Below are positions 1 through 64,000 of a DNA stretch of 64,000 nucleotides, piece after piece (the stretch's first letter is position 1; every line of letters begins with the position of its first letter). The position numbers were made by a program, and so were the translations under genes. This DNA comes from Bacteroidetes bacterium RIFCSPLOWO2_12_FULL_37_12 (GTDB lineage Bacteria; Bacteroidota; Bacteroidia; 2-12-FULL-37-12). The stretch is from NCBI GenBank assembly GCA_001769655.1, contig MEPC01000016.1, forward strand, positions 62,001 to 126,000. The letters are read 5' to 3'. The notes below the pieces were generated by a model that was not told where the DNA came from, did not search any database, and saw only the letters and a list, made by a program, of their open reading frames with translations.

Positions 1-1
1 T

Positions 2-1486
2 TTAAGCTTTGATTATGGAATCTGGTGGGATGAATGGATTAATACACATTATGCAGAATTAATATTAAAATATTATTTATCCTATGGAAAAGACACATCC
101 GCCGCAACTTATGATTGGGATATTCATTACTATGGAGGCCTTTTTGACACCTGGACCGTAGGTTTTTATCATACATTTAAAAACTGGGGGCTGTATGAAA
201 CCAGGCATTTTTTCAATGCGCTCTCCGGTTCCTTAATGATTATTTTTACAGGATTGATTGCCAAAGAAATTGGTAATTGGAAAACGGGTATAATTGCCTT
301 GTTATTTTTGCTCTTTTGCCCGCATATATTTGGAAACCTAATGAATAATCCAAGGGATATCCCCTTCGCAAGCGGATACATAATTTCAATCTATTTTTTA
401 ATACGTTTATTAATTGATTTTCCAAATCCAAAATGGAAAAATGCATTTTTCCTTTCGGTTGGTGTAAGCATTACAACCGGTGTCCGCGCCGGTGGCTTAA
501 TTTTTATTCCTTATTTATTTTTATTTTCTGCTTTCTATTTATTTTATGTAAAACGAATCTATGATAAAAGAATAGTTAAAATATTTTTAATGATTGTTAT
601 TATTAGTATTCTGGCTTATTTTGGTTCTATGGTTGCCTGGCCCTTGGCACAATTAAAGCCATTTACTGTTCCTTATTCAGCCCTTCAAAGATTTTCAAAT
701 TATCCAAATCTTGTATATGTGCTTTTTGAGGGGTTATATCTGGAAGGGCACAATCTCCCTTGGTATTATTTACCAAAATTAATATTTTTCACTAATCCAG
801 TGCACATTTTTTTAGGATTGTTCTTGTTTTTAACACTTGGATTAGCAGGAAGAATCCGCATGTATAATTTTAATTTTCTTATTATTATTATTTTTTGTTG
901 TTTTTTTCCATACCTCTATGCTCTTTACAAAAATTCTCTTTTATATGATGGTTGGAGACATTTTTACTTTATCTTTCCACTTTTGGTAATTCTTTCAGCT
1001 ATCGGAATACAGAACATTTTAAGAATAATTGTAAATAAGATTTTTAAGGTAGTTGCCATAATCATTTTGATAATTCTAGTATCCGAACCTGTTTTATGGA
1101 GTTTTAAGAACCACCCTCACGAAGGAGTGTATTTTTCACCATTGGTTGGTGGTATAAATAAAACATATACCGACTATCAGACCGATTGTCTTGGAAATTC
1201 AATGAGGTATGGAGCAGAGTGGTTAGGAAAATATTTTAATGCAAATAACATTGACTCATGTTCAATTTATACAAATGCCAATATCGTTTCTTCTGAATAT
1301 TATTTAGAAAAATATGGAAAGTTTCGCCTTACCAGAGAATTAAGTGATGAACATGATTATCAGCTTTTATTAACCCGGTGGCATACCAAAGAGCAATTAA
1401 CTACGAATTGGCCCCCCAAGGGAACTATTTATAAAGTTATGGCTGATTCCGTGACTCTATGTGCTGTTGTAAAGGTTAAAAATTAA
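2..1486 (+). CDS. GT-C type membrane glycosyltransferase (GT39/PMT-like), 5' end outside window
   Basis: The frame is open from the first complete codon, so the gene starts upstream; 494 residues are visible. The visible N-terminus carries an acidic first-loop stretch (DYGIWWDEW) followed by about ten hydrophobic segments and a hydrophilic C-terminal domain from about residue 375. This layout is that of polyprenyl-phosphate-sugar-dependent GT-C transferases, which add a sugar on the periplasmic side of the inner membrane. An internal ATG at 236 would cut off the acidic loop, so it is not the start. Donor and acceptor are unknown. It sits upstream of a GT2 gene on the same strand in a polysaccharide region. 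The family assignment is inferred from topology and the acidic loop. Confidence 0.7.
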   Translation, partial: LSFDYGIWWDEWINTHYAELILKYYLSYGKDTSAATYDWDIHYYGGLFDTWTVGFYHTFKNWGLYETRHFFNALSGSLMIIFTGLIAKEIGNWKTGIIALLFLLFCPHIFGNLMNNPRDIPFASGYIISIYFLIRLLIDFPNPKWKNAFFLSVGVSITTGVRAGGLIFIPYLFLFSAFYLFYVKRIYDKRIVKIFLMIVIISILAYFGSMVAWPLAQLKPFTVPYSALQRFSNYPNLVYVLFEGLYLEGHNLPWYYLPKLIFFTNPVHIFLGLFLFLTLGLAGRIRMYNFNFLIIIIFCCFFPYLYALYKNSLLYDGWRHFYFIFPLLVILSAIGIQNILRIIVNKIFKVVAIIILIILVSEPVLWSFKNHPHEGVYFSPLVGGINKTYTDYQTDCLGNSMRYGAEWLGKYFNANNIDSCSIYTNANIVSSEYYLEKYGKFRLTRELSDEHDYQLLLTRWHTKEQLTTNWPPKGTIYKVMADSVTLCAVVKVKN

Positions 1487-1492
1487 TTTTAT

Positions 1493-1565
1493 GGACACCT
1501 ATAAAAAGTACTATTTGTTCCAATCTTTGAGAGGATTGGAATAATATCAGTTTTTCAAGGTGTCC
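1493..1565. repeat. 73-bp imperfect palindrome, MITE-like
   Basis: The ends GGACACCT (1493-1500) and AGGTGTCC (1558-1565) are inverted copies, and the similarity continues inward for about 28 bp on each side. The centre is an 8-bp perfect stem (1518-1525 with 1534-1541). The element is flanked on both sides by TTAT (1489-1492 and 1566-1569), which looks like a 4-bp target-site duplication. It lies between two same-strand genes. Confidence 0.55.
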
Positions 1566-1611
1566 TTATAGTAAACTATTCTTAAATCAACTTTATTTTT
1601 TTAATATTAAT

Positions 1612-2856
1612 ATGAATAAATTTTTTATCGTAATCCCAACTAAAGATAAAGAAGATACTCTTTATTGGACATTGCAAACCTGCCTCGACCAGGATTATAC
1701 TAATTATGAAATTATTATAAGTGATGATAGTACTTCAGAAAATACAGGCAATATGGTTAAAAAGTTTAATAATCCAAAGATACGTTATTTCAAAACTACT
1801 ATGCATTTATCACTTGCTGGTAATCTTGAAAATGGGATTAATCAGGTTACAGAGGATGGTTTTGTAATTTTTATAGGAGATGACGATGCGTTACTTCAAA
1901 ATGGTTTATCAATACTTAATAAAGTGTTAAACGATACAGGATTGTATGCCATTGGATGGAAATTGCATAAGTATTTTTGGCCAAGCCATGTAAAAAAGTC
2001 AATGAGAAACAGAGGCATGATTTGTTTGGATTCTAATTACAGGATATTCAATTCAAAACAAAAATTAAAATCTGTTGCCCAAACGCTTGATTATACACAA
2101 TTACCTTGTATTTACCATGGGGCAATCCATACGAATATTATAAAACAAAAAAAAAGAAAAGCAAAAACTTTTATTCATTGCCTTTCACCGGATGTTTATA
2201 CAGGAATTGTTGCCTGTTGTGAAACTAGTCATTATATCTATTCTAATTTTCCATTTAGTATTACCGGGCATAGTCAGAAAAGCACAGGTACTTCCAGTTA
2301 TCAGGCAACGCCCGAACAGAAAAGAATTTGGAATGAATATCTTAAATCTTCAATCCCTTTCCATCCTACCCTGGAACCATGTCCCGGAACCGCCGTAACC
2401 GTCACCGATGCTTTTTTAAAGATAAAACAGTTTTATCCCTTTGTCCCAAATGTTGATTTAAAAGATACCATTTACAAATCTTATGATACTTATTTGAATA
2501 TGGATGAACCTGAAAATGCAAAAGCAATAAAAGAAGCATTAATAAAAATAGCAACTAAAAATAATCTCTCCCCTTATCTGGAAAAACTTTTTAAAAACAT
2601 TCCATCCGATTATAAGGTTCCAAATCCTAACGAGCATTATGAAAAAGGAGGATATAAGGAGGACCACAATGAACTTTGTTTTGATTTTACCGGAACAGGT
2701 ATTGATAATGTTTACAATTTTAATCAGTTTATCAGAAAATTAATACCCAATGAAATAGAAGAATGCAGTATAAACCCCATACAAAGCAATTGGAAAAAAT
2801 ACATTTATAGATTTTTCATTTCCGGAATACATAAGATTAAGAAAAAATTATTTTAA
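1612..2856 (+). CDS. Glycosyltransferase family 2 protein
   Basis: 414 residues. The N-terminal 200 residues form a GT-A fold: the nucleotide-binding start FFIVIPTKDKEDT, the ISDDS strand end, and a GDDD metal-binding motif at about residues 89-92. The protein should transfer a sugar from a nucleotide donor on the cytoplasmic face. The C-terminal half (about 210-414) has no recognised domain and ends in a basic tail (IKKKLF) that may touch the membrane or a lipid-linked acceptor. The start ATG follows an AT-rich leader without a Shine-Dalgarno sequence. It lies 125 bp after the GT-C gene, separated from it by a palindromic element. Acceptor unknown. Confidence 0.8.
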   Translation: MNKFFIVIPTKDKEDTLYWTLQTCLDQDYTNYEIIISDDSTSENTGNMVKKFNNPKIRYFKTTMHLSLAGNLENGINQVTEDGFVIFIGDDDALLQNGLSILNKVLNDTGLYAIGWKLHKYFWPSHVKKSMRNRGMICLDSNYRIFNSKQKLKSVAQTLDYTQLPCIYHGAIHTNIIKQKKRKAKTFIHCLSPDVYTGIVACCETSHYIYSNFPFSITGHSQKSTGTSSYQATPEQKRIWNEYLKSSIPFHPTLEPCPGTAVTVTDAFLKIKQFYPFVPNVDLKDTIYKSYDTYLNMDEPENAKAIKEALIKIATKNNLSPYLEKLFKNIPSDYKVPNPNEHYEKGGYKEDHNELCFDFTGTGIDNVYNFNQFIRKLIPNEIEECSINPIQSNWKKYIYRFFISGIHKIKKKLF

Positions 2857-3023
2857 GAATCCAAATTAAATTCACTCTTATTTATTTTCTCCAAATACTT
2901 TTTTTATTTTTTTTTACTATTCTTAAACCGTCTGAGGGACTTCCAAATAATAGGAATTATAATTATAGCTTAAAGAAGATTCTTAATGAATCAATATAAA
3001 TTATCAAAGGAAATTCATACCAT

Positions 3024-4637
3024 TTACTGTTTAACTTTACGATTTCTTTGTTTTGAATATAAACCATACAAATGAGTGATAATGTAAGCAGTGTACAGAT
3101 AAAAAAAATGATTCGCAATTAAAAAATATCTTTCACTTGCATGGTTCAGATAATTTGATAAAAAAGGTGTTATATGATAGAGAATAAGCAGAATAGGGAA
3201 TAAAAGTAAAATGATTCTTTCATTCAACTTATTTTTATAAATTACAAGTGTTAAGATAAAACAAATAAAAAATGTATTCCAGATTATAAATGAAAAAGCT
3301 TTAAAAATATAACTAAGCAAATATTCATGCTGTGGGTAAAGAACCAGTAGTTGTACATTCGCAAGGTTTGAGTGTACAACAAGTGCGTAGAAGTTTATAA
3401 AAGGAGCAATGCTATACCGAATCGGTCTTTCATGTATAAGATGCGAAGTCAACCGGTTAAAACAATTTATTATTGAATCCTCTCTTCTGATTATTTCATT
3501 TCGTACTGAGAGTTTGTGTGACATTGGAGTATGAATGGTTCTGTAAACCCGTGTTTTTTTTATTGAATTAAAAAATTGCAACAATGAGTCAGCATGATAA
3601 AGTTCTATTACCCAGTCAGCTAATTTTAACTTTTCCCTAAGGAATAAAACATGAGAAGAATCTGAAGAAATGAAATTGGTAGTTGAATGTTCGGAAAATG
3701 GTTTATATTGTTCTATATAGGTTAATAATTGATCGGGTATCAATCGTTGGCCAATGGACATTAACCATTCTTCAGTAGCAAAATAATAAAGGGATTTTCC
3801 GTCTGGTGATTTATGCGTTGTAAATTCTTCAAACAAAATGTACTCACCGTAAACCTTATGGTTTCTATTTGCCCAAATCGCAATCATCAAAAAGGCAGGA
3901 ATAAATAAAAATAACAGATTAGTTATTTTAGTTAAGATTAAATTTTTAAAGGTATCAATTCTGAAAAACAATTCAGAAAGTAAAAGAACGATGAGTAGCA
4001 ATACCGTTACAGGTTTAAGTAATATACAAATACCTACTATAGTTCCAGTCAAAATATTATGAAGGTTTCTGTTCATTTTATGAAAACTTAGATAAAATGC
4101 TATAGTTAAAGTAACAAAGAAGCAAGAAATAGATTCAGGTAATATATAGTTTGCAAAAACAGACGAATAAGGAATAAGGGAATAAAGAGATGCAGCAATA
4201 AATCCCGTTACATTTCGTTGAAATAGTTTTTTACTTATAGCGTAGAGAAAAAATACCACACTACTGTCTAATATTAATTGAAACAGAACAACTACCCATA
4301 AATAATATTTCTCTCCAAATAATATGTAATTTATGCTAAGGAACAAAGGGTATCCGGGGGTTTTTCTTATTAGCCCGATAGGGTAATTTTTATGAGCACT
4401 CCAAATATTATATTTAAAATAATTAGTAACGAAAGCAGTATACATGGTAGCATCGTCACGTAGAAATTCAGAACCAATCTGATCAGTTGTACCTTTCCAT
4501 GGAAGTTTTAGATTTGCTTCTCTTTCTGCAAAAAATAAAACTATACGAAGAATAAGGGCAAAAAAGAAAATTAAAAATAAGATTTTTCTATTTGAAAATA
4601 GATTAAAAAAATTGTTCAAGTTTTTCATTGGGTACAA
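3024..4637 (-). CDS. GT-C type membrane glycosyltransferase (PMT/ArnT-like)
   Basis: 537 residues with an N-terminal membrane segment at about 19-37, an acidic loop (RDDATMY, residues 60-66) and the RKTPGYPLFL motif at 91-100. Many further hydrophobic segments follow and the tail is basic. The acidic loop plus the PGYP motif are typical of GT39-like transferases that use polyprenyl-phosphate sugars in the periplasm. The 5' end overlaps the FkbM methyltransferase gene by 35 bp; a second Met three codons in would shorten the overlap. It is the last gene of a probable three-gene minus-strand unit (GT2, FkbM, GT-C). Substrate unknown. Confidence 0.75.
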   Translation of the reverse strand: MYPMKNLNNFFNLFSNRKILFLIFFFALILRIVLFFAEREANLKLPWKGTTDQIGSEFLRDDATMYTAFVTNYFKYNIWSAHKNYPIGLIRKTPGYPLFLSINYILFGEKYYLWVVVLFQLILDSSVVFFLYAISKKLFQRNVTGFIAASLYSLIPYSSVFANYILPESISCFFVTLTIAFYLSFHKMNRNLHNILTGTIVGICILLKPVTVLLLIVLLLSELFFRIDTFKNLILTKITNLLFLFIPAFLMIAIWANRNHKVYGEYILFEEFTTHKSPDGKSLYYFATEEWLMSIGQRLIPDQLLTYIEQYKPFSEHSTTNFISSDSSHVLFLREKLKLADWVIELYHADSLLQFFNSIKKTRVYRTIHTPMSHKLSVRNEIIRREDSIINCFNRLTSHLIHERPIRYSIAPFINFYALVVHSNLANVQLLVLYPQHEYLLSYIFKAFSFIIWNTFFICFILTLVIYKNKLNERIILLLFPILLILYHITPFLSNYLNHASERYFLIANHFFYLYTAYIITHLYGLYSKQRNRKVKQ

Positions 4638-5427
4638 AAAAGCAGTTTCCTGAAAAAGAGGTTATGGAAGGAACAAATTTAAGACGAGAACCTTCAGAAT
4701 TTTGAACTGCGCCAAATGTATAGTTTAATTTTCTAATATATTGTTCAAATTCATTAAGCGTATATTCAAATCTCTCAAAATGTTCAGGCGATATTTCACA
4801 AAGAATTAAGGGTCTAAACTGGTTAATTGATTTTTCTGCACCTTTGAGAGCGAGAAATTCAGCCCCTTCAATATCACATTTAATGAAAGTAAGATTCTTT
4901 AGATTAGTTAATAAGTTGTCAAGAATTACAATTTTGCAAATACTGGTTTTATATTTTCCCTCATTAAACTCATGAAAACCTTGTTTCATATAAGCAAGAC
5001 CTGGGTCCCTTGCTCCAAAACGTTGCAACGGTTCTATAAAAGTAACAAATTGTTCGTTATCCGAACAACCTAGGTTATGGAGATATACATTATCAAGTTT
5101 TAAGTGCTTAATAATTTTTTCCAGTATCTTAAATGTTGCAAGAATTGGTTCAAATGCATAAACGGAACCATTTTTTACAATCTTTGATAAGTGATATACA
5201 TATTGTCCAAAATTGCTTCCAATATCAACTACTTCGTCTGTTTCCTGTAAATAGAACTTAAGAAAACCCATTTCCAGTTTCTCTTCATAGGCATCCTTTT
5301 TAATATCTGCAAGCTTTGCTTTAAATAAAAAATATTCATAGGCGCTATCTCCTAACAAATAAAAAATTAACCTTTTTAATGACCTTCTGATGATATCATC
5401 AGGATTTGAATTTAAATGAAATAACAT
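4603..5427 (-). CDS. FkbM family methyltransferase
   Basis: 274 residues. The SAM-binding motif I is VVDIGSNFGQ (66-75), followed by an acidic motif II (AFEP, 91-94) and the family-typical FIKCDIEGAE (181-190). FkbM-type enzymes O-methylate hydroxyls on sugars or polyketides; in this setting a capsule or O-antigen sugar is the likely substrate. The N-terminal 60 residues are a helical extension common in polysaccharide-locus members. The 3' end overlaps the following GT-C gene by 35 bp, which suggests translational coupling. The GT2 gene lies 100 bp upstream on the same strand. Confidence 0.88.
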   Translation of the reverse strand: MLFHLNSNPDDIIRRSLKRLIFYLLGDSAYEYFLFKAKLADIKKDAYEEKLEMGFLKFYLQETDEVVDIGSNFGQYVYHLSKIVKNGSVYAFEPILATFKILEKIIKHLKLDNVYLHNLGCSDNEQFVTFIEPLQRFGARDPGLAYMKQGFHEFNEGKYKTSICKIVILDNLLTNLKNLTFIKCDIEGAEFLALKGAEKSINQFRPLILCEISPEHFERFEYTLNEFEQYIRKLNYTFGAVQNSEGSRLKFVPSITSFSGNCFFVPNEKLEQFF

Positions 5428-5527
5428 TTCAATAAAATTTCTATTTTCTTACTATAAAATTATTTCAAGAATGAATGTGTAGTTAAGGTGCAATTGCACT
5501 TCTTTTTTAATATTTGGAAATTGAAAA

Positions 5528-6265
5528 TTAAATTTTTTCTAAAATTTTAACAATAAATTTATTTATTTTAAATCGCATAGAAAAAATTAATATGATCATC
5601 TTTATTCCAAGAAAGAATGCTTTTTTTACATCTCCGGTTACCGAGCTGCTCCCTACTCTTTTTTTATAATTTATAGGAATTTGAACTGATCTTATTTTTA
5701 ATAAATATCCTAAAATCATCATTTCGGGTCCAAAGAAATTAGAATTTACGCTGAAATAGGGTTCTATTTCTTTAAGTGCCTTTTTGGTAATTGCTCTGAA
5801 AGTACATCCTACATCTGTGAGAGAATTAGTATTAAACAGAACTACTATCATTTTTGCTGTAAACCAGTTACCCCATTTTAATAAAAAACCCATGTTTGCA
5901 TCTCTCCAGATAAAATTTTTTGCAGTTCTTGATCCATAAACAATAGAAACATCATCAATATAGGAAAGAAATTTCAACATATCAGAAGCTAGAAAAGTAT
6001 CATCCGGTTCACAAACAACAATAATATCACCCGAAGCTTCAGAAAAACCCCTCCTTATGGCTGCCCCATAACCCTGTTTTAATTCAAAAATTTCCTTTGC
6101 ACTGGTTTTTCGTATTTCTTCACTGGTACCCTCAACGGCATTATTGTTAATTGCAATTATTTCATCTATTAAACCCAGTGCCTCAAAATTATTGATTACT
6201 TCCTTTATGGATTCTCTTTCATTATATGTGGGTAATAACAAACTGATTTTAAGGTTTCGGTACAT
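5528..6265 (-). CDS. Glycosyltransferase family 2 protein (DPM1/DPG-synthase-like)
   Basis: 245 residues from the chosen start. The N-terminus ISLLLPTYNERE is the usual GT2 nucleotide-binding start, and VCEPDDTF holds the acidic metal-binding site. The length and the hydrophobic, basic C-terminus fit enzymes that transfer a hexose to polyprenyl phosphate. Such a product would be the donor for the GT-C transferases nearby; this link is inference. An upstream Met at 6301 would add 12 hydrophobic residues, but a TATATTTG -7 box (6278-6285) lies between the two Mets, so 6265 was chosen. First gene of a minus-strand unit with FkbM and GT-C. Confidence 0.85.
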   Translation of the reverse strand: MYRNLKISLLLPTYNERESIKEVINNFEALGLIDEIIAINNNAVEGTSEEIRKTSAKEIFELKQGYGAAIRRGFSEASGDIIVVCEPDDTFLASDMLKFLSYIDDVSIVYGSRTAKNFIWRDANMGFLLKWGNWFTAKMIVVLFNTNSLTDVGCTFRAITKKALKEIEPYFSVNSNFFGPEMMILGYLLKIRSVQIPINYKKRVGSSSVTGDVKKAFFLGIKMIILIFSMRFKINKFIVKILEKI

Positions 6266-6277
6266 AATTATAAATGC

Positions 6278-6285
6278 CAAATATA
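6278..6285 (-). promoter_or_regulatory. Bacteroidota -7 box (TATATTTG) for the GT2 gene
   Basis: On the minus strand the sequence reads TATATTTGGC, a match to TAnnTTTG. The start codon at 6265 follows after 12 bp, leaving a very short leader. No convincing -33 TTG was found at the usual spacing. Confidence 0.5.
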
Positions 6286-6326
6286 CAACATTTGACTTCA
6301 AAGGAGAAAAAAATTAATAATTTAAA

Positions 6327-6415
6327 GGCACTTCAAAAAAAATTCAATTTTTTTATTTTTCTCCCTCTTAATCTCCCTCCAAAGTGAGACATTTGGCTGA
6401 ATTTTTAGAAGTGCC
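6327..6415. repeat. 89-bp element with inverted ends, MITE-like
   Basis: GGCACTTC (6327-6334) and GAAGTGCC (6408-6415) are perfect inverted ends, and the homology continues inward as an A-rich/T-rich stretch ending in ATTCA/TGAAT, about 18-20 bp in total. The interior has a direct repeat of CTCCCTC. No clear target duplication is visible. It fills the gap between two divergent genes. Confidence 0.4.
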
Positions 6416-6437
6416 CTCTTAATAAAAAATAAAATGT

Positions 6438-6445
6438 TACTTTTG
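6438..6445 (+). promoter_or_regulatory. Bacteroidota -7 box (TACTTTTG) for the methyltransferase gene
   Basis: TACTTTTG matches TAnnTTTG. It overlaps an upstream in-frame ATG at 6434, so translation more likely begins at the ATG at 6455, only 9 bp after the box. Confidence 0.5.
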
Positions 6446-6454
6446 AGACAAAAT

Positions 6455-7162
6455 ATGATAAATAACCAAAATAGATCTGAATTTGATTCAATAGCCCATA
6501 AATACAACCAAATTCTTAATAAAGCACTGGAATTGACCGGTGAATCAACCACATATTATGCTTTAAATAGAATTAATTTTCTCCAAAAATCTCTGAAAAG
6601 TGAAAATTGTGAAAATTTAAAGATTTTGGATTTTGGGTGTGGTGACGGTAAATCAAGTAAATTATTTGAAAAATATTTCAAATCACTCAAATACACTGGT
6701 ATTGAGATTTCTGAAAATTTTGTTCATTTAAACAAAAAAAAATTTACTAACACAAATTATGATTTTCTTCATGTTGACGAATATATACCGGATTCATCTT
6801 TTGATCTTGCCTTTTGTAATGGTGTTTTTCATCACATTCCTAAAGAAGAAAGACTATCCACTGTAAAATATATATTTAATTCAATCAAACCCGGAGGGTT
6901 TTTTGCATTTTGGGAAAACAATCCTTATAATCCGGGAACAAGATACTTAATGAAAAAAACTCCATTTGATAAAAATGCATCCATGCTATCACCCAAAAAC
7001 ACGATTAAAATGCTCAGAAATACTGGATTTGAAATAATTTCCACAAGATTTTTATTCTTTTTCCCAAGATTTTTAAGTTTATTTAGAGTTTTTGAACCCT
7101 ATATTTCTATGTTACCTTTAGGAGGACAGTATCAGGTATTAGCAAAAAAAAATAAAATATAA
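6455..7162 (+). CDS. Class I SAM-dependent methyltransferase
   Basis: 235 residues from the chosen start. It has a Rossmann methyltransferase core: motif I LKILDFGCGDG, motif II acidic IEIS, the FCNGVFHHIP post-motif and a late KPGG loop. These are features of the Methyltransf_11/25 group that act on small molecules or sugars. The upstream ATG at 6434 was rejected because a -7 box lies across it. The gene stands alone on the plus strand between two minus-strand polysaccharide units, divergent from the GT2 gene. Substrate unknown; a sugar or lipid of the surface polysaccharide is likely from context only. Confidence 0.8.
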   Translation: MINNQNRSEFDSIAHKYNQILNKALELTGESTTYYALNRINFLQKSLKSENCENLKILDFGCGDGKSSKLFEKYFKSLKYTGIEISENFVHLNKKKFTNTNYDFLHVDEYIPDSSFDLAFCNGVFHHIPKEERLSTVKYIFNSIKPGGFFAFWENNPYNPGTRYLMKKTPFDKNASMLSPKNTIKMLRNTGFEIISTRFLFFFPRFLSLFRVFEPYISMLPLGGQYQVLAKKNKI

Positions 7163-7345
7163 TATAATCTGTTAATTGTTCTCTAAATCCGATATTTTTA
7201 TTTATTAAAGATATTTAAATCATGATACGAATAGAATGAGAATTGTATATAAATGTTGTGTTCACCTTGACCTACCTGACGCTATTCCAACTTTAGAAAA
7301 ATAGTATAATCGACCAAAAAGAAAAAAATAAGAGTGCCGAATAAA

Positions 7346-10300
7346 CTATGTATTTTGGGTATAAATTTCTGTAATTCTATCAACCCATTTATCCTGTGAA
7401 AACTGCTCTCTGAAGATTTTAAGATAGTTGTACATTTCTTCAAAAAGAGAACGGTTTTTTAGTAAAGTTTCTAAGTAATCACAAAAATTTAATAAATCGT
7501 TTGTTTTAGACAAGAAACCATTTTTCCCATGTTTAATTACCTCTTTTACCCCCATTACATTAAATCCAATACACGGTAGACCACAAGCCATGGCCTCTAA
7601 TATTACAAGGGGATGGGTTTCAAGAATTGCTGGATGCACGTATAAATCGTTTTCTCTTAGAATGTTTTCAGGATTCTCGGTTAATCCAAATAACGTAATC
7701 TTTTTTTCAAGATTATTCAGTACTATCTCCTTTTCAATTTCTTCAAAAAGCTCTCCTTGACCTATAATGGTAAGATGAAAATCAATATTTCTTTTCAGGA
7801 GTTCTTTAGCCATACTTATAAGAAAAATTTGATTTTTTCTTGCATGCATTCTTCCAATATTAACCAAACGGAATGGCTTATGCAATTCTGTAAATTGTTT
7901 TATATGGAATCGTTTTAAATCAACAGCATTATAAAGTTTTATTAGTTTCCCGATAGGAGGATTAAGGTTTTCTTTGATAAAAAAATGATTTTCATCTGAA
8001 ATGCTAATAAACGTATTACTGCAATTAATATAATTTTTCTGAATTCTGGATTTTACAATGCTGTTTGCTATACATGTTTTATTTAAAATTCCTTTATAAT
8101 TTAAATTATCAAATAAAAAATGATTATTATGAAAATGGCTTACATATTTTATTCTTGGGAAAACAAAAAAACGAGTTATAATTTCTGCTTCAACAAGATG
8201 AGAATGGATAATATCCGGTTGCCAATCTTTCACAAAATTAATGAAGTGAAATAGATTAACTTTACTTCTCTTTAATATAAAATGATTAAGTTCGGAAGGA
8301 CAAACAAAAACATCTAAATCTTTGCTCAGTGATTGAAATTCATTAATAGGTTTGAAGATTACTATACAACATTTGAATCCGGGTCGTTTATTCAACTCAA
8401 GAGCAAGAGTAAGGGCAACTTTTTCTGCTCCTGCCATTTCAAGAGTAGGTACTATCTGAGCAACGCGTATTACATTATCAGATGAAACTATTTCAGTTTG
8501 GTTTTTTAGGTTTTTATTTACAGTAATTGTATTGTTTTGTGTTTGCAACAACGGTTTATTTAAATCCATCCATTTGTGCAAAACATATAAAGCCCATAAC
8601 TTGTTTGAATGATCCACTCCATTTTGATGTTCATTCATTATTTTTTCAACAAATGTTAAATTTAATCCAGGAAAAAAATTTCTACTATCAAGAATGACTT
8701 CTTTAGCGTGGTTTCTTAATTCTTCTCTGAACCATTTTTCAATAGGAATGCTAAATCCCCATTTATCCCTGTAAATAGTCCCAAGTGGTAAATATTTTTC
8801 AGCAATTTTTTTACTTATATACTTTAAGTTACCATTATGTAAAATTTGATTTTTCTTCAAGGTAGCAACGTATGACATTAAATCCTTATCTAGAAAAGGT
8901 AAACGCACCTCCAATGAATTATACATAGAAGCCCTGTCAACTTTTACTAAATAATCATTTATTAACCTATTTTTAATAATTGAATATTGAATTCTGCTAA
9001 AGTCATCTTTACATAAACCCCATGATTCTGTAAAAACTAGTAAATGTTCAAATTCAAGAGCACCTAACATTTCAGAGTTTTGTGAAAAAAGATTCTTCAT
9101 TTCTTCATCATCAAAGCCCATCTGCCTGAACAAAACATTTACTTTAGCATACAATGGATTACTTAATAACTTAGTTAATAATTTAAATCTCCGGGAGATA
9201 ATTACTTTTGATAATAATCTGAAAAAAGGTGATGAAAACGAAAGTTTTAATAATTTTTCCAGATAAAAAATTACCTTATAGGTTGAATAACCGCCAAACA
9301 ATTCATCCCCACCATCTCCTGATAATACTGTTTTAACCGTCTTGGAAGCGAAATGAGAAACATAATATGTCGGTATCATAGATGAATCTGCAAATGGTTC
9401 TCCGAATTCCTCAATTAATCTATCAATAATATTAATATCAGATGGAGTAATAATTATTTCGTGGTGCTCAGTATTATATTTTTTGGCTATAATTGAAGCA
9501 TATTCTAATTCACTGTATGGCTTATAAGTAAAACCAACAGAAAAGGTCTTAATGGGTTTGGGTGAATTCAAAGATGCCATTGCAGTAACTAAACCCGAAT
9601 CAACCCCTCCGCTAAGAAAAATACCAAGAGTTACATCCGCAATTAACCTTTTTTTAACAGCATTATTTAACAAATAATCCGAATGGTTTATGATTTCTTT
9701 TAAATTATGCTTTGTATTGTGTGTAAAATTTAATTGCCAGTAACATTTTTTTTCAAAACCGTTATTAGAAAAAATATAATAACAAGCAGCTTCAACTTTT
9801 TCTATATTTTTGAATACTGAATGAGAACGAGGCGTTGTTAATTCCTGAAAATAATACCCTAAAGAATAATAATTAAGCGAAAGATTTCCTGGGTAAACGT
9901 GGAAGGAACGTATGTCAGAGCTAAAGGCAAGTTGATTCCCTTTACGATAATAATATAACGGCTTCTTGCCAAACCGATCTCTTGCGAGGATTAATTTATT
10001 TTCTGAAATATCATAAAGTACAAAAGCAAACATGCCATCCATAATATCTAAGGTTTTTTCCAGTCCCCATGCTTCATAAGCATTAATAATTACTTCAGTA
10101 TCGCAATTACTTTTAAATGAATATCCTTCTTTAAGGAGTTCATCTCGCAATTCAATAAAATTGAAGATTTCACCATTGTAATTTATGAGGGTTCTGCCGC
10201 TCTGGCTCAGCATAGGTTGGTTTCCGGCATCCGTCAAGTCAATAATTTTTAACCGGCGGTGAGCAAAAGATAAAAAAGCATTATTATACTGTTTATTTAA

Positions 10301-10414
10301 GTAACCCTCATGATCAGGTCCCCGGTATTTGAGACATTCTGAAAATCTCTTCAGAGATTCTTCTGAAACCAAGAATCCCTCATTAAAACTGATAAGACCG
10401 GCAATACCGCACAT
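7346..10414 (-). CDS. Fusion of asparagine synthetase (AsnB-like) and GT4 glycosyltransferase
   Basis: 1022 residues in one frame. Residues 1-620 are a complete class B asparagine synthetase: Cys2 nucleophile after the initiator Met, RGPDHEG (31-37), NYNGEIFNF (78-86), RDRFGKKPLYY (145-155), the PP-loop SGGVDS (268-273) and SGDGGDELFGG (365-375). Residues about 645-1022 are a complete GT4 transferase: donor-domain GAEK (662-665), GRMHARKNQ (854-862) and the E-x7-E motif (E932, E940). A polar linker (about 623-645) joins them. AsnB-like proteins in polysaccharide clusters amidate uronic acids or similar sugars, so one chain might both amidate and transfer; that role is inference. The toxin-antitoxin remnant lies 30 bp upstream on the same strand. 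Confidence 0.88.
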   Translation of the reverse strand: MCGIAGLISFNEGFLVSEESLKRFSECLKYRGPDHEGYLNKQYNNAFLSFAHRRLKIIDLTDAGNQPMLSQSGRTLINYNGEIFNFIELRDELLKEGYSFKSNCDTEVIINAYEAWGLEKTLDIMDGMFAFVLYDISENKLILARDRFGKKPLYYYRKGNQLAFSSDIRSFHVYPGNLSLNYYSLGYYFQELTTPRSHSVFKNIEKVEAACYYIFSNNGFEKKCYWQLNFTHNTKHNLKEIINHSDYLLNNAVKKRLIADVTLGIFLSGGVDSGLVTAMASLNSPKPIKTFSVGFTYKPYSELEYASIIAKKYNTEHHEIIITPSDINIIDRLIEEFGEPFADSSMIPTYYVSHFASKTVKTVLSGDGGDELFGGYSTYKVIFYLEKLLKLSFSSPFFRLLSKVIISRRFKLLTKLLSNPLYAKVNVLFRQMGFDDEEMKNLFSQNSEMLGALEFEHLLVFTESWGLCKDDFSRIQYSIIKNRLINDYLVKVDRASMYNSLEVRLPFLDKDLMSYVATLKKNQILHNGNLKYISKKIAEKYLPLGTIYRDKWGFSIPIEKWFREELRNHAKEVILDSRNFFPGLNLTFVEKIMNEHQNGVDHSNKLWALYVLHKWMDLNKPLLQTQNNTITVNKNLKNQTEIVSSDNVIRVAQIVPTLEMAGAEKVALTLALELNKRPGFKCCIVIFKPINEFQSLSKDLDVFVCPSELNHFILKRSKVNLFHFINFVKDWQPDIIHSHLVEAEIITRFFVFPRIKYVSHFHNNHFLFDNLNYKGILNKTCIANSIVKSRIQKNYINCSNTFISISDENHFFIKENLNPPIGKLIKLYNAVDLKRFHIKQFTELHKPFRLVNIGRMHARKNQIFLISMAKELLKRNIDFHLTIIGQGELFEEIEKEIVLNNLEKKITLFGLTENPENILRENDLYVHPAILETHPLVILEAMACGLPCIGFNVMGVKEVIKHGKNGFLSKTNDLLNFCDYLETLLKNRSLFEEMYNYLKIFREQFSQDKWVDRITEIYTQNT

Positions 10415-10444
10415 TTTTTGAGTATCTATAATATAATTGATAAC

Positions 10445-11137
10445 TTATTTTATCACCCCAGCTTTCAGAATATGCTCCATCCCAACCCCCAAAGAATTAT
10501 CCCTCGCAAACAAAAAATCATCCGCAATAATCTCTAATTTTTCTTTCATTTCATTCAAATTGACCGGATTTTTTAGCCAGGATTTTCCTTCAAACCATTC
10601 TACCGGAAAAGTAGTGAATCGCATGGCAATATCCTGTTCATTCATAATTTGTTTCTCAAACGCCTGTTTATATATTTCTTTCCAATTAAAACTGTATTTT
10701 TCTGAGATGCTTATAATATCAAAAATATCTTTTGCCTCATCACGGCTTAGCATGGCAGTTAATTTATTGGACAGAATATTTCCGATATTATCAACTAAAA
10801 CATTTGAGGATGACCTATAAGGGTTACTACATCCTGTAACTCGTAGATTTTTTTGTAATCGGGTACGTACAAACTCATAATCGGTTTTTAGTGATTTAAA
10901 ACGTAATTTTTGAATGATTTCCTCAGTCAAAAGTTCATTAATTCCTTGAAGAGGTAAGATACTCATAATTGTAAACCATGGGTAACTCTCCAGCAACTTC
11001 CTGAACAATGTAGCTTCATTATAATGCCCCACCGTTCCTCTTGTTCCCTCCAGCACTTCCAGACATTCCTCAGTTGGAAAGTGGTAATCCCACATGATGC
11101 CTTTCATTAATTCTAATTTTTTTTCGCGGGGAAACAT
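10445..11137 (-). pseudogene. Chimeric remnant of an antitoxin-like gene and an AbiEii-type nucleotidyltransferase toxin
   Basis: 230-residue open frame. Residues 1-95 (WDYHF, LFRKLLESYPWFTI, KLRFKSL, YEFVRTRLQ) resemble a small conserved protein usually encoded upstream of AbiEii-type nucleotidyltransferases. Residues from about 110 (NILSNKLTAMLSRDEAKDIFDI) resemble the C-terminal half of DUF1814/AbiEii toxins. The N-terminal nucleotidyltransferase core (GGTSL and DLDLF type motifs) is missing. The simplest reading is an internal deletion that joined the two genes in frame around 10,800-10,860. Any remaining activity is doubtful, and the family match is from memory of motifs. Confidence 0.55.
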
Positions 11138-11277
11138 GACATTATTTCATTTCGGGCAAAGGTAATAAAAACACTATAGAAAGTCAATATGTCATCGCAC
11201 AATTCAAGAATTCCAAAAAAGACCAAACCTGTCTCATTCACTTGTTGTCTCATTCAGGTTTTGCCTTAAATTATATG

Positions 11278-11285
11278 TAAATTTG
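11278..11285 (+). promoter_or_regulatory. Bacteroidota -7 box (TAAATTTG) for the epimerase gene
   Basis: TAAATTTG followed by CAC matches TAnnTTTG, 23 bp before the start codon at 11309. A TTTG at 11260-11263 is only 14 bp upstream, too close for the usual -33 element. Confidence 0.45.
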
Positions 11286-11308
11286 CACATTCAATAAATG
11301 CAATACGA

Positions 11309-12334
11309 ATGGAAACCATCCTAATCACCGGCGCAGGCGGCTACATCGGTACCTACATGGTTGAACATTTTCTTTCAATCGGATACAAGGTCATTGCGCT
11401 TGACCGCTTCTTCTTTGGCAATACCCTGGATAACCTGAGTTTCAATAAAAAGTTGAAAATAGTTAAAAATGACATACGTTTATTGAATATAAATCATTTT
11501 AAAGGGGTTGACTCTGTAATTGACCTCGCCGCCATTTCAAATGATCCGGCTTCTGAGTTGTTCCCTTCCATCACACGTGATATAAATTATAAAGGGGCGG
11601 TTCATGTTGCCAAAATGGCTAAAAAAGCAGGAGTAAAAATATATGTTTTTTCTTCCTCCTGCAGTATGTATGGTGCAGGAAATGGTATTGTGAACGAAAA
11701 GTCACATTTAGCTCCCATTTCTACGTATGCAAAATGTAAAATAGCGGCTGAAAACGAAATCATCAAACTCTCAACTAAAAACTTTTGTGTCACTTCTATG
11801 AGGAATGCCACGGTTTATGGCGTTTCAAACCGCCGTATGCGGTTTGATCTGCTTATAAATGTCATGACATTGCATGCCTGGAAAAACAGAAAAATATTTG
11901 TGTTAGGTCAGGGTAAGCAGTGGAGACCGCTAATACATATTTATGATCTTGTAAACGCCTTCAGATTAATACTGGAAGAAAAGGAAGAAAGTAAAATAAA
12001 TGGTGAGATTTTTAACGTTGGGTCAAATGAACAAAATTTTCAGGTTGTCAATATTGCCAATTATTTTAGAAATTTTTTTCAGGATTTGGCTATTGAAGTA
12101 ACTCCGAGCGACCCTGATACCAGAAGTTATAGAGTCAATTTTGATAAAATAACAAAAACCCTTGGATTTACGGTATCAAAAACTATAGATGATGGGATTC
12201 TGGAAATTAAATCAGCTCTTGATAAAGGAATTATAACAGATTCCATTCAAACCCGTACTCTTGATTATTATAAATATTTAATTTCAGCAGATAAAATATT
12301 GTCGTCTGTAAAAATCAGTGGAAGATTGTTTTAA
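11309..12334 (+). CDS. NAD-dependent epimerase/dehydratase (extended SDR)
   Basis: 341 residues. The NAD-binding GAGGYIG motif is at 8-14, the active-site Ser region FSSSCSMYG at 114-122 and the catalytic YAKCK at 140-144. This is the pattern of NDP-sugar epimerases and dehydratases, which act on a nucleotide-sugar in the cytoplasm; the exact reaction cannot be told. The gene is on the plus strand, divergent from the AsnB-GT4 unit, and 298 bp upstream of an aminotransferase gene. Both may act on one amino-sugar precursor, but the palindrome cluster between them makes separate transcription possible. Confidence 0.85.
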   Translation: METILITGAGGYIGTYMVEHFLSIGYKVIALDRFFFGNTLDNLSFNKKLKIVKNDIRLLNINHFKGVDSVIDLAAISNDPASELFPSITRDINYKGAVHVAKMAKKAGVKIYVFSSSCSMYGAGNGIVNEKSHLAPISTYAKCKIAAENEIIKLSTKNFCVTSMRNATVYGVSNRRMRFDLLINVMTLHAWKNRKIFVLGQGKQWRPLIHIYDLVNAFRLILEEKEESKINGEIFNVGSNEQNFQVVNIANYFRNFFQDLAIEVTPSDPDTRSYRVNFDKITKTLGFTVSKTIDDGILEIKSALDKGIITDSIQTRTLDYYKYLISADKILSSVKISGRLF

Positions 12335-12371
12335 GAGGGCTTGTTTCATAAAAATAATAAAAACAAAACGA

Positions 12372-12576
12372 GTTCCGTAGGAATGACACATATTGTAACA
12401 ACGGACTTCAGTCCGTTGTTGTAACGTCTGACTTCAGACCCTTGAGTTCCGTAGGAACGATACATTTTTGAGGATTTGAATTGAACCGTGCCAACGGCAC
12501 TTTTGGACTGTAGCTCGGACGTACTTATGGATTGACTAAAGTCCATCCTTACAAAATGAAGGCGTGCCTACGGCAC
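12372..12576. repeat. Cluster of at least six mini-palindromes
   Basis: The 298-bp gap contains GTTCC-GTA-GGAAT (12372-12384), an 11-bp perfect inverted repeat with a 2-bp centre (12397-12407 and 12410-12420), GTCTGACTTCAGAC (12426-12439), GTTCCGTAGGAAC (12446-12458), GTGCCAACGGCAC (12488-12500), a GGACT/AGTCC-type palindrome near 12528-12546 and GTGCCTACGGCAC (12564-12576). Each could fold into a small hairpin. The first two recur in the same order at 24382-24428. No gene is seen in this gap. Confidence 0.75.
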
Positions 12577-12632
12577 TTTTTATCAATTTAAAAATTCTTT
12601 TCACACGATTAGCGGTAGAACCATAATTTGAA

Positions 12633-13763
12633 ATGCAAAAAATTGAATTTTTCAAACATAATCTATCCCAGGAAGACAAAGAAGAATGTCTGAAGGTTCT
12701 GGATTCTGTTTTTCTTACTACCGGCGCCTCTGTGAAGGATTTTGAAAACAAATTAGCAAAATATATGGAAATGCCTTTCGCTGTTGGAGTAACTTCCTGT
12801 ACAGCCGCTTTGTTCCTTGCCTTAAAGTATTTAGAAGTAGGGGAGGGAGACGAGGTTATAACATCCCCGATGTCGTTTATAGCATCTGCAAATTCAATTG
12901 AATTCTGCAATGCAAAACCAGTTTTTGCAGACGTAAATCCCCAAACCGGCATTATTGATGCCGAAGCTGTTGAAAAGGCAATCACCAAAAAAACCAAAGC
13001 AATCATGCCCGTTCATCTTTATGGGCAAATGTGCGATATGAAGCAATTACGATCAATCGCTGATAAAAATAATCTTAATATTATTGAAGATGCCTGTCAT
13101 AATCTGGAAGGAAGACGTGACGGATACAAATCGGGTCAATTAGGTGATTTGGCTTGTTATAGTTTTTATGCAACCAAAAATTTAACATCCGGAGAGGGTG
13201 GTGCAATCACTTGCCACAATAAAGAAACAGCGGACTGGCTTGCAAAAGCACGACTTCATGGGATGAGCAAAAGCGCCGCTGACCGTTATACTTCCAACTA
13301 TCAACATTACGATATGGAATTTTTAGGATATAAATTTAACATGAGTAATATTGAAGCCGCGCTTCTGGTTCATCAATTAGACAGGATAGAATTCTATTTA
13401 CAGAAAAAAGAAAGGATTGCAAAAATGTATGATGAGGGGTTCCTCAACAATCCTTTTATCAGTAAGCCGGATGTATTAGATAATACAAAACATGCCCGGT
13501 TGTTATATACTATCTGGGTTAATCCTTCAAAACGCGATGAATACCTTCATAAAATACAGGAAAAGGGAATTGGCGTAGCAGTGAATTTCCGTGCAATTCA
13601 TCTGATGAGTTACTACAAAAATAAATATGGCTTCAAAAGCAGCGACTTTCCAAATAGCGAAAAAATAGGTGATTCCACGATAACACTGCCATTTTATGCG
13701 GCACTTGGTGATTCGGAGGTAGAATATGTGATTGAGGAAGTGAATGAAATTGTGAAATCCTAG
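12633..13763 (+). CDS. DegT/DnrJ/EryC1/StrS family PLP aminotransferase
   Basis: 376 residues, full length for the family. It shows the PLP-phosphate region TSCTAAL (54-60), the cofactor-stacking IEDACHNLEG (151-160) and the Schiff-base lysine K182 in YATKNLTSGEGG. These enzymes transaminate keto-sugars on nucleotide carriers to make amino sugars for polysaccharides. With the upstream epimerase it could form a keto-sugar/amino-sugar pair, which is inference. The start follows the palindrome cluster; a near-match to a -7 box (ATAATTTG) directly precedes it but has wrong spacing. The next gene, a GT4, is 168 bp downstream. Confidence 0.92.
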   Translation: MQKIEFFKHNLSQEDKEECLKVLDSVFLTTGASVKDFENKLAKYMEMPFAVGVTSCTAALFLALKYLEVGEGDEVITSPMSFIASANSIEFCNAKPVFADVNPQTGIIDAEAVEKAITKKTKAIMPVHLYGQMCDMKQLRSIADKNNLNIIEDACHNLEGRRDGYKSGQLGDLACYSFYATKNLTSGEGGAITCHNKETADWLAKARLHGMSKSAADRYTSNYQHYDMEFLGYKFNMSNIEAALLVHQLDRIEFYLQKKERIAKMYDEGFLNNPFISKPDVLDNTKHARLLYTIWVNPSKRDEYLHKIQEKGIGVAVNFRAIHLMSYYKNKYGFKSSDFPNSEKIGDSTITLPFYAALGDSEVEYVIEEVNEIVKS

Positions 13764-13888
13764 ATATAAAATCATCAATCTTAAATTTTCTTATGATAAT
13801 ATGTTTTTGAGGGTTCATTTGTGCCTTAACTATTTTGCAAGCAAATAATGAAAAAAACACATTTCGGAAAGTATTGAAATATTATTAT

Positions 13889-13896
13889 TACTTTTG
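13889..13896 (+). promoter_or_regulatory. Bacteroidota -7 box (TACTTTTG) for the GT4 gene
   Basis: TACTTTTGCA matches TAnnTTTG, 35 bp upstream of the start codon at 13932 and probably the start of a four-gene transcript (GT4, 2-epimerase, PIG-L, LpxD-like). Confidence 0.45.
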
Positions 13897-13931
13897 CATT
13901 AACTGTAATCGAAATTAATTATTGTTTCTCA

Positions 13932-15143
13932 ATGAAAATTGCTTATTTGTGCTGTGAAAAACTTGATCTCCCCAATGCAATTCCTATTCATGTTTCAGAA
14001 ATTTGCGAAGGTTTAACAAAAAAAGGGCATCTGGTTCACTTATATTCTCCTTATCGAAATACATTTACTTTCTTTGTTAACTATTCGGTATTTACAGGGT
14101 TGCTTTCTACTCATTCTCTGTTTTGCCTGATAGAAAATATTTGGTTTTATAAAATACTGAGAAAAAAAATAAAAGCTTACGACCTTATTTACTGCAGGTT
14201 TTACAGACGGTTTTGGGCTCCACTATTACTTTCAAAGGTATCAAAAATTCCTTTAGTCAATGAAGTTAATGAAATCTATCGTTTTGAAAGAGAACTTGAG
14301 AAAAATGTCTTGACTAATTATTCTTGGTACAAACGGTTACTTAATTTTATTATAATGGATAGGATTTCAAATCTGATAGAGAGATTTATTCATAATGCTG
14401 AAAATTTATCCATATCGGTTACTCCCGAAATTAGTAATGATCTTATTAATCACTTTAAGTTAAAACCAAAAATAGTTAAAACCATTTCCAATGGAGTAAA
14501 CGAGCATCTTTTCTTTCCAATGGATAAGAATCTGTGTCGTAAAGAACTTGGACTTGAAAGTGATATTTTTTACTTGGGTTTTATCGGACATATTGAATAT
14601 TATCAAGGAATAGATAAATTAATAAAATCCACGAAAATTTTTTTTCAAAACACACAAAAAACTAAGTTAATCATCATTGGAAGTGGTCCATACACAAATG
14701 ATGTAAAAAAACTCATTTCTGAATTGGGTTTGAATGACAGAATATTAATGGTTCCTGCTGTAAAAGCGGAAGAATCTCCTAAATGGATCAATTGCTTTGA
14801 TTTAGGAATTTTACTTAAAATACCTATTGATTCGGGAATTTCCCCATTAAAACTTTATGCCATGCTCGCTTGCAATATCCCTGTTCTTGCATCAGATATT
14901 CCGTCTTTCAGAATTCTTTCCGAAAATGGAGTGGGATATTTAGTTACTTACCCTGAGAATGAAGGGGGGTGCCAGAAAGTTGCTGAAAAAATGTTAGAAA
15001 TATATAAAATGGAAACTTTAAACCCTGATAAATCTCAAAAGAGACGTGATTACGTTATAAAAAATTTCACATGGTCAGATACAGTCCAAAAAACCGAAAA
15101 ATATATGAAGCAGATAATTTCTGAATCAACTCATATTACTTAA
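13932..15143 (+). CDS. Glycosyltransferase family 4 protein
   Basis: 403 residues with the two-domain GT-B layout. The acceptor domain starts MKIAYLCCEKLDLPNAIPIHV; the donor domain has ISNGVNEHLFF, GFIGHIEYYQGIDKL and SPLKLYAMLACNIPVLASD. In most GT4 proteins of this subtype the last motif reads KLYEY, so the usual second Glu of E-x7-E appears replaced by Ala here; activity may be altered or the acidic role displaced. It leads a tightly packed unit: the 2-epimerase gene begins 8 bp after its stop. Likely cytoplasmic, acting on a lipid-linked oligosaccharide. Confidence 0.85.
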   Translation: MKIAYLCCEKLDLPNAIPIHVSEICEGLTKKGHLVHLYSPYRNTFTFFVNYSVFTGLLSTHSLFCLIENIWFYKILRKKIKAYDLIYCRFYRRFWAPLLLSKVSKIPLVNEVNEIYRFERELEKNVLTNYSWYKRLLNFIIMDRISNLIERFIHNAENLSISVTPEISNDLINHFKLKPKIVKTISNGVNEHLFFPMDKNLCRKELGLESDIFYLGFIGHIEYYQGIDKLIKSTKIFFQNTQKTKLIIIGSGPYTNDVKKLISELGLNDRILMVPAVKAEESPKWINCFDLGILLKIPIDSGISPLKLYAMLACNIPVLASDIPSFRILSENGVGYLVTYPENEGGCQKVAEKMLEIYKMETLNPDKSQKRRDYVIKNFTWSDTVQKTEKYMKQIISESTHIT

Positions 15144-15150
15144 TCAACAT

Positions 15151-16305
15151 ATGATAAAAATGATCAACATAGTTGGCGCAAGACCACAAATAATTAAAGC
15201 CGCGGCAATCAGTCGTGCAATAAAAAATTTTTTTTCAGACCGTATTACGGAAGTAATTGTACATACGGGGCAACATTATGATTCAAATATGACGACTGTT
15301 TTTTTTAACGAACTCCTTATCCCAAAAGAAAAAATCAATCTAAAAGTGGGTTCTGGTAGTCATGCTGTTCAAACGGCATCTATGATGATAAAAATTGCGG
15401 ATGTTTTGATGAATGAAAAACCCACATGTGTCTTAGTGTATGGTGATACAAATTCAACTCTTGCCGCGGCTTTGGTTGCCTCAAAAATTCCAGTTCCGAT
15501 TATTCATGTTGAAGCTGGTCTGCGAAACTTTAAAAAGAAATATCCGGAGGAAATTAATCGTATTGTTTGCGATCATTTGTCAACCTTACTTTTTGTTCCC
15601 ACCATCCATGGGTGTAGGAATTTAACAAATGAAGGTTTTAAAATTTCAGATTGGGGAAGACAAAGCAATTTTGATCAGCCGAGTATATTTTTTTGCGGAG
15701 ATATTATGTATGACAACAGTATTTTTTTTCTTGAACAGGCAAAAAAAAAATCAATTATTTTAGAGCGGTTGGGTATAAAAAATCAAAAATTCATTCTTGC
15801 AACAATCCATAGACCGCACAATACAGATTATGTAAAAAACCTATCAGCCATTTTTTCAGCATTTGATTTTATTTCAAAAAAGGATGATATAAAATTAATT
15901 ATACCTTTACACCCCAGAACCCTTCATGTTCTTCATAATTCCGGTAATGATATTGTGCAAAATATTATAGAAAGGAACAAGTATCTAAAAATAACTGACT
16001 CCGTCTCTTATCTTGATATGATTCGTTTGGAAGAAAGCGCTGAGCTCATTTTTACTGACTCGGGAGGTGTTCAGAAAGAAGCTTACTTTTATAATAAACC
16101 GGTAGTTCTTTTAATGGAAGAAACACCATGGGTAGAACTAGTAGAGACCGGTTGTGCAATGATTGGTGGTTCTGATTCAGAAAAAATAATTAATGCTTAT
16201 TATACCCAAAAAAACAAGAGAAATATAGTATTTGAAAAAATATATGGAGATGGACACGCGGCTGAGTTTATTTGTAAAAAAATTATTGAAACCTTTGATG
16301 TTTAA
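15151..16305 (+). CDS. wecB: UDP-N-acetylglucosamine 2-epimerase (non-hydrolysing)
   Basis: 384 residues, usual length. Motifs are GARPQIIKAAAI near the N-terminus, VIVHTGQHYD, VYGDTNSTLAAALVA, HVEAGLRN, PEEINR, ATIHRPHNTD and TDSGGVQKEA. The family interconverts UDP-GlcNAc and UDP-ManNAc in the cytoplasm. GARPQ in place of the more common GTRPE is a small change at the UDP site. The gene has close neighbours on both sides: GT4 ends 8 bp before and PIG-L starts 6 bp after, so it is almost certainly co-transcribed. Its product could feed the deacetylase and N-acyltransferase that follow. Confidence 0.92.
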   Translation: MIKMINIVGARPQIIKAAAISRAIKNFFSDRITEVIVHTGQHYDSNMTTVFFNELLIPKEKINLKVGSGSHAVQTASMMIKIADVLMNEKPTCVLVYGDTNSTLAAALVASKIPVPIIHVEAGLRNFKKKYPEEINRIVCDHLSTLLFVPTIHGCRNLTNEGFKISDWGRQSNFDQPSIFFCGDIMYDNSIFFLEQAKKKSIILERLGIKNQKFILATIHRPHNTDYVKNLSAIFSAFDFISKKDDIKLIIPLHPRTLHVLHNSGNDIVQNIIERNKYLKITDSVSYLDMIRLEESAELIFTDSGGVQKEAYFYNKPVVLLMEETPWVELVETGCAMIGGSDSEKIINAYYTQKNKRNIVFEKIYGDGHAAEFICKKIIETFDV

Positions 16306-16311
16306 AATAAT

Positions 16312-16974
16312 TTGAATATGCTAAATACTCTAAATTCAAAAAAAAATAAAATTAATGCGCTTATACTCGCCCCACATACTGATGATGGTGAGCTAGGCTG
16401 TGGAGGAACAATTGCAAAATTAGTTTCCGAAGGGCATAGTGTTTATTATGTTGCTTTTTCGGCATGTTATCAATCTGTTTTAAAAGAATTTAAAGAGGAT
16501 ATTTTAATTACAGAAGTCAAATCAGCAACATCTATATTGGGGATTCGCCCTGAAAATTTAATATTGTTTGATTTTGAAGTTCGTACTTTCAGTTTTAGAA
16601 GACAGGAAATATTGGATCAACTTATTAAAATTCGTGAGGAAATACATCCGGATTTAGTACTCATGCCATCCACTAACGATATGCATCAGGATCACATTAC
16701 TATTGCGCAGGAAGGATTAAGGGCTTTTAAATTTAATAGTATTATGTCATACGAAATGCCCTGGAATAATCTGAGTTTTAACACATCCTCTTTTGTTTAT
16801 CTCAAAGAAGAACATATGAAGAAGAAGGTAAAGGCACTTTCTGAATATAAGTCACAAGCGCACAAAAGCTACGCAAATGAGGAATTTATACGTTCTCTTG
16901 CCAGAACAAGGGGAGTTCAAATTGGAACTAAATACGCCGAAACATTTGATATTTTAAGATGGATTATTAATTAA
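16312..16974 (+). CDS. PIG-L family N-deacetylase
   Basis: 220 residues. The zinc-binding start is APHTDDGELGCGGT, a variant of the usual HPDDE motif with Thr for Pro and Gly for Glu; the His and two Asp are kept. The downstream STNDMHQDH motif supplies the second His. PIG-L/LmbE proteins remove acetyl groups from GlcNAc-type sugars. The loss of the Glu next to the DD pair is notable, since the general base is usually the first Asp of that motif. An alternative start two codons later is possible. It lies between WecB and an LpxD-like N-acyltransferase, which suggests removal of one N-acyl group and addition of another. Confidence 0.85.
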   Translation: MNMLNTLNSKKNKINALILAPHTDDGELGCGGTIAKLVSEGHSVYYVAFSACYQSVLKEFKEDILITEVKSATSILGIRPENLILFDFEVRTFSFRRQEILDQLIKIREEIHPDLVLMPSTNDMHQDHITIAQEGLRAFKFNSIMSYEMPWNNLSFNTSSFVYLKEEHMKKKVKALSEYKSQAHKSYANEEFIRSLARTRGVQIGTKYAETFDILRWIIN

Positions 16975-16976
16975 TA

Positions 16977-17915
16977 ATGAAAAGCATAAAAGACATAATT
17001 TCTAATTTTTCATACAAAGAGTTTATTGGAGATGAAAACACAATGATAAGGGATCTTATCCCTCTCAATATTGCAAATAATAGAAATGACGTCCTTTTTT
17101 GGTGCAACGATTTGAATCTTCAAAAATTAAGTGCAATCAGTAATGGTTGCATTATTTGTTCAGAAAAAATATATGAAATTGGATTCAACCCTGGATGCCA
17201 ATATATAATTGTTGAGCATCCAAAATTATTTTATTTACGCATTATGAAAATGTGGAAGGTTGAAAATGAAAAATATGGAATTCATCCCACAGCAATTATC
17301 CATCCTGAGGCAATATTTTCAGAGGAAGTATATATTGGACCTTATTGTATTATTGGAAAATGCAAGATTGCAAATCAGGTACATATTCAAGCCCACACGG
17401 TAATACATGACAATGTAACTATTGGAAACAGAGTTAGAATTCATGATCATGCCAATATAGGCAGTGCCGGTTTTGGGTTTGTTAGAAATGAAAACGGGAA
17501 ATTAGAAAAGATGCCCGACCTTGGTAGTGTTTTAATTGGGGATGATGTAGAACTGTTCCCATACGTGAATATTGACTTAGGAACGCTGAGTGTAACAAAA
17601 GTAGGTAGGGGAACAAAAATTGACAGGTATGTTCACATTGCGCACAACTGTCAAATTGGTGAGGATTGTGTCATTACAGCCCAAGTAGTTTTTTGCGGTG
17701 GAAGCTCTATTGGAAATTCTTCATGGGTTGGGATAGGATCCATTATTAAAGAAAAAGTTGTATTGGGTCAAAATGTAATTATTGGTTTGGGGGCTGTAGT
17801 TACAAAAAATATTCCGGATAACGCTACATGGATTGGCTCACCTGCTAGACCTTTAACAGAGTTCAAATTAATTTCCGATTATTTAAAAAAACAATTAATA
17901 ACTCAAAGCAAGTGA
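16977..17915 (+). CDS. LpxD-like N-acyltransferase (left-handed beta-helix)
   Basis: 312 residues. Residues 1-100 resemble the LpxD N-terminal domain, and from about 103 hexapeptide repeats (IHPEAI, YIGPYC, TIGNRV, GRGTKI) form a left-handed beta-helix. HIAHNCQIGEDC carries the His that is catalytic in LpxD. Lipid A biosynthesis LpxD normally sits near lpxC or lpxA; here it follows a PIG-L gene with 2 bp between stop and start. A role in N-acylating a UDP-amino sugar for the surface polysaccharide is therefore more likely than lipid A synthesis, though that is inferred from context. Confidence 0.8.
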   Translation: MKSIKDIISNFSYKEFIGDENTMIRDLIPLNIANNRNDVLFWCNDLNLQKLSAISNGCIICSEKIYEIGFNPGCQYIIVEHPKLFYLRIMKMWKVENEKYGIHPTAIIHPEAIFSEEVYIGPYCIIGKCKIANQVHIQAHTVIHDNVTIGNRVRIHDHANIGSAGFGFVRNENGKLEKMPDLGSVLIGDDVELFPYVNIDLGTLSVTKVGRGTKIDRYVHIAHNCQIGEDCVITAQVVFCGGSSIGNSSWVGIGSIIKEKVVLGQNVIIGLGAVVTKNIPDNATWIGSPARPLTEFKLISDYLKKQLITQSK

Positions 17916-18006
17916 GCAATTCCATGTTAAAAAACAGGTTATTTTGATGAAGTTCATTAATTTCCTTTTTTTTACATAATTATTAAAAAAAAGAAAAAAA
18001 ACAAAC

Positions 18007-19503
18007 CTAAATCCGTTTCGGAGTCATCCGCAATCCCGTACCTGCTTTCTCCGATTCACTCCCCCTGTTTCCATCTTCAATATATAAAGCGTCTTCATTA
18101 ACTTCCCACACATTAAAAGCATTCTTATTTTGAAAGATGTTCTCAACAGTAAGCATGGCAGTCACCATGGCATGATCCTGGTTATTGTATTTGTGCATTC
18201 CATTCCTTCCTACCAGATGAAACGTAGGAAAATTCGATTGTAATTCTTCTTTAACTATAGTTACATTTTGTGCATATTGTTCATCATACACGGGATATGC
18301 TTTCTTCTGCCTTACCACGCATCCATCCATTATATCTTCATTACGAGCCAAACCGAGAAGGCATAATTCTTTTTTTCCTAGTTCAAGTAATGCATTGTCC
18401 GTTAACTCCCATAAATTATCTCCTTCAAAACAAAAATATTCAAGTCCAAGACACATCATGGAAGAATCCGGTACCATTTCAGGGGACCATGCCTTAAAAT
18501 TTTGCACCCGTCCTACTTTTACTGTTGGAGAATGAATATAAATCCAGTTATCATCTAATAGATGGTTGTCTTTTAACATAAGCGTCACAACGATAAAATC
18601 TCTGTATGTAAGTTTATTAGCCGCTGATAGGAGGGCAGTGTTAAGTTCAGGTTTAAATAAACCTAAAATATCTTTTATGGCGGCGGAGGAAATAACATGG
18701 TTAGATTCAATTGACAAATTTTCTGAATTTACCTGGTAATTGATTTTCCAGTTAGTTACATGATTATGTTCGATGGCTAAAATTTGTGCTCCCATAATCA
18801 GATGGCCACCCATTTCCTGAATTTTACGTGCGGTAGTTTCCCACATCATACCCGGTCCCTTGCGTGGATATCGAAAGGAATCAATTAAAGTGGTAATAAT
18901 TTCACCGGAATTCTTCTTACTGTTTTCACTTGTAAAAACTGCGTTTTTTATTGCCTCCCAGAGAGATAATTTTTTTATTCGTTGTGCCGCCCAATCAGCA
19001 GATATTTCTTTACAACTCATTCCCCATACTTTCTCGGTATAGGTTTTAAAAAAAATTGAAAAAAGTTTTTTTCCAAAGCGATTGCTTACCCAGTCCTCAA
19101 AATTTTTTGGATTTTTTACAGGAAAAATTCTGGCTTTGATGTATGATAATACACATAATGTTGAAGTGAATAAACCAAGATTTCTTAGTGCCTCAATGGC
19201 TTTTAAAGGATATGTGTAAAACTTACCATTATAAAAAATTCTTGATTTTCTGTTTCTTATAAGAAGGTCATCCCCTAAAATTTCTGTCCAGAAATCCTCA
19301 ACTTCTTTTGATTTTGAGAAAAACCGGTGTCCGCCTATGTCAAAATAAAATCCTTTATATTGAACCGTTTTTGACAACCCTCCAACATAAACCGGATCTG
19401 ACTCAAGAACAGTAACGGGAACACCCTTTTTGCATAGCAGATAAGCGGCAGTTAACCCTGCGGGACCTGCTCCGATAATAATTACATGTTTTGGAATACT
19501 CAT
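18007..19503 (-). CDS. FAD/NAD(P)-binding oxidoreductase, Glf/protoporphyrinogen-oxidase-like
   Basis: 498 residues. The dinucleotide-binding motif is [13 protein letters not shown] (from residue 9), with VLESD at the end of the second strand and [10 protein letters not shown] (about 53-62), typical of flavin amine-oxidase and UDP-galactopyranose mutase-like proteins found in glycan clusters. The C-terminal [20 protein letters not shown] is the FAD-closing region. It begins 11 bp after a GT-C gene on the same strand, so the two are probably co-transcribed. The substrate is unknown; redox or ring-contraction chemistry on a sugar is possible. Confidence 0.8.
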
Positions 19504-19514
19504 TAATAGAAATT

Positions 19515-20813
19515 TTACAATAAACCATTTGACCCCGATACCCCGATACCTCTATACCCCAGCCTCTTGGCGAGCAAAGATAAGGAATAGGCACAATATG
19601 GCAGAAACAGGGCTTCTACTCCGTAAGTTCTGTACCTTTGGGTAAATAAAAAAAGTAATAAAAAAGTGGCATTAGAGAGCCACCATCCCAAAAACCATAA
19701 GTGATTCTTGTAATTTGTTTTAAGACATTTATATAAACCGAAATAGAACAATAGATAAACCGGCAAGGATATAAAAAAAGAGAATAGCCAGGTTTTAAAA
19801 GGGTAATGTTTCCAACTAACCCCGGGTATTAAAAAACGGAACGCATTAAACATTTTCAATTTAATAAATTTGGCGGGATTTTCTTTTATCCAATCCAAAG
19901 ACATTTTTAAAAACACTTTTTGCTTTTCTAATGTGGGCAATGCTAAAACCGAATCATAAACAGGACCTATTAGTTTCCCAAAACGCATTTTTTGTAAATT
20001 CTCCATATCTGTTGAACCAATTGGAGGTGTGTTGCTTGCATCCATAAAACCTATATCGGAATTAGAAACAAAAAAATGGTAACTTCCCCCGTTACTGGAG
20101 GTTATATAAGAATTATGTTTTTTCAAATTAAAAATTCCCCATGGGAATGTTAAAATAGCGAATACAAAAGAAAATACAATTAATATTGATATCAACTGTT
20201 TTTTTTGGTTTTTGTAATAAAACCACAATATGAACGGAATAAATGGGAAAAAAAGACCAATCTGTGAGCGGGTCAGATAGCATATTGTGAAGCAAAAAGC
20301 CCATTTAAGCACAGAGATTAAATCATATTTATTAATACTCTCAATAAAAAAATATAAACCTGCAACAAATAAGCCCTGATATAAAATTTCTGTGGAATAA
20401 CTGTGAACATAGTAGAAAGTAGGAATATAAACGGCAAATAACAAACCCGTTATTAAGCCGGTATTTTGATATGGAAATATTTTTCCACTGATTTTAGCAA
20501 GATAGATTCCTGTTGTGGCTGAAATCAGCAGTTGAAAGGTTATTAAAACAAATTCCCAATATGCAGGTGTTAATATTTTAATTATTCCTATTAATATTGA
20601 ATAAAAAGGTGAACGGATAAAAGAAGGTTCTTCAAAATCAAAATTGCCATGAGTAACTTTATCGGCATTTTGAATATAAGTATAACTATCACCGCACAAA
20701 TCATAGCCCGAAGCAGGAAAGAGTAGGGCGAAAAGACCATGAATTATCAAGCACGAAAAAAAGATTACCTCATATTTATATCTTAAAATATTAGAGAAAG
20801 AAAAGATAAGCAT
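19515..20813 (-). CDS. GT-C type membrane glycosyltransferase (GT39-like)
   Basis: 432 residues with about ten hydrophobic segments. The first periplasmic loop carries GDSYTY (41-46) and [10 protein letters not shown] (65-74), the acidic-loop plus RxPxY arrangement of GT-C enzymes that use polyprenyl-phosphate sugars. The last 12 or so residues ([13 protein letters not shown]) are encoded by three copies of an 8-bp repeat (19533-19560), so the natural C-terminus has probably been extended or replaced by repeat sequence. The gene is first in a two-gene unit with the flavoprotein, which starts 11 bp after its stop. Confidence 0.78.
19533..19560. repeat. 8-bp tandem repeat CCCCGATA inside the 3' end of a gene
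   Basis: CCCCGATA, CCCCGATA and CCTCTATA follow one another, then CCCC. The repeat belongs to the same type as the longer array at 53510-53638 and lies within the C-terminal codons of the GT-C gene on the minus strand. Confidence 0.65.
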
Positions 20814-20907
20814 TTTTTGTTAATATGTAATATTTTTTTGTACTATTGTAAATTGAATATTCGTTAATAAATATATATGTTAACCGTTCTACAAATTTAT
20901 TTCAAAT

Positions 20908-20961
20908 GTATTACAATCGTATTACATCTGTATTAAAACCGTATGCATTACAACCGTATTT
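20908..20961. repeat. 11-bp tandem repeat upstream of an acyltransferase gene
   Basis: GTATTACAATC, GTATTACATCT and GTATTAAAACC are three consecutive 11-bp units (20908-20940), followed by a 15-bp variant and a partial unit. The 11-bp spacing is about one helical turn. The array lies in the 188-bp divergent gap between the GT-C gene and the acyltransferase gene. Confidence 0.55.
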
Positions 20962-21001
20962 CTAATATATTACCTCCTAATGTCGATTATTTGAAAGCAA
21001 T

Positions 21002-22024
21002 ATGAACACAAAAGTAATCACAATTCAGTATTTAAGAGGTTTCGCAAGTTTATATGTTGTGCTAACTCATTTACGCCTGATTTATAATGTACCTGAAGCC
21101 GGTTTATTTTATGAATGGACAGATTTTGGTTTCTCAGGTGTAAATTTATTCTTTGTAATCAGCGGATTTATAATAACATTTATTACTCCTGAGGAAAGAG
21201 GATTAAAAGCAGTTGTCCAGTATTTAAAAAAAAGGTTTATCAGAATATTTCCTGTTTATTGGATTGTATTATTATCATTAGTCGTTTTAGGAGTTTTTTT
21301 TCCACCTAAGAATGTAAACATGAACGTGTTAAATATTTTACAAAATTTTTTACTGGTTCATGATTATAAAAATAGCATTTTAGGCGTTTCTTGGACATTG
21401 GAATTTGAAATACTTTTTTACTTTATTTTCTGTTTTACTATTCTTAATAGCAAGTTTAGAATTGAAATATTATTATTTTTATGGATATTATTTCCGATTT
21501 TTAGGTTAATATTACCAGGAGCGCCATTTGTCAATTCAATACTTTCCCATAGATCCTGCCAGGAGTTTATTATGGGTTGTATTATAGCCATAGTTTTTAA
21601 AAAATATACTTTTAAAATTCCCTTTGTATTCCCTCTTGTTCTTTTATTTTATTTTATTGCCTCTCCTTTCCTTTTCCGTTACGCTATAACATTACCGGGT
21701 TCATTGAAAAGTTTTCAAGGTTTACTTGAATATTCTATTCCGGCAACATTAGTTGTTTTTTCTTTTGTTTTCTATGAAAAATCAAACAATCCCAAAATAC
21801 AAAATTTTTTACTCTTGCTGGGAGATGCAAGTTACTCCATTTATCTTATTCATCTTCCAATTATTATCGTCCTCAAAAAAGTTTTATTTAAAATGACAAT
21901 AAATCAAGTTCTGATGGAGGGGCTCTTCATTTTATTTTTTATTCTAATCGTGATTAGCGGAATTTTATTTCATAAAAATATTGAGCTTAAGTTAATCAAC
22001 TGGTTCAGAAAATGGCTTTCCTAA
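21002..22024 (+). CDS. Acyltransferase family 3 (OafA/NodX-like) membrane protein
   Basis: 340 residues and about ten transmembrane segments. The N-terminal YLRGFASLYVVLTHLR holds the conserved Arg12 and His23, and FGFSGVNLFFVISGFIIT is the second family motif. These proteins O-acetylate or otherwise acylate extracytoplasmic polysaccharides in the inner membrane. The gene stands alone: divergent from the GT-C/flavoprotein pair and convergent with the GT9 gene. A degenerate 11-bp repeat array lies 40 bp upstream of its start. The acyl acceptor is unknown but is likely the polysaccharide built by this region. Confidence 0.88.
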   Translation: MNTKVITIQYLRGFASLYVVLTHLRLIYNVPEAGLFYEWTDFGFSGVNLFFVISGFIITFITPEERGLKAVVQYLKKRFIRIFPVYWIVLLSLVVLGVFFPPKNVNMNVLNILQNFLLVHDYKNSILGVSWTLEFEILFYFIFCFTILNSKFRIEILLFLWILFPIFRLILPGAPFVNSILSHRSCQEFIMGCIIAIVFKKYTFKIPFVFPLVLLFYFIASPFLFRYAITLPGSLKSFQGLLEYSIPATLVVFSFVFYEKSNNPKIQNFLLLLGDASYSIYLIHLPIIIVLKKVLFKMTINQVLMEGLFILFFILIVISGILFHKNIELKLINWFRKWLS

Positions 22025-22130
22025 ACAAATCGTCAGAAGTAGTAGCGAACATTAGGGAGCCAATAATGACAGATCTTAGCAATGGGTATCGTTTTTTACA
22101 AACATGTTGAACTGACTTTAATTAAACAAT

Positions 22131-23357
22131 TTAAAAAGTGGCTGTTTTAACTTGTAAATTATTTTTTGCTAAACACTCACTTGCTTCTTTAAAAACCTCC
22201 TCCATTGAAATGCTTTTCATGCATACATTGTTTCCCCAGCAAGGCGGTAATAAGGTAGTATGTACACAAGGACTGCATGTAACCCTTTTATAATATATTT
22301 TAGTTTGAAAAGGTATCTCATAAAATTCCGGATTACAAGGCCCAAACAAAGCCAATGTCCTGATATTTAGCGAAAACGCCAGGTGCATAGGTCCAGTGTC
22401 ATTTGTAATAAATAACAAACTATGCTCAAGTAGTGATGAAAATTCGTCCAAGGTTATTTTCCCTGCCGCTGAAACAACATTATTTCTGAAATAAGGGTTT
22501 ATTTTTGTGACAATTCCGGTTGTATATTCAATCTCTTGTCTGTTACCGGTCAGAATAATTTTAACTTCAGGAAATTCATGGCAAATTTTTTCTATCAACA
22601 CAATAAAATTTTCTTTGGGCCAACGTCTTTCTATTCTTAAATCAGAAGTATTCGGATTAATCAAAATATATTCTAAGTCCCAATTATCGGCTCTTTTTGA
22701 AGTAATGCCAAGCTTTTGAAACAATCGGCCCGGGTAATCAATATCCGATTTGAAGCAATAAAGTGAATTTTTCTCCGTGTGAGCATCTTCATGCAAAGTT
22801 CTAAATTTGGTAAGTTTTATGTGCAATTCGTTTACAGAAATACCCGGTTCAAATTGAACAGCATTGTGATAAAGTGATTTTCTGAAACTTGATTTTTGAG
22901 TGTAAAAACCTGATTTTATTTTTGCACCGCTGATAGAAGTTGTAAATGCGCTGAAATTTGAATATACCTCCAAATCGTAATAGTAATCAATCTGCAATTC
23001 TTTTAATTTAATGATTAAATAATATAAACCTTTTATCAGATTTAAAAGAGTAGAATCGTTTAAAGTCAGCACTTCGTCTAAAATATCAATTTTATCTAAA
23101 AGTGTTTTATTTGCTGAAGTGGACAGATATACTAACCGGGCATTTGGAAAATTATTTCTTAAGGATTTTATTAATGGAGTTGATTGGATGATACTCCCCA
23201 TTCCTTTAAATTTGCAGATAAGTATTGTTTTGGGTTCAGGGAAACTACCGGCTTGTTTATTAAACAGATATTTTTTGATTTTTAATAAAAAAGCAATCGG
23301 CTTGAGGAAAATATTGCCAAAAAGAGAATCAAAAACAATAATATCGTGGGTTTTCAT
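22131..23357 (-). CDS. Glycosyltransferase family 9 (heptosyltransferase-like)
   Basis: 408 residues. The GT9 core begins near residue 43 with TILICKFKGMGSIIQSTPLIKSL and ends with the donor-site motif NDTGPMHLAFSLNIRTLALFGP. A 40-residue hydrophobic/basic extension precedes the core. GT9 enzymes transfer heptose, or related sugars, to the lipopolysaccharide core. The Cys-rich stretch near the C-terminus (VTCSPCVHTTLLPPCWGNNVCM) is also seen in other family members. The gene is divergent from a polysaccharide deacetylase, with 70 bp between the two start codons. Confidence 0.88.
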   Translation of the reverse strand: MKTHDIIVFDSLFGNIFLKPIAFLLKIKKYLFNKQAGSFPEPKTILICKFKGMGSIIQSTPLIKSLRNNFPNARLVYLSTSANKTLLDKIDILDEVLTLNDSTLLNLIKGLYYLIIKLKELQIDYYYDLEVYSNFSAFTTSISGAKIKSGFYTQKSSFRKSLYHNAVQFEPGISVNELHIKLTKFRTLHEDAHTEKNSLYCFKSDIDYPGRLFQKLGITSKRADNWDLEYILINPNTSDLRIERRWPKENFIVLIEKICHEFPEVKIILTGNRQEIEYTTGIVTKINPYFRNNVVSAAGKITLDEFSSLLEHSLLFITNDTGPMHLAFSLNIRTLALFGPCNPEFYEIPFQTKIYYKRVTCSPCVHTTLLPPCWGNNVCMKSISMEEVFKEASECLAKNNLQVKTATF

Positions 23358-23427
23358 GTAGTATTTTTCATCCGGAAAAATACAATATTAAGAATTTAAC
23401 TTTATTTTCTTACTTTCGGATAATTTT

Positions 23428-24378
23428 ATGCCATCCCTAAACAAAAAGTTCTTCGTTTTCACCTATCATTCTGTTGCTCCCGATTCCAGCAAACCGTTTG
23501 TCAGCATACCGTGGTTTGATATCCGTGTAAAATCGGAAATTTTTGAGAAGCATCTGCAGTATTATTTGAAAAATTTCTGTTTGATAGGGGAGAAGGAGTT
23601 AATTTCTAATGTATTCCCTGTAAGCAACAAACCGTATGGAATACTGACTTTTGATGATGGATATGTTGATAATTATAGTTACGCTTTTCCATTGCTATGT
23701 AAATATAAAGTCCCCGCAATTTTTTTTCCTGTCGTTGATGCCATAGAAAAAAATGCAATATTATGGGACAACCTTTTCCTCGAAATTACCTACCAACTAA
23801 ATACAGATCAGCTAAAAGAGTTTTTTAGTTCTAAAATTAAGGATATAGAAAACATACACTCTAAAGAACAGTGTATTAAACATATTGCAGATTTTATCAA
23901 ATATAAAATAAACTCCCAGGCAGAAAGAATTTCGTGGGTTAAACAACTTTCCGAATTCAGTAATTTTAAATTGCAAGAACGCCAAAGATATTTAACTATT
24001 CCCCAATGTCTGGAAATGCAAAAATCAGGGTTGGTTACATTTGGTTCCCATACATTAAGTCATTGCATACTTAATCACTCCCATGAATTTGAAAATGAAA
24101 TATGCTTGTCAAAAAAATTATTGGAAGATAAGCTTGATAAACCCATCCATAGTATATGCTACCCATCCGGGGGCTATAACCAATCGGTTACAAAAGTATG
24201 CGCCAATACCGGTTATAAAATGGGATTTACGGTTGAACCCGGATTTAATTCTTTAACACTATTGAATAATTTTGAAATTAAACGGTTCCACATTGGGAAT
24301 ATTAATAAGTATCATCTTATTTTTGAACTATCCGGCTGGAAGCATAAAATAAGTGAAAAGTTCAAAGGAAAAAGTTAA
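23428..24378 (+). CDS. Polysaccharide deacetylase family protein
   Basis: 316 residues. The NodB-homology core has TFDDGY (74-79), with the metal-binding Asp pair, GSHTLSH (206-212) with its H-x3-H pair, and CYPSGGYN later. These are carbohydrate esterase 4 features; such enzymes remove N-acetyl groups from GlcNAc polymers. No signal peptide is seen, so it may act in the cytoplasm on a lipid-linked intermediate. The next gene, a GT4 on the same strand, begins 72 bp later; a palindromic repeat lies between them. Confidence 0.85.
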   Translation: MPSLNKKFFVFTYHSVAPDSSKPFVSIPWFDIRVKSEIFEKHLQYYLKNFCLIGEKELISNVFPVSNKPYGILTFDDGYVDNYSYAFPLLCKYKVPAIFFPVVDAIEKNAILWDNLFLEITYQLNTDQLKEFFSSKIKDIENIHSKEQCIKHIADFIKYKINSQAERISWVKQLSEFSNFKLQERQRYLTIPQCLEMQKSGLVTFGSHTLSHCILNHSHEFENEICLSKKLLEDKLDKPIHSICYPSGGYNQSVTKVCANTGYKMGFTVEPGFNSLTLLNNFEIKRFHIGNINKYHLIFELSGWKHKISEKFKGKS

Positions 24379-24381
24379 AGA

Positions 24382-24428
24382 GTTCCGTAGGAACGAACCC
24401 TATTGTAACAACGGACTTAAGTCCGTTG
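24382..24428. repeat. Second copy of the mini-palindrome pair
   Basis: GTTCCGTAGGAAC (24382-24394) is followed by a perfect 20-bp palindrome (24409-24428) with CGGACTTAAGTCCG at its core. The order, spacing and flanking TATTGTAACA match the first part of the cluster at 12372-12420, in the same orientation. Confidence 0.75.
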
Positions 24429-24450
24429 AAAAGGTAAAAAAAATAGTTTT

Positions 24451-25521
24451 ATGAATAAAGCCATCATCCAAATCGGCTATTCCGGCACCGGCGGTGTCGC
24501 TGATGTAATGGTATGTCTCGCTAAAGCAGATAAAATATATAAACATGTCCTTATATTTTATGGAGTGGAAGATGTGCCATCATGGATAAAAAATGAATGT
24601 GAAGAAAACAAAATTGAATTTTATACTATAAAAAAAGGATTTGGCTTAAATTTATTTCAACTCAAAACCCTCTCTGAAATAGTGTTAAAATTAAACCCAT
24701 TGTGCGTATTAGCCCATGGAGTTGACCATCTCTTTTTCAAACTGTTTTTTAAAAATCAAATCCCCGTAATTAATCTGGAACATCAGAATTTTATCATTCA
24801 ACACCGATTCTGGTACATTAAAGCGCTCTTGCTTAAAAAAAATGTGTCTGCCTACGCTTTTCTTACAGACGAATCAAGAATAAATGGGTTTAGATTATAT
24901 CCTTCCATATTTAAAAACAAGCCGTATTTTATTGTTTCAAATCCTATTCATGCTGAATTTTTAGTTAAACCCGTTATTAAAAATGATAGGAACAGTTTTA
25001 TTTCCATTGGCAGATTAATTGAAACCAAAGACCTCTCCATTGTTTTTTATGCTTTCACTTCTGAAAAAACACAAAATGCACGTTTGACTGTCATTGGCGA
25101 TGGCATTATGATGAGTACCTGGAAAAAGATAACATCTTTTCTGAAAATTAATGATAGAATTGTGTTTAAAGGGAACATTCCAAGACGGGAACTCCCTGCC
25201 ATTATGCAATCCTCTTTTGCGCTCATTCACAGTACAGAAGGTGAAACCTTGCCGTTGGTGATTCTTGAGGCAATGGCGTGCGGTCTTCCTGTCATAGCCA
25301 GCGATGTTTCCGGGGTAAATAATCTGATTGAACACAAACGAAACGGGTTATTGTTTAAAAATACTACTGAGGAAAGTTTAATCCAATGCATAGAAAGTTT
25401 GCAAAATGATCATCTGTTATATGAGCATATTCAAACGGATGGTGTAAAAACAGCAGAAAAATATAGACCGGAGAATGTGATAAAACTATATCAGGATGTT
25501 TTCAGGGAGTTTGAGAGATAG
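24451..25521 (+). CDS. Glycosyltransferase family 4 protein
   Basis: 356 residues of GT-B type. The donor domain shows ISIGRLIETKDLSI, LTVIGDGIM, and STEGETLPLVILEAMACGLP, in which the E-x7-E pair is intact. The acceptor domain begins IIQIGYSGTGGVADVMVCL, close to the usual glycine-rich start. It likely transfers a sugar to the growing polysaccharide in the cytoplasm. It is the last plus-strand gene of the main polysaccharide block and is convergent with the PAP2 phosphatase, only 52 bp away, with an inverted repeat between the stops. Confidence 0.88.
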   Translation: MNKAIIQIGYSGTGGVADVMVCLAKADKIYKHVLIFYGVEDVPSWIKNECEENKIEFYTIKKGFGLNLFQLKTLSEIVLKLNPLCVLAHGVDHLFFKLFFKNQIPVINLEHQNFIIQHRFWYIKALLLKKNVSAYAFLTDESRINGFRLYPSIFKNKPYFIVSNPIHAEFLVKPVIKNDRNSFISIGRLIETKDLSIVFYAFTSEKTQNARLTVIGDGIMMSTWKKITSFLKINDRIVFKGNIPRRELPAIMQSSFALIHSTEGETLPLVILEAMACGLPVIASDVSGVNNLIEHKRNGLLFKNTTEESLIQCIESLQNDHLLYEHIQTDGVKTAEKYRPENVIKLYQDVFREFER

Positions 25522-25540
25522 AAATTAGAAAAACCAAATT

Positions 25541-25593
25541 GCCACTGATTCACAGATTGCTAATTGCAATTTTCTAATCTATGAATCTGTGGC
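25541..25593. repeat. Inverted repeat between convergent genes, overlapping a stop codon
   Basis: Arms GCCACTGATTCACAGATT (25541-25558) and its near-complement (25576-25593) can pair with two mismatches around a short AATTGCAATT centre. The right arm encodes the last residues (YRHRFID) of the PAP2 protein on the minus strand. It may terminate transcription from both sides. Confidence 0.6.
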
Positions 25594-26197
25594 GATATAA
25601 ATAAACCCCAACCCACGAACTCCCCACCCCAATCACAGCCCCCGCTAATATATCAGCCGGAAAATGCTGAAACAAATAGACCCGCGCATAAGCCGCCAGA
25701 AAAGCAAGAGCAAAAGATAGGATGGAAATCCATCTATTTCTGAATAAAACCGATAACAAAAAAAATACAGCAAAAGCCGATGCGGAATGACCAGAAGGAA
25801 AACTGTTTTCAGAGAAGATATTCATGTTAGATAACAAATTTAACGAGGGATGTTCAGGAAAAATTCGTGAGGGTCTTTCCATCATCGGGAAAATAAAATA
25901 TTTTAGAATATTAACTAATATAGTAGTAAATGCCCAACTCAATAAACCAGCTCTAAAAAATTTACGGTTAAACAAGAATAGTATAACCAACACTGCTAAA
26001 AAGAAATACCCGTTTCCTAAAAAATCAATCCAATAAAAGAAATGAAAAAGCATTCGCGGATGAGTTGCTTTAATGGTCAGAAAATTAAACAGATCTTCAT
26101 TGGAGAAAAAAAGTAACATAGCGCCGCCAGTTGCCAAAAAAAGAAAGCAGGGAATCAGAAAACCAGCCGGAAATAATTTTTTATTGTAATTAAGCAT
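25574..26197 (-). CDS. PAP2 family phosphatase (undecaprenyl-PP/lipid phosphatase-like)
   Basis: 207 residues with five or six membrane segments. The acid-phosphatase signature is present: a K-x8-RP variant (K99, R108-P109) of the first motif, PSGHSAS (134-140) and R-x5-H-x3-D (R172, H178, D182). These enzymes remove phosphate from lipid phosphates such as undecaprenyl pyrophosphate or phosphatidate on the periplasmic side. The first motif has two more residues than the classic K-x6-RP. The last seven residues are encoded by an intergenic-type inverted repeat. Carrier recycling for the neighbouring glycan genes is plausible but not shown. Confidence 0.85.
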   Translation of the reverse strand: MLNYNKKLFPAGFLIPCFLFLATGGAMLLFFSNEDLFNFLTIKATHPRMLFHFFYWIDFLGNGYFFLAVLVILFLFNRKFFRAGLLSWAFTTILVNILKYFIFPMMERPSRIFPEHPSLNLLSNMNIFSENSFPSGHSASAFAVFFLLSVLFRNRWISILSFALAFLAAYARVYLFQHFPADILAGAVIGVGSSWVGVYLYRHRFID

Positions 26198-26226
26198 TTG
26201 TTTAATATTTTTGAATAAATAAAAGA

Positions 26227-26287
26227 ACCGCGAATTAACGCGAATGAATTAGCGTCATGTATTAATTAGCGTAAATTAGCGTTAAGT
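26227..26287. repeat. GCGAATTA/AATTAGCG repeat cluster
   Basis: The sequence alternates CGCGAATTAACGCGAATG and ATTAGCG units in direct and inverted order, a pattern seen in many intergenic spacers of this phylum. It lies between the PAP2 gene and the TonB receptor promoter. No gene is seen. Confidence 0.5.
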
Positions 26288-26297
26288 ATTGATTTCG

Positions 26298-26328
26298 TTG
26301 TGAGTAATTAAAATTTCTTGTAAGTTTG
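26298..26328 (+). promoter_or_regulatory. Bacteroidota promoter, TTG-N20-TAAGTTTG, for the TonB receptor
   Basis: TTG at 26298-26300 and TAAGTTTG at 26321-26328 are 20 bp apart, a full match to the known -33/-7 layout. The GTG start at 26333 lies only 4 bp after the box, so the mRNA may be leaderless. Confidence 0.6.
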
Positions 26329-26332
26329 GAAT

Positions 26333-28456
26333 GTGAATAAACTCATATTGTATTTAGCATTTACATTTTCAGGCATATCTTCACTTTATGCCCAAACCCG
26401 GATTCATGGAAAAGTAATGTCTGGAAAAGAATCTATTCCGGGTGCAAATATAATCATTAAAGATACCTATGATGGCGCTTCCAGCGATAAAGAGGGAAAA
26501 TTTTCTTTTTTAACCTACGAGAATGGAGAAAAAACGCTGGTAGTAAGTTCCGTTGGTTTTGAACCCTATGAACAGAAAATCAAAATCGAAGGGAAAGAAC
26601 TTGAAATTAATCCTATCCTAAAGCAAACCATCACAGAATTAGATGTGGTAACTATTTCGGTGGGCACGTTTGAGGCATCAGAAGAAAAAAAATCGTTGAT
26701 GCTCAGACCGCTTGATATAGTTACAACTGCCGGTTCAAAAGGTGACTTATATGGCGCTTTGCAAACCTTGCCAGGAACTCAAACTATTGGTGAAACAGAA
26801 GGTTTATTTGTAAGAGGGGGCGCGGGCTCAGAAACAAAAACCGTTTTGGATGACATGATTATTCCGAATCCATTTTATAGTTCCTTGCCCGATATAGCAC
26901 AACGCGGCAGATTTTCGCCTTTCATGTTTAAAGGAACTATTTTCAATACCGGGGGCTACTCCGCCCAATACGGACAGGCATTATCATCCGTTCTCCTTCT
27001 TAATTCCCGCGACCTGCCTCAAAAAACTACTACCGATTTAAGCATTATGGCGGTTGGCTTGGGAGCAAGTCATACTCACAAATGGGAAAACACAAGCGCA
27101 ACTATTTCCGCCAATTACATTAACCTTAAACCCTATTATTCTCTTCTAAACAAAAAACCCGATTGGTCTGCCGAGCCCGAATCAAAGGATTTCGGATTTC
27201 ATTATAAATGGAAAACATCATCCACCGGAATGTTTAAATTTTTCTCCGGCTTTAGTAATAATTTTACTTCTCTATACTATCCAAACATCGACAAGGGTGG
27301 AAAAGATCATTTTTCTCTCGAGAATACCAATCTCTATGTAAACTCGAGCTATATAGAAATGTTAAATCCTAAATGGTCTGTGTTAACCGGCTATTCAGGT
27401 AGTTATAATAAAGACGATATGAAAAGTAATGATATCCCGTTACAAAGAAACCAGGAGTCGAATCATGGGAGAATTGCTTTTACAAAAACGTATGGAAGGT
27501 TTTCCAACTTTAAATTCGGTGGAGAAATGTTTCAGCAAAAAATAAAAAATGGTTACAACAATTACTTTCTGAGTTTTAATAAGCCACTTTCTTCCGCTTT
27601 TACGGAAACAGATTTTTTTGTAACTCCTAAATTAGCCACCCGGTTGGGGCTTAGGTATGAAAATTCTTCCCTGATAAATCAGGAAAACCTGGCGCCGCGT
27701 GCATCAATTTCAGTTAAAACCGGTAAAAAAAGCCAGGCATCTTTTGCCTGGGGAAAATTTTACCAACTTCCGGAAAATGAATTTACATTGATGAATGATT
27801 CCCTAAATTTTGAAAATGCAGAGCATTTTATTGTAAACTTTCAAAAATTAAATGAAGAAAAAAGAACCTTTAGAATTGAAGCATATTATAAGAAGTATGA
27901 CGATTTGATTTCGGGAATCAAAAATAATTACCAGTGGATTATATTGGATAACTCAGGTAGCGGTTATGCAAAGGGTTTTGATATATTCTGGAGAGATAAA
28001 GGGCTTCCTATGATTGATTATTGGATATCCTATTCCTACTTAGATACGAAACGTAAATACCTCGATTTTCAGAAAGAGGCAACCCCGACTTTTGCTCCAA
28101 AACATACCTTTAATATTGTCTATAAACATTATATCCCCAAAATTACTACCAGTGCCGGGTTTACCTATACGTATGCCACGGGCAGACCTTATTATAATCC
28201 TAACAATCCGGATTTTCTTTCAGATTATACACCGGATTACCACAACTTGAGTTTTACAGCGAGTTACCTGACTTCCATAAAAGATCATTTTACGGTTATT
28301 TATACTGGCATAGGAAATATAACAGCATACAAAAATATTTTCGGTTATCGGTATTCCAAAGACGGTACTAAACGACAGGAAATTACTTCCCCAACTCCTG
28401 TTTCTGTTTTTGTAGGAATGTTTATTACCTTTGGGGAGGATAGGGTGAGGAATTAG
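26333..28456 (+). CDS. TonB-dependent receptor with carboxypeptidase-regulatory-like domain
   Basis: 707 residues. A signal peptide (residues 1-20, ending SLYAQ) is followed by a carboxypeptidase D regulatory-like beta domain (about 23-100), a plug domain (about 120-230; VRGGAGSETKTVLDD, GGYSAQYGQALSSVL) and a 22-strand-type beta-barrel ending at the C-terminus. These outer-membrane receptors import siderophores, vitamins or oligosaccharides using TonB energy. No SusD partner follows, which argues against a classic glycan-utilisation pair. The start is GTG; the preceding ATG is out of frame and hits a stop at once. A small TPR-like periplasmic protein follows 72 bp later. Confidence 0.9.
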   Translation: MNKLILYLAFTFSGISSLYAQTRIHGKVMSGKESIPGANIIIKDTYDGASSDKEGKFSFLTYENGEKTLVVSSVGFEPYEQKIKIEGKELEINPILKQTITELDVVTISVGTFEASEEKKSLMLRPLDIVTTAGSKGDLYGALQTLPGTQTIGETEGLFVRGGAGSETKTVLDDMIIPNPFYSSLPDIAQRGRFSPFMFKGTIFNTGGYSAQYGQALSSVLLLNSRDLPQKTTTDLSIMAVGLGASHTHKWENTSATISANYINLKPYYSLLNKKPDWSAEPESKDFGFHYKWKTSSTGMFKFFSGFSNNFTSLYYPNIDKGGKDHFSLENTNLYVNSSYIEMLNPKWSVLTGYSGSYNKDDMKSNDIPLQRNQESNHGRIAFTKTYGRFSNFKFGGEMFQQKIKNGYNNYFLSFNKPLSSAFTETDFFVTPKLATRLGLRYENSSLINQENLAPRASISVKTGKKSQASFAWGKFYQLPENEFTLMNDSLNFENAEHFIVNFQKLNEEKRTFRIEAYYKKYDDLISGIKNNYQWIILDNSGSGYAKGFDIFWRDKGLPMIDYWISYSYLDTKRKYLDFQKEATPTFAPKHTFNIVYKHYIPKITTSAGFTYTYATGRPYYNPNNPDFLSDYTPDYHNLSFTASYLTSIKDHFTVIYTGIGNITAYKNIFGYRYSKDGTKRQEITSPTPVSVFVGMFITFGEDRVRN

Positions 28457-28463
28457 GAATTAA

Positions 28464-28503
28464 CCATTTAGCCATTTAGCCATTTAACCATTTAATCATT
28501 TAA
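28464..28503. repeat. 8-bp tandem repeat CCATTTAA/G
   Basis: Five consecutive octamers (CCATTTAG, CCATTTAG, CCATTTAA, CCATTTAA, TCATTTAA) fill the space after the receptor gene and end 25 bp before the next start codon. Confidence 0.75.
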
Positions 28504-28528
28504 TTATTCACCTAACCATCAACGAATT

Positions 28529-29170
28529 ATGAAATCACAATTAAAGTATTTATTCATATTATTCCCACTCATTCTTTCAGCCCAGGAAGACCGTTATTTA
28601 TCGGGTATGAAAAAAGGACTCTCCATAATTGACAGCGCAAAATCGTCTGACGATTTCATTATGGCAGGTAACTTTTTTGAACGCATTGCTTTAGCTGAAA
28701 AAAGTATGTGGCTTCCTTTTTATTATGCCTCACTTTCTTACAATATGGCTGGTATAATGGGAAAAGAAAAGGACTTGAAAGATTCCTATTTTGATAAAGC
28801 GCTTTCATGGCTTGATTCCTGCCAAAAGAATAAACCGGACAGCTCCGAAGTTCTTTGTCTTAAAGGTTACATTACTTTGATGAAAATATCGGTAAGTCCT
28901 ATGTCAAGGGGTCCAAAATTTGGTCCGGAAGGAGCTAAACTTCTTGAAGAAGCAAAGCGCATAAATCCTTCTAATCCAAGACCTTATTATGTTCATGGAC
29001 AAAATACTTTTTATACACCAGCTATGTTTGGAGGTGGCAAAAATAAAGCGTTACCTTTATTGGAAGAGGCAGTTGAAAAATATAAAACTTTTGTTCCTGA
29101 AAGTGACCTCCACCCGAATTGGGGAAAACAAAGAGCTGAATACTTGGCGGGTGAATGTAAAAAAAATTGA
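28529..29170 (+). CDS. Secreted TPR-like hypothetical protein, partner of the TonB receptor
   Basis: 213 residues. A signal peptide (MKSQLKYLFILFPLILSAQ) is followed by helical repeat-like sequence; FYYASLSYNMAG, EVLCLKGYITLM and ARPYYVHGQN-like segments fit TPR or Sel1-type helical hairpins. The stretch PMSRGPKFGPEGAKLLEEA is well conserved in similar small proteins that follow outer-membrane receptor genes. It is probably periplasmic. It lies 72 bp after the receptor on the same strand and is likely co-transcribed. No enzymatic motif is seen; a role in receptor function is inferred only from position. Confidence 0.65.
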   Translation: MKSQLKYLFILFPLILSAQEDRYLSGMKKGLSIIDSAKSSDDFIMAGNFFERIALAEKSMWLPFYYASLSYNMAGIMGKEKDLKDSYFDKALSWLDSCQKNKPDSSEVLCLKGYITLMKISVSPMSRGPKFGPEGAKLLEEAKRINPSNPRPYYVHGQNTFYTPAMFGGGKNKALPLLEEAVEKYKTFVPESDLHPNWGKQRAEYLAGECKKN

Positions 29171-29201
29171 TAATATGATAAAAAGTTTATATATTTTTAT
29201 A

Positions 29202-29209
29202 TACCTTTG
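29202..29209 (+). promoter_or_regulatory. Bacteroidota -7 box (TACCTTTG) for the DUF3276 gene
   Basis: TATACCTTTGCACC is a strong match to TAnnTTTG, 47 bp upstream of the start codon. The region upstream is AT-rich with no clear TTG at the -33 position. Confidence 0.55.
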
Positions 29210-29256
29210 CACCCCAAAATTAATTTAATTAACATTTTAACTAAACATTAAAGAAC

Positions 29257-29676
29257 ATGGAAAACTATAACGAGAGAGTAATGGATACTCACCAGGACAG
29301 AGTGGATGTCTATTCAAAAAGAGTAAGAGCAGGCAAAAGAACTTACTTCTTTGACGTGAAAGCAACACGTTCAAACGATTATTTTATTACAATTACTGAA
29401 AGTAAGAAAAAATTTCAGGAAGAGGGTTATATAAAACATAAAATATTCCTCTACAAAGAAGATTTTAACAAATTTACCTCTGCGTTGAACGAGACGGTTG
29501 ATTACGTAAAAAAAGAACTTCTCCCGGATTATAATTTTGAAGAATTCGATAGAGATAGAAACTTCAATGATCAACAACCGAAAGACGCTACTTTAAATAC
29601 TGAAGAAGTTAAGGTAACCTCAGAAGTTACTGAAAAAGCTGAAGCCGTAGAGCACACCGACCTTAAATGGGATTAA
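29257..29676 (+). CDS. DUF3276 / PUR-alpha-like nucleic-acid-binding protein
   Basis: 139 residues. The central part (about 20-95; RAGKRTYFFDVKATRSNDYFITITESKK, then KIFLYKEDFNKF) matches the PUR repeat found in the small Bacteroidota DUF3276 family, which is thought to bind single-stranded DNA or RNA. The last 40 residues are acidic and low-complexity. It is a single-gene unit with its own promoter and a strong terminator, as expected for a highly expressed protein. Confidence 0.85.
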   Translation: MENYNERVMDTHQDRVDVYSKRVRAGKRTYFFDVKATRSNDYFITITESKKKFQEEGYIKHKIFLYKEDFNKFTSALNETVDYVKKELLPDYNFEEFDRDRNFNDQQPKDATLNTEEVKVTSEVTEKAEAVEHTDLKWD

Positions 29677-29696
29677 TTTTTTGATTAATCAAAAGC

Positions 29697-29730
29697 AAAA
29701 CCCCTTTCATTCAACTGAAAGGGGTTTTTT
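29697..29730 (+). terminator. Rho-independent terminator after the DUF3276 gene
   Basis: An 11-bp perfect stem (29699-29709 with 29716-29726, AACCCCTTTCA/TGAAAGGGGTT) around a 6-base loop is followed directly by TTTT. It is the clearest terminator in the window. Confidence 0.88.
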
Positions 29731-29734
29731 GTTT

Positions 29735-29742
29735 TATATTTG
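29735..29742 (+). promoter_or_regulatory. Bacteroidota -7 box (TATATTTG) for the AI-2E-type permease gene
   Basis: TATATTTG lies just after the terminator and 20 bp before the start at 29763. Confidence 0.5.
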
Positions 29743-29762
29743 TATTCAATTAACCATTTCCA

Positions 29763-30851
29763 ATGCGCCGTTATCCTTTAATCCTCCTTTTCATTTTTAT
29801 AGGTCTTGCTTTTTTGAGTATCTGGTATCTTTCTGAAATTGTAATTTATTTTATTATCTCTCTGGTTTTAACTGTCTTTCTTAATCCGATAGTTGATAAA
29901 ATTAATGACATTTATCTGATGGGAATCCAAATTCCCCGATGGACGGGAGCTATAATTTCCTTTGTTGTATTGGGCTTATTCGGATGGATTCTATTTTTAA
30001 TAATTCTACCTTTAGTTTCCGATCAGTTTACAGTTCTTAAATCAGTTTCATTGGAAAACATAACACCCATTATTTCACCTTACCTTCAAAAGGTAGAAGA
30101 TTATCTCATACGGCATTTTATACCTGGAAGCAAAAGTGGTTTTATTTTAAAATCAATGACGGATAATCTTTATAACCTGTTTAAAAGCAGTAATTTTAAT
30201 GACTTGATCAATAATCTTTTATCTTTCGGTGGAAGCATTTTGACTGGCATCATTGCTGTATTTTTCATCACTTTCTTTCTGTTGAAAGAACCTGGAATTT
30301 TAAAAAACGCATTACTCTCATTAGTTCCCAGAAAATATTTTGAAATGTCCATTGCTTTATATTCAAAACTTGAAATAATTCTTTCGGGTTATTTGAGAGG
30401 CATTATTATTCAATCAACCGCTATTGCTTTCGTTACCGCAATTAGTTTATTGGTTATTGGTATTGAAGACGGCATTATTATCGGTATATTAACTGGATCG
30501 TTAAATTTGATTCCATATATAGGTCCATTGATATCTTACATTTTAGGATTATTTATAGCTGTTGCAACGGAAAGCATTGGTAATCCTGAGCCAGAATATT
30601 TTTCTGTTTTTTTAAAGTTGTCAGTTGTTTTTATTGCTATTCAGGCAGTTGATTTTTTCTTTTTCAGACCTTTTATTTTTTCAAGAGCGTTGAAACTTCA
30701 TGCCTTGGAGATACTTATCATCATAATTATAGGTGCAAAATTAGGCGGGGCAATCGGTATGGTAATGGCACTGCCCGCATATTCTATATTAAAAGTATCC
30801 ATTGAGGAATTTATCAAGGCATACAATCAATATAGGGTTTTTAAGCAATAA
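29763..30851 (+). CDS. AI-2E family transporter (PerM/YdiK-type permease)
   Basis: 362 residues. About eight membrane segments in the family order: two N-terminal pairs, a long central soluble loop (about 85-150) and a conserved C-terminal block (GILTGSLNLIPYIGPLISYILG, then GAKLGGAIGMVMALPAYSILK). The family is named after autoinducer-2 export, but members do varied jobs such as sodium/proton exchange. The gene has its own -7 box directly after a terminator. The downstream gene is YchF, with a 37-bp repeat in the gap. Substrate unknown. Confidence 0.88.
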   Translation: MRRYPLILLFIFIGLAFLSIWYLSEIVIYFIISLVLTVFLNPIVDKINDIYLMGIQIPRWTGAIISFVVLGLFGWILFLIILPLVSDQFTVLKSVSLENITPIISPYLQKVEDYLIRHFIPGSKSGFILKSMTDNLYNLFKSSNFNDLINNLLSFGGSILTGIIAVFFITFFLLKEPGILKNALLSLVPRKYFEMSIALYSKLEIILSGYLRGIIIQSTAIAFVTAISLLVIGIEDGIIIGILTGSLNLIPYIGPLISYILGLFIAVATESIGNPEPEYFSVFLKLSVVFIAIQAVDFFFFRPFIFSRALKLHALEILIIIIIGAKLGGAIGMVMALPAYSILKVSIEEFIKAYNQYRVFKQ

Positions 30852-30859
30852 ATCTCTAA

Positions 30860-30896
30860 CCCCTCTCCATTTTTTTGGAGAGGGGCTGGGGTGAGG
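30860..30896. repeat. 37-bp palindromic repeat, copy 1
   Basis: CCCCTCTCC (30860-30868) and GGAGAGGGG (30877-30885) form a 9-bp stem around an A-T7 loop, followed by CTGGGGTGAGG. An identical 37-bp copy lies in the opposite orientation at 49902-49938. Confidence 0.85.
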
Positions 30897-30934
30897 TCCT
30901 GAAATCCTGCAATCTTTTTATAATTCATCAAATC

Positions 30935-32032
30935 ATGTCGCTAAAATGTGGAATTGTCGGTTTACCTAACGTAGGTAAATCAACCTTATTTAATGCACTG
31001 TCAAATGCTGGAGCCGTGGTGGCAAACTATCCGTTTTGTACCATTGAGCCCAATGTCGGCGTTGTGCCTGTCCCGGATGAGCGTCTGGGCGTTCTTGAAA
31101 AACTTGTCAATCCCAAACAAGTGATACCCGCAGTTATTGAATTTGTGGATATCGCCGGATTAGTAAAAGGCGCCAGCAAAGGCGAAGGTCTGGGAAACCA
31201 ATTCTTAGCGAACATACGTGAAGTAGATGCCATTCTGCATGTAGTCCGATGTTTTGAGGATGATAACATAATTCATGTTAGTGGCACTGTTGACCCAATC
31301 AGGGACAAAGAAATCATTGACACAGAGCTACAGTTGAAAGACATGGAATCCATTGAAAAAAAAATAAATCGGGTAGAAAAAATCGGACAACTGGGAGATA
31401 AAGATGCAAAATTTGCTTATGAAAATCTTTTGAAATACCGGCAACATTTGAGAGCAGGTCACAATGCCAGAACCATTGCATTGAGTCAGGAAGAAAAATC
31501 TGTGATAAACGATATCTTTCTGCTCACTGCAAAACCTGTCATTTTTCTTGCAAATGTCAAGCAATCAGATTTAAAGACAGGCAATCAATATGTAGAATTA
31601 TTAAAAAAAGAAATCCAGAAAGAAAAAGCCGGATTGGTTATGATTTGTGCCGCGCTGGAGGCAGAAATTGCACAAATAGATGAACCTGAGGAAAGAAAAC
31701 TATTTCTGATTGATTACGGATTGCAGGAATCCGGCTTAGACCGGTTAATAAAGGAGTGTTATACTATTTTAGGACTATCCACTTATTTTACTGCCGGTGA
31801 GAAAGAAGTAAAGGCATGGACAATTCATAAAGGATGGAAGGCGCCACAAGCCGCAGGGGTCATTCATTCCGATTTTGAAAAAGGATTTATCCGTGCAGAG
31901 GTAATCAAATTAAACGACTATGAAAAATTAAAAACAGAAGCGGCATGCCGCGAAGCTGGAAAAATGGCGATGGAAGGAAAAGAGTATGTTGTGCAGGATG
32001 GAGATGTGATGCACTTCCGGTTTAATGTGTGA
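30935..32032 (+). CDS. ychF: Redox-regulated ATPase/GTPase YchF (OLA1 family)
   Basis: 365 residues from [19 protein letters not shown], the normal YchF start. A longer frame begins at 30875 but its extra 20 residues come from the 37-bp repeat and are not conserved. G1 is [10 protein letters not shown]3 is [17 protein letters not shown], and the C-terminal TGS domain includes [27 protein letters not shown]. YchF binds ribosomes and hydrolyses ATP better than GTP; it is a regulator of the stress response. The SDR gene starts 26 bp after its stop on the same strand. Confidence 0.95.
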
Positions 32033-32058
32033 TTTATTTCTTTACAAGCCCTTGTATT

Positions 32059-32757
32059 ATGAATTTAAAAAATAAAACTGCAATCGTTACCGGTGTCAGC
32101 CGGGGAATAGGAAGATCTATAGTGGATGTTTTATTGCAGAAAGGAGCTAAGGTAACAGGGTGGGGGAGAAAAGATCCTAAAATTGAAAATAAAAATTTTC
32201 TATTTGTGAAAATGGATATACGATTCCCTGAGCAAGTAAAAAAAGGTCTTGCAAAAACATCAAAGTTTTTTGGAGGAACTTTTGATATTTTGATAAACAA
32301 TTCCGGTTTGGGATATTTTGGAAAAATAGACGAGATGAGTGACACACAGTGGTACGAAATGTTTGATACAAATGTTCACGGGATTTTTTATTGTTGCAGG
32401 AACATAGTGCCACTTATGAAAAAAAACAACAAGGGACATATAGTGAATATTTCTTCTATTGCAGGTAAAATCGGTATGGAAGAAGGAGCCGGTTATTGCG
32501 GGACCAAATTTGCCGTCCGAGGAATTTCAGAGGCACTTTTTAAGGAATTAAGAAAATATGGTATAAAAGTTACCTGTATTTTTCCCGGGTCGGTTAATAC
32601 TTCTTTTTTTGATAATATTCAATCCGTAACGGCAAACGAATTGATGCTTACTCCTCAGGAAGTTGCTAAATGTGTTTTGGATGTTTTGGAAGCCGATAAA
32701 AATAGCCATGTTACGGAAGTGGAACTAAGACCGTTCAACGTAAAAGGGAAGATGTGA
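32059..32757 (+). CDS. SDR family oxidoreductase
   Basis: 232 residues from MNLKNKTAIVTG; an upstream in-frame codon at 32029 overlaps the end of ychF and adds residues outside the fold. The cofactor motif is TGVSRGIG, the NNSG motif follows strand 4, and the catalytic residues are Ser in NISSIAGK and YCGTK. This is a classical short-chain dehydrogenase using NAD(P)H. The substrate is unknown; the closest general type is 3-ketoacyl-ACP reductase-like or sorbitol dehydrogenase-like. It lies just after ychF and just before a retropepsin-like gene with its own -7 box. Confidence 0.88.
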   Translation: MNLKNKTAIVTGVSRGIGRSIVDVLLQKGAKVTGWGRKDPKIENKNFLFVKMDIRFPEQVKKGLAKTSKFFGGTFDILINNSGLGYFGKIDEMSDTQWYEMFDTNVHGIFYCCRNIVPLMKKNNKGHIVNISSIAGKIGMEEGAGYCGTKFAVRGISEALFKELRKYGIKVTCIFPGSVNTSFFDNIQSVTANELMLTPQEVAKCVLDVLEADKNSHVTEVELRPFNVKGKM

Positions 32758-32774
32758 ATGTTCATGAAAAGTTG

Positions 32775-32782
32775 TACCTTTG
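32775..32782 (+). promoter_or_regulatory. Bacteroidota -7 box (TACCTTTG) for the retropepsin-like gene
   Basis: GTACCTTTGTA matches TAnnTTTG, 27 bp before the ATG at 32810. Confidence 0.5.
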
Positions 32783-32809
32783 TATCTATAAGCCAAAAAA
32801 CTAAATACC

Positions 32810-33187
32810 ATGGGCAGAATAAAACAAAATATTGAAATAAGAAATAAAAAATACTGGGCTCTCTTTGATACAGGTGCGCGAAATACATATATTACCCAGA
32901 ATTTATCAGCCGAATTACCTACCTCAGAATTTCGTGTTACAAATCCCATATCATTAGGAGGAAAAACCCATACTATAAAAAAAGTTTGTCTGTTGGATTG
33001 TAAAATTAAAGGATTAAATGTAAACACCAACGCATTTGTGCTGGATGAAATTGGAAATGACGAAGATGGCAAAAAAATAGATGTGCTTATTGGCGCACTA
33101 CTGATGCAACAATGGGGTATTATTCCAATACCCGAAAAAGAGGATATTGATATGAGCCATTATCCAAAAGAATTTGTAGAATTTTAG
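32810..33187 (+). CDS. Retropepsin-like aspartic protease domain protein
   Basis: 125 residues. ALFDTGARNTYI (about 18-29) is the active-site signature of retropepsin-like proteases (D-T/S-G-A), and VLIGALLMQQWGI near residue 94 fits the hydrophobic-hydrophobic-G motif of the fold. One domain is present, so a dimer would be needed to form the active site. No signal peptide is seen, and the protein is likely cytoplasmic. The substrate is unknown. The downstream M16 gene is on the opposite strand. Confidence 0.75.
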   Translation: MGRIKQNIEIRNKKYWALFDTGARNTYITQNLSAELPTSEFRVTNPISLGGKTHTIKKVCLLDCKIKGLNVNTNAFVLDEIGNDEDGKKIDVLIGALLMQQWGIIPIPEKEDIDMSHYPKEFVEF

Positions 33188-33270
33188 TTTCGGTTCGTAA
33201 ATACATCGCCTACTTAAACAAGCTACCTTAGGATTGCAGGTGAAGCTTAATTCTTACCTTTTCATTCATA

Positions 33271-36084
33271 TTACTCCGGCAACAATTTAAAAGTGCACCT
33301 TGTCTTTTCATTAAAATAATCATTCGCTAGTTTCTTAAATAATTCCGGATCTAATAACATTAAAAATACCTCATATTCTAAATCGCCTAATATAGGTTGC
33401 CGGTTTAAATATGACCCAGAAATCACTTCAAGCCACCAGCGGTTCTCTTTGACAGCAGTTTCCCTTTCTCTTCTGAATAGCTGTTTTACTTTTTCAATAT
33501 CCTCTGAAGTGGCACCGTTTGTTTTTAATTTATTCAACTCTTTTGAAAAAGCATCCATCAATGAGTCCAGTTTGACAGGATCACAACTAAAGTTTATAGT
33601 TATAGAAAACCGTTCCTTAGGAATCCGGCGGTAATTTGGACTTACCCTTACTCCATACGTTCCCCCTTTGTCTTCACGGAGTGATTCACGCAATTTAATA
33701 TTGAGAATGTGGCATAATGCGTTCATCTCAATAATATGTTGAGAATTCCACTGAAATTTGCCGCGGTATAAAAGTTGAACCATCGCTTTGGGTTCCTTTC
33801 CTTTTTTAATGATTTTAACGAGTGATTTTTTTGGACTTTTTATTTTTATGGATTTCCATTTTTCTTTTTTTCCCTTGGAAGGAAGATTACTGAAATATTT
33901 TTCTATATACGGTCGCAAACTATCGGCGGAAATATTTCCAACAAAGAAGAAATTAAAATCACCTGCCTCGGAGAAACGGTCTTTAAATATTTCATAAGCC
34001 CGTTGATGATTTATTTCTTTCAACAATTCCGGTGTTATGGGTTTAAACCGGGGATGATATCCTGCCATAGTTGCCTGTATGGTGTCCCAAAAAGCCGACT
34101 CAGGCGAAAGGGAACGGTTTTCAATGAATGATTTTTGACGGTTTATATAAGATGAAAAAGCCACACTGTCTTGGCGGGGAGTCGTAAACATTAAAAAAAG
34201 CAATTGAAAGAACGATTCCATATCTTTAGGTGAGAAAGAACCGCGAAACCCTTCGTAGTAATCATTAATAAATGGGTAAACATTTACCTTTTTACCAGTC
34301 ATATATTTCTGTAATTGATTTTGTGTAAAATTGCTTACCCCCGATGAAGCAATGATCCCATCCGAATTTTCAGCAGAGTAAAAATCTTTGTCAGGGTATA
34401 AATTGATTCCGCCCTCGCTGAAGGAAGTGAAAAGTATTTCATCATTCTTAAAATCTGTAGTTTTTAAGACCACTTTTGCACCATTTTTCAAGGTCCATTC
34501 CGTAAAATTGAAATTCTGGTCTCTGACTTCACGAATAATAAAAGAAGTGGAAGGAGTAAGGGGGTGAGTCATTAATTTATCAGGAATTTTTTCCTCTGAA
34601 TAGCTTGAAATATCACCTGAAACGGTTGCATTCCAAATTTCTGCAATTCTTTTTTCGTTTGGCAAATTCAGATTTTCTTTTTCAGGTGCCTGAAGTATTG
34701 CTACACAATTCTTTTCACCGGGTATCAATTCCTTGCAAGAGTTGTTTATTTCTTCTAATGAAATACCCGGCAACAATTTTTCAGCTTGGGTAAACTCATA
34801 TTCAATGGAAGGCGCCGGATTTTTATCTAAAAATAATGACACAAGCTTCCAGACAAAAGTAGCCGACTCCGTTTTATCTTTCTCAACATGTCTTGATTCC
34901 AACCCTTTATTGAGGTCTTTCTTTTCTCTTTCCAACTCTCCTGCAGTAAACCCATGTCTTCGCATACGTTCAAGTTCTCTGGCAATTGTCTCAAAACATT
35001 TTTCAATGCTGTTTTCCTTTGAGAAAGCAATGGAAGTAAAACTGTCTTTGGTACGGGCAAAATCTCCCACGAAGGTAAATGCAAAACTAAACGGAGGGTC
35101 AGCTTCCTTTTGAATTTCAGATAAACGTTCATTTAACATTCCGGTAACCAAACGGAAAATTAAATTTCTTCGATAATCGTTAACCGTTCCTTCGGGAAAT
35201 TTAGGAAGTTTATAAGTGATGTTGATTGTAATATTATCTGCTTCCTTGTCTTTAGCAACCACGATAAATCGCTCATCGTGGTCCGGGACAGGAAAGTACT
35301 CACGTATTTTAGGATTTGAGGAAACCGGAATCATTGAGAATTTTGATATAATCAATTTTTCAATTTTTTCTACATCAAAATCTCCAACGGCTATCACTGC
35401 CATTAAATCGGGACGGTACCAATCGGTATAAAATTTTTTTAACGTGGAATAGGCACAAGTATCCAGCACCTCTTTTTTCCCTATGGGAAGACGTTCAGCG
35501 TAGCGGGAATTTTTGTATAAAAAGGGGAAATATTGTTTCCGCATTCGTTCATCAGCGCCGATACCCAGTCGCCACTCTTCGCCGACCACCCCGCGTTCTT
35601 TGTCAATTTCCAGAGGGTCAAAAGTGAGATTATGCGCCCAGTCCTCCAGTATTTTAAAACCATTCTCCACCACTTTCTCTGAGTCGGTAGGAATCTGCAT
35701 CATATACACCGTTTCATCAAAGCTGGTAAAAGCATTCAGATGTGCTCCAAAACGGATACCGGTTTTTTCTAAGTAATCAATGAGTTTATTTTTCTCAAAA
35801 TTTTTAGTGCCATTAAATGCCATGTGCTCGCAAAAGTGAGCCAGTCCCTGCTGATTTTCATCTTCCAGTATGGAACCTGCATCTACTGCTAACCGTAATT
35901 CTGCTCTTTTTTGCGGTTTGGGATTATACCGGACATAATACGTGAGACCATTTTCAAGTTTCCCGAAACGAACAGCTGGATCAAGGGGAATTTTTTCGCT
36001 TAGGTCCGGGAGAGTTTGGGCGGAAAGAATGGAGATGCAATAAAAAATATTCCAAAGAAGAATAGAAAAAAGTTTTTTGTACAT
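33271..36084 (-). CDS. M16 family zinc metallopeptidase (pitrilysin-like), secreted
   Basis: 937 residues. A signal peptide (1-22, ending LSAQ) precedes two tandem M16 halves. The first holds the inverted zinc motif HFCEH (83-87) and the downstream Glu in EEWRLGIGADERMRKQYF. The second half (from about 500) lacks the zinc motif but has the R/Y substrate-binding region GGTYGVRVSPNY. This is the layout of 100-kDa periplasmic insulinase-type peptidases of the phylum. The protein should degrade peptides in the periplasm. It is transcribed alone from a divergent promoter shared with the deacetylase gene. Confidence 0.92.
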   Translation of the reverse strand: MYKKLFSILLWNIFYCISILSAQTLPDLSEKIPLDPAVRFGKLENGLTYYVRYNPKPQKRAELRLAVDAGSILEDENQQGLAHFCEHMAFNGTKNFEKNKLIDYLEKTGIRFGAHLNAFTSFDETVYMMQIPTDSEKVVENGFKILEDWAHNLTFDPLEIDKERGVVGEEWRLGIGADERMRKQYFPFLYKNSRYAERLPIGKKEVLDTCAYSTLKKFYTDWYRPDLMAVIAVGDFDVEKIEKLIISKFSMIPVSSNPKIREYFPVPDHDERFIVVAKDKEADNITINITYKLPKFPEGTVNDYRRNLIFRLVTGMLNERLSEIQKEADPPFSFAFTFVGDFARTKDSFTSIAFSKENSIEKCFETIARELERMRRHGFTAGELEREKKDLNKGLESRHVEKDKTESATFVWKLVSLFLDKNPAPSIEYEFTQAEKLLPGISLEEINNSCKELIPGEKNCVAILQAPEKENLNLPNEKRIAEIWNATVSGDISSYSEEKIPDKLMTHPLTPSTSFIIREVRDQNFNFTEWTLKNGAKVVLKTTDFKNDEILFTSFSEGGINLYPDKDFYSAENSDGIIASSGVSNFTQNQLQKYMTGKKVNVYPFINDYYEGFRGSFSPKDMESFFQLLFLMFTTPRQDSVAFSSYINRQKSFIENRSLSPESAFWDTIQATMAGYHPRFKPITPELLKEINHQRAYEIFKDRFSEAGDFNFFFVGNISADSLRPYIEKYFSNLPSKGKKEKWKSIKIKSPKKSLVKIIKKGKEPKAMVQLLYRGKFQWNSQHIIEMNALCHILNIKLRESLREDKGGTYGVRVSPNYRRIPKERFSITINFSCDPVKLDSLMDAFSKELNKLKTNGATSEDIEKVKQLFRRERETAVKENRWWLEVISGSYLNRQPILGDLEYEVFLMLLDPELFKKLANDYFNEKTRCTFKLLPE

Positions 36085-36116
36085 GGAACGCGTGATTGGT
36101 TTTAAAATTAGAAATG

Positions 36117-36124
36117 CAAATATA
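36117..36124 (-). promoter_or_regulatory. Bacteroidota -7 box (TATATTTG) for the M16 peptidase gene
   Basis: On the minus strand TATATTTGCA lies 32 bp before the ATG at 36084. It faces away from the -7 box at 36180-36187. Confidence 0.5.
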
Positions 36125-36179
36125 TACAGATAATTAATAATTCCGGCAAGGTTAAAACTAAAATTTATGCAAATCGTGT

Positions 36180-36187
36180 TATATTTG
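36180..36187 (+). promoter_or_regulatory. Bacteroidota -7 box (TATATTTG) for the deacetylase/GNAT unit
   Basis: TATATTTGCA lies 30 bp before the ATG at 36218. Because it falls inside a longer open frame that begins at 36167, it argues for 36218 as the true start. Confidence 0.5.
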
Positions 36188-36217
36188 CATTCATTGTTTC
36201 ATATTAAATGTAATGCT

Positions 36218-37255
36218 ATGGCAGGATATAGAGAAAAGTTTATAAAGGCATTAAGACATATAGGATCGACAATTCCAACTCGCTTACTTATTAGTGTCAC
36301 TAAACAAAAATTGATAGTACCTGTTTACCACATTATATCTGATGAACCGGTTGACCATATTAGTCCTTTGTATCCAATAAAAAATGTAAAGGATTTTATA
36401 AAGGATTTAGATTTTCTTTTAAAAAATTATACACCTATTGATTATTATAACTTAAAAGCACTCATTGATAATGGAAAAAGTCCCGGGAAGAACTCTTTTT
36501 TATTAACGTTTGATGATGGCTTGCGGGAATTTCATGATATTATCTCTCCTATTCTTTTGCAAAAGGGAATTCCTTCAATTTGCTTTTTAAATAGTGATTT
36601 TATTGATAATAAAAAAATGTTTTATAGGTATAAAGCAGGTCTTTTAATAAATGCGTTTTCAAAAAATGCGATGCTTTTAAAAAAAGACAACGTTCTAAAA
36701 TGGTTTTACTTACATTCACTCGGAAAACAAAATAATTTTAGCAAAACAATATTATCTGTTAATTTTCGAAATCAAAGATTTCTTGATGATTTAGCACAAT
36801 TGATAAATCTGGACTTTAATCAATACTTACTTGAACAACAGCCCTATTTAACCGGGTTGCAGATCAATTCATTAATAAATAAAGGATTTTATTTTGGTTC
36901 TCACAGTTGCAACCATCCGGAGTATAGCTATTTAAGCATGCACGAACAAATTCAACAAACAAAAGAAAGTGTAATTGAAATAACAAATCGATTTTCTTTA
37001 TCCTACAAAACTTTTGCCTTCCCTTTTACTGATTATGGTGTATCAAAGGACTTTTTTCAAACCATTCTGGAAAAAGAAAAAATTGTAGATGTATCCTTTG
37101 GATGTGCCGGTCTAAAGCGGGATACTTTTTGCCGCCACATTCAACGTATTCCTTTTGAGATATTTGATTTAAGCGCAAAGGAAATTGTTAATGCTGAATA
37201 TATTTATTTTTTATTAAAATCAATTTTTGGAAAAAATGTAATAATAAGAAAATGA
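36218..37255 (+). CDS. Polysaccharide deacetylase family protein
   Basis: 345 residues from MAGYREKF. The NodB core shows LVPVYH-type start (IVPVYHII), LTFDDGLREF with the metal-binding Asp pair, GSHSCNHPEYSYL with the H-x3-H pair, and FAFPFTDYG. It should remove N-acetyl or O-acetyl groups from a glycan. No signal peptide is visible. A frame starting at 36167 was rejected because it overlaps the -7 box. The stop overlaps the start of the GNAT gene by 4 bp (ATGA), so both are translated from one message. Confidence 0.85.
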   Translation: MAGYREKFIKALRHIGSTIPTRLLISVTKQKLIVPVYHIISDEPVDHISPLYPIKNVKDFIKDLDFLLKNYTPIDYYNLKALIDNGKSPGKNSFLLTFDDGLREFHDIISPILLQKGIPSICFLNSDFIDNKKMFYRYKAGLLINAFSKNAMLLKKDNVLKWFYLHSLGKQNNFSKTILSVNFRNQRFLDDLAQLINLDFNQYLLEQQPYLTGLQINSLINKGFYFGSHSCNHPEYSYLSMHEQIQQTKESVIEITNRFSLSYKTFAFPFTDYGVSKDFFQTILEKEKIVDVSFGCAGLKRDTFCRHIQRIPFEIFDLSAKEIVNAEYIYFLLKSIFGKNVIIRK

Positions 37256-38361
37256 TAGACATAAAACTCTTAAATAAAAAGCTTTTGATTGAATTCATTA
37301 ATCATTCGAACTACAACACCCTTGACATTGTTCCAATCACTGAACACAGGGCATTATCTCAAATACAAAACCCAAGATTACACGAAAATGATATACTCCT
37401 TTTATTAGCATATAAAGAAAAAGAGCTTGTAGGATATTTAGGGGTGCTTCCTGATAAAATAAATTTTAATAATAAATTTGAGAAATGTGGGTGGTTAAGT
37501 TGTCTCTGGGTAAAGCCGGAGCAAAGAGGGTTTCAAATAGCGAAATTGCTATTGGATAAGTGTTTTGAAGTATGGGAAAACAGGATATTGGCTACGGAGT
37601 TTACAAAAAACGCTAAAAAGTTATATGATAAAACGAATTTCTTCAGCGATTTAAAAATAATATATGGCATTCGGTTGTATATCAGATCTGATTTACATAC
37701 CCTTTTACCACCCAAAAAAAGATTGTACAAAAAGTTAATTTTTTTTCTAAAAACGGCTGATGCTTTAATTAATTTTTTATTTGATTTAAGATTCTTTTTT
37801 TGGAAATTTAAGATTTATAATGCAACAATTGAATATATGAATCTATTAGATAATGAAGTTGAAGAATTTATTTCCGTTAAACTACGCCATCAGCTTTTTA
37901 AAAGGGGGATAACTGAATTAAATTGGATTATTAATAACCCGTGGATACTTGCTACTCCTGATAAAGATATAAAAAATAATAAATATTATTTTTCATCCTA
38001 TGACAAATCGTTCAATTTTTATGCATTAAAAATAAGAAATTCAAATAAACAACTAATAGCTTTTATGATTTTTTCCAAGAGAAATCAAATCTTGAAGTTA
38101 CCTTACTGTTATTACGAGGATGGCAGTTTAAAAACAGTGGTTGACGTAATTTATTATCATCTGCTTAAATGGAAAATCAACACGTTTACAACATTCAATC
38201 CAGACATTACACTTTTTTTACGAAATAACAGGACCCCTGCATTATTTAAACGGGATATAAAAAGACATTATATTATTTCCGATGTATTTAGAAAAATAAT
38301 TTTTCAAGATGCATTTGAATTTGAAATACAAGATGGGGACGCAGATTGTAGCTTCACCTGA
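37252..38361 (+). CDS. GNAT family N-acetyltransferase, FemAB-like length
   Basis: 369 residues. The N-terminal half (about 40-140) is a GNAT domain: LLAYKEKELVGYLGVLPDK is the core strand pair and LWVKPEQRGFQIAKLLL the acetyl-CoA pyrophosphate loop. The C-terminal half (from 150) may be a second, degenerate GNAT domain. Start and the preceding deacetylase stop overlap by 4 bp, implying coupled translation. A deacetylase and an acyltransferase in one unit suggest exchange of N-acyl groups on a surface sugar, similar in idea to the PIG-L/LpxD-like pair at 16.3 kb. Confidence 0.78.
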   Translation: MIDIKLLNKKLLIEFINHSNYNTLDIVPITEHRALSQIQNPRLHENDILLLLAYKEKELVGYLGVLPDKINFNNKFEKCGWLSCLWVKPEQRGFQIAKLLLDKCFEVWENRILATEFTKNAKKLYDKTNFFSDLKIIYGIRLYIRSDLHTLLPPKKRLYKKLIFFLKTADALINFLFDLRFFFWKFKIYNATIEYMNLLDNEVEEFISVKLRHQLFKRGITELNWIINNPWILATPDKDIKNNKYYFSSYDKSFNFYALKIRNSNKQLIAFMIFSKRNQILKLPYCYYEDGSLKTVVDVIYYHLLKWKINTFTTFNPDITLFLRNNRTPALFKRDIKRHYIISDVFRKIIFQDAFEFEIQDGDADCSFT

Positions 38362-38463
38362 ATTGCCAATTGTCTAAAATTCATTCACGTTGTTTCTCCA
38401 AAAGATAATTCCATTCAGAGGTAACTGAGTTTTTTCTTTATTCCTTTGAAAACGATTATTTTT

Positions 38464-39777
38464 TCACCCCCCCTGCTCCACAAACCGCTTCACCCATTCC
38501 GATGTAACGGAATTTGGTCTTTCAAGCGGTAAGCCAAGCGCTCTATCCCAGATAAGCGATGCCAGCACTCCCAGCGCACGGGATACACCGAAGAGCACTG
38601 TGTAGAAATCATATTCTTCCATACCATAATGCACCAGCAATACACCCGAATGTGCATCCACGTTGGGCCATGGGTTTTTGACTTTGCCTAATTCCATGAG
38701 AATCGGTGGCACAACTTCATACAACAGTGACACTATTTTAAAATTCTCATCATTTTTCAGATACGTCAAAGCAAATTCTCTCTGTGCCATGTACCGTGGG
38801 TCAGTGACTCGAAGCACGGCGTGACCAAACCCCGGAATTACATGACCACCTTCAAGCGTTTTTTTTATGTAATTGGTTATTTCCTTTTTAGTTGGTTTGC
38901 GTCCTACCTCTTTTTTTAAATCCATAATCCAACGTACTACTTCCTGATTAGCCAAACCATGTAAGGGACCGGCTAACCCGTTCATTCCAGCTGAGAAAGC
39001 AAGATAGGGGTCTGATAAAGCCGAACCAACGAGATGAGTAGTATGAGCAGAAACATTGCCTCCTTCATGGTCGGCATGAATGGTTAAATACAATCGCATT
39101 AATTTCTTAAATTCTATACTTTCACCATAACCAAGCATGTGTGCAAAGTTACCCGCCCAATCTAACTCCGGCTTTGGCTCTATATGTATTGCATTTTTAT
39201 AAGTATGGCGATATATATAAGCGGCAATTCTGGGAAGCCGGGCAATCAGATTCATGGAATCTTCATACGTTGCCTCCCAATAATTCTTTTTATTCAATTT
39301 TCCTTCACGATATTCTTCTGCAAAAACCGATTGTGTTTGCATTGCCATAATAGCAACGCTGAACTGAGTCATGGGATGGGTATTCACCGGAAAATGGTCA
39401 ATGATATCAAACACAAATTTGGGTACATTACTACGCCTTGCCCAATTGGCTGTAATATTTGAAGCATCCTCGTAAGTTGGAAGCTCTCCGATTAACATTA
39501 GGTAAAATATACCTTCCGGCATTGGTTCGGTGCCCCCAGGAATTTTTGGAAGTTTTTTTCTTAATTCCGGAATGGAGTACCCTCTGAATCGTATTCCCAA
39601 TTCGGGGTCCAGTTTCGAGGTCTCAGTTATAAGTGATACCATACCTCTCATTCCATCAAATACCTGGTCGAGAGTATATTGTCCCACCACTTTATTACCG
39701 TATTTTTTTATCAACTCCCTGATTTGTTGAGCGGCTGGTAATGCATTTTCGATAAATTTTTCTTTGAGTTTCTCCAT
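38464..39777 (-). CDS. gltA: Citrate synthase, eukaryotic/mitochondrial-type
   Basis: 437 residues. The catalytic residues are in GLAGPLHGLANQEV (first His), IPGFGHAVLRVTDPRY (second His) and PNVDAHSGVLL (Asp). The sequence GVSRALGVLASLIWDRALGLPLERPNS and the N-terminal FRGYSIPEL are close to the mitochondrial type of citrate synthase rather than the allosteric GltA of enterobacteria; such genes are known in several Bacteroidota. The enzyme condenses oxaloacetate and acetyl-CoA at the entry of the TCA cycle. It follows the prohibitin-like gene on the same strand with a 139-bp gap. Confidence 0.93.
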   Translation of the reverse strand: MEKLKEKFIENALPAAQQIRELIKKYGNKVVGQYTLDQVFDGMRGMVSLITETSKLDPELGIRFRGYSIPELRKKLPKIPGGTEPMPEGIFYLMLIGELPTYEDASNITANWARRSNVPKFVFDIIDHFPVNTHPMTQFSVAIMAMQTQSVFAEEYREGKLNKKNYWEATYEDSMNLIARLPRIAAYIYRHTYKNAIHIEPKPELDWAGNFAHMLGYGESIEFKKLMRLYLTIHADHEGGNVSAHTTHLVGSALSDPYLAFSAGMNGLAGPLHGLANQEVVRWIMDLKKEVGRKPTKKEITNYIKKTLEGGHVIPGFGHAVLRVTDPRYMAQREFALTYLKNDENFKIVSLLYEVVPPILMELGKVKNPWPNVDAHSGVLLVHYGMEEYDFYTVLFGVSRALGVLASLIWDRALGLPLERPNSVTSEWVKRFVEQGG

Positions 39778-39916
39778 GAGTGAAAGTTATTTTAAAATTG
39801 CCTTGGAAATTTACTACGCAAAAGTCATAATAAAATCAAGAATTTCAGCATGATTAATGTTAGCTAATTTTATGAATAATCTCCATCATTATTCAAAAAT
39901 CGTAAATAGTCCCTCC

Positions 39917-40735
39917 CTATTGTCCTCCAAGTATAATCGGCATCCCATCCTTTGCACTCCCAATAATTACAACCTTTGCGTTTGGTGATTTGGAGAGTTC
40001 CATGGTTGCTTCTATGCCTTTCCATTTTAACAATTTATCTGAAATCCCCTCTGATACAATTTCCTGGAATGCTTTAATGCCTTGTGCTTCTATTTTCTTC
40101 CTTTCGGCTTCTTTTTGCTCTTTTTGGAGACGAAATTCATACTCCTTCGACTCTTGCTCTTGTTTTAGCTTGGTTTCTATTGCTGTCTTTATGGTTGTTG
40201 GTAATTCTACGCTTCTGATTAATACGGCATCCAATATAATAAACTTTTTCGCTAAAGCATGGTCAGTTTCTTCCATAATTTCTTTTTGTATGACTTCTCT
40301 TTTTGAAGAATAAAGCTCTTCCGGGTCATATTTTCCTATTATTTTTCTTACCGAAGATCGAATTTCCGGTAAAACGATATTTTCTAAAAAATTCTGACCG
40401 ATTTCCTTGTGTAAATGCCCTAATTTGCTTGGTACGGGTTGATACCGGATAGAAATATCTGCCCGTATCGAAAGTCCGTTTTTTGAAAGTACATCCATTT
40501 CCTGTTCAGTTTGTTGAAACCGGATGTCATAAATATACATAGTATTCCAAGGGGCGATGACATGAAAGCCCTCATGAAAAAATTCATTCACCACTGTACC
40601 CCCGCTGAATTTACGGTAAAGTACACCTTCATGCCCCGATGGGATTGTTATAAAAACAGTAGATGGTAATATGACAAGTAATATCAACGCAACGGTTGCT
40701 ATTACAATAATTCGTACGATTCTGGGTGTTTGCAT
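39917..40735 (-). CDS. Prohibitin/SPFH (band 7) family membrane protein
   Basis: 272 residues. One N-terminal membrane segment (about 8-32) is followed by a band 7 domain (TIPSGHEGVLYRKFSGG to ELPTTIKTAIETK) and a Glu/Lys-rich coiled coil (190-235). The arrangement, including ISIRYQPVPSKLGHLH, is close to prohibitins. Such proteins form large ring assemblies at the inner membrane and scaffold proteases or respiratory complexes. It is on the same strand and upstream of citrate synthase. A 167-bp MITE-like palindrome is 40 bp upstream of its start. Confidence 0.85.
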   Translation of the reverse strand: MQTPRIVRIIVIATVALILLVILPSTVFITIPSGHEGVLYRKFSGGTVVNEFFHEGFHVIAPWNTMYIYDIRFQQTEQEMDVLSKNGLSIRADISIRYQPVPSKLGHLHKEIGQNFLENIVLPEIRSSVRKIIGKYDPEELYSSKREVIQKEIMEETDHALAKKFIILDAVLIRSVELPTTIKTAIETKLKQEQESKEYEFRLQKEQKEAERKKIEAQGIKAFQEIVSEGISDKLLKWKGIEATMELSKSPNAKVVIIGSAKDGMPIILGGQ

Positions 40736-40774
40736 GGTTTTTAAAAATTAATTTATAAGTTTTAATTTTATTAC

Positions 40775-40941
40775 TTAGGGCTTGTTACGAAATAAAGTTT
40801 ACAGAATTGGCGCAGTTATATTGTCATTTTTCAAGGCGTAAATTGAAGCTAATAGTAAGTGACTATAAGCAAAATTTGCAACGCCGAAAAATGGCAAAAG
40901 AACAAGCCAAAATGTAAAGGTTATTTCGTAACAAGCCCTAA
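40775..40941. mobile_element. 167-bp MITE-like element with 21-bp perfect terminal inverted repeats
   Basis: Positions 40775-40795 and 40921-40941 are perfect inverted copies beginning TTAGGGCTTGTTACG. Similarity continues inward with mismatches so that nearly the whole element can fold on itself around the centre at about 40858. If the ends are read as GGGCTTG...CAAGCCC, each is flanked by TA, as for IS630/Tc1-type elements that duplicate TA. No open frame is present, so it would be non-autonomous. Confidence 0.75.
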
Positions 40942-41012
40942 TGTTTGCAAATGTACATAATTCATCTTAATTTTTTCACATCAAATTAAATCCTTAACTT
41001 GCCGCTTTTTAA

Positions 41013-42419
41013 ATGAGCAAGTTTCAAACATCCATTCCACGCGGCACCCGTGATTTTCCACCGGAGGTAATGATTAAAAGAGATTACCTTTTCGAAATAT
41101 TAAAGTCAGTTTTTGAAAAATACAGTTATCTACCCCTCGAAACGCCTGCTTTTGAAATGCTTTCCGTACTGGAAGGAAAAGGGGGAGACGAGAATGAAAA
41201 ACTTATGTTTAGGATTTTAAATTCGGGTGATTTTCTTCAACCATTAGCTCAAAGTTATAATCCTGAAAATTTATTCAAAAACGGATATACTGAATTTTCA
41301 TCTTTGATAGCCGAAAAAGGATTGCGCTATGACCTTACGATTCCTTTTGCAAGATTTGTAGCCATGAATCATGCAACGCTTTCTTTTCCTTTTAAAAGAT
41401 ATCAGATTCAACCGGTATGGAGAGCCGACCGCCCTCAAAAGGGAAGGTACCGGGAATTTTATCAATGCGACATTGATGTTGCCGGCAGTAAATCCCTTTT
41501 TTATGAAGCAGAAATTCTAGTGGTTATCAGAAATGTTTTTGAAATGCTTAACATAAAACAAGTGACTACTTTCATCAATCACCGAAAGATTCTGTTGGGT
41601 GTCACTCAGGCATTGGGGATGGAAAATAAATTTTTTGAGATAACAGATATCATTGATAAAATGAATAAAATAGGAATGGAGAAAACATTGAATGAGCTTA
41701 GCACGATAGGAATGACTCAGGAGAATATTTCAACAATTACCGGAATGTTTAGTATTTTTGGTTCATTTGCTGAGAAGTTACTTACGCTAATTAATTTATT
41801 TCCGGATAATAAAAATATTTCTGAAGCGGTATCTGATTTGAATATGCTTTACAACTATGCGAAAGCAATGGGCATTGAAGAGAATGAATTTCAAATTGAC
41901 TTTACGCTTGCCAGGGGCTTAGGGTATTACACCGGAGTTGTTATGGAAACAAAAATAAAAGAGGATGCCATTAGTATTTGTGGGGGAGGCAGGTATGATG
42001 ATTTAACCGGTGTGTTTGGATTAACCGGTGTTTCAGGGGTAGGAATTTCATTTGGTGCTGAACGTATTTATGATATTTTGGAAGAAAAAAAGCTCTTTCC
42101 CGAAACTGATAAATCAAAAGTTTCAGTTTTAATAGCATCCATGGATAGTCAAGGCGAAATCGCTGGGGTAAGATTGCTTGCTGAATTAAGAAAGAAACAA
42201 ATCAGAGCAGTCATTCTCCCCGGGGAATCGAAATTAAAAAAACAACTTGCGTATGCTGATAAAAATAATATTCTTTTTGTATTAATTTTAGGACCAGATG
42301 AATTGGCAAACAATTCTTTTACTTTGAAAAACATGACCACCGGCGAACAAAAAATAGTTGGTTCTCTCGAAGAAGTTTATACTAATATTTCAAATAATCC
42401 AGACAATCTGAAACAATAA
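41013..42419 (+). CDS. hisS: Histidyl-tRNA synthetase
   Basis: 468 residues. Class II synthetase motif 1 lies in PRGTRDFPPEVMIKRDYL, motif 2 around RYDLTIPFARFVAMN to YQIQPVWRADRPQKGRYREFYQCDID, and the histidine-specific LARGLGYYTGVVMET plus GGGRYDDL form the HisA region. The C-terminal anticodon domain begins near 375 (VSVLIASMDSQ). The enzyme charges tRNA-His. It starts 71 bp after the MITE-like element and ends 25 bp before hutH on the same strand, so the two may be co-transcribed. Confidence 0.95.
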   Translation: MSKFQTSIPRGTRDFPPEVMIKRDYLFEILKSVFEKYSYLPLETPAFEMLSVLEGKGGDENEKLMFRILNSGDFLQPLAQSYNPENLFKNGYTEFSSLIAEKGLRYDLTIPFARFVAMNHATLSFPFKRYQIQPVWRADRPQKGRYREFYQCDIDVAGSKSLFYEAEILVVIRNVFEMLNIKQVTTFINHRKILLGVTQALGMENKFFEITDIIDKMNKIGMEKTLNELSTIGMTQENISTITGMFSIFGSFAEKLLTLINLFPDNKNISEAVSDLNMLYNYAKAMGIEENEFQIDFTLARGLGYYTGVVMETKIKEDAISICGGGRYDDLTGVFGLTGVSGVGISFGAERIYDILEEKKLFPETDKSKVSVLIASMDSQGEIAGVRLLAELRKKQIRAVILPGESKLKKQLAYADKNNILFVLILGPDELANNSFTLKNMTTGEQKIVGSLEEVYTNISNNPDNLKQ

Positions 42420-42444
42420 CAATCTTAACCATTAGTAATTTCAA

Positions 42445-43938
42445 ATGAAAACAAAAGTTCATGAAATTACCTTTGAAAAATTAAATCTTGAAAGAATACA
42501 TGAAATTGTAAGCAGGCCCGAAAAATTGGTTTTGTCAGAAAAGACAAAAGAAAAAATTTTACAGGGGAGAAATTATCTTGATGAAAAAATTAAAAAATCC
42601 AAAACCCCGGTGTATGGTGTGACTACAGGATTTGGGTCTTTGTACGACAAAAATATTTCCAAAAAAGAACTGGAACAATTACAAACCAACCTGATGCTGT
42701 CTCATGCCTGCGGAACGGGTGAAAAAGTGACACGACAGGTCGTTCAGATCATGTTGTTTCTTAAAATTCAATCACTTTCCTACGGAAATTCCGGTGTTCA
42801 GTTGGAGACCGTTCAACGTTTGCTTGATTTATTTAATGAAGAAGTGTGTCCTGTGGTTTATCAGCAGGGTTCTCTTGGAGCTTCAGGTGACTTAGCCCCC
42901 CTGGCACATTTAACGCTCCCGCTTTTGAATTTGGGTGAAGTATATTATAAAGGTAAAAGAATACCGGCTGAACAAATCAATAAATTGTACGGTTGGAAAC
43001 CATTGCATCTTAAATCGAAAGAAGGACTTGCCTTGCTTAATGGCACACAATTCATGTGTGCGTATGGCGTGTGGTGTGCATTAAGAGCAAAAGCCCTGAT
43101 ACGGCTTGCTGATGTCATCGCCGCCGTTTCAATGGAAGCGTTTGATTGCAGACCGGAACCATTTTCCGAGCCCATTCAGAGAATTCGTCCTCATAAAGGG
43201 CAAGTAGAAACAGCCGCTCACATACGTGACATTTTAAAGGGAAGTAAACTCTTTTCGCAGAAGAAAAAACACGTTCAGGATCCGTACTCTTTCAGGTGCA
43301 TACCACAGGTTCATGGCGCCACAAGAGAGGTAATTGACTACGCGGAAAGAATTTTTATAACCGAAGTGAATTCGATAAGTGATAACCCGAATATTTTTCC
43401 CGAAGAAGACCAGATAATTTCAGGGGGTAATTTTCATGGGCAAACCCTTGCATTTGCTCTCGATTTTCTGGCGATTGCTCTGACCGATTTATGCAGTATT
43501 TCGGAGAGAAGAACCTATCAATTGGTTTCCGGAGTCAGAGGACTTCCGAATTTTCTCGTTTCAAATCCGGGACTTAATTCCGGGCTGATGATGCCTCAAT
43601 ATACAGCCGCCTCTATTGTAAGTCAAAATAAACAATTAGCTACTCCTGCCTCGGTTGATTCCATTGTTTCCTCCAACGGGCAGGAGGATCATGTAAGCAT
43701 GGGAGCCAATGCCGCTACAAAATTATATCAGGTCATTAAAAATACGGAACAGGTTATTGCTATTGAACTTCTGACCGCCGCACAAGCCATTCAGTTCAAA
43801 GAATTTGAGAAGACGTCTGTAATACTTAAAAAATTTATCAGCAGTTACACTAAACACGTTCCTTTTATTGACCGAGATCGTTTTCTGTTTCTTGATTTGA
43901 AAAATTCGCTGGAGTTTGTGAAAAGGTGGACGCGATGA
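42445..43938 (+). CDS. hutH: Histidine ammonia-lyase
   Basis: 497 residues. The MIO cofactor triad A146-S147-G148 lies in QGSLGASGDLAPLAHL; the active-site YGVTTGFGSL (about 57-66) and the late QEDHVSMGANAA are conserved. It converts histidine to urocanate and ammonia, the first step of histidine breakdown. No hutU or hutI is in the window; a formimidoylglutamase homologue is present at 60.2 kb but with altered metal ligands. The gene follows hisS by 25 bp, so synthesis-linked and degradative enzymes for one amino acid are side by side. Confidence 0.94.
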   Translation: MKTKVHEITFEKLNLERIHEIVSRPEKLVLSEKTKEKILQGRNYLDEKIKKSKTPVYGVTTGFGSLYDKNISKKELEQLQTNLMLSHACGTGEKVTRQVVQIMLFLKIQSLSYGNSGVQLETVQRLLDLFNEEVCPVVYQQGSLGASGDLAPLAHLTLPLLNLGEVYYKGKRIPAEQINKLYGWKPLHLKSKEGLALLNGTQFMCAYGVWCALRAKALIRLADVIAAVSMEAFDCRPEPFSEPIQRIRPHKGQVETAAHIRDILKGSKLFSQKKKHVQDPYSFRCIPQVHGATREVIDYAERIFITEVNSISDNPNIFPEEDQIISGGNFHGQTLAFALDFLAIALTDLCSISERRTYQLVSGVRGLPNFLVSNPGLNSGLMMPQYTAASIVSQNKQLATPASVDSIVSSNGQEDHVSMGANAATKLYQVIKNTEQVIAIELLTAAQAIQFKEFEKTSVILKKFISSYTKHVPFIDRDRFLFLDLKNSLEFVKRWTR

Positions 43939-43956
43939 TTGTTTTTAAAACAACTG

Positions 43957-43990
43957 TTTGAAGGAATATAATTTAAATTTCGTATTTTTG
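43957..43990 (+). promoter_or_regulatory. Bacteroidota promoter, TTTG-N22-TATTTTTG, for a small membrane protein gene
   Basis: TTTG (43957-43960) and TATTTTTG (43983-43990) are 22 bp apart. The first codon of the small frame that follows is only 7 bp after the box. Confidence 0.45.
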
Positions 43991-43997
43991 TAACAGA

Positions 43998-44180
43998 ATA
44001 AAAAAAGAACTCGGAAAATATCTGCTTGATGTTTCAAAATTAGTTTTTGCTGGTGTAGTATTGAGCGGAATCTTACGAATTGAAGATGTATCTAAAATTA
44101 TTTTACTTGGATCCGGTATCATAACAACTCTATTACTTGCAGTAGGTGGATTTTTATTTATAGACGATAAAAACAACTGA
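43998..44180 (+). CDS. Small membrane protein, DUF6722-like, without a standard start codon
   Basis: A 60-codon frame that reads IKKELGKYLLDVSKLVFAG at its start, then two hydrophobic segments (about 12-26 and 34-55) and a charged tail IDDKNN. The opening KKELGKYLLD is typical of the short two-TM proteins annotated as DUF6722 in Bacteroidota. The codon in the Met position is ATA, not ATG, and there is no in-frame ATG, GTG or TTG at the right place. Translation may use ATA, the gene may be dying, or a base may be miscalled. The family assignment is from memory and moderate. Confidence 0.5.
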   Translation: MKKELGKYLLDVSKLVFAGVVLSGILRIEDVSKIILLGSGIITTLLLAVGGFLFIDDKNN

Positions 44181-44200
44181 TAAATATAATAATTGAGATT

Positions 44201-44299
44201 ATGGAACTACTTTTTTTATATGTTTTTTTGAGTATAGTGGGTATAACTGCTATCATTTATGCTTTATTTACCAGAAAACAAAAACATCCTTCTAAGTAG
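44201..44299 (+). CDS. 32-residue single-span membrane peptide
   Basis: ATG to TAG encodes 32 residues: a hydrophobic span (about 3-23, LLFLYVFLSIVGITAIIYALF) and a basic tail (TRKQKHPSK). This positive-inside topology is that of small membrane-anchored peptides. It lies 20 bp after the DUF6722-like frame on the same strand, so the two could form one unit. No family is recognised. Coding is supported only by topology and position. The 169 bp that follow, up to ybaB, hold no visible gene. Confidence 0.4.
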   Translation: MELLFLYVFLSIVGITAIIYALFTRKQKHPSK

Positions 44300-44468
44300 G
44301 GGGTTAAGATGAAATGAAGCGTTTAGTATGGACACTGAAACTATACTATTTTTCAAGTAAAATGGTAAACAATCAGTGGCTGTTAGAGAGGAATTGTTCG
44401 GTTGCTGGGTTTATAGCAGGCAACAATAAGGATAGTAAAAAAACATTCACTTTACTTACTATTTAACC

Positions 44469-44801
44469 ATGGACATAACAAACTTATTCGGAAAACTCCA
44501 GGACCTCCAGGGCAAAATCAAGGAGGCACAGGGAAAATTAAATGAAATTATTGTGGAAGCCGAATCCGGAGGGGGCATGGTAAAAGTCAAAGCAAATGGA
44601 TTGAAAAAAATTATCAGCATACAAATTGAACCAACATTGGCTAATAGTAATGACCTTGAAATGCTCCAGGACCTCGTTGTTGCCGCCGTAAACATTGCCC
44701 TTGATAAAGCTGGTGAAGCCGCACAGGAGAAGATGAAAAACACCGCTTCGGGTCTTCTGCCGAATATTCCCGGAATGGATTTGAGTAAGTTTGGGCTGTG
44801 A
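44469..44801 (+). CDS. YbaB/EbfC family nucleoid-associated protein
   Basis: 110 residues, the usual size. The N-terminal coiled-coil region LFGKLQDLQGKIKEAQGKLN is followed by the central beta sheet (VEAESGGGMVKVKANGLKKIISIQIEP) and a helical C-terminus ending NIPGMDLSKFGL. YbaB proteins form dimers that bind DNA without strong sequence preference. In many bacteria the gene lies in a dnaX-recR unit; here it does not. The downstream GT2 gene starts 20 bp after its stop. Confidence 0.9.
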   Translation: MDITNLFGKLQDLQGKIKEAQGKLNEIIVEAESGGGMVKVKANGLKKIISIQIEPTLANSNDLEMLQDLVVAAVNIALDKAGEAAQEKMKNTASGLLPNIPGMDLSKFGL

Positions 44802-44821
44802 TTGATTGAACACAATTCCCT

Positions 44822-45835
44822 ATGCAACCTCTCCATCAAACAGCCATAGTAATTCTCAACTGGAACGGAAAATCCTACCTCGAAAAATTTCTACCCGGAA
44901 TTATTAAAAATTCTAACGACTCGGCTGTTTATGTAGCAGATAACAATTCTACCGACGATAGTGTTCCTTTCTTAAGAACAAATTTCCCTCAAATACAAAT
45001 TATAAATATTGAAAGAAATTACGGGTTTGCCAAAGGGTATAATTTTGCTCTTTCAAAAATAGTGGCTACCTATTTTATTATTTTAAATAACGACGTGGAA
45101 GTGTCACCAGGTTGGCTGAGTCCTTTAATTGAACATTTAAAAAATAATAATGTCACTGCCGCTTGTCAACCAAAAATCATGGATTTGAACCGGAGAGAAT
45201 ATTTTGAATATGCCGGCGCCGCAGGTGGCTTTGTGGATAAACTGTATTATCCTTTTTGCAGAGGAAGAATTTTCTCATGTCTTGAAAAAGACGAAGGACA
45301 ATATAATGACACTTGCGAAATTTTCTGGGCAAGTGGCGCTTGCATGGCTGTGCGTTCCGATGTTTTTTTTCAATTCGGCGGGTTTGATGAAAACTTTTTT
45401 GCCCATCAGGAAGAAATTGATTTGTGCTGGAGGATGAAAAACGCAGGATATAAAATCATGTATATTCCTGAATCGGTGGTTTATCACAAAGGAGCCGGAA
45501 CTCTTGCAAAATCCAACCCCCGCAAAACGTACCTGAATTTCCGGAATTCCCTGATTATGGTTTATAAAAATCTTCATTTTCCCAAATCGTGTGGGATTAT
45601 AGTTGCAAGATTGTTTCTTGATGGGTTAGCGGGGATGAATTTTTTAGTTGCCGGAAAATTATTTGACTGCATCGCAATTATCCGGGCGCATTTTTCATTT
45701 TATAGCGGTTTGAACAAATGGAAACGGAATGTTAATAAAAGAAATGACTTATATCTCACCGGTAGAATTTCAAAAAGCATAGTTTGGGGATATTTTTTTC
45801 GTGGTAGGAAAACGTTTGGGGATTATGGGGTGTAA
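44822..45835 (+). CDS. Glycosyltransferase family 2 protein (rhamnosyltransferase-like)
   Basis: 337 residues. The GT-A domain starts TAIVILNWNGKSYLEKFL, with VADNNSTDDS and the metal-binding ILNNDVEVSPGWL. FWASGACMAVRSDVFFQFGGFDENFFAHQEEIDLCWRMK is the acceptor-side motif of the WbbL/rhamnosyltransferase branch. The C-terminal 70 residues are basic with a hydrophobic stretch. It may transfer a deoxyhexose to a lipid-linked glycan. It stands 20 bp downstream of ybaB and away from the main polysaccharide region. Confidence 0.87.
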   Translation: MQPLHQTAIVILNWNGKSYLEKFLPGIIKNSNDSAVYVADNNSTDDSVPFLRTNFPQIQIINIERNYGFAKGYNFALSKIVATYFIILNNDVEVSPGWLSPLIEHLKNNNVTAACQPKIMDLNRREYFEYAGAAGGFVDKLYYPFCRGRIFSCLEKDEGQYNDTCEIFWASGACMAVRSDVFFQFGGFDENFFAHQEEIDLCWRMKNAGYKIMYIPESVVYHKGAGTLAKSNPRKTYLNFRNSLIMVYKNLHFPKSCGIIVARLFLDGLAGMNFLVAGKLFDCIAIIRAHFSFYSGLNKWKRNVNKRNDLYLTGRISKSIVWGYFFRGRKTFGDYGV

Positions 45836-45894
45836 AGAACAAACAAAGAATTCCATAATTTTATTAAAGGGTATTATTTTTAATTCATAGTTGA

Positions 45895-46326
45895 ATGAAT
45901 AAAAAAAACTTGATGATCCCGATTTTTTTCGGATTTATAGCTTGTTCCTGGATGCCGCATTGGTCTTGTCATTATTACCGCCTTGAAACCCATAGTTCCT
46001 TTATAGTCGGTAATTTTAACTTTAGCAATTTTGATAGTTGGATTTTTATGATGATTTATTCGTTACTCATAGGAATGAATTTGGTTTCCATTTCATACGC
46101 AAATGTGCGTTATTACACTGCTCTTTCTTCAGGTATTCTTCATTTTGTTTTAGCAATTATTCATATTATCCGTATTTTTAAGCCATTTACATTTGTAGTT
46201 TTCGGTTTTGACTGGTCTATGGGCTCATCGTTGCGAGAAATAATTGTTCTATTTTTTTTGGGAGCATTGTGCTTCATTGTTTCTACAACATTAAAGGGAA
46301 AAGGAGACAAAAATATAATGCAGTAA
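45895..46326 (+). CDS. Hypothetical four-span membrane protein
   Basis: 143 residues. Hydrophobic segments lie at about 6-20, 48-66, 76-94 and 112-130, with a charged C-terminal tail (KGKGDKNIMQ). The first loop contains a Trp/His/Cys-rich stretch (WMPHWSCHYYRLETHSS), which could bind a metal or haem, but no family is recognised. It is on the plus strand 59 bp after the GT2 gene and 81 bp before pyruvate carboxylase, which has its own -7 box. No function can be given. Confidence 0.55.
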   Translation: MNKKNLMIPIFFGFIACSWMPHWSCHYYRLETHSSFIVGNFNFSNFDSWIFMMIYSLLIGMNLVSISYANVRYYTALSSGILHFVLAIIHIIRIFKPFTFVVFGFDWSMGSSLREIIVLFFLGALCFIVSTTLKGKGDKNIMQ

Positions 46327-46365
46327 TTTTGGGAGTGTCTTTTTATTTCTGATTAATTTTTCCCG

Positions 46366-46373
46366 TAAATTTG
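46366..46373 (+). promoter_or_regulatory. Bacteroidota -7 box (TAAATTTG) for pyruvate carboxylase
   Basis: CGTAAATTTGTA matches TAnnTTTG, 34 bp before the start at 46408. No TTG at the usual -33 distance was found. Confidence 0.45.
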
Positions 46374-46407
46374 TATTTTTTTAATTCACACTCACAATCC
46401 GTACAAA

Positions 46408-49400
46408 ATGACTCCCATAGTCCCCATAAAAAAACTTCTCGTTGCCAACCGCGGCGAAATTGCCATACGCGTATTCCGTGCCTGCACAGAACTGCATATT
46501 CAAACCATCGCGGTATATACTTACGAAGACCGTTATTCATTGCATCGCTATAAAGCGGATGAAGCGTATCAGATTGGCGCTGACAATGATCCCATCAAAC
46601 CCTACCTGAACATACAGGAAATTATTTCCCTCGCTAAAAAATTAAAAGTAGATGCCATACACCCGGGCTATGGCTTTCTCTCAGAAAATCCTGAATTCGC
46701 AAGCGCCTGTATAAAAAACGGAATCGCATTTATTGGTCCTGAACCGGAAGTAATGAACAAACTCGGTAATAAGGTCTCGGCTAAAATTATCGCACAATCA
46801 CACAATATCCCTCTAATAAAAGGAAGCAAGCAAGTGCCGCTTAACACAGAGGAGGCAATCTTACAGGCAAGGGAAATTGGGTATCCTGTTATTCTGAAAG
46901 CCGCGGCAGGAGGGGGTGGGAGAGGAATGAGAATTATCCGAAAAGAAGAAGACATTCTCACCGCATTCCCTGATGCCAGTCGTGAAGCCGAAAAAGCATT
47001 CGGAGATGCCTCTATTTTTATTGAAAAATATTTGATTGACCCCAAACATCTCGAAGTGCAACTCGTGGCGGATAAACATGGAAACATTGTACACCTTTAT
47101 GAAAGGGATTGTTCCATTCAAAGAAGATTCCAGAAATTAATTGAATTTGCACCTTCCGTAGGATTAAAAAAAGAAACCCTGGATAAAGTATATGACTATG
47201 CAGTGACACTCGGAAAATCTGTTAATCTTAGTAATATATGCACTGTGGAATTTCTTATTGATAAAGAAGAAAATATATATTTCATAGAGGTAAACCCGCG
47301 AATTCAGGTAGAACATACTGTCACGGAAATGATTACGGGAGTGGACTTGGTAAAAACCCAGTTAAAAATAGCCCAGGGACATGCATTGGGCGATCCTGAA
47401 ATCCGTCTGGGAAATCAGGATGAAATTTTGAAGATGGGCTTTGCCCTTCAATGCAGGATCACTACCGAAGACCCGGAAAATGATTTTAAACCCGATTTTG
47501 GAAAACTTATTACCTATCGCAATGCCACCGGAATGGGAATACGTTTGGATGAAGGAAGTTCATATCCGGGTGTCACTGTGTCTCCGTTTTTTGATTCCAT
47601 GTTGGTGAAGGTATCCGCCTGGGGAAGAAAATTATCAAGCGCCTGTGAACGGATGAACCGTGCTTTGTTGGAATTTCGCATACGGGGAGTTAAAACGAAT
47701 ATCCCCTTTCTCATCAATGTAATTAATCATCCTGTTCTTAAAGAAGGTAAATGCGATATTAATTTTATAAATAAGAATCCTGATTTATTTGAAATAGTTC
47801 ACGGAAAAGACCGTGGAACCAAAACCCTAAAATACATTGCGGATATTATTGTAAACGGAAATCCCGATGTAAAACTCAGTTTGGGAGAAAATTATGTGAG
47901 GGGAAAAAAGAAAAAATTTTCAGTGCCATTCATACCTGATTATGATAAATTCTGCAACTTTCCGGAAGGAACAAAACAAAAATTAACGGTATTAGGACCT
48001 GAAAAATTCTGCCGGTGGTTGAAAGAAGAAAAGTCCATTCATTTTACCGACTGCACGTTCCGCGATGCGCATCAATCCCTGCTCGCCACACGTCTGCGTA
48101 CGTTAGACATGCTTGCCATTGCTGAAATTTATGCAAAAAAATTACCCGGAGTTTTTTCATTGGAGGTCTGGGGCGGTGCCACGTTTGATGTAGCCATGCG
48201 TTTCCATCACGAAGACCCCTGGTTCCGGCTCAGGGAATTCAGAAAAAACATTCCCAATATATTACTTCAGATGCTTTTCAGAGGAAGTAATGCTGTCGGT
48301 TATAGCGCATATCCAAACAATCTTATAGAACGTTTTATAACAGAAGCCGCTAAAGAAGGAATTGACATTTTCAGAATATTTGATTCGCTTAATTGGCTGG
48401 GCGGCATGCAAAAAAGCATTGAGGTGGTGCGTGAAAAAACCAACTCAATTTGCGAGGCATGTATATGTTACACAGGAGATATTCAAAATGTAAATCGCAA
48501 AAAATATAATCTGAGTTACTATGTAAAACTTGCTCAGGAATTAAAAAATACCGGTGCACATATTATTGCTATAAAAGATATGGCTGGTTTACTGAAACCT
48601 TATGCCGCAGATATTTTGATTCGCGAGTTAAAAGAAAAAACGGACTTACCCATTCATTTGCATACGCATGATACCTCATCCGTACAGTCGGCGACTTATT
48701 TAAAAGCAATTGAAGCCGGAGTGGATGTGGTGGATGTGGCGCTATCCTCCTTGTCGGGTTTCACATCCCAACCTGGTTTTAATTCCATGGTGGCAATTCT
48801 ACAATCCCATCCAAGAGAGAATGTACTTGATCTGGAGACCTTAAATTCCTTATCAAATTATTTTGAAGCGGTACGGGAAGTTTATTATCCTTTCGAATGT
48901 GGATTGATGTCGGGAACGGCTGAGGTGTATGAGCACGAAATTCCCGGCGGACAATATTCCAATTTAAAACCTCAAGCCGCGTCACTCGGATTAGCCGGTA
49001 AATGGGAAGAAATAAAAAAAACATACAGAGAGGTAAGTGATCTTTTTGGGGATGTCATTAAAGTAACTCCATCCTCAAAGGTAGTTGGCGATATGGCGCT
49101 TTTTATGGTGGCAAATGGAATGAAGAAACAGGATATTATGGAAAAAGGGAATGATATTTCATTTCCGGAATCAGTCATCAGCTATTTTAAAGGCGAAATC
49201 GGTCAACCTTATGGAGGATTTAATACGGAGTTGCAGAAAATTATTCTGAAAGATAAAAAACCGTTTACAGATCTTCCGAATAATCATCTTTCTCCTATTG
49301 ATTTTGACATGGAATTCACTGATTTCAGAAAAAAATTTGGAGGAAACAAATCACTGTTGATGACTGACTTTCTCAGTTACAAACTATTTCCAAAAGTATT

Positions 49401-49884
49401 TATGGAATATTATAAAAATTTGAACGAGTACGGGTATGTCAGCTATATTCCATCTGATATTTTTTTTCATGGTATGAAAGAAGGGGAGGATGTAATTATT
49501 CCTATTGCTCCCGGAAAAAGCATCATTATACGGTATGTTTCCATGGGTGCGCCCGATGACCACGGAGTCAGAGAAGTATTTTTTAAATTAAACGGTCAAA
49601 ACCGTAGCATTTCTGTGTTGGACAAATCTGTAAAAGTGGAAAAGAAGGAACATCCTAAAGCAATACTTCCCCAGCATATTGGAGCGCCATTGCCAGGATT
49701 ATTATCAAAAATTCTTGTAAAAAAGGGTGACACTATTAAGAAAAATCAACCCTTGATGATTATCGAAGCCATGAAAATGGAAACCACAGTTACTTCTGTC
49801 AGGGAGGGAAAAATTACTGAAATTATTTTGAATGAAGGAACAGTGGTGGATTCAAATGATTTGGTGTTGGTGGTGGAGGGGTGA
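46408..49884 (+). CDS. pyc: Pyruvate carboxylase
   Basis: 1158 residues, the normal single-chain length. Biotin carboxylase domain: residues about 7-455, with the glycine-rich ATP loop AAAGGGGRGMRII and EVNPRIQVEHTVTE. Carboxyltransferase domain: from about 545, with FTDCTFRDAHQSLLATR and the metal-binding LHTHDTSS. PYC/OADA domain follows, and the biotinyl domain holds EAMKMET with the biotin-accepting K1123. The enzyme makes oxaloacetate from pyruvate with ATP and bicarbonate, feeding citrate synthase. Its last codons and stop lie inside an inverted repeat. Confidence 0.96.
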   Translation: MTPIVPIKKLLVANRGEIAIRVFRACTELHIQTIAVYTYEDRYSLHRYKADEAYQIGADNDPIKPYLNIQEIISLAKKLKVDAIHPGYGFLSENPEFASACIKNGIAFIGPEPEVMNKLGNKVSAKIIAQSHNIPLIKGSKQVPLNTEEAILQAREIGYPVILKAAAGGGGRGMRIIRKEEDILTAFPDASREAEKAFGDASIFIEKYLIDPKHLEVQLVADKHGNIVHLYERDCSIQRRFQKLIEFAPSVGLKKETLDKVYDYAVTLGKSVNLSNICTVEFLIDKEENIYFIEVNPRIQVEHTVTEMITGVDLVKTQLKIAQGHALGDPEIRLGNQDEILKMGFALQCRITTEDPENDFKPDFGKLITYRNATGMGIRLDEGSSYPGVTVSPFFDSMLVKVSAWGRKLSSACERMNRALLEFRIRGVKTNIPFLINVINHPVLKEGKCDINFINKNPDLFEIVHGKDRGTKTLKYIADIIVNGNPDVKLSLGENYVRGKKKKFSVPFIPDYDKFCNFPEGTKQKLTVLGPEKFCRWLKEEKSIHFTDCTFRDAHQSLLATRLRTLDMLAIAEIYAKKLPGVFSLEVWGGATFDVAMRFHHEDPWFRLREFRKNIPNILLQMLFRGSNAVGYSAYPNNLIERFITEAAKEGIDIFRIFDSLNWLGGMQKSIEVVREKTNSICEACICYTGDIQNVNRKKYNLSYYVKLAQELKNTGAHIIAIKDMAGLLKPYAADILIRELKEKTDLPIHLHTHDTSSVQSATYLKAIEAGVDVVDVALSSLSGFTSQPGFNSMVAILQSHPRENVLDLETLNSLSNYFEAVREVYYPFECGLMSGTAEVYEHEIPGGQYSNLKPQAASLGLAGKWEEIKKTYREVSDLFGDVIKVTPSSKVVGDMALFMVANGMKKQDIMEKGNDISFPESVISYFKGEIGQPYGGFNTELQKIILKDKKPFTDLPNNHLSPIDFDMEFTDFRKKFGGNKSLLMTDFLSYKLFPKVFMEYYKNLNEYGYVSYIPSDIFFHGMKEGEDVIIPIAPGKSIIIRYVSMGAPDDHGVREVFFKLNGQNRSISVLDKSVKVEKKEHPKAILPQHIGAPLPGLLSKILVKKGDTIKKNQPLMIIEAMKMETTVTSVREGKITEIILNEGTVVDSNDLVLVVEG

Positions 49885-49938
49885 GGTCACAAGAGCAAAG
49901 ACCTCACCCCAGCCCCTCTCCAAAAAAATGGAGAGGGG
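49878..49938. repeat. Two hairpins over the pyruvate carboxylase stop; second is the 37-bp repeat, copy 2
   Basis: GGGGTGAGGTC (49878-49888) and GACCTCACCCC (49900-49910) form an 11-bp stem that includes the stop codon TGA. The 37-bp repeat (49902-49938) follows with its own 9-bp stem (49913-49921 and 49930-49938), identical to the copy at 30860-30896 on the other strand. The two structures share GACCTCACCCC and so may be alternatives. They could terminate transcription. Confidence 0.8.
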
Positions 49939-49969
49939 TGAAAGATTTTTTATGTGAAATTTTTAGATT

Positions 49970-52900
49970 GTGATAGAATATTGTGCTATTCAGTTTTACA
50001 TTTTTACATCATACATTTTGCGTTTTACATTTTACATTTTTTCTTTCCTGTTTTACATTCTACATTCTTCCGCCCAGCAATCCAATAATTCCGGCGAGTA
50101 TAACCGAACTACCGACTCACTGCTTTCTCTGCTTAAATCTTACAGAAACGACACCAATAAAGTAAAACATCTACATCAATTAAGTAATGAATATAGACAA
50201 ATGGGTAAGTATGATGATGGATTGAAGTATGGCAAATCTGCTCTGGAACTGGCAAAACGCCTGCAATTTAAAAATGGAATGGCTTTTTCTTATCATATCA
50301 TCGGAATTAATTACCATAATAAAGGTGACTTTGAGAATGCACTGGAAAATTATGATAAGTCATTAAAAATTAAAGAAGAACTCGGCGACAAAAGAGGAAT
50401 GGCAATTTCTTACAATAACATCGGAATTGTTCATGCCAATAAAGGGGATTACGACAAAGCATTGGAATTTTATATGAGGGCATTATCAATAAGAGAAGAA
50501 ATCGGAGTGGAACATCCTAATGATGTCGGGAACAAAAAAGGGATGGCTACTTCTTACAACAACATCGGTCTTTTTCATGCCGATAAAGGCAATTATGAAA
50601 AAGCATTGGAATTTTATTTTAAATCATTGAAAATAATGGAAGAACTCGGGGACAAAAATGGGATGGCAAATTCATATAACAACATTGGTCTTATTCATTC
50701 CAACAAAGGCGATTATGAGAAAGCATTGGAATTTTATCTGAAGGATTTAAAAATCACAGAAGAACTCGGTGGCAAAAACGGAATGGCTTCAACTTACAAT
50801 AACATAGGCATTATTTACATGAACAAAGACGATTATGAGAAAGCGTTGGAATTTTATTTGAAGGCGTTAAAAATCACAGAGGAATCCGGGGACAAAAATG
50901 CAATTGCTTATACTTACAACAACATTGGTGTAATTCATGCCAATAAAGGCGATTATGAGAAAGCATTGGAATTTTATTTGAATTCATTGAAAATAAGAGA
51001 AGAAATCGGGGAAAAAAAGGGAATAGCTGATTCTTACATCAACATCGGTCTTTTGTATAGTAAGGAAGTCCAAATTGAGCGTCCCCTAAATAAATTTCCG
51101 GAGGCAAGAATATATTTAAACAAGGGCTTGCAACTATCTATAGAAATCGGAATAAAAGATTTTTTAAAAGATGTTTATGAAGGATTATCTGATTTAGATA
51201 GCATGCTCGGTAACTACAAGAGCGCTTATATATACCATCAGTTACATGCACTCTATAAAGATAGCTTGTTTAACGAAGAAACCACCAAGCAAATCGCCGA
51301 TATGCAGACAAGGTATGAAGCGGATAAAAAAGAAAAAGAGAACAGCATTTTACGCAAGAACAAGGAAATACGCATCTTAGAAGGAAAGCAAAAAGAGGAA
51401 CAGGAACGGCTCTTCCAGGAAAAAATAGAAAGACGAAACCGTTTGCAATATTCAGCCATCGTTCTTGGGTTGTTTGTGCTCTTTCTGGGTATATTTCTTT
51501 TTGCAAAACGATATGGAAAATTTACGGATGGTAGGGACACACCATGGCGTGTCTCTACAATTAATGCATCACTATTTATTGCATTTTTGATTTTTTTTGA
51601 ATTTATCACTGTTCTCATTGACCCGTTCATTGAAAAATTTACCGGAGGCGAACCCATGTTCAAGCTCCTGCTCAACGCTGTGCTCGCCACTATTATTTTT
51701 CCCATTCACCACTACCTTGAAAAGAAACTCTCAGGCGCGTTTATTCCTGGCGGTGGGCATAATAGTGGTGTTGGGAAATATCTTGGTGCTTTTGTTTTGG
51801 TGTATTTCATAGATTTTTCCCACCCTATAGTGAATAATTTTCCGCAGATTGCAAAGATTAACGCAGATAAAAAAACAATTAATCAGCGTAAATCTGCGTT
51901 ATCTGCTGGAAACAATTGCTTTTCTGCATCTTGTTTCGCTCAAACCCCAACCTTTGACTCACTTTCCCGCTTGCTGAACAAAACCCAAAAAAGCCGGAGT
52001 GACACTGCCCGCATCAATACCCTGAACGCCCTTGCTTACGAATTGCAATCCACCAATCCCGATACCGCCCTTATCCTCTATAATCAGGCATTGGAAATTG
52101 CACAAGGTATTGCAAGCCCTACAATCAGATTAAAAGAGACCGCTACCGCTTACTACAACATTGGAATTATTTGCAAAAATAAAGGCAATTATGAGAAAGC
52201 ATTGGATTATTATTTGAAGGCATTATCAATAAAAGAAGAAATAGGGGACAAAAAAGGAATGGCTGAATCTTATATCAACATTGGTATTATTCACACAGAT
52301 AAAGGAAATTATGAGAAAGCATTGGATTCTTATTTGAAGGCATTATCAATAAAAAAAGAAATAGGGGATAAAAACGGAATGGCTGTTTCTTTCCATAACA
52401 TTGGCGTTATTCACCATAATAAAGGTGATTTTGAGAAAGCATTGGAATTTTATTTGAAGTCATTATCAATAAAAGAAGAAATTGGTGACAAGAACGGAAT
52501 GGCTAATTCTTATAATAACATTGGTCTCTTAAATACTAACTTAAAAAAATTTGCAGAGGCAAGAAAATATTTGAAAAAGAGCTTGCAACTATCCAAAGAA
52601 ATCGGAACAAAAGAATGGACAAGAAATGCTTATTCGGGCTTATCCCAATTAGACAGCACGCTCGGCAACTGGAAATCTGCTTACCAATACCATAAATTAT
52701 ATTCAGTTTATAATGACAGTATATTGAACGAAGAAACCACTAAACAAATCGCCGATATGCAAACTAGATACGAAACCGATAAAAAGGAAAAAGAAAATCA
52801 ATTATTAAGAAAAGAAGAACAATTGATTGAACTGCAAAAAAAACGTGCCGTCGAAGAAGCACGGATAAATGCAGAGAAAATAAGCAAACGAAACCAGTTG

Positions 52901-53185
52901 CAATATACCTTTATAGCAATTGTGCTTTTCATACTCGGCATGTCGCTTGGTGTCTTTAAGCGCTTTAAGGTACCAGCCAAGGTGATGGTAGTGGCAGTAT
53001 TTGTGGTGTTTATGTTATTCTTTGAATTTACCTTAGTCCTTACCGACCCTGTAATTGATTATGTGACGGGAGGCGCGCCATTGTTGAAATTGATGTTCAA
53101 CTCTGTCATTGCGGGGGTGTTGTTTTTTCTGCATCGGAAGAGTGAGAAGTGGGTGTTGAGGAAGGGAGGGGAAAATAGAAATTAG
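49970..53185 (+). CDS. TPR-repeat membrane protein, apparent in-frame fusion of two paralogues
   Basis: 1071 residues starting at GTG. Part A: hydrophobic signal-like segment (1-35), seven or more TPRs (about 66-420; NNIGxxHxNKGDYEKALEFY), coiled coil (440-490) and three membrane segments (495-585). Part B: TPRs (about 720-900), coiled coil (920-975) and three membrane segments (980-1055). Both parts share TKQIADMQTRYE, RRN/KRNxLQY and FFEFxxVLxDPxI. Part B opens with a signal-peptide-like stretch (FSASCFAQ, 651-658) that is now internal, preceded by about 30 residues encoded by an intergenic-type palindrome. Tandem TPRs plus coiled coil resemble sensor parts of Bacteroidota kinases, but no kinase or DNA-binding domain is present. 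Confidence 0.8.
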   Translation: MIEYCAIQFYIFTSYILRFTFYIFSFLFYILHSSAQQSNNSGEYNRTTDSLLSLLKSYRNDTNKVKHLHQLSNEYRQMGKYDDGLKYGKSALELAKRLQFKNGMAFSYHIIGINYHNKGDFENALENYDKSLKIKEELGDKRGMAISYNNIGIVHANKGDYDKALEFYMRALSIREEIGVEHPNDVGNKKGMATSYNNIGLFHADKGNYEKALEFYFKSLKIMEELGDKNGMANSYNNIGLIHSNKGDYEKALEFYLKDLKITEELGGKNGMASTYNNIGIIYMNKDDYEKALEFYLKALKITEESGDKNAIAYTYNNIGVIHANKGDYEKALEFYLNSLKIREEIGEKKGIADSYINIGLLYSKEVQIERPLNKFPEARIYLNKGLQLSIEIGIKDFLKDVYEGLSDLDSMLGNYKSAYIYHQLHALYKDSLFNEETTKQIADMQTRYEADKKEKENSILRKNKEIRILEGKQKEEQERLFQEKIERRNRLQYSAIVLGLFVLFLGIFLFAKRYGKFTDGRDTPWRVSTINASLFIAFLIFFEFITVLIDPFIEKFTGGEPMFKLLLNAVLATIIFPIHHYLEKKLSGAFIPGGGHNSGVGKYLGAFVLVYFIDFSHPIVNNFPQIAKINADKKTINQRKSALSAGNNCFSASCFAQTPTFDSLSRLLNKTQKSRSDTARINTLNALAYELQSTNPDTALILYNQALEIAQGIASPTIRLKETATAYYNIGIICKNKGNYEKALDYYLKALSIKEEIGDKKGMAESYINIGIIHTDKGNYEKALDSYLKALSIKKEIGDKNGMAVSFHNIGVIHHNKGDFEKALEFYLKSLSIKEEIGDKNGMANSYNNIGLLNTNLKKFAEARKYLKKSLQLSKEIGTKEWTRNAYSGLSQLDSTLGNWKSAYQYHKLYSVYNDSILNEETTKQIADMQTRYETDKKEKENQLLRKEEQLIELQKKRAVEEARINAEKISKRNQLQYTFIAIVLFILGMSLGVFKRFKVPAKVMVVAVFVVFMLFFEFTLVLTDPVIDYVTGGAPLLKLMFNSVIAGVLFFLHRKSEKWVLRKGGENRN
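49995..50070. repeat. 8-bp tandem repeat TTTACATT inside the signal-peptide region
   Basis: TTTACATT and TTTACATC are adjacent (49995-50010), and further copies follow with small interruptions to about 50070. The array encodes residues about 9-33 of the TPR protein. Confidence 0.6.
51842..51909. repeat. Intergenic-type palindrome within the TPR coding sequence
   Basis: The left half has GCAGATT and AACGCAGAT; the right half has AATCTGCG and ATCTGC, so the stretch pairs imperfectly around an A/T-rich centre. Similar CGCAGATT-type palindromes are usual in spacers, not in genes. It encodes residues about 625-647, the presumed junction of two genes. Confidence 0.6.
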
Positions 53186-53235
53186 AAAATGGAAATTGGA
53201 AGATACAATTCTGTTTTATCAATTTTACAAGATTA
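53178..53235. repeat. 58-bp imperfect direct repeat, copy 1 (copy 2 at 53413-53470)
   Basis: AGAAATTAGAAAATGGAAAT opens this copy and a near-identical stretch opens the one at 53413; both continue with similar sequence for about 58 bp. They flank the long palindrome at 53269-53364. The 535-bp gap between the TPR and peroxiredoxin genes holds these repeats and no visible gene. Confidence 0.55.
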
Positions 53236-53268
53236 AAAAGCCGTAACAACACAGAATAAAAAAAATTC

Positions 53269-53364
53269 TCACGCAAAGTCGCAAAGTACGCAAAGAAAAA
53301 AAATCATTAATGATTTTTTTTCTTTGCGTACTTAATACTTTGTGCACTTTGCGCCTTTGCGTGA
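53269..53364. repeat. 96-bp palindrome with a 46-bp perfect core
   Basis: Positions 53286-53308 and 53309-53331 are exact inverted copies with no spacer (GTACGCAAAG at the outer edge). The outer arms TCACGCAAAG (53269-53278) and CTTTGCGTGA (53355-53364) also pair. CGCAAAG recurs four times in direct order on the left. It could act as a strong terminator for the TPR gene. Confidence 0.85.
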
Positions 53365-53509
53365 CATATTTAAAGCGAAAATTAATATATACCTGAGTAG
53401 AGCATTATAAAAGTAGAAATTGGAAAATGGAATTTAGGAGTTACAATCCCATTTTAACAAATTAGAATCTTCAAAAAACCTTAAAAAAATCTTGTGGTTA
53501 TACTGAGCC

Positions 53510-53638
53510 CAAACACTCCAATACCCTAATACCCCCGACACTCCGTTACTCCATAACTCCGGTACCCCTATACCCAAACACTCCGATACTCCGGTACTTC
53601 GATACTCCGAAACCCCGGCACACCCAAACCCCGATACT
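53510..53638. repeat. Sixteen-unit 8-bp tandem array, CCGATACT type
   Basis: From 53535 to 53638 every 8 bp begins a new unit (CCGACACT, CCGTTACT, CCATAACT, CCGGTACC and so on, ending CCGATACT); two more units precede it out of phase by one base. Units differ by one to three bases. The minus-strand open frame through this array is a by-product of the repeat. Confidence 0.8.
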
Positions 53639-53676
53639 TTTTTATCGCGTTTATGTATAATTAAGAAAATTTCACG

Positions 53677-53684
53677 TAAGTTTG
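53677..53684 (+). promoter_or_regulatory. Bacteroidota -7 box (TAAGTTTG) for the peroxiredoxin gene
   Basis: CGTAAGTTTGCAC matches TAnnTTTG, 36 bp before the ATG at 53721. It also overlaps the start of a longer frame at 53682, which argues for 53721. Confidence 0.5.
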
Positions 53685-53720
53685 CACTTCTTTTCAACAA
53701 AATTAATCGGACAAACCATT

Positions 53721-54200
53721 ATGGAACTCACTATCGGCTCAATCGCACCCGACTTTAAACTTTATGATACGGAGAAGAATCTTGTTTCGCTCTCTGATTA
53801 TAAAGGAAAAAATGTTGTACTCCTGTTTTTCCCACTCGCATTTTCAGGAGTATGCACTAAAGAGCTTTGCTCCGTAAGAGATGATTTTTCATCTTACGGA
53901 AATCTGAACGCAGAAATACTTGGAATTTCAATAGATTCTTTATTCACATTAGGAAAATTTAAACAAGCAGAAAACCTTGGCTTCAAATTACTTTCCGATT
54001 TTAATGCCGATGTTATTACTTCGTATGGGGTAAAATTTGATGTTTTCCCTTCGTTTCAATATAAAAATGTAGCCAAACGGGCGGCTTTTGTGATAGGACC
54101 CGATGGAAAAATAAAACATAAAGAAATTATGCCAACTCCCGGAGAAGTCCCAAGTTTTGATGCGATTAAAGAATGTCTGGGAGTATTAGTAGCACAATGA
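53721..54200 (+). CDS. Peroxiredoxin (AhpE/BCP-like)
   Basis: 159 residues from MELTIGSIAPDFKLY. The peroxidatic site is FFPLAFSGVCTKELCSVRD, where the first Cys lies in the usual T/G-x-x-C position, and an Arg later in the chain completes the site. A thioredoxin fold with the FxVGPDGKIKHKEIM-type strand is clear. It reduces hydrogen peroxide or organic peroxides. A longer frame starting at 53682 overlaps the promoter and was rejected. The gene is followed by an octamer repeat array and the NfeD-like gene. Confidence 0.9.
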   Translation: MELTIGSIAPDFKLYDTEKNLVSLSDYKGKNVVLLFFPLAFSGVCTKELCSVRDDFSSYGNLNAEILGISIDSLFTLGKFKQAENLGFKLLSDFNADVITSYGVKFDVFPSFQYKNVAKRAAFVIGPDGKIKHKEIMPTPGEVPSFDAIKECLGVLVAQ

Positions 54201-54221
54201 CTTTTTACCAGTTATCATTAA

Positions 54222-54275
54222 CCATTAATCATTTAACCATTCAACCATTTATCCATTCAACCATTTAACCATTTT
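54222..54275. repeat. 8-bp tandem repeat CCATTTAA/CCATTCAA before the NfeD gene
   Basis: About seven consecutive units (TCATTTAA, CCATTCAA, CCATTTAT, CCATTCAA, CCATTTAA and variants) end 8 bp before the start codon at 54283. Confidence 0.78.
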
Positions 54276-54282
54276 CTAATTT

Positions 54283-54756
54283 ATGCAGTGGTTCGCAATC
54301 ATATTGATATTAAGCGTAGGATTAATTTTATTAGTTGTAGAATTATTTTTTATTCCCGGAACTACTATTGTTGGAGTTTTTGGATCTGTGTTATTGATTG
54401 GAGGAATTTATCTTACCTATCACCTTTTTGGTAAGATGACAGGTCACATTGTTTTAGGTTCAACGGTTTTATTATCCACAGGGGCTTTATTATTAAGTTT
54501 AAGGGCAAAAACCTGGAAGTACTTTACTAACGAACAACAAATTACAGGAAAAGTAAACGTAGAAAATCTTGAAAATTTAAGCGTAGGAACTAAAGGAATA
54601 TCTTTGTCAGCTTTAAAACCTTATGGAATGGCACAGTTTGGAGAGCAAACACTGGAGGTAAGTTCTGAAAATGGTTTGATAAATCCTGATACAGAAATTG
54701 TTATTGTTAATATTTCTAATAATAAAGTGTCAGTAAGAAAACACAGTAAGGGTTGA
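54283..54756 (+). CDS. NfeD-like membrane protein (short form)
   Basis: 157 residues. Three hydrophobic segments (about 4-21, 25-46 and 54-71) are followed by a beta-rich OB-fold domain (about 85-150; GTKGISLSALKPYGMAQFGEQTLEVSS and IVIVNISNNKVSVRK). This is the short NfeD1b form that normally pairs with a flotillin-like protein in a two-gene unit. Here the FloA gene lies about 670 bp downstream, with a DUF4258/MqsA-like pair inserted. The protein is likely a partner of FloA in membrane microdomains. Confidence 0.85.
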   Translation: MQWFAIILILSVGLILLVVELFFIPGTTIVGVFGSVLLIGGIYLTYHLFGKMTGHIVLGSTVLLSTGALLLSLRAKTWKYFTNEQQITGKVNVENLENLSVGTKGISLSALKPYGMAQFGEQTLEVSSENGLINPDTEIVIVNISNNKVSVRKHSKG

Positions 54757-54803
54757 TACTGGAAAAAATAGAAAACATCAAATATTTCAATTTTTAACAT
54801 TTG

Positions 54804-54811
54804 TATTTTTG
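54804..54811 (+). promoter_or_regulatory. Bacteroidota -7 box (TATTTTTG) for the DUF4258 gene
   Basis: GTATTTTTGAC matches TAnnTTTG, 13 bp before the start at 54825, so the inserted pair may have its own promoter. Confidence 0.45.
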
Positions 54812-54824
54812 ACTTGGCTTTTCA

Positions 54825-55121
54825 ATGAATGAAAGTTGTTTATCAATAAAATATACAAACCATGCAATCGAATTTATGGCAAAACGAGGAATTACGGAAG
54901 AAGAAGTTGAATTTAGTATTCTTAAAGGAGAAACCATAGAATCATATCCCGAAGATAAACCTTTTCCTAGTAAACTTATACTTACTTTTGTAAATGGAAG
55001 ACCAATTCATATTGTACTAGCCAGGGATGAAAAGTCAAAAAAATGTTTTGTAGTTACAGCTTATGAGCCAACACTTGATAAATTTGAATTAAATTATAAA
55101 ACAAGAAAAAGACGTCTATGA
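54825..55121 (+). CDS. DUF4258 protein, probable toxin partner
   Basis: 98 residues. The core IKYTNHAIEFMAKRGITEEEVEFSILKGETIESYPED, then RPIHIVLARDEKSKKCFVVTAYEPTLDKF, is the DUF4258 pattern, an RNase-toxin-like (RelE/BrnT-related) fold with a conserved H near the start and a late Y-x-P. DUF4258 genes commonly precede a small zinc-finger gene, as here. The stop overlaps the next start by 4 bp (ATGA). The activity is not known; toxin function is an inference from gene order. Confidence 0.78.
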   Translation: MNESCLSIKYTNHAIEFMAKRGITEEEVEFSILKGETIESYPEDKPFPSKLILTFVNGRPIHIVLARDEKSKKCFVVTAYEPTLDKFELNYKTRKRRL

Positions 55122-55345
55122 CCTGTTTAATTTGTAAATCGGGTACTTATAAAGCCGGAAAAGTCACTGTGAAATTAGAGCGTGGTTCTTCTATTGTACT
55201 TATAAAAGAAACACCAGCTGAAGTTTGTGACACTTGCGGTAATTACTTACTTGACCAGAAAACAACAAGAGCAGTTTTAAAACATGCAAAAAATAGTTTT
55301 AAAAGTGGTGCTGAATTAGAAGTAAGCAAAATGATCTTAGCATGA
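55118..55345 (+). CDS. YgiT/MqsA-type zinc-finger protein, probable antitoxin
   Basis: 75 residues. Two CxxC pairs (C3/C6 and C37/C40) form the zinc-binding N-terminal domain of MqsA-like antitoxins. The C-terminal helix-turn-helix of full-length MqsA is absent; only a short helical tail (TRAVLKHAKNSFKSGAELEVSKMI) remains. The 4-bp overlap with DUF4258 makes co-translation likely. In MqsA the zinc domain neutralises the toxin and the missing domain represses the promoter, so this form may not regulate transcription. Confidence 0.78.
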   Translation: MTCLICKSGTYKAGKVTVKLERGSSIVLIKETPAEVCDTCGNYLLDQKTTRAVLKHAKNSFKSGAELEVSKMILA

Positions 55346-55360
55346 TTTGTTTACAAAAAC

Positions 55361-55424
55361 TAATGACTAATGACCAATAATCAATAATCAATAATAAATA
55401 ACCAATAACCAATAACCAATAAAT
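55361..55424. repeat. 7-bp tandem repeat CAATAAC/CAATAAT before the FloA gene
   Basis: Nine consecutive 7-bp units (two TAATGAC, three CAATAAT, one AAATAAC, two CAATAAC, one CAATAAA) end 4 bp before the ATG at 55428. Confidence 0.78.
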
Positions 55425-55427
55425 CAC

Positions 55428-56411
55428 ATGGAACCACTACTATTACTCGGCGCAATCATCGGAATTCTGATTCTTGTTTTCACACTATTCTATTTTGTAC
55501 CAATAGGATTATGGATAACGGCAATTTTTGCTAATGTCAAAGTCAGCATTCTTGACCTCATTGGGATGAGGATAAGAAAAGTACCCCCTTCCATCATTGT
55601 AAACGCACTCATAACAGCCAATAAGGCGGGATTAAACCTAACTTTAACGGCAATTGAGACGCACTACCTCGCAGGGGGTGATGTTAATAATGTTATAAAA
55701 GCGCTTATCTCTGCAGATAAGGCAAACATTCCTTTGGATTTCAAAGCCGCAACCGCCATTAATCTTGCCGGAAGAGATGTATTTGAAGCGGTTCAATTAA
55801 CTGTAAATCCCCGTGTCATTAATACACCCAAAGTAACAGCGGTAGCAAAAAACGGAATACAGTTAATTTGTGAAGCAAGGGTTACAGTTCGTGCTAATAT
55901 TGGGAGATTGGTGGGTGGTGCGGGAGAACAAACCATTCTTGCAAGGGTAGGTGAAGGGATTGTAACATCTATTGGCTCTGCCACTGACCATAAACACGTT
56001 CTGGAAAATCCTGATTCAATTTCAAAAGTGGTCCTTGCAAAGGGGTTGGATTCGGGAACCGCCTTTGAAATATTATCTATTGATATAGCCGATATTGATA
56101 TTGGTAAAAATATCGGAGCACAGCTTCAAACCGATCAGGCAGAAGCTGATCTTAAAGTAGCCCGTGCAAAAGCGGAAGAACGTCGTGCTATGGCAGTTGC
56201 TTCCGAGCAGGAGCAGAAAGCCGCCGCACAGGAAGCCCGTGTGAAAGTGATCCTCGCCGAAGCTGAAATTCCCAAAGCAATTTCTACGGCTTTTATTTCC
56301 GGTAATCTCGGTGTAATGGACTATTACAAAATGAAAAACATTCAGTCAGACACACACATGCGTGATTCCATTGGAGGAACGGAAAAAACGGAAGGGGAGA
56401 AGGCGGAATAG
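55428..56411 (+). CDS. floA: Flotillin-like protein FloA
   Basis: 327 residues. One N-terminal membrane hairpin (about 5-35) is followed by the UPF0365/FloA core ([59 protein letters not shown]) and an Ala/Glu-rich coiled coil (about 235-275; [21 protein letters not shown]). FloA forms membrane microdomains in the inner membrane and normally pairs with NfeD. It lies 82 bp after the MqsA-like gene; the 7-bp array covers nearly all of that gap. The C-terminus ends in a charged tail ([12 protein letters not shown]). Confidence 0.93.
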
Positions 56412-56557
56412 GGGAGGGGAATGTTTTTGAGCAAGGAGTAACGATTTTTGATTATAGAAGTGAAAAACATGGTGTTTTTGTAAATTAAATTTGATACCGG
56501 TAGCTCTAATTTACATTGTATTTTGGAGTTATATACGCTAGATTTATCAATTTCCTT

Positions 56558-57466
56558 TCACACCGGCTCTTTCACCGCTTTGATAAATATATCATTCAAA
56601 TGTGGAATGGCTTCTCTGAAAGAATGGATAGTGGCATTGAGTAAAAGTGATTGCAGGAACTGATTCGATGATTGCGGAGGTTTAATTTTTACTTCCATGG
56701 AAAAAAAACCCGGCTCGGTTTCCTTATGATTGATCACTTCAAATCCGTTGCTAATAATGTCCAACGAGTTCAAACTTTCATATTCAACCTGATAGGTGTG
56801 GGTTCTGAAGTCCTTTTTAATCTGACGTACTTCTCCTTCAAGAATTTTTTTTGATTTATTAATCAATACAATCCGTTCACAAATTTCCTCTACACTTTCC
56901 ATTCTGTGTGTGGAAAGGATAATAGTGGCGCCCTCATTTTTTAAACGCATAATTTCACTCATGATTAATTGAGTATTAACCGGGTCAAAACCGGTAAATG
57001 GCTCATCTAAGATAATGAGGTTTGGCTTATGAACTACAGTAGCAATGAATTGGATTTTCTGTTGCATCCCTTTTGATAAGTCCTCAATTTTTTTATCCCA
57101 CCAACTTTTTATTTCAAGCCGTTCAAACCAGAATTTCACCTCTTTTACTGCATTGGAATATTCCATATCTTTCAACTGAGCGAGATAAAGAAGCAATTCA
57201 CCCACTTTCATTTTTTTGTATAAACCTCTTTCTTCCGGTAAGTAACCGATTTGTGAAATCTGTTTACGGTTTAACTTTTCACCGTTAAACACGATCTCAC
57301 CCGAATCAGCGCCGGTAATCTGATTTATTATACGGATCAATGTGGTCTTTCCCGCCCCGTTTGGACCCAATAACCCAAAAACACACCGGCTGGGTATTTC
57401 GAAACTTACATCATTCAAAGCAGTTGTGCTTTGAAATTGTTTACTTACATGTTGGATGGAGAGCAT
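56558..57466 (-). CDS. ABC transporter ATP-binding protein, no permease nearby
   Basis: 302 residues. Walker A GPNGAGKTT (34-42), signature LSKGMQQK, Walker B LIILDEPFTGFDP and the H-loop LSTHR are intact. The C-terminal 80 residues form the extra beta-rich domain (DUF4162) seen in NatA-type subunits. Such ATPases usually pair with a membrane permease gene next door; here the neighbours are a convergent floA and an SGNH hydrolase on the same strand, 13 bp upstream. Either the permease is elsewhere or has been lost. Confidence 0.88.
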   Translation of the reverse strand: MLSIQHVSKQFQSTTALNDVSFEIPSRCVFGLLGPNGAGKTTLIRIINQITGADSGEIVFNGEKLNRKQISQIGYLPEERGLYKKMKVGELLLYLAQLKDMEYSNAVKEVKFWFERLEIKSWWDKKIEDLSKGMQQKIQFIATVVHKPNLIILDEPFTGFDPVNTQLIMSEIMRLKNEGATIILSTHRMESVEEICERIVLINKSKKILEGEVRQIKKDFRTHTYQVEYESLNSLDIISNGFEVINHKETEPGFFSMEVKIKPPQSSNQFLQSLLLNATIHSFREAIPHLNDIFIKAVKEPV

Positions 57467-57479
57467 GATTTAAAAGAGT

Positions 57480-59255
57480 TTATTGAATTACAATTTCACG
57501 CGTGGTAATTATTTTTTGAGCCGCATCTAAAATTTGAATGTGATAAATGCCCCTGGAAGTCCATTTTGTTAAATCAATCTCATACAATGGCTGATTTGAA
57601 AAAGTTGTAAATATCACCTGGCTTAATGGATTTGTAATGATTATTTTATAATCGCTTATCAAAGAAAAATTACCCGTATTTATATATAATACTGTTGTTG
57701 CCGGATTTGGAAAAATTTTAATTGTATTAAAAAAATTATCAGGTTTGTATTCTGCCAGCAGAAATTTAATAAATAATGTATCGGTAATAGAAATATGCAC
57801 AGTGTCATATAGTATATATCTGGCTGTGTCATTAATAATAATATTGGTTGTATCAAATATTGTTATAAAGGACGAATCAGTTACAGTAATAAAAAGAGTA
57901 TCATATACAACAAATCGGGTGGTATCATTAATCAATAGGTGAGTAGTATCGTAAATCGTTTGATATAGAGTATCAGTTATCACATAATTAACTGTATCAA
58001 CTATCTGAATGTGTGTTGTATCATTAATTAAAATGTGAGTTGTATCGTAAACGGTTTCATAAGTAGTATCTTTAATAATATAATGAATAGTATCTGTAAT
58101 CTGAATCCGTATAGTATCATAACTTGTATGATAAATGGTATCAGATACAAAAGCTGAATCCTGTCCGGATGGAAGATTTAAAATGTCATTTATGTAAATA
58201 CTTAATGTTTTGTACATTCTGAAAATACCTAAGTCATTCAAATGGACTCCGTCAACCGTTCCTTCATGATCTTTCCCTATGATATTTTCACTGGAAATGT
58301 AATACAAATGAGTATAGGTTTTGCTCAATTGGTCAAAAACATCTCTCAGGGTTTGATTTTGTTGTCGAATATAATCCAAACTATTGATTGTGGATGATGT
58401 TTTGTAAAATGAGTTTTCACGCACGATACTTTCCATGAAAATTATAGGTAAAGTGTCGTTTATTGATTTTACATATTCAACTAATAAGGGCAAATTTTTT
58501 AAAATAGTATCGGGAGGGGAGTTGGGTGTGCAATCTAAAAACAATAAAGAAGGATTTGCTGTCATAAAATATTTCGCAATTTCCGTTTCAAAAAATCCAT
58601 TTCCAGAAAAACCTAAATTTATTATTTCTTTGTTTAGTTCTCTTGCAAGTAAACCACAATAAGTCATTCCGGGTCTGGAAGCCGATGCCCCCTGGGTAAT
58701 GCTTGTTCCATAAAAAATAATGGGATTGATTGTGTCTATAATAGTTTCAGTTGATTTAGAAATAGTAGCAGAGACATCTATTCCTATTTCAAGGTTAGTA
58801 ATTTCATCATACAGAGGCAGGTTCAATAAAAATTCTCTTTCTTCCGAAGTCATGTTGCTGATTATTACAGTATCATTATCCTTTTTACCTGATGGCAGAG
58901 CAACACCGGCATACTGCCATTTATTATTCTGGTACGAATACAAATCAAACCCTTTTACCGCCGTGGGTGCCATAAAAGCATAATAGGAATTGCGTAATAA
59001 ACTCCACTTAATTCTTAGGATGCTTGAATTTGTTTTAAAGCGAATTCCAAGCCCGGTAGAAAATTTTGATAAATTATAAATCGCAGTCCTCGTAGTATAG
59101 AAGGAACTATCCGGTAAACGATTAAATCCTGTACAGTTTGGTAGTTGCCCGATTATATCAAATGTATCTGCCTTAACATATCTAATTGACTGCGAAAAAC
59201 AGAAATTAATGGATGCAATATTAAGTAGTAAAAATATTTTAAAAGTATTTTTCAT
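57480..59255 (-). CDS. SGNH/GDSL hydrolase with octapeptide repeats and T9SS sorting domain
   Basis: 591 residues. Signal peptide (1-22); an N-terminal beta-sandwich (about 25-165), as in the SGNH_hydro N-domain; SGNH hydrolase domain (about 177-360) with block I FYGTSITQG (S185), NLGFSGNG and block V DGVHLND (D335, H338); sixteen octapeptide repeats (372-498); and a type IX secretion C-terminal domain (about 515-591) starting IFPNPATTVLYI. It should be secreted and anchored at the cell surface, removing acyl groups from a glycan. The ABC ATPase gene begins 13 bp after its stop. Confidence 0.88.
   Translation of the reverse strand: MKNTFKIFLLLNIASINFCFSQSIRYVKADTFDIIGQLPNCTGFNRLPDSSFYTTRTAIYNLSKFSTGLGIRFKTNSSILRIKWSLLRNSYYAFMAPTAVKGFDLYSYQNNKWQYAGVALPSGKKDNDTVIISNMTSEEREFLLNLPLYDEITNLEIGIDVSATISKSTETIIDTINPIIFYGTSITQGASASRPGMTYCGLLARELNKEIINLGFSGNGFFETEIAKYFMTANPSLLFLDCTPNSPPDTILKNLPLLVEYVKSINDTLPIIFMESIVRENSFYKTSSTINSLDYIRQQNQTLRDVFDQLSKTYTHLYYISSENIIGKDHEGTVDGVHLNDLGIFRMYKTLSIYINDILNLPSGQDSAFVSDTIYHTSYDTIRIQITDTIHYIIKDTTYETVYDTTHILINDTTHIQIVDTVNYVITDTLYQTIYDTTHLLINDTTRFVVYDTLFITVTDSSFITIFDTTNIIINDTARYILYDTVHISITDTLFIKFLLAEYKPDNFFNTIKIFPNPATTVLYINTGNFSLISDYKIIITNPLSQVIFTTFSNQPLYEIDLTKWTSRGIYHIQILDAAQKIITTREIVIQ
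57762..58142 (-). repeat. Sixteen octapeptide (D-T-x6) repeats in the SGNH hydrolase
   Basis: From D372 to F498 an Asp-Thr (one Asp-Ser) pair recurs every 8 residues without a single insertion. Typical units are DTTHILIN, DTVNYVIT, DTLYQTIY and DTARYILY, with alternating hydrophobic residues. Units also recur in sets of four (32 residues, 96 bp). Confidence 0.92.
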
Positions 59256-59423
59256 TTATCCATAAAATAAATTTGAAAGCATTAAAAAATCTGCGTATCA
59301 TAAGATGATTGCCTTAGACATATACAAAACCACAATTTATTACATGTTAACGATGTTTAAATTCCAAATTTATTAGTATTTCTGAGTTCCTTTTTATATA
59401 TTTTCCTGTAGATCCGGTTTCCT

Positions 59424-60164
59424 TTATTTCCTTACAGGCAGGTTCCGGTTAATAAACATTTGTAAATCCTGATTTTTGCTATGTTTCATATCGCCCGGAG
59501 TGCCATCAAAAGCAATTCTACCCCTTTCAAGAAAAATTACCCTGTTAGCTATTTTTTCTACGGTAACTATATCGTGAGTAATAATAATGGAAGTCACCTT
59601 TTCATTACGGGATGAAATACTCGCAATCAGATTATCAATGTTGTCGGAGTTGACAGGATCAAGTCCGGTAGTGGGCTCGTCATAAATGATATATCGTGGA
59701 TTCGTAATAAGCGCTCTTGCTACTGCCACTCTTTTTCGCATTCCACCGCTTAACTCGTCGGGATATTTGTTTTCTATATTGTTCAATCCGACTTTAGCCA
59801 GCGTGCTGGTGACATGCTCCGAAATTTCTTTTGGCTTCATCTTACCTTCTTCATAAAGCGCAATCCCCACGTTCTCCAGTATGGTAAGAGAGTCAAACAA
59901 TGCGCTTCCCTGGAAAACATACCCGAAATTTACCCTGACCTTATCCCAATCATTTTCAGAAAATTCTTTTGTATTTAATCCATCAATAAATATTTCTCCA
60001 TCGTCCTTTTCAAGAAGACCGATAATTAGCTTGACAAGAACAGATTTTCCTGTACCGCTTTTTCCGATGACACATAATCGTTCACCATCATATATATCTA
60101 AATCAATGTCATCAATAACGACATTAGTTCCAAAGGATTTTCTTAAATTTCTGATTGAAATCAT
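59424..60164 (-). CDS. ABC transporter ATP-binding protein, MlaF-like
   Basis: 246 residues. Walker A GKSGTGKS (34-41), signature LSGGMRKR, Walker B YIIYDEPTTGLDP, and the H-loop IIITHD are conserved. The sequence around the Q-loop and GGMRKRVAVARAL is close to MlaF, the ATPase of the phospholipid-transport system at the inner membrane. MlaE permease and MlaD are not next to it. Its start overlaps the stop of the formimidoylglutamase-like gene by 4 bp, so the two are translated together, which is unusual for an mla gene. Confidence 0.85.
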   Translation of the reverse strand: MISIRNLRKSFGTNVVIDDIDLDIYDGERLCVIGKSGTGKSVLVKLIIGLLEKDDGEIFIDGLNTKEFSENDWDKVRVNFGYVFQGSALFDSLTILENVGIALYEEGKMKPKEISEHVTSTLAKVGLNNIENKYPDELSGGMRKRVAVARALITNPRYIIYDEPTTGLDPVNSDNIDNLIASISSRNEKVTSIIITHDIVTVEKIANRVIFLERGRIAFDGTPGDMKHSKNQDLQMFINRNLPVRK

Positions 60165-61324
60165 ATAAATTTTGAATGTGTTTTAAGCCAACGATCCGGA
60201 ATATCCCCACTCATGGTTGCCAGATAATCCTGGTAAGTGCAAGGTACAATTGAAGAACGCTGGTATATAAATTTTTCCTGCGGAAAAGGAACTTCCATCC
60301 ACCAACGGTCTGTAAGGGTACTTTTATAAAATATTATTGCATGTGGATTTTGTTTTAGTGTCACAGTGAATTTTACAAATTGATTGGAATGAAAATCCCG
60401 GTCATGCTTGCGATGATAAAAACCTTCCATAAAATACCAAATCATGGTTGCAACAATGTTCGCGCTTTGCATCCGGTTGTCAAGGTCAGGATTATATTCA
60501 TAAATTCCAAAAGAGGAAACTTTATCACTCATCCCTGAATACCAGCTTATCTGACACGCTTCTTCGCCACTTAATCCGAAAGAGTGTGAATGAAAACATC
60601 CCGGCGAATCGGAAATACGCAGGGATGACAAATCCACACTCACCATATCTGAAAATCGTATTAATGGCTCACAATTTTCTATATTCTTTTTTAAATCGCC
60701 AATTCGGATAAAATCAAATTTAAGTTTTTCCATCATGTCTATTTCTTTCTGAGTCACCAGAAATGATTGAAATCCCAGATGTGAATAATTAAACAAATAA
60801 TTTGGGTCATGCAAAAATAAGCGATGCAAATGCATCTTGTTCATTCCTTTAGTTTCGTCCTCACCCAAATCAAAAGAAGAATCAACATTTACAACCGTAA
60901 TCTGGTGACCTAATTGCTGGTATACACGGTATTGTGCATAAGTGATATCATGACTTCCGCCGATTAAAACAGGAATTATGTTATTCTTTATTAACTGAAA
61001 GCATGCCTCCTGAACTCTGGTAAATGTATTTTCAAGAGTTTCGCCGGTTCTTAAATTTCCAAGGTCAGCAATCCGGTAAGGCACATTGCTTCTTTTTAGA
61101 TTGTAAAGCATCTGTCTTATAAAATCGGGTCCTTTGGAACAGGATTTATTTTCATTGGAACCACGCGCTTCTTCTATTCCGAAAATAGCTATATTTGTTT
61201 GCGAAAGATCCGGAAAAACATCAAGGTATTTATTAAGAACATGGTACAAAGTATCAGGAGATTCTTTTCCTGCGAGTAAAACCTGCTGGTTTTCGATGGG
61301 TTCAAAAAGATGGGATATTTCCAT
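60161..61324 (-). CDS. Formimidoylglutamase/ureohydrolase-family protein with altered metal ligands
   Basis: 387 residues. The fold is clear from IGGSHDITYAQY (121-132) and VNVDSSFDLG (145-154). In active ureohydrolases the second motif reads D-A-H-x-D; here the His is replaced by Ser150. In the third motif, SVDLSSL, the second Asp of D-x-D is Ser233. The remaining ligands (H125, D148, D152, D231) are present. The rest (GEEACQISWYSGMSDK, FGIYEYNPDLDNR) follows the Bacteroidota version of the family. Hydrolase activity on formiminoglutamate is therefore uncertain. Confidence 0.8.
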   Translation of the reverse strand: MEISHLFEPIENQQVLLAGKESPDTLYHVLNKYLDVFPDLSQTNIAIFGIEEARGSNENKSCSKGPDFIRQMLYNLKRSNVPYRIADLGNLRTGETLENTFTRVQEACFQLIKNNIIPVLIGGSHDITYAQYRVYQQLGHQITVVNVDSSFDLGEDETKGMNKMHLHRLFLHDPNYLFNYSHLGFQSFLVTQKEIDMMEKLKFDFIRIGDLKKNIENCEPLIRFSDMVSVDLSSLRISDSPGCFHSHSFGLSGEEACQISWYSGMSDKVSSFGIYEYNPDLDNRMQSANIVATMIWYFMEGFYHRKHDRDFHSNQFVKFTVTLKQNPHAIIFYKSTLTDRWWMEVPFPQEKFIYQRSSIVPCTYQDYLATMSGDIPDRWLKTHSKFI

Positions 61325-61361
61325 TTTATCAGCGTGGTTTCAAAGATATGGATTTTTTTAG

Positions 61362-61417
61362 GAATTTAACCATTTAACCATATAACCATTTAACCAAATA
61401 ACTATTAAACCATGATT
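61362..61417. repeat. 8-bp tandem repeat CCATTTAA that contains a start codon
   Basis: Units CCATTTAA, CCATATAA, CCATTTAA, CCAAATAA, CTATTAAA and CCATGATT follow in phase from 61370. The last unit supplies the ATG of the epimerase gene at 61412. Confidence 0.78.
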
Positions 61418-62389
61418 CTCATAACCGGCGGAACCGGCCTCGTAGGCACATTCCTCATCCGAAAATTATTGGAAGGGAATGAAAAAATCAGAGCACTGAA
61501 ACGGAAGGATTCTGTCCTGCCTTCTTTTGATAATTCAAAGGGTTTATTGGAATGGGTGGAAGGGGATATTCTGGATCTGGGTTTTCTTTCGTCTGTATTT
61601 GATAGCGTTGAAAAAGTTTATCATTCAGCGGCTGTGGTAGGATTCCTGCCTTCACAAAGAAAAGATATGTACAAGGTAAATATAGGAGGAACAGCAAATA
61701 TTGTTAATTTATGTCTTGAGAAAAATAGTAGAAAACTTTGCCATGTCAGCTCTGTTGCCGCCATTAACCATTCTTTAAATGGTCTGAATCTGGATGAAAA
61801 TTCCAGTTGGACTGACTCTTCGCAGGAATCACCGTATGCTATTTCTAAATACCTCTCGGAATTAGAGGTTTGGAGGGGTATTGCAGAAGGATTAAAGGCA
61901 GTTATCGTAAACCCATCCTTTATTTTAGGTCCGGGTAATGGGGGTAGAAGCAGTACCAGAATTTTTAATTATATATGGGATAAGAAACCTTATTATACAA
62001 ATGGAGGCACCGGCTTTGTAGATGTGCGTGATGTGGTGGATTCCATGTTGATTTTAATGGAGAGTGACACTGCTTCCAAACGGTATATTGTTAATGGCAC
62101 AAATGCGACCTTTAAAGAATTATTCGACATAATTGCATTAAATTTTAATCTGCCAAAACCTTCCATTAGGGTTAGCCCGTTTTTTTCATCTATCGCATGG
62201 CGGGTAGAATGGTTGAGGAGTTTATTAACCGGAAAGGAACCATTTATAACCCGTACATCCGCCTATATTGCGCAGAAGAAAAGGTTTTTCAGTAATGAAA
62301 ACTTTTGCAGGGATTTTGATTTCAGATTCAGGGATTTGAGCGAGACAGTGGAATGGGCGTGCCGGGAGCTTCAGCCAATACTTTCTTAA
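61412..62389 (+). CDS. NAD-dependent epimerase/dehydratase (extended SDR)
   Basis: 325 residues. The NAD motif GGTGLVG is at 6-12 and the catalytic YAISK at 142-146; HVSSVAAI supplies the Ser region. The substrate-binding half (VNPSFILGPGNGGRSS) is close to dihydroflavonol reductase/3-beta-HSD-like members, so the substrate may be a sterol-like or a sugar compound. The start codon lies within an octamer array. The 3' end overlaps miaA, which is convergent, by 62 bp. No neighbour suggests a pathway. Confidence 0.87.
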   Translation: MILITGGTGLVGTFLIRKLLEGNEKIRALKRKDSVLPSFDNSKGLLEWVEGDILDLGFLSSVFDSVEKVYHSAAVVGFLPSQRKDMYKVNIGGTANIVNLCLEKNSRKLCHVSSVAAINHSLNGLNLDENSSWTDSSQESPYAISKYLSELEVWRGIAEGLKAVIVNPSFILGPGNGGRSSTRIFNYIWDKKPYYTNGGTGFVDVRDVVDSMLILMESDTASKRYIVNGTNATFKELFDIIALNFNLPKPSIRVSPFFSSIAWRVEWLRSLLTGKEPFITRTSAYIAQKKRFFSNENFCRDFDFRFRDLSETVEWACRELQPILS

Positions 62390-63218
62390 ACCAGGTAATC
62401 TGCCGTTTTGCATACCTTCTTGTATTTCTTTTTATCATTTCTGTTGCTGTCACTAAAGAAATTTCTTTATCAAAATATCTGAATAATTCCTGGTAGCCAA
62501 CTGTTTGTAAAGGTGTGAGATGGCGAAAAGGTAAAAGATTTTCTACTTCTTTTACCAAGCCATTTTCCAACATTCTGTCAACCCGTTGATTTATTCTGTC
62601 ATAAAGCTCAACCCGTGGAGGGTTGAGAAATAAATAGCGGACTTGAAAATCCCTTTTGGTTGTTTTCTTATTCTTAAAAGTGGAGAACGGTTTTCCGGTC
62701 AGGATAGAAACTTCCAGCGCCCTTATGACTCTTCTTGGATTATTAATATCTATATTTTTTACAGTGGTTGAGTCCAGTTCGTTCAACATGGAAATCAATT
62801 TTTCTTTTTTTCCTTTTTCCCATAACTCAGCAAGTTGTTTCCGGAGATTTTCATCAGCCGGAGGCATTTTGTCTAACCCTTCGCAAACCGCTTTTATGAA
62901 AAGACCTGAACCACCGCAAAGGATGGCAGTGTCACTCTTTTCAAAAATTTTATTTATTTTATCCAACGCATCTTTTTCGTAATCGGAAATTGTATAATTC
63001 TGATGAATGGAAAGAAAATCCACCAGGTGGCATTTTATTCCCTGCAATTCATCGTTAGTTGGTTTAGCGGTCCCGATTGACATTTCTTTATAGAATTGTC
63101 TCGAGTCAGCAGATACGATTTCAGTAGTTAATTTTTTAGCTTGTTCGACGGCTAGGTCTGTTTTACCGCAGCAAGTGGGTCCGCAGATGACGAGAAGGGT
63201 TTTGGTGGGGGTATTCAT
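62328..63218 (-). CDS. miaA: tRNA dimethylallyltransferase (MiaA)
   Basis: 296 residues from MNTPTKTLLVICGPTCCGKT; a longer frame from 63290 overlaps recG and adds non-conserved residues. The P-loop GPTCCGKT and SADSRQFYKEMSIGTAKPT are the family signatures, followed by GGSGLFIKAV and RYAKRQITWFKK. It adds a dimethylallyl group to A37 in tRNAs reading UNN codons. The last 20 codons (LAEAPGTPIPLSRSNP) overlap the end of the epimerase gene on the other strand. recG ends 5 bp upstream on the same strand, so the two may form a unit. Confidence 0.94.
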   Translation of the reverse strand: MNTPTKTLLVICGPTCCGKTDLAVEQAKKLTTEIVSADSRQFYKEMSIGTAKPTNDELQGIKCHLVDFLSIHQNYTISDYEKDALDKINKIFEKSDTAILCGGSGLFIKAVCEGLDKMPPADENLRKQLAELWEKGKKEKLISMLNELDSTTVKNIDINNPRRVIRALEVSILTGKPFSTFKNKKTTKRDFQVRYLFLNPPRVELYDRINQRVDRMLENGLVKEVENLLPFRHLTPLQTVGYQELFRYFDKEISLVTATEMIKRNTRRYAKRQITWFKKVLAEAPGTPIPLSRSNP

Positions 63219-63223
63219 TTTTT

Positions 63224-64000
63224 TCACGAAATCCTGCTCCAATTCATTGTATTCATCTTTTTCTGAGCAATTATCTGCTGACGAATACATGCATGTTCCG
63301 GTAATTCCAGCTTAGGATCATTTTGAAGTATTTGCTGTGCCACTTTGCGCGCCTCCTGCAAAATGATGGCATCCTGCGCTAAATCGCTGATTAATAAATC
63401 TCCCATCGTTCCGCTTTGCATGGTTCCGGTGACATCCCCGGGTCCTCTCATCCGCAAGTCCTCATCGGCTATTTTAAATCCATCGGTAGTGGATGTCAGA
63501 ATTTCCATCCGCTCACGCCCCTCTTTTGAAAGCTTGTTACCGCTAAGCATTATGCAATATGATTTCGAAGATCCCCTCCCTACGCGCCCCCTCAATTGAT
63601 GAAGTTGCGTAAGCCCGAATCGCTCTGCGCTCTCTATCAGCATGATCGTAGCGTTAGGTACATCTACTCCAACCTCAATTACGTTAGTAGCGACCATTAT
63701 TTTGCTTTCTCCTTTCACAAACAAGCTCATCTGAAAATCTTTTTCCTGTGATTTTAACCTTCCATGCACAACGGAGATTGGAATATTTTTAAAATATACT
63801 TTTACCATTTCAACCCCTTCGGTAAGATGTTTGTAATCCAATGTCTCAGATTCTTCAATCAACGGATATACTATATAACACTGATGACCATTCCGCAATT
63901 CTTCGTGAATGAAGTTATAAATGGCATTCCGGCTGGTTTCATGACGGTGGGATGTGATAATCGGCTTGCGTCCTTTTGGCATTTCATTAATCACAGAGCA
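63224..64000 (-). CDS. recG: ATP-dependent DNA helicase RecG, C-terminal part only
   Basis: The frame runs past the window edge, so the start is missing; 258 residues are visible. Helicase motif V-VI features are present (VGVDVPNATIMLIESAERFG, LHQLRGRVGRGSSKSYCIML), followed by the RecG-specific wedge end (DGFKIADEDLRMRGPGDVTGTMQSG). The visible N-terminus SVINEMPKGRKPI matches the RecG stretch between the two helicase lobes. RecG remodels stalled replication forks. An internal GTG at 63994 is not a true start. Confidence 0.93.
   Translation of the reverse strand, partial: CSVINEMPKGRKPIITSHRHETSRNAIYNFIHEELRNGHQCYIVYPLIEESETLDYKHLTEGVEMVKVYFKNIPISVVHGRLKSQEKDFQMSLFVKGESKIMVATNVIEVGVDVPNATIMLIESAERFGLTQLHQLRGRVGRGSSKSYCIMLSGNKLSKEGRERMEILTSTTDGFKIADEDLRMRGPGDVTGTMQSGTMGDLLISDLAQDAIILQEARKVAQQILQNDPKLELPEHACIRQQIIAQKKMNTMNWSRIS

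Follow-up and report, generated by a model that had tools for sequence, protein, structure and literature searches.

A single gene in the draft genome of Bacteroidetes bacterium RIFCSPLOWO2_12_FULL_37_12 encodes an AsnB-family glutamine amidotransferase joined to a GT4 glycosyltransferase (7346..10414, minus strand; coordinates refer to the window, the whole stretch of 64,000 nucleotides that was analysed). We consider it fairly probable that this gene arose by read-through fusion of neighbouring genes for a WbpS-like amidotransferase and a GT4 that serve one surface-glycan pathway, in which a uronate is probably amidated. Judged from its sequence, the fused protein most likely forms an amidated surface-glycan sugar, incorporates one, or does both. 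With one case known so far, the fusion is a variant of a known neighbour relation, and no new enzyme class is established by it.

Domain architecture of the fused protein

The gene reads as 1,022 codons from an ATG start with zero internal stops, which bears out the original prediction of one uninterrupted frame. An AsnB-family amidotransferase occupies residues 1 to ~621, and is followed by a linker of ~27 residues and by the GT4 glycosyltransferase at residues 649-1022. Pfam profiles placed GATase_7 at residues 52-171 (141 bits), Asn_synthase at 247-616 (272 bits, covering positions 4-353 of the 354 in the profile), Glyco_transf_4 at 662-835 (31 bits) and Glycos_transf_1 at 838-997 (115 bits); because all four scores exceed the curated cut-offs, the matches are not due to chance. 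As far as the assembly goes, the fusion is a true in-frame joining of two complete domains, and both halves look usable from their sequences. The source genome is a 3.9-Mb draft in 43 contigs, 97.9% complete and 1.3% contaminated, with the fused gene on contig C16.

The class-II glutaminase core (residues 1-171; 9902..10414, minus strand), identified with Pfam and mapped on E. coli AsnB (1ct9), keeps C1, R49, N74-G75-E76 and D98 in mature numbering, where C1 is the Cys2 nucleophile of the fused protein. The adenylating, amide-forming Asn_synthase domain (residues 247-616; 8567..9676, minus strand) carries the PP-loop SGGVDS at 9596-9613, which in the same mapping conforms to the S-G-G-x-D-S of E. 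coli AsnB. The N-terminal half resembles the E. coli enzyme in fold as well as in these residues, but it is ~60 aa longer and departs from it in the acceptor-site segments: VTTIRA, the aspartate-binding segment of that enzyme, is replaced by FADSS (EPFADSS versus the housekeeping VTTxRA), and SGEGSDE by SGDGGDE (housekeeping motif SGEGxDE). Compared with E. coli AsnB, the fused protein lacks the signature of an aspartate-specific asparagine synthetase, namely the aspartate-binding segment and SGEGxDE; sequence comparison indicated that FADSS and SGDGGDE also occur in AsnB-like proteins from glycan loci. The source genome has a separate 555-aa housekeeping-type AsnB on contig C42, which keeps both E. 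coli acceptor segments, and three other AsnB-like proteins on contigs C13 and C20.

The best NCBIfam match of this half was TIGR03108 (eps_aminotran_1), the XrtA/PEP-CTERM amidotransferase family found in exosortase EPS loci, at 483.9 bits against a curated cut-off of 816.9, and by this score it is a relative, not a member, of that family. The cut-off of the more general asparagine synthase profile TIGR01536 was passed (425 vs 267 bits), and sizeable sub-threshold scores were obtained with other amidotransferase families. Of the full AsnB that had been proposed, the complete domain, Cys2 and SGGVDS hold, but the name asparagine synthetase seems too strong because the best score is of the TIGR03108/WbpS type, the acceptor site is unlike that of E. 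coli AsnB and a housekeeping-type AsnB is encoded separately; we use AsnB-family amidotransferase instead. Membership in an XrtA/PEP-CTERM system was ruled out by the scores below cut-off and by the lack of an exosortase, for which a whole-genome profile search with PF09721 found no match.

The nearest experimental precedent is PGN_1234 (WbpS) of P. gingivalis, which comes from Bacteroidota like the source genome and whose deletion leaves the linking sugar of A-LPS without its uronamide form; PGN_1234, P. aeruginosa WbpS and E. coli O121 WbqG group with TIGR03108 (PMC7468200). The fused half shares with these proteins an AsnB-like architecture of ~620 aa, a best score to TIGR03108 and a setting in a surface-glycan locus, and with PGN_1234 the phylum. 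They are, however, separate proteins, and the fused half reaches 484 bits against the 817-bit cut-off in a genome without an exosortase. By analogy, a sugar carboxylate would be a sensible amidation substrate.

The GT4 half (residues 649-1022; 7349..8470, minus strand) is 28-32% identical to 13 unfused relatives, and in the alignment with them it retains the catalytic H, K and E-x7-E. Both of the motifs originally reported for a full GT4, GRMHARKNQ and E-x7-E, were found, the latter as E932-x7-E940 at 7595-7621. The model of residues 646-1022 alone is a complete GT-B fold (pLDDT 91, pTM 0.86), to which the closest structures are those of BshA (6n1x, 2jjm; TM-score ~0.78). The GT-B fold and the K and E-x7-E motifs are shared with BshA and with TIGR03088 (stp2), but identity to BshA is ~20% and the scores of the fused GT4 fall well short of the cut-offs for TIGR03088 and BshA; TIGR03088, an XrtA-system GT4, was its best NCBIfam match, at 98 bits. 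The fused GT4 differs from other GT4 proteins in being joined to an AsnB-family half and in having HP where the EPFGL motif has FG. These two substitutions (F934H, G935P), together with G661A, depart from positions that are invariant among the 13 compared relatives, and because of them glycosyltransferase activity is not certain. Low pLDDT over residues 680-749 in the full-length model was traced to an alignment artefact, in which ~100 residues of each GT4 row had been misaligned into the AsnB half.

Genomic context

Glycan genes span ~1.6 to 25.5 kb of the window and also the contig upstream of it (L074), and include GT2, GT4 and GT9 glycosyltransferases, FkbM and other methyltransferases, epimerases, an acyltransferase, a DegT aminotransferase, a UDP-GlcNAc 2-epimerase and a PIG-L deacetylase. 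Pfam matches identified a PMT-like glycosyltransferase, an FkbM methyltransferase and a GT2 at 3024..6301 on the minus strand, the strand of the fused gene. The sugar-modification genes at 11309..17915 are on the plus strand and encode, from Pfam and NCBIfam matches, an NAD-dependent epimerase, a DegT aminotransferase, a GT4, a UDP-GlcNAc 2-epimerase, a PIG-L deacetylase and a hexapeptide transferase. Because the strands are mixed, the fused gene does not belong to one long operon. No UDP-sugar 6-dehydrogenase was found at the window's locus, and three are encoded elsewhere in the source genome. This genome (G000) also encodes ~150 Por_Secre_tail (T9SS) domains, and since it is such a heavy T9SS user, an amidated linking sugar like that of A-LPS is conceivable in this organism.

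The open reading frame 30 bp upstream of the fused gene (10445..11137, minus strand; 230 aa) had no Pfam or NCBIfam match and only weak PADLOC matches to AbiEii nucleotidyltransferases (best E 4e-7). This weakly AbiEii-like gene sits alone within the glycan locus and is probably unrelated to the glycan pathway.

Separate counterparts in other genomes

The expectation that the two enzymes are normally encoded as separate neighbours in surface-glycan loci was confirmed in loci of the class and on plasmids. In the class, a same-strand GT4 directly follows AsnB at 8 of the 13 closest AsnB loci, in the order of the fusion and with gaps of -52 to +289 bp. The closest relatives of the GT4 half, at loci L057, L058 and L063, precede an AsnB-like gene by 3-5 bp. 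On plasmids of Gloeothece, Isosphaeraceae EP7, Solidesulfovibrio and Deinococcus, which represent four other phyla, asnB adjoins glycosyltransferase genes, and the psc1 cluster of Rubrivivax has the order GT-asnB-GT (PMC3684757). The asnB-GT4 pairs in exopolysaccharide loci of Gloeothece, Isosphaeraceae EP7, Deinococcus, Rubrivivax psc1 and four Bacteroidota genomes (G192, G219, G032 and G211) combine the same enzyme types, in most cases with the order and strand of the fusion, but they are two genes, and for the most part the GT4 encoded beside asnB is not closely related to the fused one. In G211, asnB and GT4 abut (0 bp) in the same frame with one TAG between them (L033, 9684-11543 with 8592-9683; L014), a natural state one base from fusion.

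The same domain order was sought, as the original prediction had proposed, in partly overlapping samples, two from the class (295 and 395 genomes), one from the phylum (395) and two that took in whole families (36 and 46), about 780 genomes in total, as well as in a plasmid collection. No second fusion was found in the class, phylum or two-family samples or among the plasmids; in the larger samples scoring covered the top-ranking 2-3 candidates of each genome, and a distant fusion could be missed. Among the genomes compared, the source genome is the sole representative of its family and order, so that separate genes in close relatives, originally named together with the lack of a second fusion as evidence against it, were sought outside the order; unfused AsnB relatives in the sampled genomes were up to 43% identical. 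Because no other sampled genome carries the fusion, conservation offers no argument that its function has been selected. A scan of viral contigs gave no match, a scan of genome contigs gave only one distant AsnB, and no paper describing such a fusion was found in the literature searched.

Several candidates were rejected. Long frames at AsnB homologues in G086 (1003), G104 (844), G204 (731) and G746 (1013) are ordinary AsnB genes, whose frames are open upstream by chance and which have no second Pfam domain or have a normal ATG in place. Contig C55 of G211, which matched both halves in one stretch, holds the two genes divided by the in-frame TAG, and three plasmid records that covered both halves hold separate genes.

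Origin of the junction

Codon reading and the full-length model place the linker at residues ~622-648 (8471..8551, minus strand), within the interval of 8,450-8,560 where the junction had been correctly predicted; a stop codon at this point had been named as evidence against a fusion, and the assembled sequence has none. The GC content is 24% over residues 622-647, where 60-codon windows of the gene are mostly at 23-37%, and pLDDT in the full-length model is <50 over residues 627-663, the last part of which falls where the beginning of the GT4 half was misaligned. The nearest unfused AsnB relatives end 5-7 residues past the Trp aligned with W615, equivalent to residues 620-622, and codon 649 (8468..8470, minus strand), where 8 of the 13 unfused GT4 relatives have their start Met in the alignment, is ATA (Ile). 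Because the AsnB relatives stop at 620-622 and the ATG of most GT4 relatives is here ATA, both a stop and a start are gone. It seems probable that the stop codon of the amidotransferase and the start codon of the GT4 were lost, and that former intergenic DNA would now be read as the linker.

It is very unlikely that the fusion is instead an assembly or sequencing artefact, in which a base error in the draft erased a real stop between two adjacent genes. Such an error could mimic a fusion where a pair like that of G211 is separated by one TAG, several codons around residues 618-624 would become stops by a change of one base, and the fusion is known from one genome only. However, one error would not give back two ordinary genes: from residue 616 to residue 660 the frame contains neither ATG nor GTG, TTG 622/623 are the only start-like codons before the GT4 core, and since one wrong base still leaves the GT4 without its usual start, a single sequencing error is unlikely to explain the fusion. 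An indel that restored an ATG would, as we read the sequence, leave the amidotransferase with a ~40-residue tail that is absent from its relatives. The other two frames are rich in stops across the junction, and this, like the completeness and low contamination of the genome, argues against an artefact.

Predicted function and alternative explanations

In the favoured explanation, the N-terminal glutaminase would free ammonia from glutamine, the synthetase domain would adenylate a carboxylate, most likely C6 of a uronic acid linked to a nucleotide or a lipid, and the ammonia would turn the adenylated carboxylate into an amide. The C-terminal GT4 would move a sugar, perhaps the same uronamide or an adjoining residue, to the growing lipid-linked glycan, with the two active sites most likely acting as tethered yet independent modules. 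We infer that a uronic acid is probably the substrate and that both reactions may fall within one pathway step, perhaps with the physical coupling originally suggested or some channelling. Several points weigh against this explanation: the TIGR03108 and TIGR03088 scores are far below cut-off, the locus has no UDP-sugar 6-dehydrogenase, no orthologous fusion was found to give the function of the fused state comparative support, and three GT4 positions are changed. The fusion provides a "Rosetta-stone" link in support of the idea, so far backed by little direct evidence, that AsnB-like amidotransferases and the GT4s paired with them in surface-glycan loci across several phyla share a pathway, and it offers a single protein for assays of uronamide formation and of whether amidation comes before or after transfer.

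How far the joining itself matters is a separate question. We give an even chance to the fusion being real yet functionally neutral, a mere tethering without coupling and a short-lived accident in a single lineage; there is overlap here with the favoured explanation, which makes no claim about coupling. No other fusion turned up in the sampled genomes of the class and phylum, the linker resembles former intergenic DNA in its GC content and low model confidence, and the domain order is the common operon order, all of which fit neutrality; the catalytic motifs, by contrast, are intact in both domains, which suggests use but is silent on coupling. It is improbable that the protein is a bifunctional enzyme coupling uronate amidation to glycosyl transfer, whether by channelling or by forming the amide within the GT4 site on the donor or acceptor itself, and that it represents a Bacteroidota clade not yet sampled. 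Similarly doubtful is a role for the N-terminal half on another carboxylate (aspartate, an amino-acid-decorated sugar or a peptide), after the models of asparagine synthetase, N-acetylglutaminylglutamine amide synthase or the lasso/lactam cyclases, in which case the uronamide reading would be wrong. The TIGR01536 match, the sub-threshold scores to other families and the lack of a uronate dehydrogenase at the locus are consistent with such a role, but the replacement of VTTIRA and SGEGxDE by segments found in glycan-locus AsnB-like proteins, the true AsnB-type paralogue in the same genome and the position of the fused gene within a glycan locus argue against it.

Variation among related loci

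In L057 and L058, GT4 lies directly upstream of a second AsnB-like subfamily, with the PP-loop SSGIDS rather than SGGxDS and with SGEGADE; these loci also hold an AsnB of the SGDGGDE type ~8 kb away. The AsnB-like gene of L063 (2121-3884, minus strand) lies between two GT4 genes, with gaps of -4 and 4 bp, and encodes a 587-aa protein whose N-terminus is without the usual MCGI start, making it possibly a glutaminase-degenerate member. In G240 the GT4 and AsnB genes are convergent (L022, 4535-5659 and 5644-7500), with tails that overlap by 16 bp.
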